From the NCBI RefSeq assembly GCF_000003815.2, contig NC_049983.1, forward strand, positions 6,468,022-6,532,021: DNA of 64,000 nucleotides. Reading direction: 5' to 3'. Below the pieces are notes generated by a model. It was not told where the DNA came from and made no database searches. It worked only from the letters and a program-made list of their open reading frames with translations. Position 1 is the stretch's first letter. The number at the start of each line of letters is the position of its first letter. This document shows positions 1-64,000 of this stretch, piece by piece. Both the position numbers and the translations under genes were made by a program. This DNA comes from Branchiostoma floridae. Its lineage: Eukaryota; Chordata; Leptocardii; Amphioxiformes; Branchiostomatidae.

Positions 1-33
1 CTTCTAAAATGTCATGTAAACCCGGTTTTTTTG

Positions 34-184
34 GGGGGGGGCGAAATCGCTAAAGGGGGGCGAGGTAGGGGGGCGAGATCACTAGCCGGGGAGGGCGAGA
101 TCGCTAGTGATTTCGCCCCGGGGGGGGCGAGATCGCTAGTGATTTCGCCCCCTGGGGGGCGAGATCACGGGGGGGCGAGAACGC
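34..184. repeat. G-rich tandem repeat made of short inverted repeats
   Basis: Several imperfect units of about 30-36 bp follow one another. Each is built on GGGGCGAGATCGCTAG followed by TGATTTCGCCCC, so the unit can fold on itself (GGGGCGA pairs with TCGCCCC). Runs of 6-8 G separate the units. The repeat class is not recognised. Confidence 0.6.
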
Positions 185-199
185 TGTCACACCGGTACG

Positions 200-1508
200 C
201 TATACCGATACCCAGCCCTAAACCCAACACACGTTATAACACACGATAACAATGTGTGCTTGGCTAAGATACACAAGATGTAGTGAAGCTGCATTTGCAC
301 TATTAACTGTTAGCTAACGAAAAATCGTAATTCATTGTATTCACCAACCGCGCTTTTAGTATGTTTAGACTTAAGGATATCTGTGAAAACTGTTCTAATG
401 TAAATAGTTTCATTAGATTATGTGTGTAGACTACATCATACACAGATGTATGGAAAATTGGTGTTTAATGCCGTATGCGGGAGATTACTAAAAGATGGCG
501 TCCCAGACGTTTTAGATTACGTAGTAGTACGTAGCCCATGAGACTATAATCACGTATTTTACGTAATATTCATGCGCTACGACTGCGCTGAATTGTTGTC
601 AAGAATATATATTGGAGACGGCCACTTGTTTTTGTCGTTAGCATCTCAGTAGCATGACCCATACATTGTATATATGTCGCTTTTATCATAATATACAGCG
701 TGTCGTATAATTGGTCTAGTTTCAAAAGCGCGCCATGTTATGTTATGTTACCAAGCAACAATCTACAATCATCGGGCATTCCTCCGGCGCGACCCCCCTC
801 AGATGTGTATTGAATCTCCCCCTTGTACCGGAACCGTGCTTGAGAGCGAACACAGGAGCAGGGAGTGATTTGAACAAGGCAGGTGTTTTGAAGAAATTAC
901 GTGAGCGAGGGTCGAACGCGCGTGTGTGCTGTAAAGAGGGAAAATGGACCCTTGTCCCGTTAAGTAGGATAATTTATCAGATCGTACGCACGTTTTGTTT
1001 AACCGGGAACAACACGAGACGTGCCCGCCGAGCGAACCCTGTGGCTATCGTCGGGCTCCATAGCGCCCCTACGATCGACCAGACGACTTTTGCTACTTGG
1101 AGAGTGGGGCCCGCCCTGAGCAAGCTACGGGCGGTGGAAAAACAAGAAAAAACGTCGTCCAAGAAACCAGCATTTTCTACAAGAAATCAAACTCTTACTG
1201 ACTGGAGAAACGTAAGGATTTTTTTCGGCTACTACGACGATGTTCACGTGAGTCACGGAGACAACAGACAACGCCGTCCCAAAGGATAGGTGTAACTAGG
1301 CGTCTTCACACCTGTCTCTAAGGATGAACACAGAGATAATCGTCTTCTCGTAATCGTCTTATTTCCATATCTGGCGCACAAGGAGCTTCGGCTGATCTCA
1401 AAGACTGATTGCAAGGATTTTCGGTCAGACGACCACAGACGACGTAAAATCACCACAGACGACGTCTGGGACAAATTTATGCAGCAAACGTAGCGGGAAA
1501 ATACTCAG
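200..1508 (+). other. Unassigned region with a 184-codon open frame and a splice-donor-like end
   Basis: An ATG at 735 opens a 184-codon frame that stops at 1289. The predicted protein shows no motif, domain or low-complexity pattern I recognise, and frames of this length can arise by chance in this moderately CpG-rich stretch. Downstream at 1508/1509 the sequence reads CTCAG|GTAAGA, a strong vertebrate-type splice donor. The segment could therefore be a 5' non-coding or partly coding exon of a + strand gene. No matching acceptor was identified. Between 200 and 735 I see nothing recognisable. Confidence 0.15.
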
Positions 1509-1887
1509 GTAAGAGAATAACATTGCATCATGCGCATTCCATATATTCTATTATGCTGTGTGTGTGTTTGTGTAGTGTGTAAGGTTATGTTTCTGACCAG
1601 TCCATTGTTGATCAACGATTTGGGGATTCAATGTCAACCCTACGTGCTCGTTTCCACGAATGGGTTTGTGTGAAAGTTACTGTTTATCACAAGAGCCCTT
1701 TAAGTAATACGTATTTGACAGACAAGGGTTTTGAAGGGCCCTTATTGTAACACGCAAGAGGACACATTCAATGTACATGTATACGTCTGATGTGTATAGT
1801 ACTACTAGTGAAAAGACAGTTTTTCACACCTTTTTTACATTCACAAAGAATGTTACGTTTTTTCGGTGCCGCTTGTCTGTTTGTTGC

Positions 1888-2110
1888 CAGTATAACTCGA
1901 GAAGTCTTGGATGGATCCTGATGATATTTGGTAGGTGGGTAGGGGTCAGAAAACCGAAGGCAAGTTCGATAATGGGCCTCCTAGTGGCTTTCTAAGGTAC
2001 CGCACTGGAAATTCAGGTTTAGATATCTCGTGTTCTGGACACAAGATGTAGTCGTTTTGTTTTTTGATAGATAGATAGATAGATACTAGTAGATAGATAG
2101 CTGTTGAGAC
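1888..2110 (+). repeat. Dispersed repeat family A copy with GATA microsatellite
   Basis: The stretch contains TATAACTCGAGAAGTCTTGG, then a 'GGATCCTGATGATATTTGG' block and a 'GGGCCTCCTAGTGGCTTTC' block. The same ordered blocks occur at 4861, 20753 (reverse), 50881, 51860 (reverse), 62560 (reverse) and 63480. A GATA tetranucleotide run follows at about 2069-2100. No coding capacity is seen. Confidence 0.55.
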
Positions 2111-2329
2111 AGAGAGTAAGTGCGTTTGCTGGGCCCTTTGCATGATTTTTTATAAGTAGAAGTGATGCCTTATGATTGGATAGTGATTATACAAATCAAA
2201 AGCTAATGTGCATGATTAAGAACGAAAGTTCCAGTTCCAGAAGGTTCCATGATAGCACTCTCAAACTTGTGACATATGTCGTGTCTTATACGCTATGTCA
2301 CTAATCTGACGCTAATCAGGGATTTTCTT

Positions 2330-2491
2330 AGCCTCTACCAGGCTTCGTGAATCGGTGGTCTAATTGTAGAAATTGGACAAATAGAGTCTATTGTACGCTA
2401 GGGGAGTTAGCCGGCCAGATGAGTACGTTTCCTCACCACGAGGATGGTGAGGATAATGATTCTACCGATCCACGGAGCCTGGTAGAGGCTA
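2330..2491. mobile_element. MITE, 162 bp, AGCCTCTACCAGG inverted ends
   Basis: The left end TAGCCTCTACCAGGCT is mirrored at the right by AGCCTGGTAGAGGCTA. A second copy of the family lies at 58423-58827. It has no coding capacity, so it must depend on a transposase made elsewhere. Superfamily not determined. Confidence 0.7.
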
Positions 2492-2973
2492 GGATTTTCG
2501 GTCACGTCATCCCACCACAACATAAAAATGAGTCGCATGTTGTTTTATTAGTTTATTTCTCAAACTAAATAATTGCCAGTGAGAGAAGGTAGTCCGGTTA
2601 TCCCTTCGTGATTCATCAGTTTGTGATAACTAATGGTTCACGTTCAGTAGATCACATATGAGCAATGTTTCTTTGCGATTTTCCTGTACAAATTTCGTCA
2701 GCCCTCCCTCCAACCCCCCGAACTGCATACCAGCATTTCTAAAGCTTACTGCATTGATTGATATGTTGATACCCAGTTATATCTATTGATCTACAGGTAG
2801 GAAAAGAGGTTTTAATGACCAAGTTATGTTTAAAAAAAACATACACACAAGACGTAAGAAAACGTAAACGCTGATCTCACTGGTCTCCATCAACGTCTGG
2901 TTAGCAACGATTTTTTTTTTCATTCCAAAATCTAAACAATGAGGTTGGCAAAATAAATGAGACAAACTTTCGA

Positions 2974-3120
2974 TACTGTAAACGCAGAAATGTTCGCGGT
3001 GGTTTTATGTTTACGGTTTTCGCGGTGACCACTACACCGCGAACTTAAAACCACATTTTTCTATTATAGTATGAGGCTGCAGTCTATGGCGCTACCGCGA
3101 ACTTAAATACATTTACTGTA
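2974..3120. mobile_element. MITE with TACTGTAAA-type ends and CCGCGAACTT inner repeats
   Basis: The left end TACTGTAAACGCAG and right end CATTTACTGTA are roughly mirrored, with inner blocks GTTCGCGGTGG and CCGCGAACTTAAA in inverted orientation. Related copies lie at 11824-12019 and 50271-50460, and a diverged one at 21537-21675. TA at both borders fits a Tc1/mariner-like element; this is inference. Confidence 0.65.
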
Positions 3121-3472
3121 GTTTGCGTAATTTTGCAACCTAAAACTACATGTATAAAAACTAGTCCAACTATGTGAAAAAAATGTATGTATGCAGGTGA
3201 GAAAAAGTGGCATTTATAGCGCTTAGACTCTGTTAGTATTTATATAACTAATAACAACCAAATGAGTATGTATTCGAAGATCTTTTGTTTTCTATAAGTG
3301 GATTTTCCTGTATTTAGAACTACAGGTAAAACCACCCATTGTTTGGGTTTTCTCTTTATTACACGCACGTGCACGTGTACACTTACAGCATAACAGCCTG
3401 TTTACGCAACCCACAACTCTCATAGAACAATACCTCCCCGTTCTATACAACGGAAATACCTCTATACGCTGT

Positions 3473-3535
3473 CGTAAAGGTGGTATCTCACTGCACCTGG
3501 GGCACCGGTGCGGCAATGCGGGGTTCGAAAGATTG
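3473..3535 (+). mobile_element. Partial MITE end (AAGGTGGTATCTCACTGC family)
   Basis: About 60 bp match the left terminal inverted repeat of the complete copy at 23799-24048 (AAGGTGGTATCTCACTGCAC ... GGTGCGGCA.TGCGGGGTTCG). No matching right end was found nearby, so this is a solo or truncated end. Confidence 0.6.
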
Positions 3536-4860
3536 CTAATGAAATTGACATTCAAGGCTGCGTATATGCACTGAATGTCATTGCCGATACTACATGCTCC
3601 CACAAAGGGTATGGGTTGGAATTTGAACCGCTCTGTCGACGTCTATTCCAGTGGAATAACAACACCTGGACTTGTAATCATATACAATACGCCTGCAATG
3701 TTGCCCCGCGAAAGGGAAATAAAATTTTATTTATTTATTGGTTTGGCTGTTCAGGATACACAGCCAGGGCTGCCCAACTAGCCTATGGCTATTACAAAGG
3801 GCTAACCCTGCTGACAAAACAGAGACAATACATGTGGATTTGAACAGGATACTTATCAATAACCATTTTCTAAGTTCGTAAAGGATAGAGGTGAAATACA
3901 AAAGTACATTTATACAGTATATACAAGGTGTAGGATGACATACATATAATCTATAATGGAATATATAACATCACTTATCAACAACAATATTTACAATGAG
4001 AGGTCAGGGTCTGTATATACACGTGTATGGCTATGCGTAAGGGTCGCCTAGGCATTCCCACAGTTTTCTTTTGAAGGAAGCAGTAGAGGTGGCTGTGCGA
4101 GTAGCAGTAGGGAGAGTGTTCCAGAGTGCTGTTGCTCTGTAGATGAATGTAGATGAAATAAAATGAAATCTCGCATCTACGCAGTGCACATAGCCACATA
4201 CTTATAATCTATTATTGTAGACTAATTAGAAAATGATTTTTCTAATTAGATGAAAACAGTTATGTTTTGATAAGTACAGATCGTTAGTAGATATCAAGAT
4301 GGGCGAACGTGAGTTTGTAGCTTTCATCATTGTGCACATGAAAATCATAGCTTCATTGCTGTGGTATATACCAAAGTGCTGTATTTTCTCATAGAAAAAA
4401 TAATAAAATTAAACACGATGACGTCATCCATATATATGATCCAAAAAACATACTTGGAATTTTTTTATGCCCATCTAGCTAATATTCGTCAAGGCTCTTT
4501 CCATTTGTACCGATTTTCTACAGTCAAACTTGGTATAAAACAGAGTCAGTAAGTGTTAATTGTTGACATGAAGATAGGATTTTAAAACGCCAATGGACGT
4601 CGGACACTCCACCAAACGGAATCCTTTGTAGCAAAATGGACCATTGTTTTGAGTATCCCCCATTCACAAGTTTTCACATATAATTAGGTCCAGGTTCAGG
4701 TCAGGACCTGGACTTGATTCTCTGGACCTGGACCGTACCTGTACCTGAATTTTCTGTACCGGTACCCTACACTAGTGGAAGTACTTTCGTTGTGATTTCT
4801 CTTTATGTACACAACAACTAAACAACGGGCAATGTTTTGTAAATGTTAAAAGAATGGTTT
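3536..4860. other. Gene-free interval with repeat fragments
   Basis: No gene is seen. From 3718 a TTTATTTATT run begins a stretch ('GGCTGTTCAGGATACACAGC') that looks like a retroposon 3' end. A segment at 4060-4180 weakly resembles 28000-28040. The CAGGTCC repeat listed separately lies at 4650-4775. Confidence 0.35.
4650..4775 (-). repeat. CAGGTCC-rich dispersed repeat
   Basis: Internally repetitive sequence built on CAGGTCCAGGT / ACCTGGAC units, ending with GTACCGGTACCC. The same unit occurs in the opposite orientation at 44651-44771, where it begins GGGTACCGGTACAG, and as a fragment at 23319-23375. No coding frame. Confidence 0.6.
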
Positions 4861-5130
4861 ATTACCTTCGCCAATAAGGTTATGTTTTTGGTAGCATTTC
4901 TATTATGTTATTGTGTATATATGTATGTGGTTAATAACTATTACTCAAGGAGGTAGGAATGGATTGTTATAAAACTTGGTATATGCGGTTATGAAATGTC
5001 AAGTGGAAGAAATGATTAGATTTTGGGTCTCCTAGCGACTTTCCTTGATACAGCAACAGAACGTCCTGTTTTGATATCTTGTTAGTGTAAATGTTTGGCA
5101 GAGCCAAAGTACAGAACACGATATAAACAA
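4861..5130 (+). repeat. Dispersed repeat family A copy
   Basis: Begins TTACCTTCGCCAATAAGGTT and continues with 'ATTACTCAAGGAGG', 'GGTCTCCTAGCGACTTTCC' and 'GATATCTTG' blocks, in the same order as the copies at 1888 and 50881. Non-coding. Confidence 0.5.
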
Positions 5131-5405
5131 TGGGTTTTACGACATGTAACTTGCGTCAGTGGAAAAGTACTTGGAGGTCATTGACCACCACCCCCCACCC
5201 CCAATATATTACCCCTCTTAATACCCATTGTAATTAATTGGTAGAAATCGGGTTGTTTGTGTGAACAAAGTCCGCTTTTCTTTGATCCTGACGGACGTTA
5301 ACTCTGCGAACCCTCACATATAACCTACAAACGAGTGACCGAAACAGACCATACTCTGTGACGTATTTATCGTTTCCGCCGCATCAGTTGCAACAATACA
5401 CTATA

Positions 5406-6507
5406 TAGTCCATGGGCCAGCACCCCAAATTTCACATATCGGTACCCTCCGGGGTGGCAAATTCTCCTTGTTATTTTTGAATAGTAGAAGGCCTGTGGCA
5501 TATATTTTGACGTGATAGCCATTCTGGTATGGTAGCTTTCTACCGGCTATCACCCTTCAAACCTATCACCACCTAAATGATCTGGAAATTTCGTGTCTTC
5601 AATAAGGGGGAGGGGCAAAAAATTAAACATCAATATTTTTCCACGAAAATTCACAGGCTGGTAGAACCTGCTAAGAGGATCATAAAAATATCAATTGATT
5701 TCTGATATTGTGATTCAACACGAAATTATGACTGCCTAAAATCATATCTTTTGGTGATTTTCTGGTGAAAAATATATACTTTACGTTCCAATATCGTTCA
5801 TTTATTCACATTACCTATGGGGCCTTGCCTGATGAGTTAGACTTACCGTACCTATCCTTCTCTGCATATTAAGCTTTAAATGATCGAAATCCATCAATGA
5901 AATCCGGAGATATGAATGTGTGAAGAATGACACATCTGCCAGCTTATAGTGACAATATCGTTGCTAAGGCCGTTGCTAAGGCTGTTGTTAAGGAGGTTTC
6001 AGATCGTACTCCACAACAAAACTGATGCAAAGAACTTACTTTTCTGTAGTATTTTACTCTAATTACATCAGTAGAAGTACATGGAATCGTGTTAAAATGT
6101 TTAACATGTAACAGATGCAGAAATGTGTTTTTTTTACGTCATTTCTTTCAGAATCGTTAGCAAAACTGTTGCTAAGGCCGTTGCTAAGGGTGTACTCAGT
6201 CATGTTTCAAGCCAAAACAGCAGAGAGTCAAGTTCTCTGACGCCTGATTTTGCTCCTGTCATCTTGTAAATCATACTTAATTGTGAAAAATATCATAATT
6301 GATTGGAAATGTTAATTTGGGCTCTACATGGGGGTTATAAGGATACCTGAAAATGAATTACCTTGATTTCACACATTTTTTTACAAATCTTTTGCTCTTT
6401 TTCGTCATTTAGTAGATACCTTACTAAGATTCACAGCGTATATCTAGTATGTCGTACACAATGAAAAAGGCTCTGCATGGGGGTTACCGGCACCACATAT
6501 GTGACAC
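5406..6507 (+). repeat. Left 1.1 kb inverted repeat arm
   Basis: Mirrors 10731-11823 throughout its length. Shared landmarks include the GTTGCTAAGGCCGTTGCTAAGG units, 'GGGGGAGGGGCAAAAAATTAAAC' fragments and the inner border CACCACATATGTGACAC. Only scattered substitutions and small indels separate the arms, which implies a recent origin or ongoing gene conversion. Confidence 0.85.
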
Positions 6508-7085
6508 AGGATATGTGGATGCAGGACTGCGTCATGCATATTAAAAATTTATCTAGAAACAAGACCATAACAAAAGGTCAAGAACAAGGTTACTCTGGGA
6601 TGAATACAAGTATATTGTACTTTTCTTGATCAATGATGGTTTACATTATAAAGGAGGTTATATCGACATATATAGGCATATCTAGACATGTCTATATAAC
6701 CTCATTGACTATATATCAGGTGCAGTGCAGGTTTGCTGCGTTGGACAAACTGCAAAACACTTATAGTCTAATGGTGTGTTATTATGCCTGACCATTCATT
6801 TGTTAACATAAGGGCAAACCAAAAACAAAGTCTATAACAAAATTTTCATGTATGGAGACCCGTTAGAATGGAGCAGTGTAATATCTGGTGTAAAACGTAG
6901 CTAACTGAAGATTCTGGCAGGCTTGTAAAACTTGACACACTGGATACAAAACTACCGATGCCTTTTTCTACACTGTTGTAAAGATTACAAAACTTACAAC
7001 CTACAAGTTTCCACATGTGCATGTGCCTAGAACTAGGATGGTCTCCAATGCCTAAGGGAATTTTCTTTGTCATTGAGCCTGTAGG

Positions 7086-8004
7086 CTCGTTCTCATTTAA
7101 ATGTCGAAATGCTGTCGCCTGACTTTATGCCTTGATATGGAGCAAATTATAGACAACATCACTGGTTCCTTCACTTTTCCACAACCCCTGTAATGTTTTA
7201 CAAATGATGCACAACAGCATTCGTATTGGTTGATGGCTTAGAAGATTATTATAGCCACGGGTGTGATTTCACCCCCTAAAATATGGCTGTCGCCTGAGAA
7301 GAAACGAAGAATTCAAATAGTAGCCAAAAATGTAACAATTCAGTTCCCAGAATGATAGTTCGGTAGGTGAAACTAGCGTCAGATCACGTCAGATCGCTCC
7401 TGTCACTGATCTTGGAGGCTGTGTGAGGTGGTTCATGCCTGTCGCCAGATTCTGTAACAAACGTTACCATCACGAGTACGATGGTTGCCACGGTTATATT
7501 ATCCACGTATAAGACTAGAAATGATAGTTTTTGTGACGCTGTACAGTTTTTCTGGCTTTTTAAAGAAACAAGAAAAGGGTTGTTGACTGTCATTTGTATC
7601 CCACCTTGCTTAAAAAAATGTTGTACAGAAATGACTGTAACAAACGTTACCATTGTTCGATGCTGTCTAAGCTTTCTTTTTGACCTGGTGTAAAAAAGCT
7701 GCCCACTTTTGAAATGTTCCTCTGAGGAACGTTCACTTATACCTAAATGATGTAGTCAATAAGGTGAGTCCTTTCGAAGAAAACAGGGTAAAGTCTACTG
7801 TTGTAACAAACGTTACCGGTAACGTTTGTTACATGCCCTGTAATGCATTACCAATGGGACCGAAAATAATAAGTTCAACTTGCCATTTTTGGCTATGGTT
7901 AAAGGAGGAATTTTCCTGAACAACCACGTAGTTTTCACTGAAAATAAAGCCGATTTATTTTTCGACCAAAAAATGCCATATTCGATATTTCAATGAGAAC
8001 GAGT
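7086..8004. mobile_element. Possible nested MITE with CTCGTTCTCAT ends
   Basis: CTCGTTCTCATTTAAATGTC at the left is mirrored at the right (AATGAGAACGAG). Between them the 16-base word TGTAACAAACGTTACC appears at 7453 and 7636 and then as a perfect palindrome at 7802. No open frame of note. The short terminal match makes the exact limits tentative. Confidence 0.45.
7802..7833. repeat. Perfect 32-bp palindrome
   Basis: TGTAACAAACGTTACC is followed immediately by its exact reverse complement. Single direct copies of the half-site lie 166 and 349 bp upstream. Such a site could bind a dimeric protein or form a cruciform; no function is known. Confidence 0.75.
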
Positions 8005-8710
8005 GTGTAACGGGCATATGAAAATAGTCTGATATACATTTTAGTTGCCTTTAATAGCTTTGAGGCCTTAGGTTTTTGCCAGTTCGCAAAAATTGAAGTC
8101 TTCAAACATTACAACAAGATGACTGTAGTCAATATATTAGTGTATACATATTTCACAGTGCCTGCCATGCAAGAACATAACGTCCTTGGTCGGAATGAAC
8201 TGACATTTTGAATCAAGTGTGTAAGTCACAAGTCAGATTTCCTCTGGTTTAACGTTGGGCATGTCTGAGATACTGGTCAGAGGGAACGATCATACATACA
8301 TTAGATATTTCGTACAATGTAAGAAAATGGGCATGTCACCTGTCAGAAAGAAGGTGATGTGACTTGTGTGTTACCGACCGGTGTTGCGATTGTCCTAATG
8401 TTGGAAGGTCATTAGTATGTGGCACTGTGGTAAAGGTCACCACTTCTCTGACCCCAACACCAAAGGCTTTTTAGTTCCATGATTTGGCATCTTCCTATTT
8501 TTGTCTTGCATTACCTGCTTGTTTTGCCTGTTGGGCTATTCTACAGCCCTTATGCCTCCATATGACTGTATGCCTTCAATGGTTTAGACTCCATGTTTTT
8601 CATAACATACTGTCTTATGTGAGTCTTCATTGATGCTATCAATTTTGCAGCAGTTGGAACACTGCTTTTCCCCACCTACTTGCATGAGCTTTTGCATTTA
8701 TTTCTTGATA

Positions 8711-9127
8711 CAGCAGAAGCCGCTTAATTGCACATCCCATTTGCCAGCATATTTTGTGCAATTATTCGCATGGTGCAATAATGCGAAGTTATCTAGCCGG
8801 ACTGCAAATTTAAAGGTTTGGGATTTGGGGATTCCGTGCAATTAACTAGAACTATTCAACACTATCGGTAAATATAGTCGACGCTTGTGTTCCTTTGTGA
8901 CAATGCCTTTCTTCTCAAACATCTTTTACGTAGATAATAAACATCTTTTGTACTTTTATAAAGGCTACAGTAGAAGCCAGTTAATCGTACAATGTATTAC
9001 CTCACACTTCTGTTAATTGCACGGAATCCCAAAATCCCGAACTGATGCGGTCCAGCTGGATAACTTCGCATCATTGCACAACACGGTTAATTGGCAAATG
9101 GGGTGTGCAATTAAGCGGTTTCTACTG
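8711..9127. mobile_element. Pogo/Tigger-like MITE, 417 bp
   Basis: Ends CAGCAGAAGCCGCTTAATTG and its mirror CAATTAAGCGGTTTCTACTG are each bordered by TA, the target duplication of Tc1/mariner/pogo elements. The two arms (about 8711-8844 and 9010-9127) are long imperfect inverted repeats. A further end-like sequence CAGTAGAAGCCAGTTAATCG at 8968 suggests a nested or rearranged copy. Non-coding. Confidence 0.7.
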
Positions 9128-9899
9128 TATTTCACAGTCCTTGCTTGATTTCCAATGATGTATTTGCATCTGTAAGTAGCAACGACTATAGCTGCAGTAC
9201 AGTACACCAGTCAGAATTGCCCTGAGGATTGTGACAGACGATCACCGAAACTGAAAATGTGAAAATAAAACAAGGGTTGTGAAATAAAAGATCTGTATCT
9301 TATATGTCCATACAGAGCCCTTCTCATTATTGTGACCATATTAAGTTTACACGATGGTTTATGTGTGGTTTTCACTGCTATACCAAAAGTCTCCATAACT
9401 TACCTCCTCTCAGTACCCGATTTATCATGGTCCCAAACCCCCCAAAAGCCGCCAATACCCTGATCTGGCTCGTCTTCTGTGTGGCTCAATAAGACAAGTA
9501 ACATTTCTTCATTAAGTAGATTTTCCTTTTTCCATCGACAATAATACATACACCAGGTGCATTACCTTCAATGTAAAGAGGCAGCATGGGAGGTATTACG
9601 CCTTACAAATGACTAAAATTCTGAGAGATTAAAACTCTGCTTTTAGTCAACCAGGTTACATCCTCTCAAATCCAATCAAATCCTCTTTATCCTCACCTGT
9701 TGGACTGTAAAAGAAAGGATCCCATTTCCTATGTGGAAATACAAAACTTCTTCACATCTTCATTTATTATATTAATTTAGATCTATGAGGGTAGCCATCG
9801 TAGATTCAGTAAATTTCGGCAATAAATTGTTTGATTTTTAAGGGCCTCTTAGGGCGGCCCAGGCCTCAATAACGGAAACACTCGAGGGTTTATCATATG

Positions 9900-10420
9900 N
9901 NNNNNNNNNNNNNNNNNNNNNNNNNNNNNNNNNNNNNNNNNNNNNNNNNNNNNNNNNNNNNNNNNNNNNNNNNNNNNNNNNNNNNNNNNNNNNNNNNNNN
10001 NNNNNNNNNNNNNNNNNNNNNNNNNNNNNNNNNNNNNNNNNNNNNNNNNNNNNNNNNNNNNNNNNNNNNNNNNNNNNNNNNNNNNNNNNNNNNNNNNNNN
10101 NNNNNNNNNNNNNNNNNNNNNNNNNNNNNNNNNNNNNNNNNNNNNNNNNNNNNNNNNNNNNNNNNNNNNNNNNNNNNNNNNNNNNNNNNNNNNNNNNNNN
10201 NNNNNNNNNNNNNNNNNNNNNNNNNNNNNNNNNNNNNNNNNNNNNNNNNNNNNNNNNNNNNNNNNNNNNNNNNNNNNNNNNNNNNNNNNNNNNNNNNNNN
10301 NNNNNNNNNNNNNNNNNNNNNNNNNNNNNNNNNNNNNNNNNNNNNNNNNNNNNNNNNNNNNNNNNNNNNNNNNNNNNNNNNNNNNNNNNNNNNNNNNNNN
10401 NNNNNNNNNNNNNNNNNNNN
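9900..10420. other. Assembly gap (521 N)
   Basis: Run of N inside the long inverted-repeat element. Any transposase gene belonging to that element could be hidden here. Confidence 0.99.
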
Positions 10421-10730
10421 CAGGATCCAATCTTAAATCTCGTCTTGTTATGTGTTCTTTGCTATATTATGAGAAATATGCCTTCTCGGTGTGCTTAGCG
10501 ATCCTCATTTATTCCGAAAATATGCACGGTAAACAAAGTGTCTATGCGTATAGGGAATGCATGTGTAGGGTCTGCATGGGTTTACTGAGTGTCATATTGT
10601 TTTCCAAAACACATATCGCGCAATTCATCCCAAGGTGAATTCCACAAAATTTGGCTGATTATACTATTCATTGACACATTATCTATTGGAAAACACCACC
10701 CCCTTTTGGAGTGGAATGCCCCTTTAAACG

Positions 10731-11823
10731 GTGTCACATATGTGGTGCCCCGGTAACCCCCATGCAGAGCCTTTTTCATTGTGTACGACATACTAGATAT
10801 ACGCTGTGAATTTTAGTAAGGTATCTACTAAATGACGAAAAAGAGCAAAAGATTTGTAAAAAAATGTGTGAAATCAAGGTAATTCATTTTCAGATATCCT
10901 TATAACCCCCATGTAGAGCCCAAATTAACATTTCCAATCAATTATGATATTTTTCACAATTAAGTATGATTTACAAGATGACAGGAGCAAAATCACGCGT
11001 CAGAGAACTTGACTCTCTGCTGTTTTGGCTTGAAACATGACTGAGTACACCCTTAGCAACGGCCTTAGCAATAGTTTTGCTAACGATTCTGAAAGAAATG
11101 ACGTAAAAAAAACACATTTCTGCATCTGTTACATGTTAAACATTTTAACACGATTCCATGTACTTCTACTGATGTAATTAGAGTAAAATACTACAGAAAA
11201 GTAAGTTCTTTGCATCAGTTTTGTTGTGGAGTACGATCTGAAACCTCCTTAACAACAGCCTTAGCAACGGCCTTAGCAACGATATTGTCACTATAAGCTG
11301 GCAGATGTGTCATTCTTCACACATTCATATCTCCGGATTTCATTGATGGATTTCGATCATTTAAAGCTTAATATGCAGAGAAGGATAGGTACGGTAAGTC
11401 TAACTTATCAGGCAAGGCCCCATAGGTAATGTGAATAAATGAACGATATTGGAAAGTAAAGTATATATTTTTCACCAGAAAATCACAAAAAAATATGATT
11501 TTAGGCAGTCATAATTTCGTGTTGAATCATAATATCAAAAATCAATTGATATTTTTATGATCCTCTTAGCAGGTTCTACCAGCCTGTGAATTTTCGTGGA
11601 AAAATATTGATGTTTAATTTTTTGCCCCTCCCCCTTATTGAAGACACGACATTTCCAGATCATTTAGGTGGTGATAGGTTTGAAGGGTGATAGCCGGTAG
11701 AAAGCTACCATACCAGAATGGCTATCACGTCAAAATATATGCCACAGGCCTTCTACTATTCAAAAATAACAAGGAGAATTTGCCACCTCGGAGGTACCGA
11801 TTTTTCCTCTGGCCCATGGACTA
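10731..11823 (-). repeat. Right 1.1 kb inverted repeat arm
   Basis: Reverse complement of 5406-6507. The inner border reads GTGTCACATATGTGGTG and the outer border CTGGCCCATGGACTA. Differences from the left arm are isolated, for example near the outer end, where the left arm reads CACCCCAAATTTCACATATC and the right arm differs. Confidence 0.85.
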
Positions 11824-12019
11824 ATAAATGCAGAAACTTTTGCGGTGGTTTAATGTTCACGGTTTTTACGGTGGCCGCTTCACCGCGAACTTAAAACCAC
11901 CGCGAACATTTCATTCCACGGCAGTAAGAGACTACAGTGCATGGTGCTACCGCGAACTTCAGTAAATTTTCCCGCTACCGCGAAATTAAATCCCCGCGAA
12001 CTTAAATGCATTTACAGTA
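11824..12019. mobile_element. MITE interrupted at its left end by the 6.4 kb element
   Basis: Begins ATAAATGCAGAAAC directly after the right arm of the large element and ends TGCATTTACAGTA. The inner GCGGTGGTTTAATG and ACCGCGAACTTAAA blocks match the copy at 2974. Its missing first bases can be found at the other side of the large element (TACACTATA, 5397-5405). Confidence 0.65.
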
Positions 12020-12301
12020 TATCATGCCGATTATATGGACAGTCCCAGACAGACATATAACGACGAACAGGAAAGTAAACGAAGCCCCAATATTGCCTTA
12101 CCAGGATAAAGTAGGCACTTGTTTATTTTAACTCTGGCACTGATGAATGCAATGTGCTAAGAAGCCAGAGTTTAACATCTGTTTAGGGATTCCTCTACCG
12201 CGACAGCTGTTCACACATAATCCCATATATGCACCATTCAACATCTGCTTGGCTATACAATTACTGCAACGCAGACCTGGACCAATATACCGAGAGACAT
12301 A

Positions 12302-12478
12302 NNNNNNNNNNNNNNNNNNNNNNNNNNNNNNNNNNNNNNNNNNNNNNNNNNNNNNNNNNNNNNNNNNNNNNNNNNNNNNNNNNNNNNNNNNNNNNNNNNN
12401 NNNNNNNNNNNNNNNNNNNNNNNNNNNNNNNNNNNNNNNNNNNNNNNNNNNNNNNNNNNNNNNNNNNNNNNNNNNNNN
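12302..12478. other. Assembly gap (177 N)
   Basis: Run of N between repeat fragments. Confidence 0.99.
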
Positions 12479-12481
12479 AAA

Positions 12482-12640
12482 GATTGAACTGAAGTCACAA
12501 CTAGCTAACCGGAAAAAACAGGTTCAAGCTTCGAGGTTACCCTCCGGTCACAGAGTAACAAGGCCAGAAGCCTATTCTTAAATATTGAACTGAAGTCACA
12601 ACCAGCTGACCGGAAAAAACAGGTCCAAGCTTCGAGGTAT
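12482..12640 (+). repeat. Direct repeat of about 55 bp, spacing 104 bp
   Basis: ATTGAACTGAAGTCACAAC and the following CCGGAAAAAACAGGT..CAAGCTTCGAGGT occur at 12482 and again at 12586 with few changes. The word between them, TTACCCTCCGGTCACAGAGT, recurs in reverse near 22838-22863, so this is part of a dispersed family. Confidence 0.6.
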
Positions 12641-13733
12641 ATTCACAGAACTCAAACGCTTTTATCAAAGACTTTAAGATACGTAAATTCAATCCTGTTG
12701 ACACATGAGAGAAGAATGTAGTTGAAAATGTCAGACTTGAAAGGACAGGAAAAGGGAAAACCACGCGTTCCGATTTTCAATTGTTACACGTTAGAAAACG
12801 TAGCGTATCGACGTCATTTTTGGTTCCAAAAGTACTGGCGGTATTGTGCCGAACAAATACATGACGTAAGTCGTACTGTTCAAGAGCCTCTCGCATTATG
12901 TGATAGTCTTGGAAACGACTAAGCAAACTATACACAAAACGTACACACAAACAAAGCAATATTTTATGTTACCACAATGCCACATCCTTATATCAATAGA
13001 ATTAGAAGAAAGGATGGCAAAATAATAAACACTTTGATTTGCAGTTCAACACGAGAGAACCTTTGTCGACATTTATCCGTTCCAAAGTCAAGTGTTTCCA
13101 CACGTCTTGAAAGGTCAGAGGTCATCAGGATGACAGGTAGCCCTATTTTTCAGGGATAAAATCTTGTCACCAATCCACTGAAATCTCACTATTTAATTGC
13201 CAATCTTCATACCTAACAGTATCTAAGGTAATACTTAGATACTTGGGAATAACTTGTTGTACCGATTTTCCCTCACTTATGTGTTCCAACTGTTATATTG
13301 TTATATAGTCTGAGTCTGTTGTCTCCACCATTGTTTAACCATAGTGGGGAGGGCATGCCTGCTTTATGACCTCTTACCTCTCCCGATATTGCTCGTACAT
13401 CTGACCGTACTGTAGCTTGCTATAATGTAATGTGTATTTTAATTAAGCTCAATAGACTTGTCAATTTTAGTGTCATATTAGCTCCCTATGCCCAATGTTG
13501 CTATATTAGTGTTGGATTGAGTGCTCTCTTGCATCAGACTAGGTGCAGACATGTCCCCATGATTTGATTCGTGAAACGTGCCTGTGCAGTTTCTGGTACA
13601 ACCCTTGATATATTTCTCGTACTCAGCAGCAATTTAGCTCTTGGCGTATTAGTATTGTATGTATTGTATGTACTGATTTTAGTATAGTCGAATTGTCATA
13701 TAATTTAATGGCAGTGAATGGGATTTTTTTTGT
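12641..13733. other. No gene seen
   Basis: AT-rich sequence with only short frames (up to about 66 codons) that show no recognisable protein pattern. No repeat was recognised inside it. Confidence 0.4.
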
Positions 13734-13841
13734 TATGCCAATGCCATATTGATATGTAAATCTCTCAGCTATGGCAATGTCATATTGATATGTAAATCTC
13801 TCAGCTATGCCAATTTCATATTGATATGTAAATCTCTCAGC
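13734..13841 (+). repeat. Tandem repeat, 3 copies of 36 bp
   Basis: Copies at 13734, 13770 and 13806 share CATATTGATATGTAAATCTC and end TCTCAGC. They differ only in the first 12 bases (TATGCCAATGCC, TATGGCAATGTC, TATGCCAATTTC). Minisatellite-like. Confidence 0.85.
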
Positions 13842-13904
13842 AGTCCCAATACCTACCAGTGATTACTCACTCTGCTTAATCAGGTTAACCAGTATGTTCC
13901 AAGT

Positions 13905-14165
13905 AATAGATAGATCATGGGAGTGGCCTGACTATGTGGATTTGGTACTGCTCCGCCCACCCGTATTGCNNNNNNNNNNNNNNNNNNNNNNNNNNNNNNN
14001 NNNNNNNNNNNNNNNNNNNNNNNNNNNNNNNNNNNNNNNNNNNNNNNNNNNNNNNNNNNNNNNNNNNNNAACCCCCAAGATTCGGTCGCACCCAGTGTAT
14101 TAAATCCACATAGTCAGGACACTACCAGGATCTATCTGACTTAGAACATGGCCATCTTTCCGAAG
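13905..14165. repeat. Inverted repeat around a 100-N gap
   Basis: GATAGATCATGGGAGTGGCC...ACTATGTGGATTT at the left is mirrored by AAATCCACATAGTCAGGACA...GATCTATC at the right. The right side continues into TTAGAACATGGCCATCTTTC, the reverse of the tandem units upstream of the LINE at 15263-15386. The gap at 13970-14069 is exactly 100 N, a usual placeholder for unknown size. Confidence 0.6.
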
Positions 14166-14169
14166 CAAA

Positions 14170-15117
14170 AGACACTTTTTTAGTCATTAGAAACATGCAG
14201 TTTGTTTTCCTAGCAAGCGAACAGACAGGCTATATTCTTCTCCTATTTCCCATTCATGACCCTGGTGATGGCGCCTCACACCTTTCCTCATGAGGCTTGT
14301 GTGAAATTCATGTCTGGTTTTACAACACTTTTTTGCACCACAATGCCATTGTTCTGTGGGTGTATGTCAGATCAATCCCAGTTCCCAACCTGACCTCAAA
14401 TGAGCAGGACGTGGCATGTCTTGGAGGCCCATTTTCTCGAGTATGTTCAGCCGTTTTCACAGTATGTTCAGGCGAGTTCCGTACACAGCCCGACACGTCT
14501 GAGTTCCAGTTCGAGCTGGTGTAAAACGTTTTGCTGCAGCATGGTGGCATCTCTGCCGAACTGTTCTGTAGTTTTGATCCTGACCAGTTCTTGCCAGACA
14601 GACCGGCCGACGTCGCTGCCTCCTCCCCCATTTCATTCGCCCTGCTGGAGCAACTGTTCTGACGAGCTGTCCTGTTCCCAGTTTGACCCGTTCCTGGTAG
14701 ACCACATCATGCATTATCTTCCTGCATTTTTAGTTTGTTTCTCGTTTATGGAAGTATTGATCGTTTTGATCAATTTAACTCACATGTTTTTATGTAGCAT
14801 CTCTACTAGTTTTTCTTTACCATCTTGGAGCCTGTTCCCTAGCTTGATGTATCCAAGGAGGTTATATTTTTCATGTCTTTGAAAGTTTGATCAAGGAGCT
14901 TTTATCATAAAAGCTCCTTGGTTTGATGCAACGCTGTTTGTACATTTTCTTGTTACAAGAAACTCTTTATTATTGTCTTGTTCGTTTTCTGACTTTCTTT
15001 CATGATCGTAAGAATTTCCTTTGTTTATGTTATGAATAAAGATGTTCAGTAACATAGGTTGATTTGCTGTTTCCCTTTTTGTTGATTCTTTAATTGCTTT
15101 TATTTGCATGAGAAAGG
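14170..15117. other. Gene-free interval, possibly LINE 5' leader
   Basis: A 160-codon frame (14400-14882) and overlapping minus-strand frames exist here, but none shows a protein pattern I recognise. A short hairpin TCAAGGAGCTTTTATC / AAAAGCTCCTTG lies at 14891-14922. The stretch may belong to the leader of the LINE downstream. Confidence 0.3.
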
Positions 15118-15386
15118 TGGGCGTCTCCAACTTAGTCAATTTATTCGTTGGTTGGTACACCCCTACCCCAAGGGAGACCATTCAGTTGAATGGTGGTCGT
15201 CTCCAACTTAGTCAATTTATTCGTTACTTAGTACACCCCTACCCCTAGGGACACCATACTATGTGGATATAGTCACAAGAAATACTCGCTCCTGATTGGC
15301 TGAGGAAAGATGGCCATGTTCTAAGTGGATATAGTCACAAGAAATACTCGCTCCTGATTGGCTAAGGAAAGATGGCCATGTTCTAA
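15118..15386 (+). promoter_or_regulatory. Two pairs of tandem duplications upstream of LINE ORF
   Basis: The first pair (about 15118-15180 and 15193-15255) shares CGTCTCCAACTTAGTCAATT. The second pair (15263-15324 and 15325-15386) has an exact 62-bp period and shares GTGGATATAGTCACAAGAAA. Each 62-bp unit contains GATTGGCT (an inverted CCAAT box) and AAGATGGCC (YY1-like). Arrays like this just before a LINE ORF resemble the promoter monomers of some LINEs; the promoter role is inference. Confidence 0.5.
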
Positions 15387-15416
15387 GGTGTGATTGCCGT
15401 TGTACTTACAACAGTC

Positions 15417-18269
15417 ATGTTTACAATTGGTAGCTCAAATGTCCGTAGCTTGAATCCACACACGGCCTCTGGTCACTATAAGACCTCAGAACTCGAAGAG
15501 ATTCTCCGTACCAACAAAATCTCTGTAATGGGCATCACTGAAACATGGCTACACCATGGTATTCTCCCCAACGACATCAACATCCCAGGGTATAGCACAA
15601 TACACCGTAAGGACAGACAGGGCAAAACAGGAGGAGGCGTCGCCATCCTCATTAGTGACACTCTACCCAGTAAACGTAGAGTTGACTTAGAAACGCGTAC
15701 GTGTGATTCTAACTGGGAAGACGTATGGGTCGAGGTCACTGTGGCGGGCAACAAAGTTCTTGTCTCATGTGTCTACAGACCACCAGTTGCCCCGGATAGC
15801 TTCTTTGACCAGTTCGAAACCTCCATCTCTAAAGTTGCTACGGAAAAAGGCACTATAATTGTTATTACCGGGGACTTTAATTGTCACCATACGGACTGGG
15901 GTGATACATCAACTGACAATAATGCACTTAACCTTGTAGACATCATAGAGAGGTACGGCCTGTACCAGTGTCAACACCAGCCAACCCGATGTACCCCTAC
16001 ATGCCAAAGTACACTTGACCTCATGATACTGTCTGACCCGTCTAGAATCGACGACATGTCTACCCTAGCACCTGTCGGAAATTCTGATCATGCTGTTATA
16101 ACTTGTAGACTTAACCTATCTATTCCTACTGTGCACCCTACTAGAAAACATGTTTGGTACTATAACCGTGCGGATTTTGATGTATTTAGGTCTGAACTAA
16201 GTAAGATCAATTGGAATTCATGTATGCATGGCTCTATTGATGAGAGATGGAATAGCTGGAAGGCTAAGTTCTTAAATGTTGCAAAAAACACCATCCCCAG
16301 CAAGAACATCAAGGCTACAGCTCCACGTAAACCCTGGGTAACCTCTGAATTACTGGAGGCTATCCAACACAAAACCGAACTGTACAAAACTTTTAAGTCT
16401 TCGCCATCCAATGAAAATTGGAATAGTTACACAAAGGCCAAAAACCGCCTGACTAAAGACCTTCGCCAAGCCGAGGCTGGATACTACGCTGCCGTTAGCG
16501 AGAGACTGAAAACTGCTGAAGGTGCTCGTCAGTTCTGGTCTGTTCTCAAACAGGCAACTGGGAAGGGCAAGTCTGCAATCCCGGCTCTCTCTGCGAACGG
16601 CTCAGTGGTGGCTAAGGACAAGGACAAGGCTGAACTGCTAAACGACATCTTCGTCAACGTTACAAGTGAAGCAACCCACCCTGACTGTACCAGACGACTT
16701 CCTCGGTTCACCAATAAAGAACTAAACACAATCGTAGTGTCGGTGGAGGAAGTCCAACGCACCCTACAAACACTCCAGTCCAACAAGGCCCCTGGTCCTG
16801 ACGGGATTTCAAACAGACTGCTTAAGGAGGCAGCACCTATCATCTGCGCCTCCCTGTGCGAACTGTTTAATTTTTCCTTGTCAACCGGCCAGTTCCCTTT
16901 AGAGTGGAAAAGGTGCAACATCTCACCGGTCTACAAGAAGGGTGATCGCACTAATCCCTCCAACTACCGGCCCATCGCCTTACTTTCTACAGTTCCCAAG
17001 GTCTTGGAGAGACTTGTTCATAATCACTTGTACGCTTACCTTATGAACAACAACCTGATTAACGTCAACCAGTCAGGCTTCAAGAAAGGAGACGGAACAG
17101 TACTGCAGCTCATGCGGCTTGTTGACGAATGGGCCAAGTCCATTGACGATCCCAACATTGCCTGCACTGCCGCTGTCTTCCTGGATGTCCGTCGAGCATT
17201 CGACACCGTGTGGCACGATGGTCTCACCTACAAGCTCTCCCGTTACGGTGTTAAGGGAGCCCTCAACATGTGGGTTGCAGACTACCTCACGGGCCGACAA
17301 CAACGAGTTGTGATTAACGGCGTGGCGTCCTCCTGGGGGCACACTAAGGCAGGAGTCCCACAAGGAAGTATCCTAGGACCGCTCCTATTCCTTGTGTACA
17401 TTAATGACATCAAAGACCTACCTTGTTCCTCAAACATCAATTGCTTCGCTGACGACACGTCGCTTTCCAAGTCCGGACCGACAGCTCAGAAAGTGGCCAG
17501 CACAACAAACACTGACCTTCAACATGTCTCCACCTGGTTCGTTGACTGGGGCCTTGAGCTCCATCCGGACAAGTGCAAGGTCATGTGTATAAAGTCCCCT
17601 CGAAGTAAAGTACAGCTACCTACAATCTACATAGCTGGACAGATAGTTGAACAAGTGCCGTTCTATACTCACCTGGGCACCACCATCCACCAGACCTTAC
17701 GTTGGACTGAACACGTCCAGACTACATCTAACAAGGCCAGGAGAACTCTGGGATTCCTGTGGAAACTCAGAGGCAAGCTATCCCGGGAGGCACTAGAGAT
17801 GGCGTACAACACGATGGTTCGACCAAAACTGGAGTACGCCTCTGTACTGCTAGGGGACCTGGCTTCTTCATCCAGCAAGATGTTGGAGCGAGTTCACTAC
17901 CAAGCCGCCTGCCTTGTCACCGGGGCCGCTAGACGAACACCATCAAGCGTCGTCATGCAAGAACTTGGATGGGACAGCCTAGCAACTAGAAGACATTCCC
18001 AGTCCATGGTTCTCATGTATAAACTGGTGAATGGCTTAGTCCCTCCTCACCTGCAACCGCTGATACCCACCACAAGAGGCGAGCACAGAACCACACGCCT
18101 ACGGCTTCGCAACTCTACCCATCTCCACATACCACGCTGCAGGACCCAGACTTACCAGTCAAGCTTCATTCCGCACGCTTCCCGCCTCTGGAACGATCTT
18201 CCCCAGGCAATAAAGCAAGCTGGTAGTCTCAGATTGTTTAAACGAAGACTGGCAAACTGGACTGACTGA
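15417..18269 (+). CDS. LINE (CR1/Jockey-type) endonuclease-reverse transcriptase polyprotein
   Basis: An intact 950-codon frame from the first ATG; the open frame begins 9 codons earlier without ATG. Residues about 1-230 form an AP-type endonuclease: start SSNVRSL, ITETWL with the metal-binding Glu, GDFNCHHTDWG, and the late GNSDH catalytic motif near residue 224. The reverse transcriptase follows: NKAPGPDGI, NYRPIALLSTV, FLDVRRAFDTVWHDGL near 588, GVPQGSILGPLLFLVYINDI, and the active-site FADDTS near 677. No RNase H or gag-like ORF1 was found. The family makes non-LTR retrotransposons that copy themselves by target-primed reverse transcription. No internal stop or frameshift is visible, so this copy could be young. 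The clade call (CR1/Jockey group) rests on motif style and was not tested by phylogeny. Confidence 0.93.
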   Translation: MFTIGSSNVRSLNPHTASGHYKTSELEEILRTNKISVMGITETWLHHGILPNDINIPGYSTIHRKDRQGKTGGGVAILISDTLPSKRRVDLETRTCDSNWEDVWVEVTVAGNKVLVSCVYRPPVAPDSFFDQFETSISKVATEKGTIIVITGDFNCHHTDWGDTSTDNNALNLVDIIERYGLYQCQHQPTRCTPTCQSTLDLMILSDPSRIDDMSTLAPVGNSDHAVITCRLNLSIPTVHPTRKHVWYYNRADFDVFRSELSKINWNSCMHGSIDERWNSWKAKFLNVAKNTIPSKNIKATAPRKPWVTSELLEAIQHKTELYKTFKSSPSNENWNSYTKAKNRLTKDLRQAEAGYYAAVSERLKTAEGARQFWSVLKQATGKGKSAIPALSANGSVVAKDKDKAELLNDIFVNVTSEATHPDCTRRLPRFTNKELNTIVVSVEEVQRTLQTLQSNKAPGPDGISNRLLKEAAPIICASLCELFNFSLSTGQFPLEWKRCNISPVYKKGDRTNPSNYRPIALLSTVPKVLERLVHNHLYAYLMNNNLINVNQSGFKKGDGTVLQLMRLVDEWAKSIDDPNIACTAAVFLDVRRAFDTVWHDGLTYKLSRYGVKGALNMWVADYLTGRQQRVVINGVASSWGHTKAGVPQGSILGPLLFLVYINDIKDLPCSSNINCFADDTSLSKSGPTAQKVASTTNTDLQHVSTWFVDWGLELHPDKCKVMCIKSPRSKVQLPTIYIAGQIVEQVPFYTHLGTTIHQTLRWTEHVQTTSNKARRTLGFLWKLRGKLSREALEMAYNTMVRPKLEYASVLLGDLASSSSKMLERVHYQAACLVTGAARRTPSSVVMQELGWDSLATRRHSQSMVLMYKLVNGLVPPHLQPLIPTTRGEHRTTRLRLRNSTHLHIPRCRTQTYQSSFIPHASRLWNDLPQAIKQAGSLRLFKRRLANWTD

Positions 18270-18450
18270 TTGTTACCCAGATTTATAGATTGTATTGTAA
18301 TTTTAAATTGTATGCAATGATTGTACAGTATTTCAACAATTGTACAAATTGATATGTATGTATGTATTCATGTGTGGGCCACGACACCAGCATATCGCTG
18401 CCTGTGTCCCACGTGTATTGTATTGTTTGCAATTCCAATAAATCAATCAG
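18270..18450 (+). other. LINE 3' untranslated tail
   Basis: Follows the LINE stop codon and ends around AATAAATCAATCAG without a long poly(A) tract. GTATGTATGTATT microrepeats lie inside. The exact end is unknown because no target-site duplication was identified. Confidence 0.5.
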
Positions 18451-18909
18451 TCATTTCCACAAATGGAGTGGCTGGTTGATATGTTAGAAAAAAGTTAGAA
18501 AACCAAAACAAAACATGATATTATTCCGTCACAATAATATTTTGGAACGATTCTATATCTACTACGGCTACGTGTAAGTCAACACACTACTTAGTACTTT
18601 CCTGTGCTGAAATAACTCAAACAAATCTTTGTATCGGTGGACGTGGGGACTTGAAACCTTGCTGGTGAGTTTCTCTTACAATCAAGTAAAGAAGATATGT
18701 CATGTATTATTTTCTAATGATCGAGTGATAACGTTAGAGTTCATTACTTTATTTTAGAGGTCGCCGAAAGGTTCCAAAACATGGAAAGATAGAATATCTT
18801 TGTTTGCATAGCATTATACGCTTTGTATGAACTATCACGCTTGTTCAAATTAAGAACTCAATATATGTTGATTTATCAATCTTATGTGCTTCATTATGTT
18901 ATCACGATT

Positions 18910-19200
18910 ATGTAAATGTGCTAGCGACCCCAGGAAGGAACCCTGAGGAACGCTCAGTGCTCAGTGGAACTTAGGTTAGTAAGTTCCATAACTGTTTCTG
19001 TAGCAAAGTATATTTCTACAGGGTAAGTTGCTAGCGCTTCCCCTTTAACTTACTTGAGGCACCAGGACCAAAATTTTACTTCCCTCCCAAAAGACTGGTG
19101 CAGCCCCAACCGAAATGCCATTCCCAGGATTTGAACTTGAGTCTCCCAGTTATCAACCAATTGGAACACAACTACGCGCACCCAACTACGCTGGGAATAG
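18910..19200 (-). mobile_element. tRNA-derived SINE, reverse orientation
   Basis: Read on the minus strand it carries a box-B-like GTTCAAATCCTGGGAATG preceded by CTGGGAGACTCAA, then AGCGCTAGCAACTTACCC and further body. Box B marks an RNA polymerase III promoter of tRNA origin. The spacer 18451-18909 and the stretch 19200-19375 show no gene. Confidence 0.5.
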
Positions 19201-19375
19201 TTATTCAACTATAGGGAGCTCGAGAATAATTGGCAGCGTAGGTTGGGCAGTATAAGGTGACATTTGCCCCCGTATTAACAAGGGAGAAATGTGTCCCTTG
19301 ATCCCACGGACTGACTCCTGGCCAATTATTCACCCTATTTTGCCGTATTGAGGCACTGACACCGTATCCATGAGG

Positions 19376-19647
19376 CCAAGTTGATTTGGTTATATAGATT
19401 CTTTAATTTTTTGTTCTTTCACATCACTTCTTTGACTTCGGGACTGTTTGTGGCATTCAATCACATTACCAGCCATTTTTCGATATCTTGTTTTTGTGGT
19501 TGACGATGTATATATTTGCCCACATTTTGAAGCTGCTTCGTACGATTAACAACATATATAGTTGACAGCATTTTGGGGGAAACGGCCAAAAATTGATGCT
19601 CGTGCGGATGTCATCACTATGATATAATCAAATCAACATTCAGAAAG
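19376..19647. mobile_element. MITE family B (GGCCATGTTGATTTGATTATATGG) diverged copy
   Basis: Left end GGCCAAGTTGATTTGGTTAT and right end ATAATCAAATCAACATTC are mirrored. Cleaner copies are at 26511-26748, 26912-27239 and 48425-48793, and a right-end-only fragment is at 23585-23651. Inside, a TTCTTTAATTTTTTGTTCTTTCAC-like stretch is also shared with 23405. Non-coding. Confidence 0.6.
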
Positions 19648-19965
19648 GCCTAGCGTAGATCACTGGAGTGTAGTGCATCTAAAAGTCAGTTACTCAGATG
19701 ATCGGTTCTCCAAAATGATCGCTTTTTTAAACCGCAGTTATCGTTGAATCATAGTTTTATCTGATTTTCCCCTGCAAATGGACCTGATTAGAATGTCATG
19801 CGGTTGAATTTGGACTCCCACTGTACTGTCATATCTCTAGGTATGTGGATTTCCTTTGCTTCAAAAAATGAATATATAACGTTACATCATACCTAAAGCG
19901 CCGAATATAAATTCATTCCAAGCCCTACCCTTAGTACAATCAAAGACCACTTGGTAACGTGGCTG

Positions 19966-20150
19966 AATTTGTTAACTCCGTACATCGTACATCGTACACC
20001 AACCCTGCCTACCTGTACGAAGTTAGATTTGTTAAGTTCGTACATCGTACATCGTACACCAACCCTGCCTACCTGTACGAAGTTAGATTTGTTATCTTCG
20101 TACATCGTACATCGTACACCATCCCTGCCTACTTGTATGAAGTTAGATGA
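19966..20150 (+). repeat. Tandem repeat, 3 copies of 60 bp
   Basis: Copies begin at 19981, 20041 and 20101 with an exact 60-bp period, each starting TACATCGTACATCGTACACC and containing CTGTACGAAGTTAGAT. Because 60 is a multiple of three, both strands appear open as a 20-residue protein repeat; that is a by-product, not evidence of a gene. CTTCGTACAA words continue to 20246. Confidence 0.9.
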
Positions 20151-20246
20151 CGTCACCTAAAACTTCCGAAGTTTACCGATTACGGTCTATATCTACCTTT
20201 AACTTCGTACAAGTTCGTACAACTTCGTACAAACTAACTTCGTACA

Positions 20247-20752
20247 TTTACCCCATTCCTGGACATACCTCTGAATTTGAAGGTATTGGACGCTAACGGT
20301 TTCCAGATAAAACGGCAGTACGAATTTTTGTTGCAAGGAAACTCCTATCGTTTGGTAATTGTTGGTTACTAGTCGGACGATAGGAAGCTTATTACGCAAC
20401 ACGCTTTCTATGATGATTGCGTACTTTTCGGAACCGAACGTGGCTCCCATGAATGCATATAAAGGGACTGGCCCGTTTTAAATCAATTGTTCGACTCAAA
20501 AGTTACAGCATTCTCTAAAGATTGTACCCAAGTATGTAACGTTAAATGATTACTTCGGCTATCTTCATACCAAACGTTAAGCCCATCTTGAGTTATTGAA
20601 AATTTGAAATATGGCCCCAGTAGCATCCAGAGGGGCCAAACTTACAACACTTTACTCTCTTTCCGAAGAGGTATACAACGGTAAACGTTACCTCTATAAA
20701 AGCACGACCATACATATAAGCATGTTCAGAACACAGACATATTTCTGCAATA
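20247..20752. other. Gene-free interval with a TATA-like motif
   Basis: No gene seen. TATAAA occurs at 20458-20463 in GCATATAAAGGG, a context that could serve as a core promoter, but no linked exon was identified. Confidence 0.2.
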
Positions 20753-20910
20753 CCTTAGAATGCCTTAGAAAGCCACTAGGAGCCCTAACCCATTATTGAA
20801 CTTGACCATCATTTTCTCGACCCCCACACACCTACCAAATATCATCAGAATCAAAAGCTGAGAGTCCCGAGTTGTGCTGTTCACAGGCACACATAACAGA
20901 CAGACGGCAC
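20753..20910 (-). repeat. Dispersed repeat family A, reverse copy
   Basis: Read in reverse it gives the GGTAGGTGTGTGGGGGTCGA and GGGCTCCTAGTGGCTTTCTA blocks seen at 1888, followed by the CAGACAGAC-type end that other reverse copies share. Non-coding. Confidence 0.55.
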
Positions 20911-21128
20911 CAAAAACATAGCAATCTTGGCGAAGATAATAATAAGAGCGGTGTACCAGAAACTCGTCCATCCATATCCATACCATGCTCCTATACTTAA
21001 CGGCCTTTCCCCTGTCATCTTTTGATCGGCTAAGCAATAAGTCGCCGGTCGGCTTGGGGCGCTCGCACATTCATAACAACCAATGGTGTGCTGAGAACAT
21101 GTGCACAACACAGAAACAACACCATCGC

Positions 21129-21142
21129 GTTACCTAGGCAAC
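21129..21142. promoter_or_regulatory. X-box (RFX-type) motif
   Basis: GTTACCTAGGCAAC is a near-palindrome that fits the RFX X-box form GTTRCC-N2-GGYAAC. In animals RFX factors drive ciliary genes through such sites. It lies 248 bp upstream of a strong splice donor at 21390/21391, in a CpG-rich stretch. Confidence 0.45.
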
Positions 21143-21390
21143 CGTGGAACCCGAATCGTTCGAAATTCGGTTCTAGAACCCTGACAGAAAACCGTCGTGT
21201 GTTGCGAGCGTTCGAACGTGAGGTAGATTGTGCTGTAGTGATTGTTAGAGTAAACGTTACCGAAGTAACGTGTTATGTTTTTACATGTTGTTCGGGCAGG
21301 TATATGGTGATGTCCTTGAGCAAGATGATACACAGAAGGATGTACGCAAGACGTCTTCGGTACTGAAGAAGGAGTCTCCTTGAATCGCAG
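21143..21390 (+). other. Possible non-coding first exon
   Basis: The stretch downstream of the X-box ends GAATCGCAG|GTAAGG, a good splice donor. ATGs within it run into stops before the donor, so if real it would be a 5' untranslated exon. It could feed the last exon at 28792 on the same strand, 7.4 kb away, but nothing in the sequence proves the link. Confidence 0.25.
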
Positions 21391-21536
21391 GTAAGGTCTT
21401 AGATGTTGAAACGCACCATATATAATATGGCTGTGTTGACCTCTTATATTGCGGTCTTACAAAAAGCAGACAATCGTAAATTTCGGTCAACGGTCTGAGC
21501 TCAAATCTATGTCAGTAATCAGTAGTACGAGTATAC

Positions 21537-21675
21537 TACTGTAAAATTTGAAATATTCGCGTGGATTTGATTTCACGCTAGGGTTCATGCAGGGTTCTAC
21601 TGTTAATGGGGGAAATGTTTGCATTCTTTTTTAGTTCGCGGCAAAGAGAAAATGATCTAACGCGAATATTTCCCC
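21537..21675. mobile_element. Diverged MITE of the TACTGTAAA family
   Basis: Starts TACTGTAAAATTTGAAATATTCGCG and has a mirrored CGCGAATATTTCC at the right. It lacks a clear terminal match, so it is a degraded relative of the copies at 2974 and 11824. Confidence 0.4.
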
Positions 21676-22199
21676 TTCGTCTAAAGTGCAATCCACATAT
21701 CTAGCACGTGGAAAATTAAGGATCTCAAACATGTAATATTTAGTCGCACCCCGTTGCTACTATACACATTGTGCAAACTGAGAAACATTGTTGAAATCAT
21801 TGCAAAGAAATATTTGAGTAAATCCAACTTGTCGGCTCTTAGAGACCGCCGAACTGTAAGAAATGCACTTTGAATATTTTGATTTGTGATATACCCTGGT
21901 TTTTACTTAATTGTGTGCCACAATCTTCGACGTTAAGAAAGTTCAAATTGAAAGAATGAAAAGGTAGTGCGACTGAAACTGACGTTCATACCGTTGAAAG
22001 AAAGAGACGGCGCGACAAACGGATTTGTTTTCACAAGGGAATTCCCTTTTGATATATACAATCCTAACTGCGGCTATAACGTTAGCCAGTTGCTATATTT
22101 TCTATGTTTTTATGTCTTTTGTCCTACATTTTCACTAGTCATATTTACTTTTAACATTATTCATACCTAGCTTTTGCTAACGACAAAACAGTGTACATA

Positions 22200-22394
22200 C
22201 TAGTTCACTTTTGTTCGTGTGGTAACCTATGTCCGTTTTTCTAACAACAGATTATTGAGGGATATCAAGTTAACGGACGGTGGTTTCAGACTGCAATATT
22301 GTAACGATTGCAATTTGAAGCCACTGTCCGTTGACTTTTAATATCCTTGCAAACGCTGGTTCAAAAAACAACCCCTCTGATAAAGATGAACTAG
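22200..22394. mobile_element. MITE family C (CTAGTTCACCTTTATCCG ends)
   Basis: Left end CTAGTTCACTTTTGTTCGTG and right end AAAGATGAACTAG are mirrored. Inner blocks GATATCAAGTTAACGGACGG and the AGTCCGTTGACTT mirror form a second inverted pair. Better preserved copies lie at 25978-26166 and 31981-32380. Confidence 0.7.
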
Positions 22395-23318
22395 TCTTAG
22401 ACTCTGTTACAGACTACACTGATCAGTTTTATCCGAACTACTTCTGTTACCTGCCAGCTTCTGATTGCTTGTTGAAAATAAATGTATGCCCAGAGGCAAG
22501 AGCTACCCGCTTGCCATTCTTTCGAGGAAAGCTCATTCATACTGTAACTGCACCATTGTATAAACAGATGCCAAGGTCCTTACAACTCGAACCATTGATT
22601 CAAAAAACAAACGGCCACTTAAAAACCGAGCACAGCTTCCTGCCTTACAATTAATCCTTCGATTCATATGACTGTCACAGCTGGCACGAGGGCTAGGGAA
22701 AATTGTTTCCGGTAACTCTACCAGAGTGACTACGCTGGCTATTATATAGGAAGAATAATTTGCCAGGGGAGATTTTGCACTCTTATAACATATTAAGACT
22801 TTGAAATATAAGAATGCGTAGTAAACATTGTACTCATTCGTTACTCTGTGACCGGAGGGTAACCTCCATAGACAGAGTATTGTGATCGGTGAATGTGATG
22901 AGTGTTTGCATTCTGTGTCTCTATGTTCCGTTTCGTCTGAAGTTTGGCATGTCATTTGCACTCAGTGTTACAACATATTCTGATTATGAAATTGATGGTC
23001 ACACGCAAATCCAATCCAGAGGATGTTGTCCATAAATTTAAGTCAGTATGGCCTTACGGAATCAAGCGGCAGTTTTATTCAAATCATGTGGGAGAAGACA
23101 GATGGAAAATCTTAAACCTTTTTATTCCTTTCCAAAAAGCAATTCAGGAGTACCCAAAGGGACTGTTTTTTATTGTAGGCTTTAGCCATATAATTTGAGT
23201 AGAAAACGTGTGGGAATGTCAATAGATGAACAGGGTATGTAAACATATAAAACTACCAAGTACAACGCATATGGCAATTTGGTTAGTGAATGAGTCAGCT
23301 GTAAGTTCTAGAGTTGTG
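22395..23318. other. No gene assigned
   Basis: Two overlapping frames on opposite strands (about 107 and 142 codons) exist around 22331-22961. They include a MITE end and a dispersed repeat (GTTACTCTGTGACCGGAGGG near 22840), and show no protein signature. I treat them as chance frames. Confidence 0.35.
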
Positions 23319-23798
23319 TACCTAATACCTGTACCCTTACCTGTAAAATAGATTAGGTCCAGGTCCGGTGGTCCTGAACACACAGAGTATGGTATACAGA
23401 ACAATAGATTCTTCATTTTTGTTCTTTTACATTTTCTTATTTGCCTGGCCTTTGTAATTCGTATTTTACGATATTAGTGTCCGTTTTCCGATATTTTTTG
23501 TAATATACGGCATATATCTGCTCAGTTGGTAGCTGCTTTGTACAATTTACTTGTACAGTACTGTATACAGTATGGCCGAAAAATTGGTGGAAGCGGACAA
23601 AAATTTATGAACGCATGGATGCCATCCGTATGATCAAACCAACATGGCCTAATGTAGCAATGTAGCAAAAACAACGCCATGGCAACGGACATATAGACTT
23701 GTACAGTCGTGACCAGACAGATCTCAGCTGTCTACTGTCTGGCAAATCTTTCATCCTCTCTTGCATAATTTCTCATTAGTCCAGCCTTTGCCTGCGCG

Positions 23799-24048
23799 AA
23801 GGTGGTATCTCACTGCACTTGGGACACCGGTGCGGCACTGCGGGGTTCGAAAGATTACTGAACGAATTTCAGAAATAAAGACGAATTTTCGTATCCGTTT
23901 TGTGTATTTTGTTGTCTTCTAAGTCTTTTATCTATTACGGAATATCTATATTGTAAAAAAAAAATCGGCGAAAATAACACAACAGTGCCGCAGTGAACGA
24001 ACCCCGCAGTACCGCACCGGTGCCCCAAGCGTAGTGAGATATCACCTT
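23799..24048. mobile_element. Complete MITE, 250 bp, about 55-bp inverted ends
   Basis: Left AAGGTGGTATCTCACTGCAC and on through GCGGGGTTCG is mirrored at the right by CGAACCCCGCAGTACCGCAC through GTGAGATATCACCTT. A solo left end lies at 3473. No coding capacity; superfamily not determined. Confidence 0.8.
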
Positions 24049-24119
24049 TATGCTGCTATCCCAGCTCCAAAACACCCGTCGGTGTACGTGTATTCTCGAT
24101 AAGGTCACGGCGTCAATTA

Positions 24120-25062
24120 TTGCCAGGTCCCGTGTTGATTTTAACTGCGAGTTTTTTTGTTGTTGTTTTTTTATATCCAGGGGCCCAGCCGAGCCCCAAA
24201 ATAGCCCGGGCTGTAGGGTGTTTCACATGGCTACATGGTCGCAATTTTGAACACGGGACAGGTTCAGGATCGTTTACAGGTAGATCGTTTACGAGCGCCT
24301 CACCTCCCAAAAATAAACGCCGGCACTCCTAGAAGGTCTGCGAAGGAGGCTATGCTAGAATCATGATTTAGCCTGGCCGCATTCAGCCTCAGCTGCATAC
24401 TGCTGTTGGTTATTAAGCCAGAATGTGGTTTGCCATTAGCCCCTATGTGCCATCTACAGACCAGACTTGAGTCCCAATTATTTTCCTTTCTATTCTACTG
24501 TGGCCATTGTCAACAGGTCAGTAATAGGAGTCGGTACTCCCTGTTGTCGTCACTCTCTGTGCGTATGAACAACAGTTCAAGAGGGCATTCAGAGCGGTGA
24601 TTTGAAGGAAATATAAAAGAAGAGAAGTCCCAAACGTCGTCCACTGCTTTAGAAAACGTCTGAAAGCAGTTCAGCAATTCTTACTAACGCGCGGCTTCTC
24701 ATTCATGAATGCCCCACTCTTCATCGAGTTAATTATAGAATTCATTATCGCATGGTCTTTATGGTTCCTTTTCATGTTTCTTTCATTCACCTTTAAGTGT
24801 CTATCTATTTTTGAATTCCTACATCGAACAAGCAGAACATGACAAGTGATGTAGTGAACAATAGCCACAGAGTTTAATTACTAATGCTACAGAATAAAAG
24901 AGGCCCCGCCGGGTATTTTACGGTTGGGTTTTTATTTTGCATTCTCGGGTGTGACCCTTACGTGGTCACATGGGACACCCTATGGCTATTTTGTGGAGTG
25001 GCCGGTCCCGGATTTATTTCCAGCTTCATGTTAAAATCAACGCGGGACTCGGCAAAAAATAG
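24120..25062. repeat. Inverted pair of a dispersed repeat
   Basis: Two related segments face each other: 24120-24250 (GTCCCGTGTTGATTTTAACT ... AAAATAGCCC ... TAGGGTGTTTCACATGG) and the reverse of about 24940-25062 with the same ordered words. At 24327-24352, between them, lies a fragment CTAGAAGGTCTGCGAAGGAG shared with the MITE at 59260-59490. No gene is seen across the interval. Confidence 0.5.
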
Positions 25063-25977
25063 ACGCGCTTCGTAATCTAATCATGAAAACACCGAGGGGT
25101 CCACCGGGACAATTCTTGGCTTCAGAGCCCAACCGGGGCTACGTTTCCTACGGGCGGGCAACGGTGCAGATGTGCCCGTAACATAAGATGGCTTTTAGAG
25201 CTAATTGTTTATTGCAAAACTATTAGCATGTTGCAGAATCACATATAGCAGCAAGAAGCATAAACAGTCCATACGTGTACGATGTATATTCGTGTAACCC
25301 AACATATATACATGGGTAGCATACGATATTCCCACGTCAAAGCACAGAATATCAATATTTCCCGCTACGTATCACCTTGAATGCACTCCAAACTCCAGAC
25401 ACGCGCTTCTTGAGGCAATGTCTAGCGGGAAAGACCAAGAAAGATCGTGAACTGGTGTACACGCACGTGCATGTGGAAACTGACATCACAGGTGTTAGTG
25501 ATCCTCCCTTCCTTTTCTTATTCAATCCCAGCTATCTCACTCCCCAAAAAGGGTCATTTCTCTGGGGGTCGACTAACGCTGACGCCACATTTTCAAACCA
25601 GGCCCCAGCCACTGTTTGTGGAAACGAAAAATAGAAATGTATTACGTAAAAATACACGCAAATAATGTCCACGACTATTCTATTTATGTCTTGCGTAGTT
25701 TTGTGTACTTTTACACAATATCTTTCGTTTCCAAAAGCTGCCCGGCCGTGCCCGCGTTTGGAAATGTGAAGTAGGTCTAACTAGGCTGTCCGTGGATTTT
25801 AACACACTACTCTCAGTAAGGGGTGTTGACTTGCAATGCATGCTGCAGTAGCTAAGAATACCGCAAGGGGGCCCAAAATTGTCACGTTTCTTCGGAACGT
25901 AAATAACTATTTTTACAAAACGGATCTTGTCTTGAGTTATACCTGTGAACACCTAAGCACAACCAAAAACAATTACG
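25063..25977. other. No gene seen
   Basis: Only short frames with no recognisable protein pattern. No repeat family was recognised within this stretch. Confidence 0.35.
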
Positions 25978-26166
25978 CTAGTTCACCTTTATCCGTGGGG
26001 TATTTTTGGACATCAAGTGGACGTACTGTGGTGTCATACATCAAAATATTTTTGTGTTGTTATATATTGAAAATAGTGTAATTTGAAACCACTGACTTGA
26101 TATCCCTAAATAACCTGTTTTTAAAAACAACGGATATAGGTTATCCCACGGATTAATGTGAACTAG
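25978..26166. mobile_element. MITE family C, complete copy
   Basis: Left CTAGTTCACCTTTATCCGTG and right CACGGATTAATGTGAACTAG are mirrored, with an inner pair around GACTTGATATCCCTAAATA. A YY1-like AAGATGGCGGC with an ATG lies 40 bp beyond its right end (26206-26216). Confidence 0.75.
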
Positions 26167-26510
26167 CATTACCCCTGTCGAAGTTAAACCTCTTGCCCTG
26201 AAGTAAAGATGGCGGCAAAGTTAAAATATGTTGACTTTAAAGACGAACTATTGTCATCTCCCATCTCCTATTCCACGACATTCACCTTGCTTTTCATTTC
26301 CAAGTTTGACAAATAACCATTGGAGCCTCGAAGGAAATTTTCATCAATTATAGCTCTTATTTCGTAGTCTTTTTTTTAGATATCCTACAGTATTACAGCA
26401 AGAATAATATAGGGATGATAGCATGTGGGACCTGGTAATTTGATAAAAATGCCCCCGAACCATATGACGAATTTAGTAACAGGTTCGCAGGAGATGTTAG
26501 TATATTAATA

Positions 26511-26748
26511 AGACCATGTTGATATGATTATTTGTATATGTCATGACGTCCACGGGCGCATCAATTTTAGAACGTTCCCAAAAAAGGTTTTAAACCACAC
26601 TGTAATTCGTACAGAGCAGCTGCAAAATTAGCAAATTTGTGTTGTAGTTTGCAAAAAAAAACGGGGAACTTTTTTTTTTGTCTTTGCACGCTCGCATCAG
26701 TTTTGGAGTTCCAAGAAGATACCCATATAGTCAAATCAACATGGTCTT
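26511..26748. mobile_element. MITE family B copy, 238 bp
   Basis: Left AGACCATGTTGATATGATTA is mirrored by AGTCAAATCAACATGGTCTT at the right. The inner GCGCATCAATTTT and CGCATCAGTTTTGG words are also inverted. Confidence 0.75.
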
Positions 26749-26911
26749 TACTTGTAAAACTCATGATGAGTAACAATTAGCGCAACAATAATTATCCTAA
26801 ATGTTAGTCATAGTGGTTTTATTGCTATATCAAAATTGAGCTATTTCTTCATTTTGTTCTATAGTTGTAAAGTATGGTTATCAAACCGAACATAAAACGT
26901 GTTGTTTGTTA

Positions 26912-27239
26912 GGCCATGTTGATTTGATTATATGGATGACATCTTATGAAAATCCCAAAACTGATGCGAGCATGCGAATAAAAATAGTTTGGTGAAAATA
27001 AGCTGCATTCATTATGAAATCTATGAAAGGTTGAACAAATGACAAACCTAGAGTATTCTCAGTCTTCTACTTTGACATTGGTATTGACGTTGACGTCTGT
27101 GTATTATTTCCTGACATATTTTTCTTTTAATCTACGGCATGTATTTGCTCCTTTTTTGTACGATTGTGGAAAACTTTTTTATCTATGGAAACGAACGAAA
27201 ATTGATGCGCGTATATGATTAAATCAAATCAACATGGCC
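26912..27239. mobile_element. MITE family B copy, 328 bp
   Basis: Left GGCCATGTTGATTTGATTAT is mirrored by the right end ATTAAATCAAATCAACATGGCC, and the inner ACTGATGCGAGCATGCG pairs with ATTGATGCGCG. The spacer to 27719 shows no gene. Confidence 0.75.
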
Positions 27240-27719
27240 AAAAAAAGTTCAATACGCGTAAGGAAGTCATACGTACTGACTTGATATGCGATATGGTGAC
27301 GGCCCTTTGAACACATCCATTTCTTATAACGCACTGAGACCTTTGAAGACCAGTCTTATTGCGTTCTTAAGATTCAGTTGGATGTATATGATCTGAAAAG
27401 AGCGTGCCGTAGACATGCATACGGCATATGTCGGCTGCTACATTGATCGTAAATGGTGCTTCAGGGAATTGCTTTCTGGTAGATGCTTTCAGAACGGTGT
27501 AAGGAAAGACTCTGGGTCTTACACAAGGCCAGAGCAACTAAATTCTATGGATGACATCCTATGAAGAATACGAAAGTAATGAGATGGGTAAAAACAACAA
27601 GATGGGTTAAAAAAGGCTGGCTAAATTTTTTTAAATAGACACAATAAGCGTCGTAACAAAACCTGAAGTGACAAAACGTGGCATCACAACTAACAAGGCA
27701 TTCTTAAAGAAGTGAACTA

Positions 27720-27995
27720 GTGTTTGTTTGTTTGTTTGTTTGATTGTTTGAGCCTTCGATTTATTCATGAGAAGCTCAAATCGGCCAGCTGGCCGCTTTT
27801 CATTGAGGTCATGAGGGAGGTCAGGGTCAGATAAAATATAATACAGATACAGATTACATTGGGTACTATTGGATTCATCAACCTATATCACTACACATAC
27901 TTGGTACAAAACATATAGTGGTGCAGGAAGCTCAGTGTTCATAGTCCGTGTCCGTTCGTTTTGGTCAATAACTTTTACTTCAAGAGTCTCTTAAA
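27720..27995 (-). mobile_element. SINE 3' part, reverse orientation, with (GTTT)n tail
   Basis: Read on the minus strand it contains TGTAATCTGTATCTGTATTA, ATTTTATCTGACCCTGACCT and GAGCTTCTCATGAATAAATC. It matches the 3' half of the + strand SINE at 45113-45515. The GTTT run at 27721-27750 is its tail in reverse. The tRNA-like head is missing. Confidence 0.65.
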
Positions 27996-28791
27996 GCAGG
28001 TCAGAGTTGGAGCCGTACGTGTGTCTGGTGGTAGGTTGTTCCAGACATTGTAGTAAAAGTGATACTAGTGTGGTACACTGGTATCACTTGCCAAGCTGGC
28101 AACTACATTCATGGCTTTCATATTGGTGGCACTTTTACAAATACCCAACAAGTTTCACTTCTGTAACTATAGTCATGGCTCCCCAGTGTCACTTCTACAA
28201 GTATGATTATTAGGCTGCAACACAACATGTTAGCCTGTTTTGGTCTATCTGACCATCCCCGAAGAGGAAAAAAATATTGTTTTTCCCCCTGAAATTAATG
28301 AGCGCATCGATGTCATCCATAAAATTTACTTGCTGTGGCCTAACTTAGGCGGGTTCTCAAAGTCGCAAAGCCAAGTCTTCGAAAGGAATGCTGAGGGGAA
28401 TGAACGGAACTCTTTCAAATCATATTTTCTATTCAATACTTTGATATCTTATAAAGATAAAAACAGGTCTTTTGAAGTGCAGTGCTCGTTGTCTTTGAAA
28501 TGCTCTATCTTAGAGTCTATCTCACTATCGGTATATTCAACGTATGCTTACCTTTGAGTGCGTAAATGTAATGTCGCCTTGCAATGCTAAATGACGTGTA
28601 CGTGTCTAATGTTTGGTGTATGAGACGTGGAACTGAATGCTTCACTGATTTAATCATTAAGGTTCGCAGAATTTCATTAAGTTGCGTTTTCTAGATTGCT
28701 ATGTATTTTGTAACGTTATTTATGAGTGTGTGTGTGTGTAAAGATTGCACGGTGCTTGAAAATTTATGGAGTCCATTTTCTTCTTTTACAG
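27996..28791. other. Intergenic or intronic sequence before the CaaX exon
   Basis: A MITE family B end-like word (GCGCATCGATGTCATCCATA) occurs near 28302. The end of this stretch is a polypyrimidine tract TTTTCTTCTTTTACAG, the splice acceptor of the exon beginning at 28792. Confidence 0.4.
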
Positions 28792-29407
28792 ACGCGCCGG
28801 TCATACTAAGGGCACAGCGGGGGTGAACTGTGTTTCAAACATGGAAACGGGAGGGGTCACTCTGGACAGCAATGGTCACTCTGGACCGCGGTCAGAGAAC
28901 GGAGTTGCGGGGACCAAGTTTGGCATGATGTCGTCTTCTTTTGAGTCCAAACGTACCGGAGTTTCGTTCGGCCAAATCGAGGAAGACTTCGACAAACCGA
29001 AGAAGGGCAAGCTACCGAAAGACGCGGCGGACGTGAGAGAGATGTCGGCTCAGATTGTAGCGGACGTCCTGGCCAGGTCAGTTTTGGAACACCTGGTGGT
29101 GAATCAGAAGAGATTCGGGCTTAATGCCGAGGCGTTGACGGCGGCGCGCGCTGCGGCACTCTGGGCGGCGAACAGGCCGGCCGCCCCGTCCCTACAAAAC
29201 CCCGAAGCCGCCGCGTGGGAAGTAATACAAGCCGCCGAGAAAGCCTCGAACGTGAGTCGGCCCGCTGCAGTATTGTCTACACTATCCAAGAAAGACGAAA
29301 AATCCAACGGTAAAAACGGACTTGCAGTGACCAACGGTAGGACTAAAGAAAAAGAGAACGTCACTCGTCCGAAAAAGGCAAGAAGCAAAACGTGCGTGAT
29401 TTTGTGA
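28792..29407 (+). CDS. Last exon of an unrecognised prenylated (CaaX) protein with AKAP-like helix
   Basis: The exon follows a clear acceptor at 28790-28791 and stays open to TGA at 29405. The first in-exon ATG (28841, context AAC-ATG-G) gives 188 residues; the frame is also open back to the acceptor, so coding could begin in an upstream exon. GC content is much higher than in the flanks. Visible features: a Ser/Gly-rich N-terminus, basic PKKGKLPK, and a helix at 69-86 with spacing AxxVAxxLAxxVLxxLV, which fits the amphipathic RII-binding helix of A-kinase anchoring proteins. Two Ala-rich helices (about 95-112 and 121-135) follow, then a Lys-rich tail ending RPKKARSKTCVIL. CVIL is a CaaX box whose final Leu favours geranylgeranylation, and the basic stretch before it favours membrane binding. 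The protein family is not recognised; PKA anchoring is inference from the helix pattern only. Confidence 0.75.
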
Positions 29408-29812
29408 CTTCCGTAACTATCAGCTGCTCCATGGATTTAATTTGTTTTATTCATGTTGTCTCAGCTGTTTCATACTCTCGAAAGTAGTATAAAAAGGAAA
29501 TGTATTTTGTACACGTGAATGAGAATCATAATGGGCTACGGAAAGCTTTTCAGTGCCAGGGACAGCTATGCTCTTATGTCCATTAATGTACAGGTGTTTT
29601 CGCATGAAAAGAAAGGAAATTGTATTTTTCATTCTATTGTACTATTTTTAAACACAGCCTCATTGAATGGGCTTCGCAGATGTCTATAATTTACATGTAT
29701 ACCACCAGCTGCTGTGATTATGATGTTCTGTAAGAGTTCAAAGAGTCGAGAACGGAACTTGATCGGTTGACGTATGAACTGCAATGTTGCACATTGTCTT
29801 GTTGTCCACGAG

Positions 29813-29818
29813 AATAAA
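29813..29818 (+). terminator. Poly(A) signal of the CaaX gene
   Basis: AATAAA in GAGAATAAAATTTCC, 406 bp after the stop codon and followed by a GT-rich stretch (TTTGACCTTGCTGTGACG). It is the first canonical signal downstream. Confidence 0.5.
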
Positions 29819-30229
29819 ATTTCCTCACCTTTGACCTTGCTGTGACGTCAATTGCGCGTGCTGAAATTTCATGTATGTGGATCATCTACTGTTGTGACGT
29901 CATGCAGCCTAGCAACCAGGTTCAGGCACGGATTAAAAATCACCGCATTGACGGCACTGACGTAATGGCAAACTTGCCCGAGCAGCTCTGCATTCCATGT
30001 CCTTTATTATATTTTCTTCACATATTTTATAATTGTGGGTTGAATATTTATTTTGAACTTATAACTCGATGCACTGTTGTAAAACAAAATAGCTTCATCC
30101 CTCTCTCCTGCAAAGATTTACATTGAAAACGCTATATTTTTTAAGTAAAATCTGCACATTTAACGTTATTGTACTTGATTGTTGTGATTCGCCCTGACGT
30201 AATCATCACTTGAGCTAACAGGTGATCAT

Positions 30230-30258
30230 CACGTGCGTTCCCACGTGATCATCACGTG
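30230..30258. promoter_or_regulatory. Cluster of three CACGTG E-boxes
   Basis: CACGTG occurs at 30230, 30242 and 30253; the last two are joined as CACGTGATCATCACGTGAC. The site lies in the intergenic space between the CaaX exon and SENP8, 1.4 kb upstream of the SENP8 ATG. bHLH factors of the USF/MITF/MYC type bind such sites. The rest of 29819-31673 shows no gene. Confidence 0.4.
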
Positions 30259-31673
30259 ACGCCTACATACTTGTTTTGATCGGTTTTCATGCAGTTTTCG
30301 TGTGATTGAGGATTTTCCTCAGACAAATGAATAAATTATACAAAAAAAACTTTCCTGAAACACTTGCGCTTTTTGTATATAACAATAAATATTTCTATCA
30401 TCTAAGAACTTGAAATATATATGTTTTACATAGAAAAAAATAGTTAACGTTACATAATTCTTCAGAATCCGGATCACCTTACCTACCTGACAAAGAAAAA
30501 CGGAAACAGTCTAGATTTCAAAAATGAAAATAAGTACGCACTTTTGTTTTTATATGTATTTGAAATTTCGGCTTTCTACAATATCAAAAAACATCAAATA
30601 AAACAAAACCCGTCATCCCGTTCTGTGTCAATGTTTTGATCAAAACACGTTTTGCTGAGCTCCGTTTTCGTACAATTTGATTGTCATACATATCTAACAA
30701 GGTTTCCTTCTGAGCGGCGTCCTTTTTATGTGCTGGCAAAGGCGGCCTCGACTTTTCAAAGATCCAATGAACAGTTAAATGGATGTTCATCATATTACTC
30801 TGTATAGTAACACCATCAAAAGGCCGAAATGGAATTAGACCGAGACACCATGTACCAATGCGATCATCAAATGTGGCTGATCTGGACGAAATACAATCAG
30901 TGGCCACGTAGTCTAGCCTTGCAAACAACTGTTAACTTTATTTTTACTAAAACTTATTCATAACGTTATATATGGTGACCAGCCCCTCCAACTCTGTCCT
31001 GCCACTTGCGACATTAAGTAATCGCACATCACCACAGGGTGTCTGGTGTTTTATCAGTAACCATGGTGACAGCCGTCTGGTACAGGTCATTGACCTTATT
31101 TGTTTTGAAAGAAAGAAGAGGAAGAAACCAAGTAAAAACAATAGGTTTACATTTTCATGAGGGTAAACATTATAAATAATTCTTGTAGAGAATGTAGGGG
31201 GGGTTAATTCAAATATGACAATGGATAATGTCCGTTTTGGAAATCATTTTACGACAAGCAAATGGTAATAATATTTCCATAAATCGGTATGCAATGAAAC
31301 CGACGAATGCTATAAAGACTCGTAAAACCTATGTGCAGCAAATGCTTCTGATGATACCGGTGCAACATGCAGTTACTCGAAGTTGGAACGACCGACAAAA
31401 ACAATGCAGTGAGGACCTCTGTCGATTTAAAACTGAACTGCAACCAACGGTAAGCACCCGACAGGCCAGGTATATGGTAAACTGCGAATGTTATATTTAT
31501 ATTCAATATAACGCTGGTGTATAAACTATTTATGATAAGGAAATGATGTTGTTTTTCTATACATTTTGACGGTTCCACATTTTCAAAGACAAGAAATTAA
31601 CATCTTTAGAACATTTCCCTACCTGTAAAAGAAGGTGACTTGTACGCATGGTCACTGCGCACCTGTGTAAAAC

Positions 31674-34488
31674 ATGGCGGCCCTAGCAGACGACATCGTC
31701 CTGAGTTTTCACGATTCTTGCCTCAAAAAGTCCGACGTCAAACTTCTACAGCCGCCGAACTGGTTGAATGATAAGATAATAGGCTTTGCGTTCGAGTAAG
31801 TATGTATTTTTGATACCTGTTTGTTAGGAAGTACTAGATTTCACTGTTAGAAATGGTTGTGAAAAGGTGGGAGGGGGGCAGTCATGCTTTCCAGCTTTCG
31901 GGTGTTGACATAAACGTCTGAGAAAATTGGAGTATTAGAGTATTCTTCAAGAAAATATAGATTGGGACTGCCATGTAACACTACTTCACCTTTATCTGTG
32001 GGGTAACCAGTGTTCGTCTGTATTTAGTGATAAGTCGACAGATGGTGGTTTCAAAATTATACAATACTCTCAAAATACTATAGTTTGAAACCACCATCCA
32101 TCGACTTGATATCCCTAAATACCATATCTAAAACAACGGACTTGGACTCCCAGCACAGGTAGCCCTCAGTGCCACTCTGGCCAATTTCAAATTACATGTA
32201 CATATATAGCTCCCTTCCCACCCGTTCCTCCCTCCACATTACAATGCTCCATTACTTCCACGCTTCGCAGTAGACTTCACAATATAGGCAGCATAATCTT
32301 CAATTAGTTGAAGGTGGCTGCCTTAACCGAAAGAAGAAGAAGAACGGATATAGATTACCCCGCGGATAAAGGGGAACTAGTGTAAATGCACTTAAATAAC
32401 AACGGAGGACTCAACCCACCACCTGCATATCCAGTTAGTGCGGGTAATACAAGAGTTAACGTTGTTTGAAAATGTGTGTTTTTTTGTACAGGTATTTTGA
32501 AAGAGTGCAGTTCCAGGACTTTTCATCAGATGTCACTTTTATTAGCCCTGACGTCACACAGTTCATCAAGTACAGCCAAGGTCTGAAGAAACTTCCTTGT
32601 TGATAGAAAGTTACCGTTCGGTGGAACCATGTATATGTGTCTGTATAGCTGGTCCAAAAGCCCTCTGGTATGACAACTGAGCTTTTCAGGCATAAGGCAT
32701 GGCATCAGCTGGTGTAAGCATGGCAGCAGCTGGTTATATTACACTGAACTACTGTCACACCTTTGCACATCTAACTGTATAAGCATTGCTTTAAATAAGC
32801 TATCTAATGACGATGCTCCTACAGTACTTGGTGGCATAGCTCTAAAAATATATGTATTTCTGAACACAACAGGTTGGTAACTCTGGTACTTGAAGACATG
32901 ATGATTCTTGTTCTGTTCTGAAAGCAGTTATCACTGTGTTTTAGAAAAGAATACAAATGAGTATAATGGCTTATATGTAATTCCACTCTACAGGAGATGA
33001 CCTGGCACCATTTCTTGAACCACTGGAGCTGTCCTCCAAGAAGTTAGTTTTCCTGGCTGTCAATGATAACGCCAACCTAGAGTCTACTGGTGGCTCTCAC
33101 TGGTAATTAGTTGTTCTTTCAAATGTTAAGGTACAACAACATTGTTCAAGCAACCAATGCAATGGCCAAGTTGGTAGAGTGCTTGCCTTTCAGTCGGTAG
33201 GTCTTGAGTTTGATCCTCGGCCGAGCCATACCAAGGACTTTGAAAATGTTATGTACTGCTTTCTCACTTAGCACTTAGCACTTAAGAGTTGCAGAATATT
33301 GTCACAGTAGACAATTGGCCGGTGCAATGACCAAGTGGGTAAAATGTTCGCCTTGCATTCCGTAGGTTGTGAGTTGGATCCCAGCCAAACCATTCCAAAG
33401 ACTTTTAACTGCTTTCTTTGCTTAGCTCTCAAGAACCTCTCTGAAAGAGTATGGAAGTTGAACACACACCACTACCAGTGGACTATCCCCTTGTTGTAGT
33501 GACTACACAATGCTGTGTGGCCCAAGGGCTATTGAAAAGCTATTAGGCACCACCTTATGCAACATCTAGTGCAGGAGAGATTTTAGCCACCTAAAACAAA
33601 ATGCTCAAATATTTGAAATTTAAATCTCTTTTACGTTGTATCAACTAACAATACCTATGATTCTACCAACAGGAGTTTACTACTGTACAGACGAGATGTT
33701 GCAGAATTTCAACATTACGATTCCGCTCAGGGAAGTGGCAATTCAGCTCCAGCAAAACTCCTGGTTAAAAGAGTTCAGCCTTTCCTAGGACGTGAGTACT
33801 TTTTCTATGTAATGTTTGCTTTTTTAAATTGTTAATATTGAATTTAGATTAATCTGCAGTTGAGTAATCTGTAGTGTTTGTAGAATTTGTGGAAAGCAGC
33901 AGTACTTGAATGCCCAATATTGCCTTCTATTTCTTTAGAGACAGATGTGTGTGTGTCTGTGTGTGTGTGTATGTGTGTGTGTCTATGTGTGTGTCTGTAT
34001 GCAATTTTTCTCTCAACACTTGCTTACAAATTACAGGTTTTTGATTAATTGATATATTTTCAGAATCATCGAAAATTACCGTTAAGGAGGTGGATGCTTC
34101 ACATCAGCAAAACAGTAAGTTATACCTCAAGATTTGACTTAATGTATTGATGTATATGCTTTTATATCTAGAAAGAGTACATGTACAAGGCAAACACTTT
34201 ACTTACTTGGCCATTGAACTGGTTTTCACTTTGTTCTGATATTTTGAAACATTTACAGATTTACTATCCCTTGTTGATCATTCACTAAACTTTCTCCTTT
34301 TTTTGTGCTTTTCCTATTTATTCTCAGGTTATGACTGTGGAGTCTATGTCATCAGTAACACTGAACACCTGTGTAGACAGTTACTACAGGGGGACAGCAG
34401 TGATATCAAGGAGGCTGTCACCAGTACAAGCGTCAAACAAAAAAGAACACAACTTCAGGAACTTATAAGCTCCTTAGGGAAATCTTAG
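31674..34488 (+). CDS. SENP8: NEDD8-specific protease SENP8 (DEN1), 6 exons
   Basis: Exons: 31674-31795, 32492-32580, 32994-33102, 33673-33791, 34064-34114, 34328-34488. All introns are GT-AG, phases join cleanly, and the product is 216 aa (human 212). It is a C48 ubiquitin-like cysteine protease that matures NEDD8 and removes it from non-cullin substrates. Seen directly: PPNWLNDKIIGFAFEYF near the N-terminus, VTFISPDVTQFIK, LVFLAVNDN, then GGSHWSLLLY with His106, HYDS with Asp123, the oxyanion Gln161 in HQQNSYDCG, and nucleophile Cys167. All catalytic residues are present at positions matching the human enzyme plus four. The start is fixed by AAAACATGGCGG, with a YY1-like motif over the ATG. 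The donor after exon 2 (GTCTGA) is weak, but reading phase and protein match require it. Introns hold a family C MITE, two SINE copies and a TG microsatellite. Confidence 0.96.
31981..32380. mobile_element. MITE family C, with an internal insertion, in SENP8 intron 1
   Basis: Left CTACTTCACCTTTATCTGTG and right CGCGGATAAAGGGGAACTAG are mirrored, and the inner TCGACAGATGGTGGTTTC pairs with AAACCACCATCCATCGA. It is about 200 bp longer than the copies at 22200 and 25978. The extra piece (about 32158-32340) ends with GAAAGAAGAAGAAG. Confidence 0.65.
33152..33570 (+). mobile_element. Two tRNA-derived SINE copies in SENP8 intron 3
   Basis: The first copy (33152 to about 33300) has box-A-like TGGCCAAGTTGGTAGAGTG and box-B-like TTGAGTTTGATCCTCGG. 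The second (33318-33570) has ATGACCAAGTGGGTAAAATG and GTGAGTTGGATCCCAGC and a fuller body ending GGGCTATTGAAAAGC. A reverse copy of the same family lies at 62161-62420. Confidence 0.65.
33945..34005 (+). repeat. TG/GTGTGT microsatellite in SENP8 intron 4
   Basis: Interrupted TG dinucleotide run with occasional TC and TA units. Both strands would be tandem CA/TG; nothing else in it. Confidence 0.85.
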
Positions 34489-34712
34489 TGTCTTAGATTT
34501 TTCAATATCTGCTTTCTCTCTGAAAGAAAAACCAACATATAATACAATGGACATTTTTAGTCCAGTGTATACAAGTACCATACTTGGTAGTAAGATAGAT
34601 GTAGTGAAAGCAACATAGCAACAATGGAATGCAAATGTAGTTCTGCCTCCTTGGTTTAACTTTGTCAGCTTGTCATAAGTTTACAATTGAGTCTCATTCA
34701 CATTTTGAGGGA

Positions 34713-34718
34713 AATAAA
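34713..34718 (+). terminator. SENP8 poly(A) signal
   Basis: AATAAA in GGAAATAAAAATG, 225 bp after the SENP8 stop codon. A T-rich, GT-containing stretch follows within 40 bp. Confidence 0.55.
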
Positions 34719-34800
34719 AATGTAACAGTGAATAAGAGGAAAATGTGTTGCTACTTTGATTGTGTCTCTTCTTGTTATCTGATGTTAACAGTTACCTGTA

Positions 34801-35292
34801 CAGTCAAACCTGTATTAGCGGCCACCTTTGCATAGCAGCCACCTGGCCATAGTGGCCACTTTTCTTCGGTCCCTTGGATTCGTAATGATTAAGAAATAGG
34901 CTTAGCGGCCACCTGTCCAACGCGGCCACGGCAACACGATTTCCGGTCCCGTCAATACAGAAACACTGCCTATTGCAACCATACTGCAGCCTTATGTCGC
35001 CCTGCACCGAGTTTGAAATTGTAGTTTGCGAGGATTTGGAGTTCCTGACAGGGTCATTTTGGCGGTAGCAGAAGGTATGCATGCCTTGAGCATTAAAGTG
35101 CAAGTCTTTGTCGGTGAATTTACCGATCGAGACTATGTTACTTGGTGAGAAAGGTTTAATAATAGTGGGAACTGAAATCATGTGTAGTTTGCTCATGGTC
35201 AATTGATCAACATTTTTCGCTATAGTGGCCACCTGTCTATAGTGGCCATATTTCTCCAGTCCCTTAAGGGCCGCTATAGTCAGGTTTGACTG
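34801..35292. mobile_element. Pogo/Tigger-like MITE, 492 bp
   Basis: Ends CAGTCAAACCTGTATTAGCG and CGCTATAGTCAGGTTTGACTG are inverted and bordered by TA on both sides (34799-34800 and 35293-35294). GGCCACC units recur several times near each end. A 179-codon minus-strand frame spans it but shows no DDE transposase motif, so the copy is non-autonomous. Confidence 0.85.
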
Positions 35293-35771
35293 TATATCAT
35301 AGTGTAACGATTGTGCAAACTTTAAGTCATAACAATAATGCAACTAAGGTTTAAAGCTTTAATGAATCTTTAATCCTTGGTGCAATGGTCACATTCCAAC
35401 TTTATAAAATAATTATAGAAAGTTTATTTGCAAGTTCATGGCTGGAGGCCAATTGCAAGTACATGGTGGAAACATAGGGGACATACATGTGACAATGAAC
35501 AGTGATTAGCCTGATTAAATCTCGCTTATAGCAGCCCGCCAAACATCCGCCGGCCCCCTGGGGAGGGACCAGTTACAGCCCTGGACAGCGGAGTTTGTGT
35601 TACACAGACTAAACATTGTAAACAAGAAGCTACTCGAATCCTAACGTTAGTGTTGGCTATTTGTATTTATAAAGTTAATGTTATAGAACATCCTAAGTAA
35701 GTAACAGTTATAATGTTAACCACAGGACATGTACCAAGTTCTTTACAATGGGTTATCCGTGTCTCAAATTG
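35293..35771. other. No gene seen
   Basis: Intergenic sequence between two mobile elements. No recognisable frame, repeat or RNA gene. Confidence 0.4.
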
Positions 35772-35775
35772 TATC

Positions 35776-36063
35776 CTATTTGTCCTGTTCGCCATTGATC
35801 CTCCGGTATGAAGTGATGCGGAAAACTGCCGTCTGAAGCCTAAAGTTGTCTGTGAGCTAATGCGCCCGCCGTATAGCGGGCGCCCAGCACCGCCCGAAGC
35901 GAGAACATGTCGAGGGTTGGGTGGGCGGGTTCGCTTTAGGCCCCAGACGAGGACGGAGGATCTGGCAGCATGCACGTTGTGCTCAGGTGTGCACCTCTAT
36001 ATATACCTGGTAACCGGAAGTGACGTCATCCCTATCGGACCAATGGGCGAACAGAATAAATAG
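35776..36063 (+). mobile_element. Short derivative (288 bp) of the element at 36068
   Basis: Its first 59 bases match 36068-36126 and its last 101 bases match 38792-38894, so it is an internally deleted copy of the larger neighbour. Its ends CTATTTGTCCTGTTCGCC and GGGCGAACAGAATAAATAG form a short imperfect inverted repeat. TATC flanks both sides (35772-35775 and 36064-36067), a likely 4-bp target-site duplication. Confidence 0.7.
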
Positions 36064-36067
36064 TATC

Positions 36068-38894
36068 CTATTTGTCCTGTTCGCCATTGATCCTCCGGTA
36101 TGAAGTGATGCGGAAAACTGCCGTCTTTGCCCCAGCCCTCTTTGGCTGTTATGCTCCTACCTATTTCCGGCATTCAATTGCTTTCACTTCGTCGCCTCCC
36201 TACTATGATACTTTCCAAAGGTATCTATTCGCTCCTTTCCTCTTCCTGAATACTGTTAAAATCACTCCCTATCTTCATCCCGTCTTCCCGTCCTTATCAT
36301 CACTCTCTCACCTTTCCTCTCCCCTTACCCATCCAATCCCTTTCTTATATCTCTCGACTTGTCCCCCACACTTCATCATGTTCTTCTCTGAACTTCGTCA
36401 AAACAACGTTTACCCACTCTAATCGGCCGCAGCGCGCGCTTCGAAAACTGAGGGAAAATCAACGCCGAGAATACCGACCTAAATTTCTCCACGTACAAAA
36501 GTTGAGCGAAAACAGGAAGGAATGAAAATTCTTCGAATGCTATCCTAACTTCTCGGCAACTATTGGAACCACGCCCTTCTGATGTCCCATAAAGGGAGCT
36601 CTCTAGTGCATCTGGCAAAATCCGCAATGTTCCGAAAAACAACAAGATCCTATGCGCACAATTTCAACAAAAAAACGCAAAACATATTGCTCACTCCATT
36701 CCTTATGCCCGTGTCCCACAAACACTATAACCAAGCCTCAGTCCGGACCAAGTCCTTACACACTCCCGCATAGCATGTTATCCAGCCTTCCGCGGAACCG
36801 GTCGCGCTGGATAAAATCGCCAAATGTCAAACAAGAGCGTACACAACTTTTAGGGTTTTCCAAGAATCCAGCTTTCCGCGGAACCCCTTCGCACTGGATG
36901 ATATCACAATAAATCACGAAAAAGGATTAAAAGAACACAATTTCTCGGATCGTCCAGCCTTCCGCGGGAGCCCTTCGCACTGGATAACGTCACACCGAGC
37001 TGAAGAAAGACTGCACATTTTTTTTTTTTTGGTCATTCAGCTTACCGCGGAACCCCATCGCACTGAATGATATCTTGCCGTGCTATAAACGGCGTCAGAC
37101 CAAAGACGTTCTTGGTCAGACCAATCTCAAAACAGGGTTGCTCGATTAGTTCCTAACCCTCCAGCATCCCGCGGCACCCCATCGCACTGGAGAACGACAT
37201 GTCAAAATCTATTTACGAAAAGTAGGGGGAAAATGACTTACAGTTCCTTGAGTTGTCGGCGGGGTTAGCTGAACTGACCGGCAGGGGCTGGGCGGTGTCG
37301 GGGACTGGAGCGCCAGTCGACCCTGATCCTCTGACCGCTGTCCCTTGTAGCACTATGTTCGGCATAAAGAACATGGTTCACAACATAAAACATCACAGCC
37401 TAACTATTCGGCTAACAGGTTCCCGGCGTGTCTTGAGCCCTCTCTGCTGCTAAGGCTTGTGCAGGCCACCAACGGGTCCTATCAGGCCGCACATCTGGCG
37501 AGGTTGAGGGTGGCTATGCCGGCTCTGGGTGGTGGTGTGTCCCGCGCGTCCCTGTTGTTGGAGGGGGAGAGCGTCAAACCTGCATGAACAACACGTGAAC
37601 AATGAGACAATGGGAAGGGACGGGCGCCCGGCAACAGGTCCGGTCCCAGACAGACAAGTCTACAGACATACGCATCTTCACACCGCCCAGCCTCCACATG
37701 CGAGCGAGCCGCGTTACGGGAGGTTATCTGGGCCACGCGTGTCCACAACTCAAACACCACACCTTACAGGTACGCACTCATACACATGCAAACTAAAACA
37801 AATGGTAGCAGAAAACCCCAAACACAGCCTCGACGTTCAATCTAGGAAAGCAAAAGAAAAATTCTACCTGGCTAAAAAAAAAAACGGAAATGACACCAAA
37901 TCGTACCAACTGCGGCCTTCCAAGCTCAGATGGGTTGGCTGAACGCCACGCCACGCTCTCTCAGAGGGGTGTTAACTCCTGAAAACAAAGAACCAGGGGG
38001 TCGCCATCTTGCCTCCTGGATCATGCCATCGTCGTCCCCTGTTCCTGCCTGAAAATTTTCACGGAAATCAGAGAATGACATAAAAATCTGGAAACTCTCG
38101 TTCTGCTCCACACTTCAGCATTAAAAACCAACACCCACAGGTCTCCTTCGTAGGGGAAAAAAGGGTACAAAAAACATGGCGAGGACAAAGGAATTTCATA
38201 GAACCACCATCTTGCCATGTGGGCGCCAACTATCTGCTTGGATGTGGCTGTCGAACGCTGCTAAAACATACACAAGGTCACGAAATCACACAAGAATCAC
38301 TCAGCTCCACGCGGAACAGAACGCCAGCGTGAACTAAAGGCGTCCTAAACTCGACCCGGCCTAGGATAAGAGGCTTGAAGCTGTAAAACGAAAAATGGTG
38401 TAAGGCGGCCATCCTCCCCCGAGCCGCTAAGAGCTCATACATATGAATACGCGATAGAAATGCAAATGTTAGAACAAACAGCCGGTCCTCAGAATTCCAG
38501 GCATCCAGCACAGCAAGAACGAGGACGGTACATGTAGCTCTGCACTCCTGAAAGCACACACGGTAATTGAAACACGAGAGAACACAGAATATCTCGTCAA
38601 ACCTTCCGGGGGACCAACGTCCCCCGTACACCGACCCGGCGATACCGCTAAACCCTCGAGGTCCCTTCGGCGTCCCAGACCGACCGTCTCTGGGCGCTGG
38701 AACTAACGCAAACCTCCTGTCGGCATCTTCAGCTTGGACATGTTTGCTTCGGCGGTGCCGGTGGAGTGTGGACCCAGACGTGGTCGGGGAATCTGGCAGC
38801 ATGCACGTTGTGCTCAGGTGTGCACCTCTATATATACCTGGTAACCGGAAGTGACGTCATCCCTATCGGACCAATGGGCGAACAGAATAAATAG
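36068..38894 (+). mobile_element. 2.8 kb transposon-like unit ending 134 bp before IDH3G
   Basis: Starts CTATTTGTCCTGTTCGCC and ends GGCGAACAGAATAAATAG, a short inverted repeat shared with the 288-bp neighbour. The interior includes a pyrimidine-rich stretch (36180-36420), five covarying hairpin repeats (36780-37192), and CpG-rich sequence from 37250 on. Frames of up to 174 codons (38278-38802, minus strand) exist, but no transposase, integrase or reverse transcriptase motif is seen. TATC precedes it but CCAT follows, so a target duplication is not conserved. Superfamily not recognised. Its right part (CpG-rich, with TATATATACC at 38832) may supply or disturb the IDH3G promoter. Confidence 0.6.
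36780..37192 (+). repeat. Array of five hairpin repeats with compensatory stem changes
   Basis: Copies at 36780-36812, 36866-36899, 36952-36985, 37035-37068 and 37159-37192. Each has a six-base stem arm, then a conserved loop with CCGCGG and CCC..TCGCACTG, then the other arm. Starts lie 86, 86, 83 and 124 bases apart. The arms read ATCCAG/CTGGAT twice, GTCCAG/CTGGAT, ATTCAG/CTGAAT and CTCCAG/CTGGAG, so two copies keep pairing through double changes. Copy 1 also gains a seventh pair. The linkers are unrelated to each other. Family not recognised. Confidence 0.8.
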
Positions 38895-38998
38895 CCATAC
38901 TGTGTAGTTCTTGGAGCCGCTCAGATATAAATTTACCTGCATCTGCAGTTTAGTCTTTTTCCGCTAGAAGCCGCTGCAGTACCGTGGTACGGACGATT

Positions 38999-39024
38999 GT
39001 GACCTTTCATGACAGCCGTGACCC
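38999..39024 (+). promoter_or_regulatory. Nuclear-receptor half-sites before the IDH3G ATG
   Basis: GTGACCTTTC at 38999 and GTGACCC at 39018 are reverse AGGTCA-like half-sites; the first (GAAAGGTCA on the minus strand) resembles an ERR element. ERR controls energy-metabolism genes in animals. A TCTTTTTCCG pyrimidine stretch at 38954 could hold the transcription start. Functional role is inference. Confidence 0.25.
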
Positions 39025-39027
39025 AAA

Positions 39028-42000
39028 ATGGCGTCCGTGTTGCAGAAATGTTCTGTCCTCTGCCGTTCTCTGCCTGCTAGCGCAGCGGTCAAGGCCTTCA
39101 GCCGGGTAAGATCGCTCAGATTACCTTTTTCAACGTCCAAGGAACGTTTGGTGCTTGTTTTTAGCTCTAAAAACGGCCCAGTTTATCAGAAAGCAGCGAT
39201 AATATCGGGACGAAGATGAGTTCTTAGTTGCAGACGACGGTCAAATGGAGGTCGTCTCACTGCGTTTGTAAACATGCGAGTACCTTACATGGATGGTGTA
39301 TTTTAGTATGGAAAGTACTTACCAGTCTGTGCTATGATCTGTTACCATATATTGTACGTATGCCATGCGATGAATTATTTCTATTAGCCCCCTTTTAGAC
39401 ATAGACATAGAGCCAAAGACATAGACCTAGGCATAGGCATAGACGTAGACGTAGACATAGGCATAGACAAAGACATAGACGTAGACGTAGACGTAGAAGT
39501 AGACGTAGACATAGACACATGACATAGACATAGACATAGACATAGACATAGACATAGATGGTTAACAGAACTTGCAACAGAACTTTTGACAGAACTTGCA
39601 ACTACAACGCTTTTATAAACATCTTGTTCATAATTTGTGTGTGTGTGTTTTGAACAGTCCACAGCACCATGTGCTAGTAGTCTCCAGACTAAGGACTTCC
39701 ACAGTGGTGCAGCTGTCGTGAGTATCCTGCAAAAATCTGCCAACAAAATATTATTGAGAAATGTCATCTCTCACGAGTTAGAAGTTGTATGGCCTGAGAC
39801 TGTGGCAAGAGCATATAGTTAGGGTCGTTCTGGTGTCACTATCAAGATATAGTTTTCTAAATGACCAAGTTGGTCCCAAATAATACACAACACCAAATTA
39901 GCTGTATATGAGCTTTGCAAGTGATTATCATTGAAATTTGGTCTTTATATTTCTCTTTCTTGACATTATAACAATGATAGTTTCTTGACAAGATAGTGTT
40001 TTCAATGACAGCATGATATTGTCTTCAGTGATTTTTTAAGTTTTTAATTTTTAATTTTTTTTTAATGTTCATGCACATCTATCTACTAGAACTACTTTCT
40101 GAAAATTGTGATGTAGTATTTTAAATGCTGTTTAATTCTGTTCATTCAGACTTTTCCTTCTATACCAACTAACATGTACAATAACTCAAGGATTGTACAT
40201 GTATGTGGTACACTTTGTAATTAATTTCATGTAATAAACTGCAACTGCAGCCTCTATAAATTACTGTAAATAACACCTTGTGTCTATATACTAACAATAG
40301 CAAAGTTTCTTGCATTGCCATTGGATGGCTTTCCTTTTTTTATTTTAGATTTGATATGTGGGTGACTGACATGATTTTCTCTATCACATCTCATGCACAT
40401 GCTCTTGCTTTTCCCTTCCGTTTCAATAGTATTCTCAACAGCTTGCTACAGTTGTAAGTATGAAAAGCAAACAGTTTTGTTTCAATGATTTTGCACCATT
40501 TTTGTTATACTGGAGAGTTTGCTCCACAGGTATATCTTACAATCATTATTTTTTTATGATATCTATTGGCTTCAGTTTTTTTTGCTGCTTCTTGCAATGT
40601 TTTGTTTGGTTGCAGAAGTCAGTTATTATTATGCATATATCATACATGTAGATCATATATAAAAATGAAAAAAGTTTTTTTCTCTTTGAGTAGAGCTGCA
40701 AGGTATTCATTATAACTCTTCAATATTTTTACTCAGATGTTAATGACAGAAATATGTATCATCTTACCATTTTTTCATTGTGAAATGATGGTTTCAGTTC
40801 AATGTTTTTTCAACTATTTTTTAGAAACTTTTATTATAGTATTTCTATCATGTTAAAAGTTTCATAAATTAGTCATAAGTTTTCATGAACAGAAGAAAAC
40901 TCATTTCTTCTTTCTGACGAGATAATTGACAAACAAAAACTCCACACATGAGCCTTGTTTCCCAGTCTATCACAAATCTCCAAGCAGATGTATAAAAAGA
41001 CAAAATCTAACATAATCTCAAGTTTTCAGTTCTGCCGAGAAGCAGGCCTTTACTCCAAAAACTGGGATGTTGAAAAGAGTTCAGATTTTGCCTTTCTATA
41101 CCTGCTTGGAGATAAGTCTAACAGTACATGTATTAACATCAAACACTGTTGTCTACAGGGCGCGTCATCCAAGTATGGGGGTCGCTACACAGTCACCATG
41201 ATCCCAGGGGACGGCATCGGGCCTGAACTCATGGCACATGTCAAGGACGTCTTCAGGTACTTAAAACAGATGTCTTTATCATGTCTCAAGGGGTCAAGAG
41301 ATCTTTATTGAGCAGGGCTCGAAATACCTTTTTCTGCATTTGCACTGGTGCAGGCAACATTGACAATTGCTATTTTTTTTCTTTTATACTTAATGGTGGT
41401 ACCAGTCATTGCAGGTAGTAACAATCCATATACAGCTACATTATAGGACATTTATGTGTAAAACTCAGTACATGGACCAGTGCAGGTTAGATGCAGTTAG
41501 ACACCAGAAATACCTGCACAGCTCCAATTCTACCTGCACTAACCTGCACATGCAGGCGGTATTTCGAGCCCTGTTGAGGAAAGATCAAAAGCATCTTGAA
41601 CAGTTGGCTCCTTACACACTGCATGTATTTTGAAATGCTGCAATAATGTACAAAGTACAAGTAACATTGGTATCTTTCCTTTCAGCACACAGAAGCATGC
41701 AACCATTTTTGGATCTCAATGCCAGTACACAAAAAAATCGTGCATTGAATTTTTGACTGCTGTCCTGCAGTCAAAAACTTGATGTTTAAACTTTGTGTAG
41801 GATCAAAGTTTCAACTCTGTACTATGCTGATTGTAAACACTCAATCTTGTATCAGCCACATGGTGATTTACATCATTCACCCGGATATGGGAAACATGGC
41901 AAATCCCTGTCTTGTATTGGGCAACTATAGGGATACAATACAACATAATGATAATGATGGTAATATCTCTGTACAGGTATGCAGGAGTACCTGTAGATTT

Positions 42001-45000
42001 TGAGGAGGTACAGATCACCTCTCAGGAGGGAGATGATGTGGCTATTGAGAACGCCATTACTGCTATCAAACGGAACGGGGTGGCTCTCAAGGGTAGGTGT
42101 CTCTGTCTTATCATCCAAAGCTATCATGTCAACTTGTATCACATTATTTATGTCCTTTCTTTGATGATAGGCAGGATAGTAGCAACTCCAAGTAGTATCA
42201 AAATAGTTGTCAATATTGTAAAAGATGCTATGGTCAGAGCAATCTCAATATCATGATGTTCTTGATTGTAGCTGAATGCCACATGCTTCTGTCTCTAGTC
42301 TTAAAAGAATCAATGTTGAGTTATTGGTGTCATAAATGTACATGGATTTGTTTTTTGTGTTTGAACACAACTCTATATGTTTATGTTGGCTCCAGCTACT
42401 GTCCACTATGTGTTGTATCAGTTTTATATTGACTGTAAAAAACCTACCAGAATTTCCTGCCTATAGAACCAAAGATCCTTTCAGTTAAAAATTGATGTTT
42501 TTTAACTTAACAACTTATTTTTCCGAATTTGGCTTTGGCATTGAAATGATGACGATGATACCAAATTCACATAGGAAACTAATTTACATTGTACTTACAC
42601 TCTTATGCACAGGCATAGGTTTGTATTGTCCTGCAGAGAAAAATTATCCTATATCCTAAATTTTGTAAATTTGTTTGACATTAATACCATGCAAAACCCA
42701 TACCACAAGATCGAAAAAAACTCAGACTTACCCATATTTCTATAGGCAACTTCTTCCACCCCCCTATGCCTGATCTTCTTTCCAGAAACATGACCATCAG
42801 GTGAAAAAAACCCTACCCTATTCTGCATTGTGTGTACTATATATGGTGTCTGCTTGTATGTTTTTCCGTTTTGCTGTCGGTTGCGTCTTCATTTTTGTGC
42901 TGGTGCTTGTTCTAAATCCTGCGTCTGCGCTTCTTTAAATCCTGCTTTTTTCCTTTTTGTTTCATTTCATTTCATGGCTCCGGCTAACACGTCTTTTCCC
43001 CCTCCCCAAGGTAACATTGAAACACCACATGATATGTCCCAGGCCTTGTTCAAATCCAGGAACGTCGAAGTCAGGTGCTTCCCTAGCTTGCACTTCTCGT
43101 GTAGACTGCTAGGTGGTGCTCTTGCCTGGCCTGACCAGTACTGATGCTGCAGTGCAGTCTGGCAATTCCCTTTGAACCATTTCTTCCCCAGCCACTGTGC
43201 CAGAATATGTTATCTTTTCTCCATGATAAAACTGACATGATTTATGAAAACAATAACAAGGCTACTTCAAGGCTATCCTCATCTCTTAGGCCATAAAACA
43301 TTTGTATTCAGTTTAGTACATTCATTTTAAAAAAAGTTGTTTTTAATGCTGTCAAGGAAAAATTCAGTTACAACAAGCAAACACCCTGACGTTTACTGAT
43401 TAAAAGATGCTGTTTTGCAGTTCAGTGAAAGGCAATGAAAAATTTAAAGCAATTTGAAATGGGGAACAATTATTCACAACATCCATTGCTAACAAAAACA
43501 CAGTCTTAACATTTCCCAGTTTCAATATAAAGGTAACATATTTGGCATCATGCAAACATACATTACTCTCCAAGCAGAGGTTTGGCTCTGGCTGTTTTTG
43601 ATGTATTTTTAGGCGTTTCTTTTTTTCAGCTTTCTATTTTGCTGCTTACCCCTGTGTCAGAGATCCAAGCAGCAGTATACCAATCAAATACTGGATACTA
43701 CAACTACTACGACTACTGCTGCTGCTACTACTACTACTATTACTATTAACTTTTTTCTTCATGTCTACCGGCAAGCGGACAAAAACACTTAAAAAAACAC
43801 ATCAGAAAACAGCTGGAGTCAAACCTCTGCTTGGAAAGCACACATACATGTAGATATAGGCTGCCTATTCCTCCCTCACTGCTAACCACCAGGCACTTGC
43901 TTTGGTGTGATTTTGCTAATAATGAGATGTGCACTTGGAATGTACGCTGCATCGTAGGTGGACTTAAGACGCTACATCTCGACCCTTCGTTTGGTGTGTC
44001 ACGGAATGTAGCGGTCAGGTATGCATGGACAAGCGGTCGCTTTGTCTTCTTTTTCCCAGAAATATGTTGTATGCTTGTATGCTGCATGCTTTACGTTAGT
44101 ATATGATTGATATACGAACATTGTTGTAGACTGATGAAGTTGACATATATAGTCTCAAGGATTCTAGTAGTAGTAGTAATAGTAGAGACGTACCCTTTCT
44201 AGTAGCTTGCATTATAAGGATGCGAAAAATGCTTTTGTACTTGTAATTTTTCTGAGTCTTTCTTCTTTTCTTAACTTGTCTAAAAATAAATATGGCCCTA
44301 TATATGAAGTATGAAAGCTTTAATTTTAAAGGAGTTCTAGTACCACATCTACTGTATTTTTATTTGATTTTACTTGTTCAAATTCAGATTCTAAACTGAA
44401 GACAAAAAACGTTAGCATTAGGATGATACTGTGCAAGTTTTTGTTACCAAAAAGTGGTAATATTGTCAGAAAGCTCTGAGTTATTTCCCACATGTTATTG
44501 AATGAGTTAATCTGTTGTTGTTTTTTGTATCCCTTCCAGAGTGAGGCTGGACCTGTTTGCTAATGTGCTGAGGTGCAAAACCTTCCCTGGGCTGCCTTCA
44601 AGGTGATTCTAGTCTGAAACTATTCAAAACTATCGCAACAATACAGAATAGGGGTGGGTACCGGTACAGAAAATTCAGGTCCAGGTCTGGTTCAGGTCCA
44701 GAGGATCAGGTCCAGGTCCGGACCTGAACCTGGACCTGATTCAGTATGTGAAAACTTGTGATACTCAATAGAAGAAGAAGAAAGAAGTAGAAGAATAAAC
44801 ATGATGTTTTCCCTATCTTAACATTGATAAAATATGAAATACCAGACTGTGTATGCATAGCACTTTAACTAAAAACTAGAGAAAGATCCCTTCAACTTAA
44901 GTATTTTCTTCTCCTTTTTTTGTGATAATAGTTGTTTTGTGCACGCTTGTATTTCAGACATGGTGACATTGACATTGTGATCATAAGAGAGAACACTGAG

Positions 45001-48000
45001 GGAGAATACACCAGTCTGGAACATGAGGTAATGCAAACCTATCTTAACAAATAAAAATGTCTTTTAAAATACACCATATTGGGAAAAGTATATAGATTAC
45101 TGTGTTGATGTGTGGGGATGTCCCTATAGCTCAACTGGTAGCAGCCTTACGGCTCTTGGTAACTGTGAGGCCCCTGTTCAATCCTGGGTAGGGCATCTTG
45201 GTTGGGGCTGCACATGCTGTTTGGAAAGGATGTAAAATGGGGATCCTGTATTTGAGGAGGTGACTCAAGCATATCAATGGGGAAGCACTAGCAACCCCTC
45301 CCTCTAAACATACCCTGCTACTGAAACAGCAGGGGAACTTGCTGACCTACTGTATGTGCCACTTCCTATAGGCTCTACAAGGGTCTTACAACCAACAGAT
45401 AAGACACAGGACTCAATGTAATCTGTATCTCTGATATATTTTATCTGACCCTTAACCTTCCTTCATGACCTCAATGAAAAGTTCCAATGTGAGCTTCTCA
45501 TGAATAAAAAAAATTCAAAAAACAAATGAACACGAACATTTCTCTTAATATGAAAATGGAAAAATTAATGAGATAACTTTTTTCCAGAATGTGCCTGGCG
45601 TTGTGGAGAGTTATAAGATCATCACAGCCAAGAACTCGGAGAGGATTGCCAGATACGCGTTTGAGTACGCCCAGAGACATGGCAGGAAGAAGGTGACGGC
45701 AGTACACAAGGCAAACATCATGTAAGAAACATCCCTTTGCAACAATTCTTGCAATGTCAGTAGGTTAATATTTAGTAATATTTTGCCTACTTAAACATAT
45801 TGTGAAGACCAGATTGATCATTTAGCTAGTTTGTGGAGCCTGAGGACAATTGTACATGTATGTGACTTTGTATTACAATTTAGTAGCAAAGTTATTTTTT
45901 GGTATGAATTCACTTTCATTCTATCTAAGATTATTATCACAATTTGTTTATTTTGTATAACATATTCTAAGTGTATGATATTTTGGTGATACCATTTTCT
46001 TATACAGAACCTTGTCGTCAACCTATACAATATACATGTAGCTGCCAAACCAGGCTGAGATTTCCACTTTTGTAGCCATAGCCTCTAACCAGCTGTCAGC
46101 CAAACAAAAAATCACCTATACTATATTAAATATTTGGCTGATTGGCTGACAGCTGCCTAGAGGCCAAACCTTGGGTATTAGCAGTCTTCCCAAGGTATAT
46201 TGTATGCATAGACTGTGGGAGAGTCTCTGTGTAAGAGAATGAGTGTGACAGATATATGTGACTTTTTTGTTGTGAAGGAAAATGGGAGACGGTTTGTTCC
46301 TGGAGTGCTGCAAGAAGATGTCAGAAGAGTTCCCCAACATTGAGTATGAGTCCATGATCATTGACAACTGCAGCATGCAGGTAAGGTTGGGAAATAAATT
46401 CTGATAAAAGTGGCCGTAGTAAGTGTAGGGACTCGTCAGGAGGACAGAATGCTTCCCAAGCAACATGATGAAATGGTACGGCATTATGGCAACCACACAG
46501 CACAAATTTTCAAGTCAAGGGTTAACAAACATCTTTCTTCAGAATCCAGTACTGTAACCTAAAACGCTTGAGTGGCTCCATGCCTTGTTTTGTGGTGAAC
46601 CTTAAGTAAATAAAATTGAAAAAAACATAGTCGTGGTGCCACCATTGATACACATTGCCTCAAAAGCTGTGAAAATAAAACCTCTGTGAAAGTTTCACGA
46701 TATACAAATATGTACAGTGTGATCCTTTTCTTTCTGTCCCAGATGGTGTCTCGCCCTCAGCAGTTTGACGTGATGGTGATGCCCAACCTGTACGGGAACA
46801 TCATCAGTAACATCGGGGCGGGGCTGGTGGGGGGGCCGGGGCTCGTGCCTGGGGAGAACATTGGACAGGAGTACGCTGTCTTCGAAACAGTTGAGTTCTT
46901 CATTCTGTTTGATTTGTTGACTATTGCATATGTATGATTTGTACTTTCAAAATGTAATAAGAAGTGATTGAGGACTTACATGTAGATGCATACGTACACT
47001 GCTGTAGTCACCTTGCCTGACTTCTAACTGCCTGTAGCCTTTATCTTGAGAGAACATACAAATGTATATTGTATTGTAGTGTTATGTATCAATCTGCAGT
47101 ACTTCAATTGTCAGCTAGGAGGCGCTGTATGACCATTTGCATGATACCCACAAGTGTGGGAAAAGTTAACTTGTTCACAATCACAATGAGTTTGCTACCA
47201 TAGGAAAGCAATTCACACCTGCTTTCTGTTGATACATTATACGTTGAAATTGATGTGTAAACTATGGAAATATCATCAACCAAAGTTAACATTCCAAACT
47301 TTTTGTGACAAGTGTAATATCATGTATTGGGTTAAGTCACTGGTGTGGGTGGCCAAATCATCTTATTCAAAATCGTTGATGACCTTCATTTTGTACCTCA
47401 ACTCAACATGATTGACCAGTTGTAGACAGAACATGATAAAATGTAGTATATTTTGACAGTCATACATGACAGACATGTTGTTGATGACCATCCTGTTGTT
47501 GTTATTTTCCCTAGGCCACCAGGAACACAGGGAAGTCCATTGCAGGGCAGAATGTTGCTAACCCCACAGCCATGTTGCTGGCTAGTGCACTTATGCTGGA
47601 GCACCTCGGGTAGGGAGACCTATCAGTAACATTACCCTTAGCTTAGCCTAGTAACTATAGAGATTTTTCACATCGCGATACCATTACTGTTTGTGCTCAT
47701 GAAAGGTATACATGTAGGTATAGGTACAGGCAAGAGTAATCCCATAGCCCTTTTCAGGCCCTCTCCTCCCATCGCCTTTTACCTCCCCAACCAAAGTCAT
47801 CATCTAGATTTACACCCTGGTTTAGTGAGGAAGAAGTATGAAGTGTCTTTCTCAAAAAACAATAAAGTCTAGCCAGAAATGCTAGGAATAGAATCTTTGA
47901 CCTCTCAGCCACTAGCCCAGGTATTTGATGTCGCAAAGAATTGTAAGAAAAATCCAGGCCCACAATTTATGAACTGTGCAACACTATAGTCCTCACAACA

Positions 48001-51000
48001 TAACAATTGTTGAACTAACAGTCATAAACTTGACAAGCTTTTAGAGTTTAAGTAGCACTCTCCATGGAGTCCAAACTAAATGTAGGAAATTCTAGACACA
48101 AGCCCAGTTCACCCAGAACATCACACGTGTGCCAAGGGGCAGCTCACAGAACATATTACATTTCCACTGGGCTCACCACTGTTGGCTAACTAGCAGGCTG
48201 TACCAGAAACATCAACAAACACAGGAGCTGCCAAATGGATCCAACACAGCACAGGTTACAAGAGGACATGTTTGTTGGTTAATGCACCACAGTGTTGAAG
48301 TACATGTAAAAGTATACTTACGGTTTTCAAGGTCGGGAACTTGTTGTAGCATCACCTTTTTTTTTTGTTTTCTTATTCAAGATTTTTTTTTCACATTTCT
48401 TTTTTACACGTAAGTATACAGATTAGGCTATGCTAATTTGATTGTATGGATAACATCAATTTTCAAACAGTTTTCCACCAAACTGCATATCATATAAAGC
48501 AGCTGCAAAATGAGCAAATATTTGCTGAAAATTAAACAAAAAATATCAGTATGAACAGATAGCAGTATCATAGAATGACAAGTTAATTTCAAAGTCAAGG
48601 AAGAAGATGTGAAAGACCAGAAATGAATTATCTTTTGTTCGGTACAGTACCATGCCCTATGTATTTAGTCTTTTGTTAAACCTTCCTGACCAATTAGATT
48701 TCATAATGAAGGCTTTTCTTTGGCCGAACATTTTATTGGCACACTCGCATATGTTTTGTAGTTGTCATCCATATAATCAAATCAACATAGCCTTAGGTCA
48801 TTTTAGCCTTAGCCTAAAATATATATGGTTATTTACTCTAATGATCTGCAGTAAAAGTGTAAAGAGTTTACCTAGCCATGTGGTGTATTTATTAGGTAGT
48901 GTGTCAGGGGTACAGATTTGTCATGAGATCCCCCAGTACAAGTTTGTGTACCCAACCCTGGGGTGAGGCCTGCTGGGATAGGTAAGGTACAGATAAATAA
49001 ACCCTGCTGCTCACAGATCAACTATGGGGACAGCAGGTGTGGATGGAGGGAAACCTTACATCCCATAGTAGGGTGTTTGGCTCAAAGCCCAGATGTCCTG
49101 GGTTTGAATCCCCTGATATGCTCGCACATTGTGCCCTTGGGAAAGGCACCTTACACAACTTTCCTCACTTCACTCAGGTGAAAATGAGTACCTAGCTTTG
49201 GTTAGGTTCCTCAAGTAGGACATTAAAAGGATCCTGAGTTATAGGTGTAAACACACAAACACAACCTAAAACAGTACCCCCTTTGCAATTGGAGGCGAAA
49301 CTCCTTCCCCTGAGGTAGCAACCTGTTGAATCATATGATATGATGATATGGATCCCTTTCAATTGGAAAGAATTTATGAAATCTGAATAACTTTTAAGTT
49401 ATAGATACGTAATCTGGTTAAAGATATATTTGACTCTTAAAGGCATACAGGTCCTGACAAAAAATAAAGATATAGTGTAGAAGGATACTCAGCATAGTTC
49501 AAGAACTGTAGCACAAGTGTTACCGGGTAAGTGTATAACGAATGCCTTTCCAAATCTACATGTTCTTGTTTCTGCCCTTGTTATACAGGCTGGACAAGTA
49601 TGCAAGTCTGATAGAGAATGCTGTCTACAAAGCTCTGGCAGACGATAAGGTAAGATACACAATCTTCATGCACCAATGTCATTGAATGAAAATCATGCTG
49701 CATTTTTTCTTATCTTGCTTTGGATTCAGAAGGCTCCTGGATAACCCAAAGAATTAAACACAGTTTGCTGCTCCAGTGCCAAAAATGCCAAACCCTTGGG
49801 CTACTGCTGCCCAAAGACCTGGCAAATGTCTGAAATACTTTCCACATGTTTAAGATCAGTGTCAAAGTCAGGCGGATACAGACAGTTTGATCAGGTGTTG
49901 GGAACCATCATAGTGACAGTGAAACTGTATCCAGGATGTTGGGGGGATGCGGTTAATCTCCATGCAGAAACGTGGGGGCCAGAGCGGAAATTGGCACATT
50001 TTTCAAGAGCTTTTTTTTCTGTCCTTCGGGAAAAGAGCTTTCTTCCTACTCTCGGACCAGAGGTTTTGCTTCAGCGTATATTGGATGTCTAGTGGACAAA
50101 AAGAAAACTAGAAAGCCCAATAAAAACTCCTGAAAAGACATTAAAAACAAGCCATGGCCAAACCTCTGCTTGGAGAATGTCGAAAACAAGCTGGGCCAAA
50201 CCTCTGCTTGGAGAATACTTTTTCCCAGGGCTTTCTTCACAAAGGTTCAACTGAAATTGAACCGTTGTGATTACTGTAAATTCAGAAATTTCTGCAGTGG
50301 TTTAATGCTCACCAATGTTTTTGCTGGGAACTTTAAAACCACCGCAAAAATGAATGAATCCTCTATCCTCCTACCCCTTTGTTTCAACCCTAAACTTAAA
50401 AGTTAAAACTGTCGTGAACACTCCATTTCCTCCCTACTGCGAAATTAAATCCCAGTATCAGGAAATAACAGCAACTTGTTCAACATGGTCAGAAAATAAC
50501 CATAAAGCATTGAAATCCTCAAAAGAAGTCATGTAGAAAACAACATCCTTTCTTAGAGTGAACACCCTTCCTGCCTTGTGTTCACTGTGACCAGGCAAAC
50601 TTCCTTGACACACCATTGTTTGTTTGAAGTTCAGTTCTAGTCCAGTTGTTTTGAGACGAGTGCCTTTCTGGGTGTGTTGAGGAAACATAGCTGGCCTTTC
50701 CGCAGGCTTTGTGTGGGTTATATTTTCACAGGTGTTCAGTGAGGATCTACCCTTTAAGTGTATATATACATTGTGACAGCTGTGATTGATTGGTGCGCAA
50801 GATTAGGGTTGGCTCTCGGACTTAAACTCACTTCTATTTGTGCAGTGCACATAGCTGTATACTGAGGCAACATGGGTTGTTACCTCCATGAACAGAGGAG
50901 GTATCGTTTTGGCATATATATAAATCTGTCTGCATGTCTAGATGTTTGTTTACGTTTCTGGATATTTGCGGTCAGTATAGATAGATTATGATAATATTTG

Positions 51001-53391
51001 GTTTGTGGATAGGGGATGGGAAGAAGAAGGTCAAGGTTGATTATGTCCTCTGGTGTGTGGCCTTGTAACTTCCCATTTTTGTATCTTTTGTCCTTGGTTT
51101 TCTGTGGTCATGATTTTTTTGGTGGCAGATAGCTTTTGATAAGGAACAGTAGCATAGGTTTGGGGCCTCCTAGCAGCTAGTTGTACACGTAGTCAGGGTT
51201 GATTATGCCATCCCCACCCCCCAGTGTGTGACCTTGGTACTGCAGCAGAACTTCCATTTTTGTATCTTTTGTCCTTGAATTACTATTGTCTTTTCTATGA
51301 CAGATAGCTTTTAATGTAGGGAACATGCACATGGTGTGGGTTTGTGGCCACCTAACAGCTTGTTTAAAAGGTGACTTGTCTTAGCATTCCAAGGAAACAT
51401 CTTCAGCAGCATTCTAAGAATTTTATGTTTCAAGCCTGGTGCACTTTCTAGTATATAACTAGCAGCATCCTCACTAGGGTCCAGTTGATTGACAGGGCAC
51501 CAAATTGTCAGGTAATTAGATTAGTTAGTGTGGCACCTCTCTGTACACCAGATACCAGAGGTGAGTGGCACCTTAACTTGTTAGGAGGAGGAACATGTTG
51601 AAGGAGTTAGAGGGGATTCATTTACTGCAGACCAGGAGAGATGGAGAATCCCTAGTGATGGTGCCTATGACCACTTGGTGTGTCATTAGCTTATACAGGG
51701 TTTATGTCTGGATTTAGCTTTGATTCATCTCAGACAGCAACACATAACCAAAAATCATCATGATCAGTCAACCCCTTCTTGAGTTATTCTTTTCCAAAAC
51801 AATTGTGAAACAAAATATTGGCACCAGCTGTTCAAAAAAAGCAGACGGGGCCTGAACCTTAGCACGACTATCTCTCCTTCCCTAGAGCTATCTACCATTG
51901 AAAAGTGATGACCAAATACAGCATATCCAAGACACGAGATATCAAAACCAGTAGTTTGGCTGCAGTACCATGTGAAGCCAGCTAGGGGTCCAAAAATTGA
52001 TAATTTTTAGGTCTTATCAAGACCTACTCACATACAAAGTATCGCGAGAATCCACTTGCATTCTTATGTTATCGTGTTGACAGACGGACAGACAGATACA
52101 CGAACGCTGACAAAATCATACTTTACAAAGGTAAAAGAAATACATACTGGTAATGGTATAGGTTTACATGGAGGTGGTAAAGAATATTTACCTATTGAAA
52201 AATGACTTATGGCCTGATGATCACAAGTAAGAGTTAGATGATATAGATTAAAACAAACTAGATTGTGAATTAAGTAGATTGTTAGGTTTGACTTTCTGAT
52301 CAATTAAAGGAAAAGTCATGATAGTCAACTTTTGCAGCCAAACACGAACTTCCCTTAGTGGTACAGTCGAAGTGAATAGGCTTTTGTTAGGAAATGTTGT
52401 TCATCCCCTTGTGTATATTCTGGGTATACATGTACATGTGGAGGAAACATCTGAGGACTGCTGTAGAGGTGGTATCCCTGTGTAGGAAAGGTCAAAGGTC
52501 AGGTACGGGTCTGTTGTCGCCCCTGAGGAAACCAGCAGGGTGGCACCAAATAAGATCCGCACATGTCAGTCCACATCTTGGCAGGAGCTTTGAACTTGTT
52601 TTGTTCCTGGTACTGGCAAATGGCCTCTTGTTAGTATCAAAGTACATGTACATGTATGATCAAAATGCCATTGTAAGATGCATCTTACAAAAGCCAATCA
52701 AGTATTACCATGATTATAAAGCTTCTTCCTTTTCTGACATTTCTGCTATTTACAGGATAATCTTGTCAATAGCCTAAAACTTCTCTGTAGCCTGGAGCTT
52801 ATGATATACATCTGGAATTTTACAGCTGCTGCAAAAAAAATAACAAGAGGTGAACCTTCACTAGTATAAATATGATTGAAAACATGTTGTTACAACTTGT
52901 ATTCTCTGTTGGCCAATCTTGGTAAATAGAGAATACATTTCAATACAATTTTATTTCTCCTCACAAAGTTGCTCATATGCAGTACACTCAGAGCTAGATC
53001 TTGACTGACTGTGTTGTCAGAAACTTTGTTTCCCAGTAATTCCTTTAAGGTTTCCGTCTGAACCGTTACTTCTGTATCTTCTAAAGCTAACCCAGTCCTG
53101 GTAAATAGTGGCTACATTTGAAGTGACATGTTTATATCATCTCACACAGAGACTGGTATGCAGTGCTTAGACTTACATCCTCTCACACATCTTGTGTGCA
53201 GCTGTAGAGGCTGATAGTGTTGAGATAAGTGTAATCCTGGGCAGGGAAGGTTCCTTAGCAACCCTCACTGACACCTTAACACTGGTGTTGTATGTGTATA
53301 CTTAGTCTTAGGGCTTTTCCATTTGCCAAGTTCATGAGGCATGATCAAGAAATTTTTTTGCTTGCTTGCTCTCTCACTCATACTGGCTAAG

Positions 53392-53455
<64 letters not shown>

Positions 53456-54837
53456 GCTCTCTCTCTCTCTCTCAGGCTCTCTCTCTCAGGCTCTCTCTCT
53501 CTCAGGCTCTCACTCATTTGAGCTCAGAATTGTCCCATGACAAAGGCCTCCGCTTCTTCCTGTTCTACATAACTTAGGATGTATATTTCTGTCTTAGTTT
53601 GTGTCTTTTATTATCTGGCTAATACACATTATTTCTTTGACTTTCCACAGATTCTCTTTCTCTACTCCCTTCAACTGCTGTTCTCTTAGAATCACAGTTA
53701 TTTCACACACACCCCTTCCATCTCCATTTCTACCTTCACTCGAGACCTCCCATCTTGAAGACTTTTAACAATACCTAGAGACTTTCCCGGTCAAAGGTCG
53801 CTAGGTGGTCATGACCTTGACTTGCCCTTGCCCCTGTATTATTTGTTTGCGCCCCCTCCATGTTGAAGTTGTTATAAGGAGACATGAAGTAGACCATTAT
53901 GTCCCATAGGAAGCTGTTCTAGGTTAGGAACAGGAAGGGATCAAGTTTGTAGTCAGTGGGGGGGTGAGCATAAATGTGGGTCTAAATCTGGTCTGTAGAG
54001 AGGTGAAAACCTTGTTATTTTCTCCATTGCTTTGCAGTATTTTTGCCCTCAAAATTCTTCAACTAGTTTGCCGACGCTTTTTATGTATCTATTAGATTAT
54101 TGAGATTAGATCATAGTGTTTTTTATCAGGTAGATTGAGTTTTATGTGGTGTTTTAGTGGTTTTGATGGAGTTCAGGGTCAAGGGCATGGGGCCTTTATG
54201 TGGTTTTAAATGGCAAATTGAATACACATTAAGTGTACTCACTCTGTCTTTGTGTGTAAACTTTGACTATAAATTTGCTAGCACTGACTTGGAGACAAGG
54301 TATTACCAGTTCATTCTAAAGGTGAAAAAAGAAAAACAAATGTTAAAACAAATGATGACAATCTCATCTCTACTATGAAACCATTTGAAACAAACTTGAG
54401 CCGACGTTTACTGAATGTGCAAAATGTATGATTAGCAAACAGGAGAATTAACTTTGTAAAACCTCTTAAAGTCCCTTTTCCATTATTTGCCATTGCAGGG
54501 CAACCATAAGCCACCAAAATTGAATTTGTCAACCATAAGCCACCAAAATTGAATTTGTTTCCCTCCCTGATTTTATAATTCGAATATGATTAGAAGACAA
54601 GAAAATACACAAAAAATCTGTTCTTTTTCTGTGAAATTCGTTGAGCAATCTTTGGTTGCAGCACAGTTGCAGCCTCTAGTGAAAGTTGATTAAGGGACTT
54701 TTAAGAGAAAGAATTTCTGTTGATGATTCCTATGTGTTCCACAGATCCGTACCCCAGACCTGGGTGGTCAGCACTCCACAGTGGACATGGTGCAGACTGT
54801 GGTGAAGGAGGTGGAAGCACAGGCAGCAAAACTCTGA
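39028..54837 (+). CDS. IDH3G: Isocitrate dehydrogenase (NAD+) 3, gamma subunit, mitochondrial; 13 exons
   Basis: Exons: 39028-39105, 39658-39717, 41159-41256, 41977-42092, 43011-43074, 44540-44602, 44958-45027, 45588-45721, 46278-46380, 46743-46889, 47515-47609, 49589-49649, 54745-54837. All junctions are GT-AG with matching phase; 393 aa, the length of human IDH3G. The enzyme oxidises isocitrate to 2-oxoglutarate in the TCA cycle; gamma is a regulatory partner of the catalytic alpha subunit in the matrix. Seen: a basic Ser/Ala-rich targeting sequence (exons 1-2), [12 protein letters not shown] at 60-71, GNIETPHD at 118, [17 protein letters not shown] at 167-183, [32 protein letters not shown] and a VGGPGLVPG turn. 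[14 protein letters not shown] replaces the HGTAPD-type loop of alpha, and NIETPH and RPQQFDV match gamma rather than beta. The exon 10 donor (GTTGAG) is weak. The 5.1 kb intron 12 is the longest. Confidence 0.97.
39397..39560 (+). repeat. Hexanucleotide (GACATA/GACGTA)n tandem repeat in IDH3G intron 1
   Basis: About 27 units of GACATA with GACGTA, GGCATA and similar variants. The minus strand is open as Ser-Met/Ser-Thr dipeptides (39384-39767), an artefact of the repeat. Confidence 0.9.
41313..41573. mobile_element. MITE with CAGGGCTCGAAATACC ends (hAT-like), IDH3G intron 3
   Basis: CAGGGCTCGAAATACC at the left is perfectly mirrored by GGTATTTCGAGCCCTG at the right. Inner GTGCAGG and CCTGCAC words are also inverted. 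The flank reads TTGAG on both sides. CAGGG ends are typical of hAT elements, but those make 8-bp duplications, so the superfamily call is tentative. Confidence 0.75.
43566..43838. mobile_element. MITE family D (CTCCAAGCAGAGGTTTGG), IDH3G intron 5
   Basis: Left CTCTCCAAGCAGAGGTTTGG with GGCTGTTTTTG is mirrored by AAACAGCTGGAGTCAAACC and CTCTGCTTGGAAAG. A CTA/CTG trinucleotide run lies inside at 43698-43749. Many other ends of this family occur from 50 to 62 kb. Confidence 0.75.
44651..44771 (+). repeat. CAGGTCC-rich dispersed repeat, IDH3G intron 6
   Basis: GGGTACCGGTACAGAAAATTC leads into overlapping CAGGTCCAGGT units and ends TTTTCACATA-like in reverse (GTATGTGAAAACTTGTGATA). Opposite orientation to the copy at 4650-4775. 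Confidence 0.6.
45113..45515 (+). mobile_element. Full-length tRNA-derived SINE, IDH3G intron 7
   Basis: The head has box-A-like TAGCTCAACTGGTAGCAGC and box-B-like CTGTTCAATCCTGGG, then GGTTGGGGCTGCACATGC. The 3' half (AATGTAATCTGTATCTCTGA, TTTTATCTGACCC) ends in an A-rich tail AATAAAAAAAATTC. Pol III-type box spacing supports a tRNA origin. The 3' half recurs in reverse at 27720, and the head recurs at 63345. Confidence 0.75.
48425..48793. mobile_element. MITE family B copy, IDH3G intron 11
   Basis: Left GGCTATGCTAATTTGATTGT is mirrored at the right by ATAATCAAATCAACATAGCC. The inner GCAGCTGCAAAATGAGCAAA block resembles other family B interiors. Confidence 0.7.
49060..49270 (+). mobile_element. 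tRNA-derived SINE, IDH3G intron 11
   Basis: Box-B-like TGGGTTTGAATCCCCTG is followed by GTGCCCTTGGGAAAGGCACC and CACTTCACTCAGGTGAAAAT, typical of a tRNA-derived SINE body. The box A is weak (TAGGGTGTTTGGCTCAAAGC). No A-rich tail beyond ACACACAAACACAACC. Confidence 0.55.
50085..50460. repeat. MITE family D end pair followed by a TACTGTAAA-type MITE
   Basis: AAACCTCTGCTTGGAGAAT occurs twice in tandem (50160 and 50198), 38 bp apart, after an AGAAAGCCCAATAAAA block. From 50271 a diverged TACTGTAAATTCAGAAATTT MITE with GCAGTGGTTTAATGCTC runs to about 50460. Both lie in IDH3G intron 12. Confidence 0.55.
50881..52110. repeat. Repeat family A copies, forward then reverse
   Basis: At 50881 TTACCTCCATGAACAGAGGA begins a forward copy with TATGATAATATTTGGTTTGT and TGGGGCCTCCTAGCAGC; a duplicated part follows at 51180-51360. 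At 51860-52110 a reverse copy ends GACAGACGGACAGACAGATA. All are in IDH3G intron 12. No gene in 51370-51860 or 52111-53394. Confidence 0.5.
53395..53513 (+). repeat. (CT)n microsatellite in IDH3G intron 12
   Basis: About 29 uninterrupted CT units (53395-53453), followed by CTCAGG-interrupted CT runs. The open frame across it is Leu-Ser repeats, an artefact. A duplicated word AACCATAAGCCACCAAAATT lies further on at about 54502 and 54531. Confidence 0.95.
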
Positions 54838-55676
54838 ACACCTCTGCAACATCACAAACATCAGGCAGCCAATTGCAAGCTCTGAACACCTGTTGTTTTT
54901 CCCTAAGACCTGACATTTATACACACACCAAGTGCTGTACTAGTAATTTATTTATTACACTTGAAACTTAGTCGTAAACATCTTACTGAAAGGATTCAAT
55001 GTTCATTTGATAGAAAATGTTTTTATAGGAGTTACAACATCAACAGCAACAAGCTCTAAGCACCTTTATCAGAAACATGTTTGCGTAAGGATCTGACTTC
55101 ATACACTCACCAAGTGCAGTAAACTATTCCATGATTATGCTATTCAGAATGGTCCTTTCATTTACAGTTGAGGAATGTATTCAGTGTTTATCTGAAATTG
55201 TTGTGGAATTTTTTACAAAAAACAGTGAAAGAGTAATGCTTTTTTTTCGAATGGGACTGTTCATTATATTAGTTCAAGGGAACCAATTTGACATATCTGC
55301 AATTGTGCATTGTTTATTTGTGTATCTCTAATATTTAATGAGAACTGGAGCCAACACAGTGTTGAATGATGTTGACTAAGACATACATGTACGTACAAGG
55401 TTTTGAACTGGTTTTCATAAAGACAAGAATGTTAGCCAGTTATTTTCTGTCATGTAAGAGTGCAATCTGTTGAACATAGAGGGCAACAAGATACGAGATA
55501 TTGTGTATTCATATGTTATTTGTGACTACCAGCAAAATGCTTTAAATATTACATGTATTTGAAAGAAATATGGTGTTCTTCAGTATCAAACTCATTTGGA
55601 CAAAATTGGTTTGTCAAAGTTCTACTATTTCTAAAGCTGTTTCACCTTTTTTAGGGCATTGACATAAATATATGTC

Positions 55677-55682
55677 AATAAA
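55677..55682 (+). terminator. Likely IDH3G poly(A) signal
   Basis: AATAAA in TGTCAATAAAGTGG, 840 bp after the stop codon. It is followed by GGTTATTTTCGTGTTG, a GT/T-rich downstream element. No AATAAA was noticed between the stop codon and this site. Confidence 0.5.
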
Positions 55683-56244
55683 GTGGACCCAAACTGGGTT
55701 TCAAACCTGGAGTTGGTTATTTTCGTGTTGCCCCATGACCTTGCTGTTGACCTTGTCCATAAAGGTCATGACCTTTCTGCACATAAAGTTTTGAGATGAT
55801 ATCCCTTGGAGTTTTTTTTTTTTAAATCAGCACAACGTTAGGTTAAAACTTTCACCTATATATATTATTTTTGGTGTTATAGAGTTCTTCAGATCCTATA
55901 GCACGTTTTGAGTTGGCAGCTGAGTGTATGCTGTCAACTCCATCAGGAATACTAGTATTTCTCAACATGCCTAACCTTGAAGGTGTTAACAAACTTGGCA
56001 CATCTGGGTCTCTTGGCAAAGTAAAGCCTAACCCATAGATAATTGGGATTTCACAGACCTAAATGTACATGCAGGTGGTTGCTTTGCAATTTTGGAGCAA
56101 GGAGGTTTTCACAACATGGTTGCTTAGAACTCTGTTGGCCATGGGGTAAACATGCAATACTGAATTCATGGCCAAGGGGGATCCTGAGAGAGTATGACTC
56201 TTTGACCACCCTCTTTTTGGCACAAGAAAAAAGACAGATGTAAG

Positions 56245-56408
56245 AAGTAAGGCTCCAGCTTGTTTTGGATGTCTATTTAGGTGTTTTTATTGAGCGTTCT
56301 GATTTGTCAGCCTGGCCGAAAGAAAACTAGATGAAATAGAAAGCCCAATAAAAATGCCTCATATAAAAAGACATAAACAAGCTGGAGCCTAACCTATGCT
56401 TGGAGTGT
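56245..56408. mobile_element. MITE family D copy
   Basis: GGCTCCAGCTTGTTTTGGAT at the left is mirrored by AAACAAGCTGGAGCC, then TAACCTATGCTTGGAGTG. The inner AGAAAGCCCAATAAAAATGC pairs with GTTTTTATTGAGCG, so the whole unit can fold into one long hairpin. Confidence 0.7.
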
Positions 56409-57884
56409 AGGAGGGGATTGGAATTGGATCAAAGCCATTTTAGCATTAAAAAATTACGTGTTTCTAGGGAAATATGTGATATAGAAGGCTTCAGGTACTT
56501 TTTTACCAGGTGTGGAGTGTCGTTCTGACAAGTCCATGTTTGCTGGAATGTTTAATATCGACCCTTATCTCCTCATCTTCTGCAAGGTCAAGTTCGCAGG
56601 TTGGCAATGAAATGTACTTGTCAGTTCTTGGCCAATTCCCAACTACCAGTGTCAGGGTCAAACAGCCCTCTACAACTAATTTGTAAGTTTCATGTTGTCA
56701 ATAGCCTCTTTCAGACATCTTGCTACACTAATTACTATACATGTGTTAACATCTGTGTTGGTAAACTTTATCATTGAGCAAACTAGCCTTTATCTAACCC
56801 AAGACAAAGTGAATATCCTCTTGGACTCAATAAATCCGGATTCCTATGCAAGAGGAGTGAAGAAGCCCGTGCTCACCGTCCAACGTTGGACCGAGACGGG
56901 GGGCGACACAGGTTACCTGTCACCATGGCCATCTATACTGACGTCACGTTCCGGAAGCTGCACTCGTCCATTCCGTGAACAAGGCTGATGGAGTAAGCCA
57001 AAAATTTAGTTGGTTAGATTCCGTGTTGGTTAGATAAATTTTACTTTACCCCATGCTAAACGTAGCTATGTAGTCAACAGAAATGTATAGATCAACAATT
57101 CAGACAAGGGGGCACAGCTGCAAGTTCTTCTGGCAAATTACCACCCCATTCCTTTTTTCCTAACTCTCGCTTTTATTCAACAACCGAAGGTACATGTAGT
57201 ATGAAGTAGAGACGACCTTTCTACAGACTTGGATTTAAGTTACACAATATCCGCTTACTTTCCTTTAGGTATTCTCTTCACAGGCGATTTCAGGGACGTC
57301 TTGTTTTCAAGGCGACTTCACCACTTGCGTTTCTCAACAATTTGTTTCGCATCTCCGAGACTGCCAGAACAGTAGCAAGAGCAAAGGTCTCAAGGGAGTC
57401 ACGGGGATTATCAAATAAAAGTTATGTAAAGACAATTTCTTTACTGCCCAATGAACAAGCGTTAGGTGTATGTTTTTGTGTGTACATGTATATGATCAAG
57501 CCTGTTTCACCATGTGTGTGGCAAGTTAGAGAACCACACTAAAGCGATTTTCCTTTGTTTCCGCACTAAATGGTTTTCTCTAGATTTGTTTTCCTTGCTC
57601 GGAAAACAATTGGGCCCCTTGTAGGTAGTATTCATCATCCCTGGACCGTGTAACGAGCTAGTGTGGCCACGCCTCCTTCTAAGCCAGCTTGTCAATCAAA
57701 CCCTAGTCCAACAGAGTGCAAACTTTTAGTAAACAGTTTACTGTATGTTGCCAACAGTTGTGTCTCAGAAGATCTCAGAAGACACAAAGCAGAGGTCGTT
57801 TTCTCGAAGCTGTGTCTGCGTGGGACTCTTTCTAAGGATTTCTGAAGAGTTGCTATTTTCCTGTCAATTTTACAAGGATTTACT
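56409..57884. other. No gene assigned
   Basis: Between the MITE and the candidate exon at 57885 the only notable stretch is a CpG-richer 56860-56985, open for 98 codons in one frame; no protein signature is seen. Confidence 0.3.
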
Positions 57885-58378
57885 TTGTTTGACTTTACCG
57901 TAACTCCCGCTGTGTCTCACCGGGAAGTTTTTCTCACAGGAAGAGAGAAGAGTTCAGGTCATACGGAAATCGTTTACAGGATAAAGCTACTCGATTCTGG
58001 GACACAAGCCGAGCGCGCCAAGATATCGTCCCACTCTCCTGTCAGTCACTTTTCCAGTCCTGACACAACTAGGGCGAAGTCCGGGCTCGTTCAAGATTTG
58101 AAGGACGTGTCTCTGACTTCAAGATCGTATACTCGAATCCTTGCGGAGCTCCAAGAATTTGAGAAGGTTTTGGGGGTTGCCAAATTTTGAGGGATTTCGT
58201 TTCTGACATCCGCCCGATAGACTGCTCAAGCGGGGAATTGTTGGCATTGCTAAGCCATTGTGTAAGGAAAAGTACCTCACAGGGTTTCTATCCTACTGAC
58301 CAAGCTAGAGAGAAGGGAAAGCCACAAGCGGAGCAAGTCGGATTGTTTCGTGGATCTTTCTGCAAATATAAAGCAAAG
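57885..58378 (+). other. Possible 5' exon ending in a strong splice donor
   Basis: A CpG-richer stretch ends AAGCAAAG|GTGAGTG at 58378/58379. Two long frames overlap it (101 and 78 codons), but neither starts with ATG (both open at TTG) and neither has a recognisable domain. A first, untranslated exon of a + strand gene further downstream is the simplest reading. No acceptor was identified within the window. Confidence 0.2.
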
Positions 58379-58422
58379 GTGAGTGATATTCCAACAGACG
58401 CAAATTGCCAGTTACATGTATA

Positions 58423-58827
58423 GCCTCTACCAGGGTCCAATGTTGCTGGAAAATAGTGGACATTGGAATGATAGACTCATACTAGCTAGAATAGGAAACA
58501 GGGTCGCAAACGATACTATACTCCCCGGCAAGCTATTAACTCCTCTGGCCCGTTATCTGTCTATTTGACCACGTTCTACTATTAATTTTTCAGAGACTTG
58601 TGGAGCATGGTAAAGCAAGTAGAGGCTAGGAGAACAGTAGAAATTTGCCAAATAGATGAGAGATACATTGTAACACATACCTGAGGAGTTAGCTGGCCAG
58701 GGAGTACTTGTATCCAGGTTTGTACTAGTCCCAGCCAGCTGACTCCTCTACTCTGGCGTGTTATTTTGTCTATTTGGTCAATTTCTACTGTTATCCTGCG
58801 ACCTATAAGGAGCCTGGTAGAGGCTAA
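58423..58827. mobile_element. MITE, AGCCTCTACCAGG family, 405 bp
   Basis: TAGCCTCTACCAGGGT at the left is mirrored by GAGCCTGGTAGAGGCTA at the right. Inner GACTCCTCTACTC and GAGGAGTTAGCTGGCC are inverted, as are GTCTATTTG.CCA words. Same family as 2330-2491. Confidence 0.75.
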
Positions 58828-59259
58828 TAACTTCGTTGACAGCCTTGTATGGTCTCTAAACTTCATCGTTGGCCATAGAAACCACCACACTCGCTGATAA
58901 AACGTGTTGTTTTTACTTGTCCACGTAAAACTAGGCACTGTCTCTGCGTTTCCTTTCAAAATGTTTTTATCTTGAAAATTCATCGTCTTGAGCCAAGATA
59001 AGAACATACCAGTGAAAGTGACCTTGAGTCAACAAGTATCGAACTCAAGACTCGTTACTAGGATCTTGAGATAGTATCTGTCAGGACGTCCTGAAGTGCA
59101 CTTGTGGGATGTTTTCAATTGCACGGTATCGCAATGTTTGCGTTGGGGTTTAGTTTATAATGGTTGCCAGACTGGTTTGTGACATCCCTGCATGCCTGTC
59201 AGCGATAACGAGCTATGGAATGGCAAGGCTCCGGCTAATAACTGTGTGGGTATAGTACA

Positions 59260-59490
59260 TAGTCTCCTTCGCAGACTTCTAGGGTGGGTGTTTTCATTTT
59301 GAGGGGATCGCTGAGTCGCGAGTTTTAACATAAGCTAAAATACTCTATGCTGAGAAAGAGAGTTTTACGTGCGACGAAACCCCCTTTCCCAGCATAGCCA
59401 TAGAGAACCTTAGCCTATGTTGAAAATTGTGAATCAGTGCTCCGAAAAAAAATAAAAGTAGCCGTTCTAGAAGTCTGCGAAGAAGGCTAT
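59260..59490. mobile_element. MITE with TCCTTCGCAGACTTCTAG ends
   Basis: Left AGTCTCCTTCGCAGACTTCT is mirrored by TCTAGAAGTCTGCGAAGAAG at the right. A fragment of the same end lies at 24327-24352. The inner GAGTTTTACGTGCGACG stretch is not obviously paired. Confidence 0.65.
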
Positions 59491-59499
59491 TTATGCGGG

Positions 59500-61668
59500 C
59501 AGATCGGCGCTCTGCTTCTGGGTTAATCTCCAAGCAGATATTGGAAGTAAAATAAAATATTTCCTTATTGTCAGTTTGGACTTTGGAGGGACAACCAGAA
59601 TGCTCTGACCAGAATGGTACACAAATGTTCAGACTAAGGTACTCCAAGCAGAGGTTTGGGTGGAAGACCTTTTTATAGTATGCCCCGTTTTCTTTACGCT
59701 TTCACGTCAACGTTTCTTCCCTACCAACATCTGCTTGGAGAGTAAGTAACACCAAAGCAACTTAGCCTGTGCAATAGATTTAATCTCCCAGCAAGTATAG
59801 AAAGGTAACTCTCGGATGCGCCGTCATGCGCGTAGAAGAAAGACCAGCTACGTCGCGGATCCCAAAGCTTGAAAGACTTTGCCTCTCTGCATCTGCTGAG
59901 ATGGCGGAATGACGCAAACAAGCTGGAATCTTTTTAGTCTTACATCTGCTTGGAAATTTTAGTCTCTGTATTTCTTTCACCTGTTGTTAGACTCTGCTGA
60001 GTTCGCAAAGTTAACGAAATGTGAGCTAGGTACAGGCTTAGTATGTGGACTGGGTGGCGGCTATCGTATACTACGTTTGGGTGGTGGCCGACCAACACCT
60101 ATTTAACTGCAGCAACAGACCGCCACTGGGGCTGTATAGAATTCAACCATTGCATTACTTCACGATTAGTGCTAACGCTTATTGGTATACACAACGTTGT
60201 AGTGTTGATGACAGCCAGTGGCCTGTATCCAGGGACAAAATACTCTCAAAGCAGAGGTTAGGTTGTTTTGATGTTAGTACAATGCTAAAATTTCTTCCAA
60301 CACAAAGGTGTACACGGATCAAATTTTCAACAACCACTGTCGCCTTCTTCAGGATCAATACTGATGACCAATCACTTCAGAACGTAAACTCGCGAGAGTT
60401 ACAGACACGTGATCTTATTAACACGTGATCTTGCGGATACATGACGTCAGCAATGGGTCAAAAGTGCTAGGAAGTTTTTTTCAACATTTTTATCGGCCTC
60501 CTAGACAAAAAGAAAATATTATAAAACAGAAAGCCCTAAAAAAAGGCATAAAAAAACAACGTCCAAAACAACCAGGAACCTAACCTCTGATTGGAAAGTA
60601 CATCATTCTTTGGAATTCAGTTTTCCTGGCATAAAGATGTTAAGCATTGTTTACTATAATGCCACCTCTTTCGCGTCGGTGATTCAAAAGCACAAGCGAC
60701 TTGTAACCGTTCCATCTCGTAAACTAACCATTTCAAAGCCACTTATTCGTTGAAAGGAGAACAAAGAGAAACGGGTTTCAGCGAAGTCAACCCCCGGGAC
60801 CTTTGAGGTCATGGGAGAGAACTCTGAGTCAAAGGATCGCCTTATGTTCTCACAAATGGTGCGGGGTGACCGTGACGACCCTGGTGACTCTGGGACCGAG
60901 AGGGAGGACGAGCGCGCGCTGCCCTGGACACGGGTGGAGGTCGGAAAATGATGGTTGTCATCAACTATCAATCTGAAAGCAGATGTTAGGAGGAATATTG
61001 TGACGTTATAACCGTGTTTCTGACTGACGCGGTTTGGCGTTTTGGCTATCAAAGTGTGGAGGAAGTTGCAATTTTTCCTTCCAATAACTACTTCGAGACA
61101 TCTTTACGTTACAAATGAGGACCATATTTGCATAATCAATGAGAGACATCTACACAATACGTTATTCGAAAAGGTTAACATGACTTGACGAAGGTATGAT
61201 GTCTTGGAACTCTAGAATTGTATCTTTATCTGAAAATCTATCATTCAAGCTCTGCATCCTACGTCGCTGAGTGAATGGCATGGAGTTACACTGCGTTTGA
61301 CCATGAAAAAAGCAATTGAACTTAGATTGACAAAAGCGACCGCCGGTTGTGTTTTTACGTGGGAGTTAACTAGCCAAAGTAAAAGAAGCGGATAACTTTT
61401 AATCGACTGTGTTAAAGGAGTTGTTCTGGTCTGTAAATTTCAGCCAACGAAACTCAAATCAAAGTTAGAAATTACCCGTAGCTGCTGACAGACTATGGCC
61501 AGGTACACCTCTCAAACCGCTTTCTGTATCTTAGGGTCTCTTAGGTCTCCTTTTCCTAATGTCTGTTTGGCATAGTCGGATATAAGGAAAACCTGACAAA
61601 TTACTGAAGATAGCAAGGCCAACTAAACGCTAAAACCAGCCGGAACCTAACCTCTGCTCAGAAAGTAA
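59500..61668. repeat. Cluster of MITE family D ends
   Basis: Ends related to CTCCAAGCAGAGGTTWGG or its reverse appear at 59528, 59642, 59728, 59940, 60243, 60583, 60975 and 61648. The best pair is 60241-60602 (CTCAAAGCAGAGGTTAGGTT ... AACCTAACCTCTGATTGG). The ends are not all paired, which suggests nested insertions and deletions. A repeated ACACGTGATCTT occurs at 60404 and 60420. Confidence 0.6.
60754..60951 (+). CDS. Short open frame, possible coding exon
   Basis: Sixty-five codons are open between in-frame stops at 60751 and 60949. An ATG at 60811 would give 46 residues starting MGENSESKDRLMFSQMV and rich in Arg, Asp and Glu. The stretch is much more GC- and CpG-rich than its neighbours, like the verified exons in this window. 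Possible donors GG|GTGGAG and AG|GTCGGA lie near the end (60930-60940). No domain is recognised, and no acceptor or partner exon was found. It may be a first coding exon of a gene to the right, or chance. Confidence 0.2.
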   Translation, partial: KENKEKRVSAKSTPGTFEVMGENSESKDRLMFSQMVRGDRDDPGDSGTEREDERALPWTRVEVGK

Positions 61669-61965
61669 TCACACGAGGGATAGGGCGTAGCGAATGGGCA
61701 ATGTCAGCTGGTGTAAAGGGCTTCATTGTTACACGTTAAAAGTTAGAACACTGCCTCCCCTATGTGTACCGACACGAATTTACGATGTCGCTAGCCGAAT
61801 TGTTAGCTGGGTCTGTGCTAGAGGTTATGATAACAGGATGAGAGTAAGAATTTGTGGTCCGTGACAAATTAAGCCGACAAAGTCATGAGTAAGAAAACAC
61901 AAAGATACGGGAGCTGAAAACACTAATCCTTAGCCTCCATCACAGGCTCTCCCAGTCCCCTCGTT

Positions 61966-61987
61966 GGGGGGGGGGGGGGGGGGGGGG
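61966..61987 (+). repeat. Poly(G) run of 22
   Basis: Uninterrupted G22 after CCTCGTT. Such runs are rare, form G-quadruplexes and are error-prone in sequencing, so the exact length is uncertain. Confidence 0.9.
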
Positions 61988-62160
61988 TCGGAATACACTT
62001 TTGCTGACCATTTCCTTTCGTACTGGGTCGTTTGTACCCCACTAGACTTTCTTTGAGAATAGGCAGATGCTAGCTAGAAAAATGTTGTCAGGAAAAGTTA
62101 GAACTAATTCCCGTAATACTTGCTTGAAGATTAACTAGAGTTAACAGTAAAATCATGTAT

Positions 62161-62420
62161 TCACTGCACCAGATTGTGCATAGGGTGGCACCCATCTCCA
62201 TTTCAATAGCCCTTGGGCCACACAACTTTGTGCAATCACTATATACAATAGTCCATTGGTAGTGGTGTGTGTTGAATTACGATACTCTTTCCCAAAATGC
62301 TGAGTGATAAGCAGAGAAAGCAGTATGTACTAATTCTAAAGTCTTTGGTATGACTCGGTCGGGGATCGAACCACCGAATGAATGCCAGACGAACACTCTA
62401 CTCTCTTGGCCATTGCAATC
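62161..62420 (-). mobile_element. tRNA-derived SINE, reverse orientation
   Basis: Read on the minus strand: TGCAATGGCCAAGAGAGTAG (box A region), GTTCGATCCCCGACCGAG (box B), then CATACCAAAGACTTTAG and the body ending GGCCCAAGGGCTATTGAAA. Same family as the copies in SENP8 intron 3. Confidence 0.65.
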
Positions 62421-62559
62421 TGGATGAATGTTGCGAATGCCAAAAGAAATTACCACCAGACTCTTTCGGAGCCGGAAACATTAGTAGAAAAGTCGGCCAA
62501 ATTTAGTGGGTAAACTGGAGGGTCCAAGCCTTTCCGAACACAAGACGTATATACGTATC

Positions 62560-62780
62560 TATCTTTTTACCAAAAATCGTGATTATAGCTTTTTATAGCC
62601 TGTCTAGAACACTAGATATAAAAAAACGGATGTTTCGCTGCAGTGTCACAGAAGGCCGCTAGGGGGCTCAAAATCTAGCACCTACCAACGTATCAAATAT
62701 CATCAAGTTCCACACTCTAGTTCTCGAGTTAAACTGCGACCTCTACAAACACACAGGCAGACAGACAGACGCACCCAAAA
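62560..62780 (-). repeat. Dispersed repeat family A, reverse copy
   Basis: In reverse it gives CTCGAGAACTAGAGTGTGG, ATGATATTTGATACGTTGG and GCCCCCTAGCGGCC, ending with CAGACAGACAGACGC. No gene is seen between here and 63345. Confidence 0.5.
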
Positions 62781-63344
62781 GTATAACCTCATTGCCGGAT
62801 GTAACAAGAGTTCAATTTCTAAATTAAGAATATTTTTAGGGTAGAAATCAGATGGTACCCAGGCTAACCCCAAGGTAGCATACACCAAGACACGTGACTA
62901 TTCCTGATCTCTGCACCTTTTAATTGCCACAAAAATGACCCATTTTAGAGTGATTTATGCCCTGAAGAATCGCGAACACACGAGGCTGTATGAGAACGAG
63001 TGGTTAGCAGTGCGCTGATTGGCACCAGGTCCTACCGGTCAGTGGGTCAGTAACCCTTGTCCACTCTGGCGTGGTGATCCCTCGGACCTCAGGCACACAT
63101 TCCAGACAGACGACACCAACAGTGGTGGACAGTCGTTCAATCTTCGTTTAGGAAAACAGAGAAGCTTTCAACTCGCTGAAGGATAAGCTAATCATAGAAA
63201 GATTAGGATTACGCAGATGTAATCTTGATAAGAGATTTTGTCGTATCGGAGCTGATTGGTTCTTTGGATGATTGACGAGTGCGTTGGACGGCAAAATTGC
63301 GTTGTAGAATCTCGCCTAAGTTATCAAAACCATTTAACAACGAT

Positions 63345-63790
63345 GATGTCCATGTAGCTCAACTGGTAGCAGCCTCACAGTTGAGCTCCTGGTTCCAATG
63401 CAGTAGTTCTCTCCCTGAAAAATTGAGATATTGGTTGGGGTTTTTTGTGTGTGAGTGTGTCTGTGTGTTTGCAGTCAGCGTGACTCAAGAACTGATTGAT
63501 GTATTACGATGGTATTTGGTATGTCGGTCGGTGTTTTGATAGAAAACGAAAATCTAGATCAATTTTGGCCCCCCTAGTATGTGACCTTGGTACTGCAGCA
63601 GAACGTCCGTTTTTTTGTTGTATCTTTTGACCTGGATAGGCTATGGTCTTGAGTTTTGGGTGGCAAGTAGCTTGCGAGATAAGGAAGCAAGTGGTACATG
63701 TAGGGCCACCTAGCAGCTTGCTCTAGTTGGTAACCCTGGTCCAAAGCCTGGGATCGGGAAGGGCATCTCGGGCTCGGTTGGGGCTGCAAC
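63345..63790 (+). mobile_element. SINE split by a family A repeat
   Basis: The tRNA-like head TAGCTCAACTGGTAGCAGCC at 63356 breaks off near 63395. The expected continuation, box-B-side GTAACCCTGGTCCAAAGCCT then GGGCATCTCGGGCTCGGTTG, resumes at 63730. The roughly 330 bp in between contain a family A copy (TACTGCAGCAGAACGTCCGT, GCCACCTAGCAGC). The head matches the full SINE at 45113. Confidence 0.55.
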
Positions 63791-64000
63791 ATAAAATCTT
63801 ACATTCCCTCGTCTTGTAAGTTCTTGACTGACGTGTTTTCTGTATGTGAGAAGACGGTAGCACGTAAACACACATGCCGGGATGGTAAAGGTCCTCCGTG
63901 GGCAGTGCCGCGGCTGTCCTCCCCGTCAGCGATGTGTGCCTGTTATCCTGCCAAGTTAAACATAGCGATCGTGTGGCGTCTGTCTTGGGTTCACCCCTCT

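Follow-up and report, generated by a model that had tools for sequence, protein, structure and literature searches.

An array of five short hairpin-forming units in the Branchiostoma floridae genome lies inside a mobile element that recurs across the genome, and we conclude with moderate confidence that this array serves as a conserved hairpin signal, acting in cis, within a noncoding and non-autonomous element that behaves in the manner of a PAT/Ngaro-like YR retrotransposon. The array was found in a stretch of 64,000 nucleotides (6468022-6532021 of its contig; hereafter the window, in whose numbering all positions are given), and copies were sought in the whole genome (513,431,437 bases, 431 contigs). 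Its most likely role would be that of a protein-binding platform in the RNA of the element.

Sequence and profile searches place the five units at 36779..36821, 36865..36908, 36951..36994, 37034..37077 and 37158..37201, with spacings of 86, 86, 83 and 124. A preliminary description of this DNA had reported five repeat copies here with unrelated linkers, which is borne out by comparison of the four linkers and two array flanks (p >=0.06 in 15/15 pairs); the units themselves, then put at about 34 bases, reach slightly further, to some 44 nt, so that the array occupies about 36779-37201. With up to three mismatches allowed, the unit pattern finds four of the five window copies (0.00 expected from 100 shuffles), missing only copy 1, which carries an indel. 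An outer stem of 6 bp and an inner stem of 3-4 bp can form in every unit, and the stem changes described earlier are present as reported, namely C-G to T-A in copy 4, A-T to C-G in copy 5, a G-T in copy 3 and extra pairs in copy 1.

Genome-wide, the array gave 44 matches, with 61 array loci after merging, and the unit pattern gave 105+89 matches against none for the controls. The covariance model built from the five window units, of the kind proposed in the preliminary description, returned 203 matches in 40 sources plus 11 in L041 and L042; a sequence-only HMM identified 214 units in 42 loci, of which 38 carry five units, L020 four, L037 and L042 six each, and L038 eight, with a unit spacing of 74-105 bp and a last gap of 111-204. 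When the window copy was compared with seven divergent representatives, the units were 0.88-0.93 identical and the linkers 0.53-0.80, with 0.35-0.83 upstream and 0.34-0.78 downstream of the array; against two close relatives the units reached 0.98, compared with 0.91-0.95. These figures come from nine comparisons among ten chosen loci in which the first 35-36 nt of each unit were scored, and unit identity is somewhat favoured since the units were located by likeness. The array is among the best-preserved inner parts of the element; other conserved blocks of the body, e.g. 37511-37690, indicate that it is not the sole constrained one. The linkers of the most divergent copies are just 53-59% identical, and the family may consequently be old.

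Comparison of genomic copies defines the mobile element as a single unit of 3124 bp (35771..38894) with the layout A1-x-B1|A2-body-B2, the left border at about 35771 and the right border at 38894 being the limits of homology among copies at unrelated sites. The left terminal repeat A1 (GTATCCTATTTGTCCTG..., 35771..35834) is identical over its 64 bp to an internal copy, A2 (36063..36126), and is followed by the spacer x (35835..35938) and by B1 (35939..36063), an internal copy of the right terminal repeat B2 (38770..38894, minus strand), which it matches at 96% over 125 bp, the last 85 bp being identical. B1 and A2 meet in the internal junction AAATA-GTATCC-TATTT (36058..36073), two inverted arms with a 6-bp spacer between them, and the body (36127..38769) separates A2 from B2. 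Within the window the same relations appear as a 125-bp repeat pair (35939-36063 / 38770-38894, 96% identity) and a 69-bp pair (35766-35834 / 36058-36126, 99%), and the ends of the element are inverted repeats offset by 5 bp. The window alone suggests two tandem elements, and two independent transposons, U1 (35776-36063) and U2 (36068-38894), were considered and dropped, since the same junction recurs at dozens of genomic sites; the transposon-like setting noted in the preliminary description was right, the unit being a single element of 3.1 kb in which the terminal junction is repeated internally. A TIR transposon with a 4-bp TATC duplication was also ruled out, there being no TATC in the right flanks. 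Downstream of the element lie exons of an NAD isocitrate dehydrogenase gamma-type gene, one of them matching a solved gamma subunit (E 7e-9) and another matching Pfam Iso_dh below the Pfam cut-off.

Array and junction belong together across the family. The junction 17-mer has 29+19 exact genomic matches and none for either reversed-pattern control, and these 48 matches, after merging three double hits, represent 45 elements, 44 of which have an array match at most 2.5 kb from the junction; the sole exception is a copy just ~1.35 kb long. The left-end 17-mer has 61+50 matches (reversed controls 0), and among the 100 listed of these 111, 84 form 42 pairs lying 217-297 bp apart and 16 are single. 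Full copies examined measure 2.8-3.2 kb, apart from one of 7.8 kb with a nested LINE.

Within a copy the terminal repeats are kept alike. Exact A1 and A2 ends were available at 33 of the 42 loci (the window copy counted once; the other nine have fewer than two exact A ends), and over 60 bp they show no mismatch in 30 of the 33 and a single mismatch in the other three. B1 and B2 are likewise identical over 85 bp in 13 of 16 copies with an ungapped B2, a set that takes only those B2 matching B1 at >=70/85 ungapped positions and so leans towards identity. In L031 the two differ by a one-base gap, in L029 B2 has been lost (none in 5.7 kb), and each of the remaining 15 of the 33 either is a short locus, stopping inside B2 or ahead of it, or has no B2 match. 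Between the six groups compared, A identity ranges from 0.74 to 0.99 and B identity from 0.58 to 0.99, with values below 0.90 in 13/15 comparisons for A and 14/15 for B. As A1 equals A2 and B1 equals B2 within copies although subfamilies differ, the ends must be regenerated. For elements of the DIRS order the internal junction has been proposed as the template for both ends, and joint renewal of the ends in each copy would be expected if the junction here served in the same way.

The same data bear on the proposal that an ordinary DNA element is present here as a tandem dimer, composed of a short A-x-B and a long A-body-B, in which the hairpins would be passengers and their paired changes products of quasi-palindrome template switching. 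A solo A-x-B element of 283 bp without A2, body and B2 does exist (L045), the ends are inverted repeats and covariation events are few, all as a dimer would have it; the solo would equally be left by excision at the junction, with recombinase deletion of A2-body-B2, the linkers diverge far more than the units, which argues that the units are not passengers, a dimer would need regenerated ends to account for within-copy identity alongside subfamily differences, and there is no target duplication (16 copies). We regard such a dimer as improbable. The array is absent nearby at 12/58 A ends among those listed, L045 being the one examined of these. That solo element, which has ends without an array, together with the distance of the array from the internal junction (it begins ~715 bp away) and from the outer ends (~1.0 kb on the left, 1.7 kb on the right), gives no support to transposase subterminal sites, one of three options raised in the preliminary description.

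The insertion sites of 16 copies with both ends share a preference on the left, with A at -1 in 14, at -3 in 13 and at -4 in 14, followed by GTATCC, and no clear preference on the right. None of the 16 has a target-site duplication, their flanks sharing at most the border G. The target consensus, AA[A/T/C]A|G, resembles the element's own right arm, AAATA|G; L034, which lies outside the 16-copy set, has the right end AAATA-AG. The available parts of PMC3212892 describe YR sites as two inverted repeats of 11-13 bp split by a spacer of 6-8 bp, and those of PMC3266345 describe DIRS1-like integration via a 3-bp junction sequence without duplication. The junction AAATA-GTATCC-TATTT has the general form of a YR site, with longer arms that are imperfect and with putative cleavage points, and it may accordingly represent a recombinase site or a copied circle junction. 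A rolling-circle element of Helitron2-like type would likewise lack a target duplication, and its Rep-helicase circle junctions and tail-to-head tandems, with the hairpins as replication structures, could be matched to the internal copy of the circle junction and to inverted ends offset by 5 bp. The target AA[ATC]A|G and a right inverted repeat that ends at the element border make this origin very unlikely, and Helitrons are not known to renew their ends so that A1=A2 and B1=B2.

Evidence for folding of the units is best read in the genomic alignments. In the window alone two pairs have changed on both sides, a result reached by 20/500 shuffles and 6/120 row permutations and hence suggestive only, and the folding energy of single units is unremarkable (z beyond -2.5 in 3/10 folds). 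Of 91 distinct rows, 84-90 retain the outer-stem pairs that lie inside the closing pair and 88-90 retain the inner-stem pairs; the closing pair itself is retained in 70/86. For 29 chosen units aligned on the plus strand, 98.3% of cells are paired (shuffled mean 94.1) and covariation is 0.172 (0.082 shuffled), neither being reached in 500 shuffles, although related rows inflate both scores. Stricter counts were not significant and lower the odds for folding slightly: pairs changed on both sides were reached by 37/500 shuffles and pair types by 72/500 on the plus alignment, and by 91/500 and 344/500, respectively, on the minus alignment.

Branch counts were made on a tree of the 38/42 loci with exactly five units (L020, L037, L038 and L042 were left out; L001, which is the window copy itself, was omitted from counts). 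On internal branches, the closing pair apart, there are four changes and all four end paired. Two are double changes, one turning C-G into T-A (L026 group, unit 2) and one turning C-G into A-T (L006/L007, unit 5); the others are a G-T that became A-T and a restored pair that depends on the root. Terminal, single-copy branches carry 6 paired and 10 unpaired changes of 16 (Fisher one-sided p=0.043 against internal branches), the unpaired ones being what decay of inserted copies would produce. Both positions changed on one and the same branch in 3/7 possible cases for structure pairs, compared with 46/592 for other position pairs. Internal branches of units 2 and 5 show loss of the closing pair 2-35, a C-G to A-A among these losses, and a rougher tree of the 44-nt units gave, over all branches, 4 double changes ending paired and 23 single changes ending unpaired. 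The preliminary description had named unpaired stem changes as frequent as paired ones as evidence against a selected fold; such a pattern is seen among single copies and not on the shared branches, and its case for selection, weak on window covariation alone, gains modestly from two further paired double changes on internal branches. Taken together, these comparisons support pairing of the units in a fold that appears to be selected.

Which strand would fold is a matter of graded preference. The plus strand pairs 10 positions in the proportion of cells given above and the minus strand 11 in 94.4%; a G-T at 17-25, present in 85/91 rows, pairs on the plus strand only, and on the minus strand positions 8-29 and 1-36 alternate between U-G and C-G. 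The promoter-like motifs of B2 point to the minus strand, and we lean, without asserting it, towards an array that acts as minus-strand RNA.

The main rival to folding holds that the units are double-stranded DNA sites, for a recombinase or for an accessory or transcription factor, whose inverted hexamers would be dimer half-sites conserved for protein contact. That neither strand clearly wins and that the stricter covariation counts fall short of significance sit well with such sites, as does a unit that is nearly invariant over much of its length in sequence, not just in structure (CCGCGG, TCGC), and a near-regular spacing in many arrays (80,80,80,80,80,77 in L038). The two-fold symmetry, however, is limited to the outer 6 bp of the unit, the core being asymmetric, and half-site recognition does not need the two internal stem changes to have occurred on both sides together. 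We consider duplex sites a possible but doubtful explanation. A processed small-RNA cluster, microRNA-like or a piRNA source, would also present an array of similar hairpins; hairpins of 34 nt are short for microRNA precursors, and Rfam gave no match at gathering score in the window and two sub-threshold matches in the element, both outside the units, leaving this as the least probable origin of those considered. Of the three options in the preliminary description, a recognition structure still fares best.

A second fold accompanies the array. Spacer x, the 104 bp that separate A1 from B1, folds into a strong, long stem-loop conserved across subfamilies (consensus -41.5 kcal/mol in 8 aligned copies; -54.5 kcal/mol, z -3.2, for the segment 35833-35947). 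Its z values lie at -3.2 to -5.0 on the plus strand in 5/6 copies (L042 -1.5) and at -3.5 to -5.0 on the minus strand in 5/6 (L042 -0.5), with body controls beyond z -2 in 1/5 on plus and 0/5 on minus; the covariation term for the 8 aligned copies is unfavourable, +0.49. With the hairpin array, the x stem-loop gives the element at least two folding parts.

The body shows no sign of coding. When the window copy was set beside L042 and L027, codon periodicity was not detected (chi-square 5.7 in the best of 86 windows), and most of its indels relative to L042, L027 and L025 span 1-2 bp. In seven element sequences, the borders of two of them approximate, no stop-to-stop frame exceeds 235 aa, the length of the longest; four tested ORFs of the element stretch or its edge matched no Pfam family. 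Periodicity, frames and Pfam thus give no sign of RT, RNase H or YR genes, and the element is at most a non-autonomous relative of PAT/Ngaro. Units serving as coding repeats were rejected, as they do not share a reading frame and codon signal was not detected. An autonomous LINE with the element's ends, suggested by the ORFs of L041, was also ruled out: the LINE there, which holds an endonuclease and a reverse transcriptase, has a poly-A tail and a 12-bp duplication and is nested within the copy. A search for a coding partner with A/B ends found none, the nearest of 51 listed YR matches in the genome lying 23.7 kb away from any of the 60 A-end or junction sites listed (the A-end sites drawn from 100 listed of 111 matches; both lists may be incomplete). 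Two of the YR loci, L043 and L044, look to us like an RNase H-YR and an RT-RNase H-YR element, the YR domain being the one identified by search and the other domains putative; the ends of the element are absent in 4.5 kb of each. Phages gave no match to the element, and viral contigs and prokaryote genomes gave no exact match to the unit pattern.

These observations can be assembled into a putative pathway of mobilisation. Read on the minus strand, B2 contains TATATATA at ~38829-38836, TGACGTCA at ~38852-38859 and a CCAAT-type motif, an order that we take to be promoter-like and that suggests a candidate promoter reading the minus strand. Transcription from B2 would cross the body, then the array and the internal A2-B1 junction, before reaching the far end. 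In that RNA the hairpin units would present a multivalent platform for a protein, Gag or reverse transcriptase, of a helper YR retroelement, and binding to it would select the element's RNA for copying; lying far from both ends, repeated and folded, the array most plausibly loads helper protein onto the transcript. The internal B1-A2 junction would then act as the template from which both ends are rebuilt, giving a circle that contains AAATA-GTATCC-TATTT, and the YR would insert this circle at AA[A/T/C]A|G sites without target-site duplication. A gene-free element should keep only what aids copying, moving or avoiding harm, by which reasoning the ends and junction would serve recombination.

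The array, if the proposed signal is real, would bear on how DIRS-order (YR) retrotransposons choose their own RNA and would provide a cis-acting mobilisation signal for an element of this order. A noncoding relative amounts to a natural deletion experiment, whose surviving parts (the ends, the internal junction, the folded spacer x, the hairpin array and some body blocks) are candidate cis signals small enough to test, and in a family of this kind stem changes common to many copies can be set against single-copy decay. More tentatively still, and in our estimation improbable as a general statement, the element could stand for a protein-free class of YR-type elements with a multi-hairpin array of 4-8 units at its core, gripped repeatedly by a helper's protein as folded RNA or single-stranded DNA. 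We found no report of a hairpin array in a DIRS-order element in the open-access literature searched.

Several known systems share part of this design. TIR transposons such as CACTA, hAT and Mutator carry subterminal repeats, and short motifs repeated inside a non-autonomous element are a point of likeness; here, in contrast, the array lies ~1.0 kb and 1.7 kb from the ends, there is an internal junction, and target duplication is absent (16 copies). Helitron2/Helentron elements, as described in the available portions of PMC3627910, resemble the element in the lack of target duplication in some of them and in their asymmetric inverted ends, and compensatory changes are reported there in end features of two related elements; in Helitron2, however, a hairpin adjoins the 3' inverted repeat, which lies 20-30 bp from the end, and the Chlamydomonas examples have T tracts as their insertion sites. 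Target, hairpin position and repeat layout all differ from those found here. Non-autonomous relatives of YR transposons are known among Cryptons (PMC3212892, in the sections available), but animal Cryptons are described there as lacking terminal repeats; instead of the Crypton features, a YR gene and no long terminal repeats, the present element has long split repeats with inverted arms and no coding sign. It is the PAT/Ngaro elements of the DIRS order that offer the nearest comparison. Unlike them, our element shows no sign of genes for reverse transcriptase, RNase H or a recombinase, has a 104-bp folded spacer between internal junction and outer end, and carries an array of hairpin units of which the available excerpts of PAT/Ngaro descriptions contain nothing. 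Like them, it has split direct repeats, in minus-strand order A1-[body]-B1A2-B2, and repeats its terminal junction internally, a layout reported for YR retrotransposons as A1-B1-A2-B2 or A1-[ORFs]-B1A2B2 (PMC4157794 and PMC8547959, in the parts available), and it inserts at short junction-like sites without target duplication, as seen here in 16 copies with both ends.

The element copies differ in their end sequences by subfamily, and the ends of one group of copies (L006-L009 and L011) are ~99% identical to those of the copy at L041, while the hairpin array carried by the same group is of the window type (95-96% identity). Since L041-like ends are thus combined with a window-type array, ends and bodies seem, as judged from these sequence identities, to have been exchanged between subfamilies. 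Within the body, a block at 37511-37690 is conserved between the window copy and those at L042, L027 and L037 (0.87-0.95 identity), and identity is lower in L038 and L025, both of which are gapped there. At L038 (4699-5358) the array is expanded to eight units with a period of almost exactly 80 bp. The L041 copy contains a nested LINE (L041:1943-6604) with long open frames, i.e. a coiled-coil-like ORF1 and an endonuclease-RT ORF2, inserted with a 12-bp target duplication.

Spacer x (35835-35938), between A1 and B1, is predicted to fold into a strong stem-loop that is conserved across the copies folded (the window copy and those in L007, L016, L021, L027, L041, L042 and the solo A-x-B at L045); on this modelling the element has, besides the hairpin array, another structured region. 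At the right end, B2 (38770-38894) carries promoter-like motifs and lies ~134 bp upstream of the probable first exon of an IDH3-gamma-type gene (ATG at ~39028, read by eye from the sequence), which the element may influence. Elsewhere in the window, 5438-6507 and 10731-11801 form a 1.07 kb inverted repeat, 98.6% identical, with an N gap between the arms; it is possibly a long-inverted-repeat element.

Several tyrosine recombinase (YR) families, alike in scores and frame lengths, are present in the genome, including those of L043 (G000:C18:2359682) and L044 (G000:C2:3824565), for each of which 4.5 kb of sequence was examined. Frames of 716 aa occur in L043 and at six further places. The L043 type, L044 and the other YR families are all possible candidates for the helper, the coding retroelement proposed to mobilise the noncoding element.
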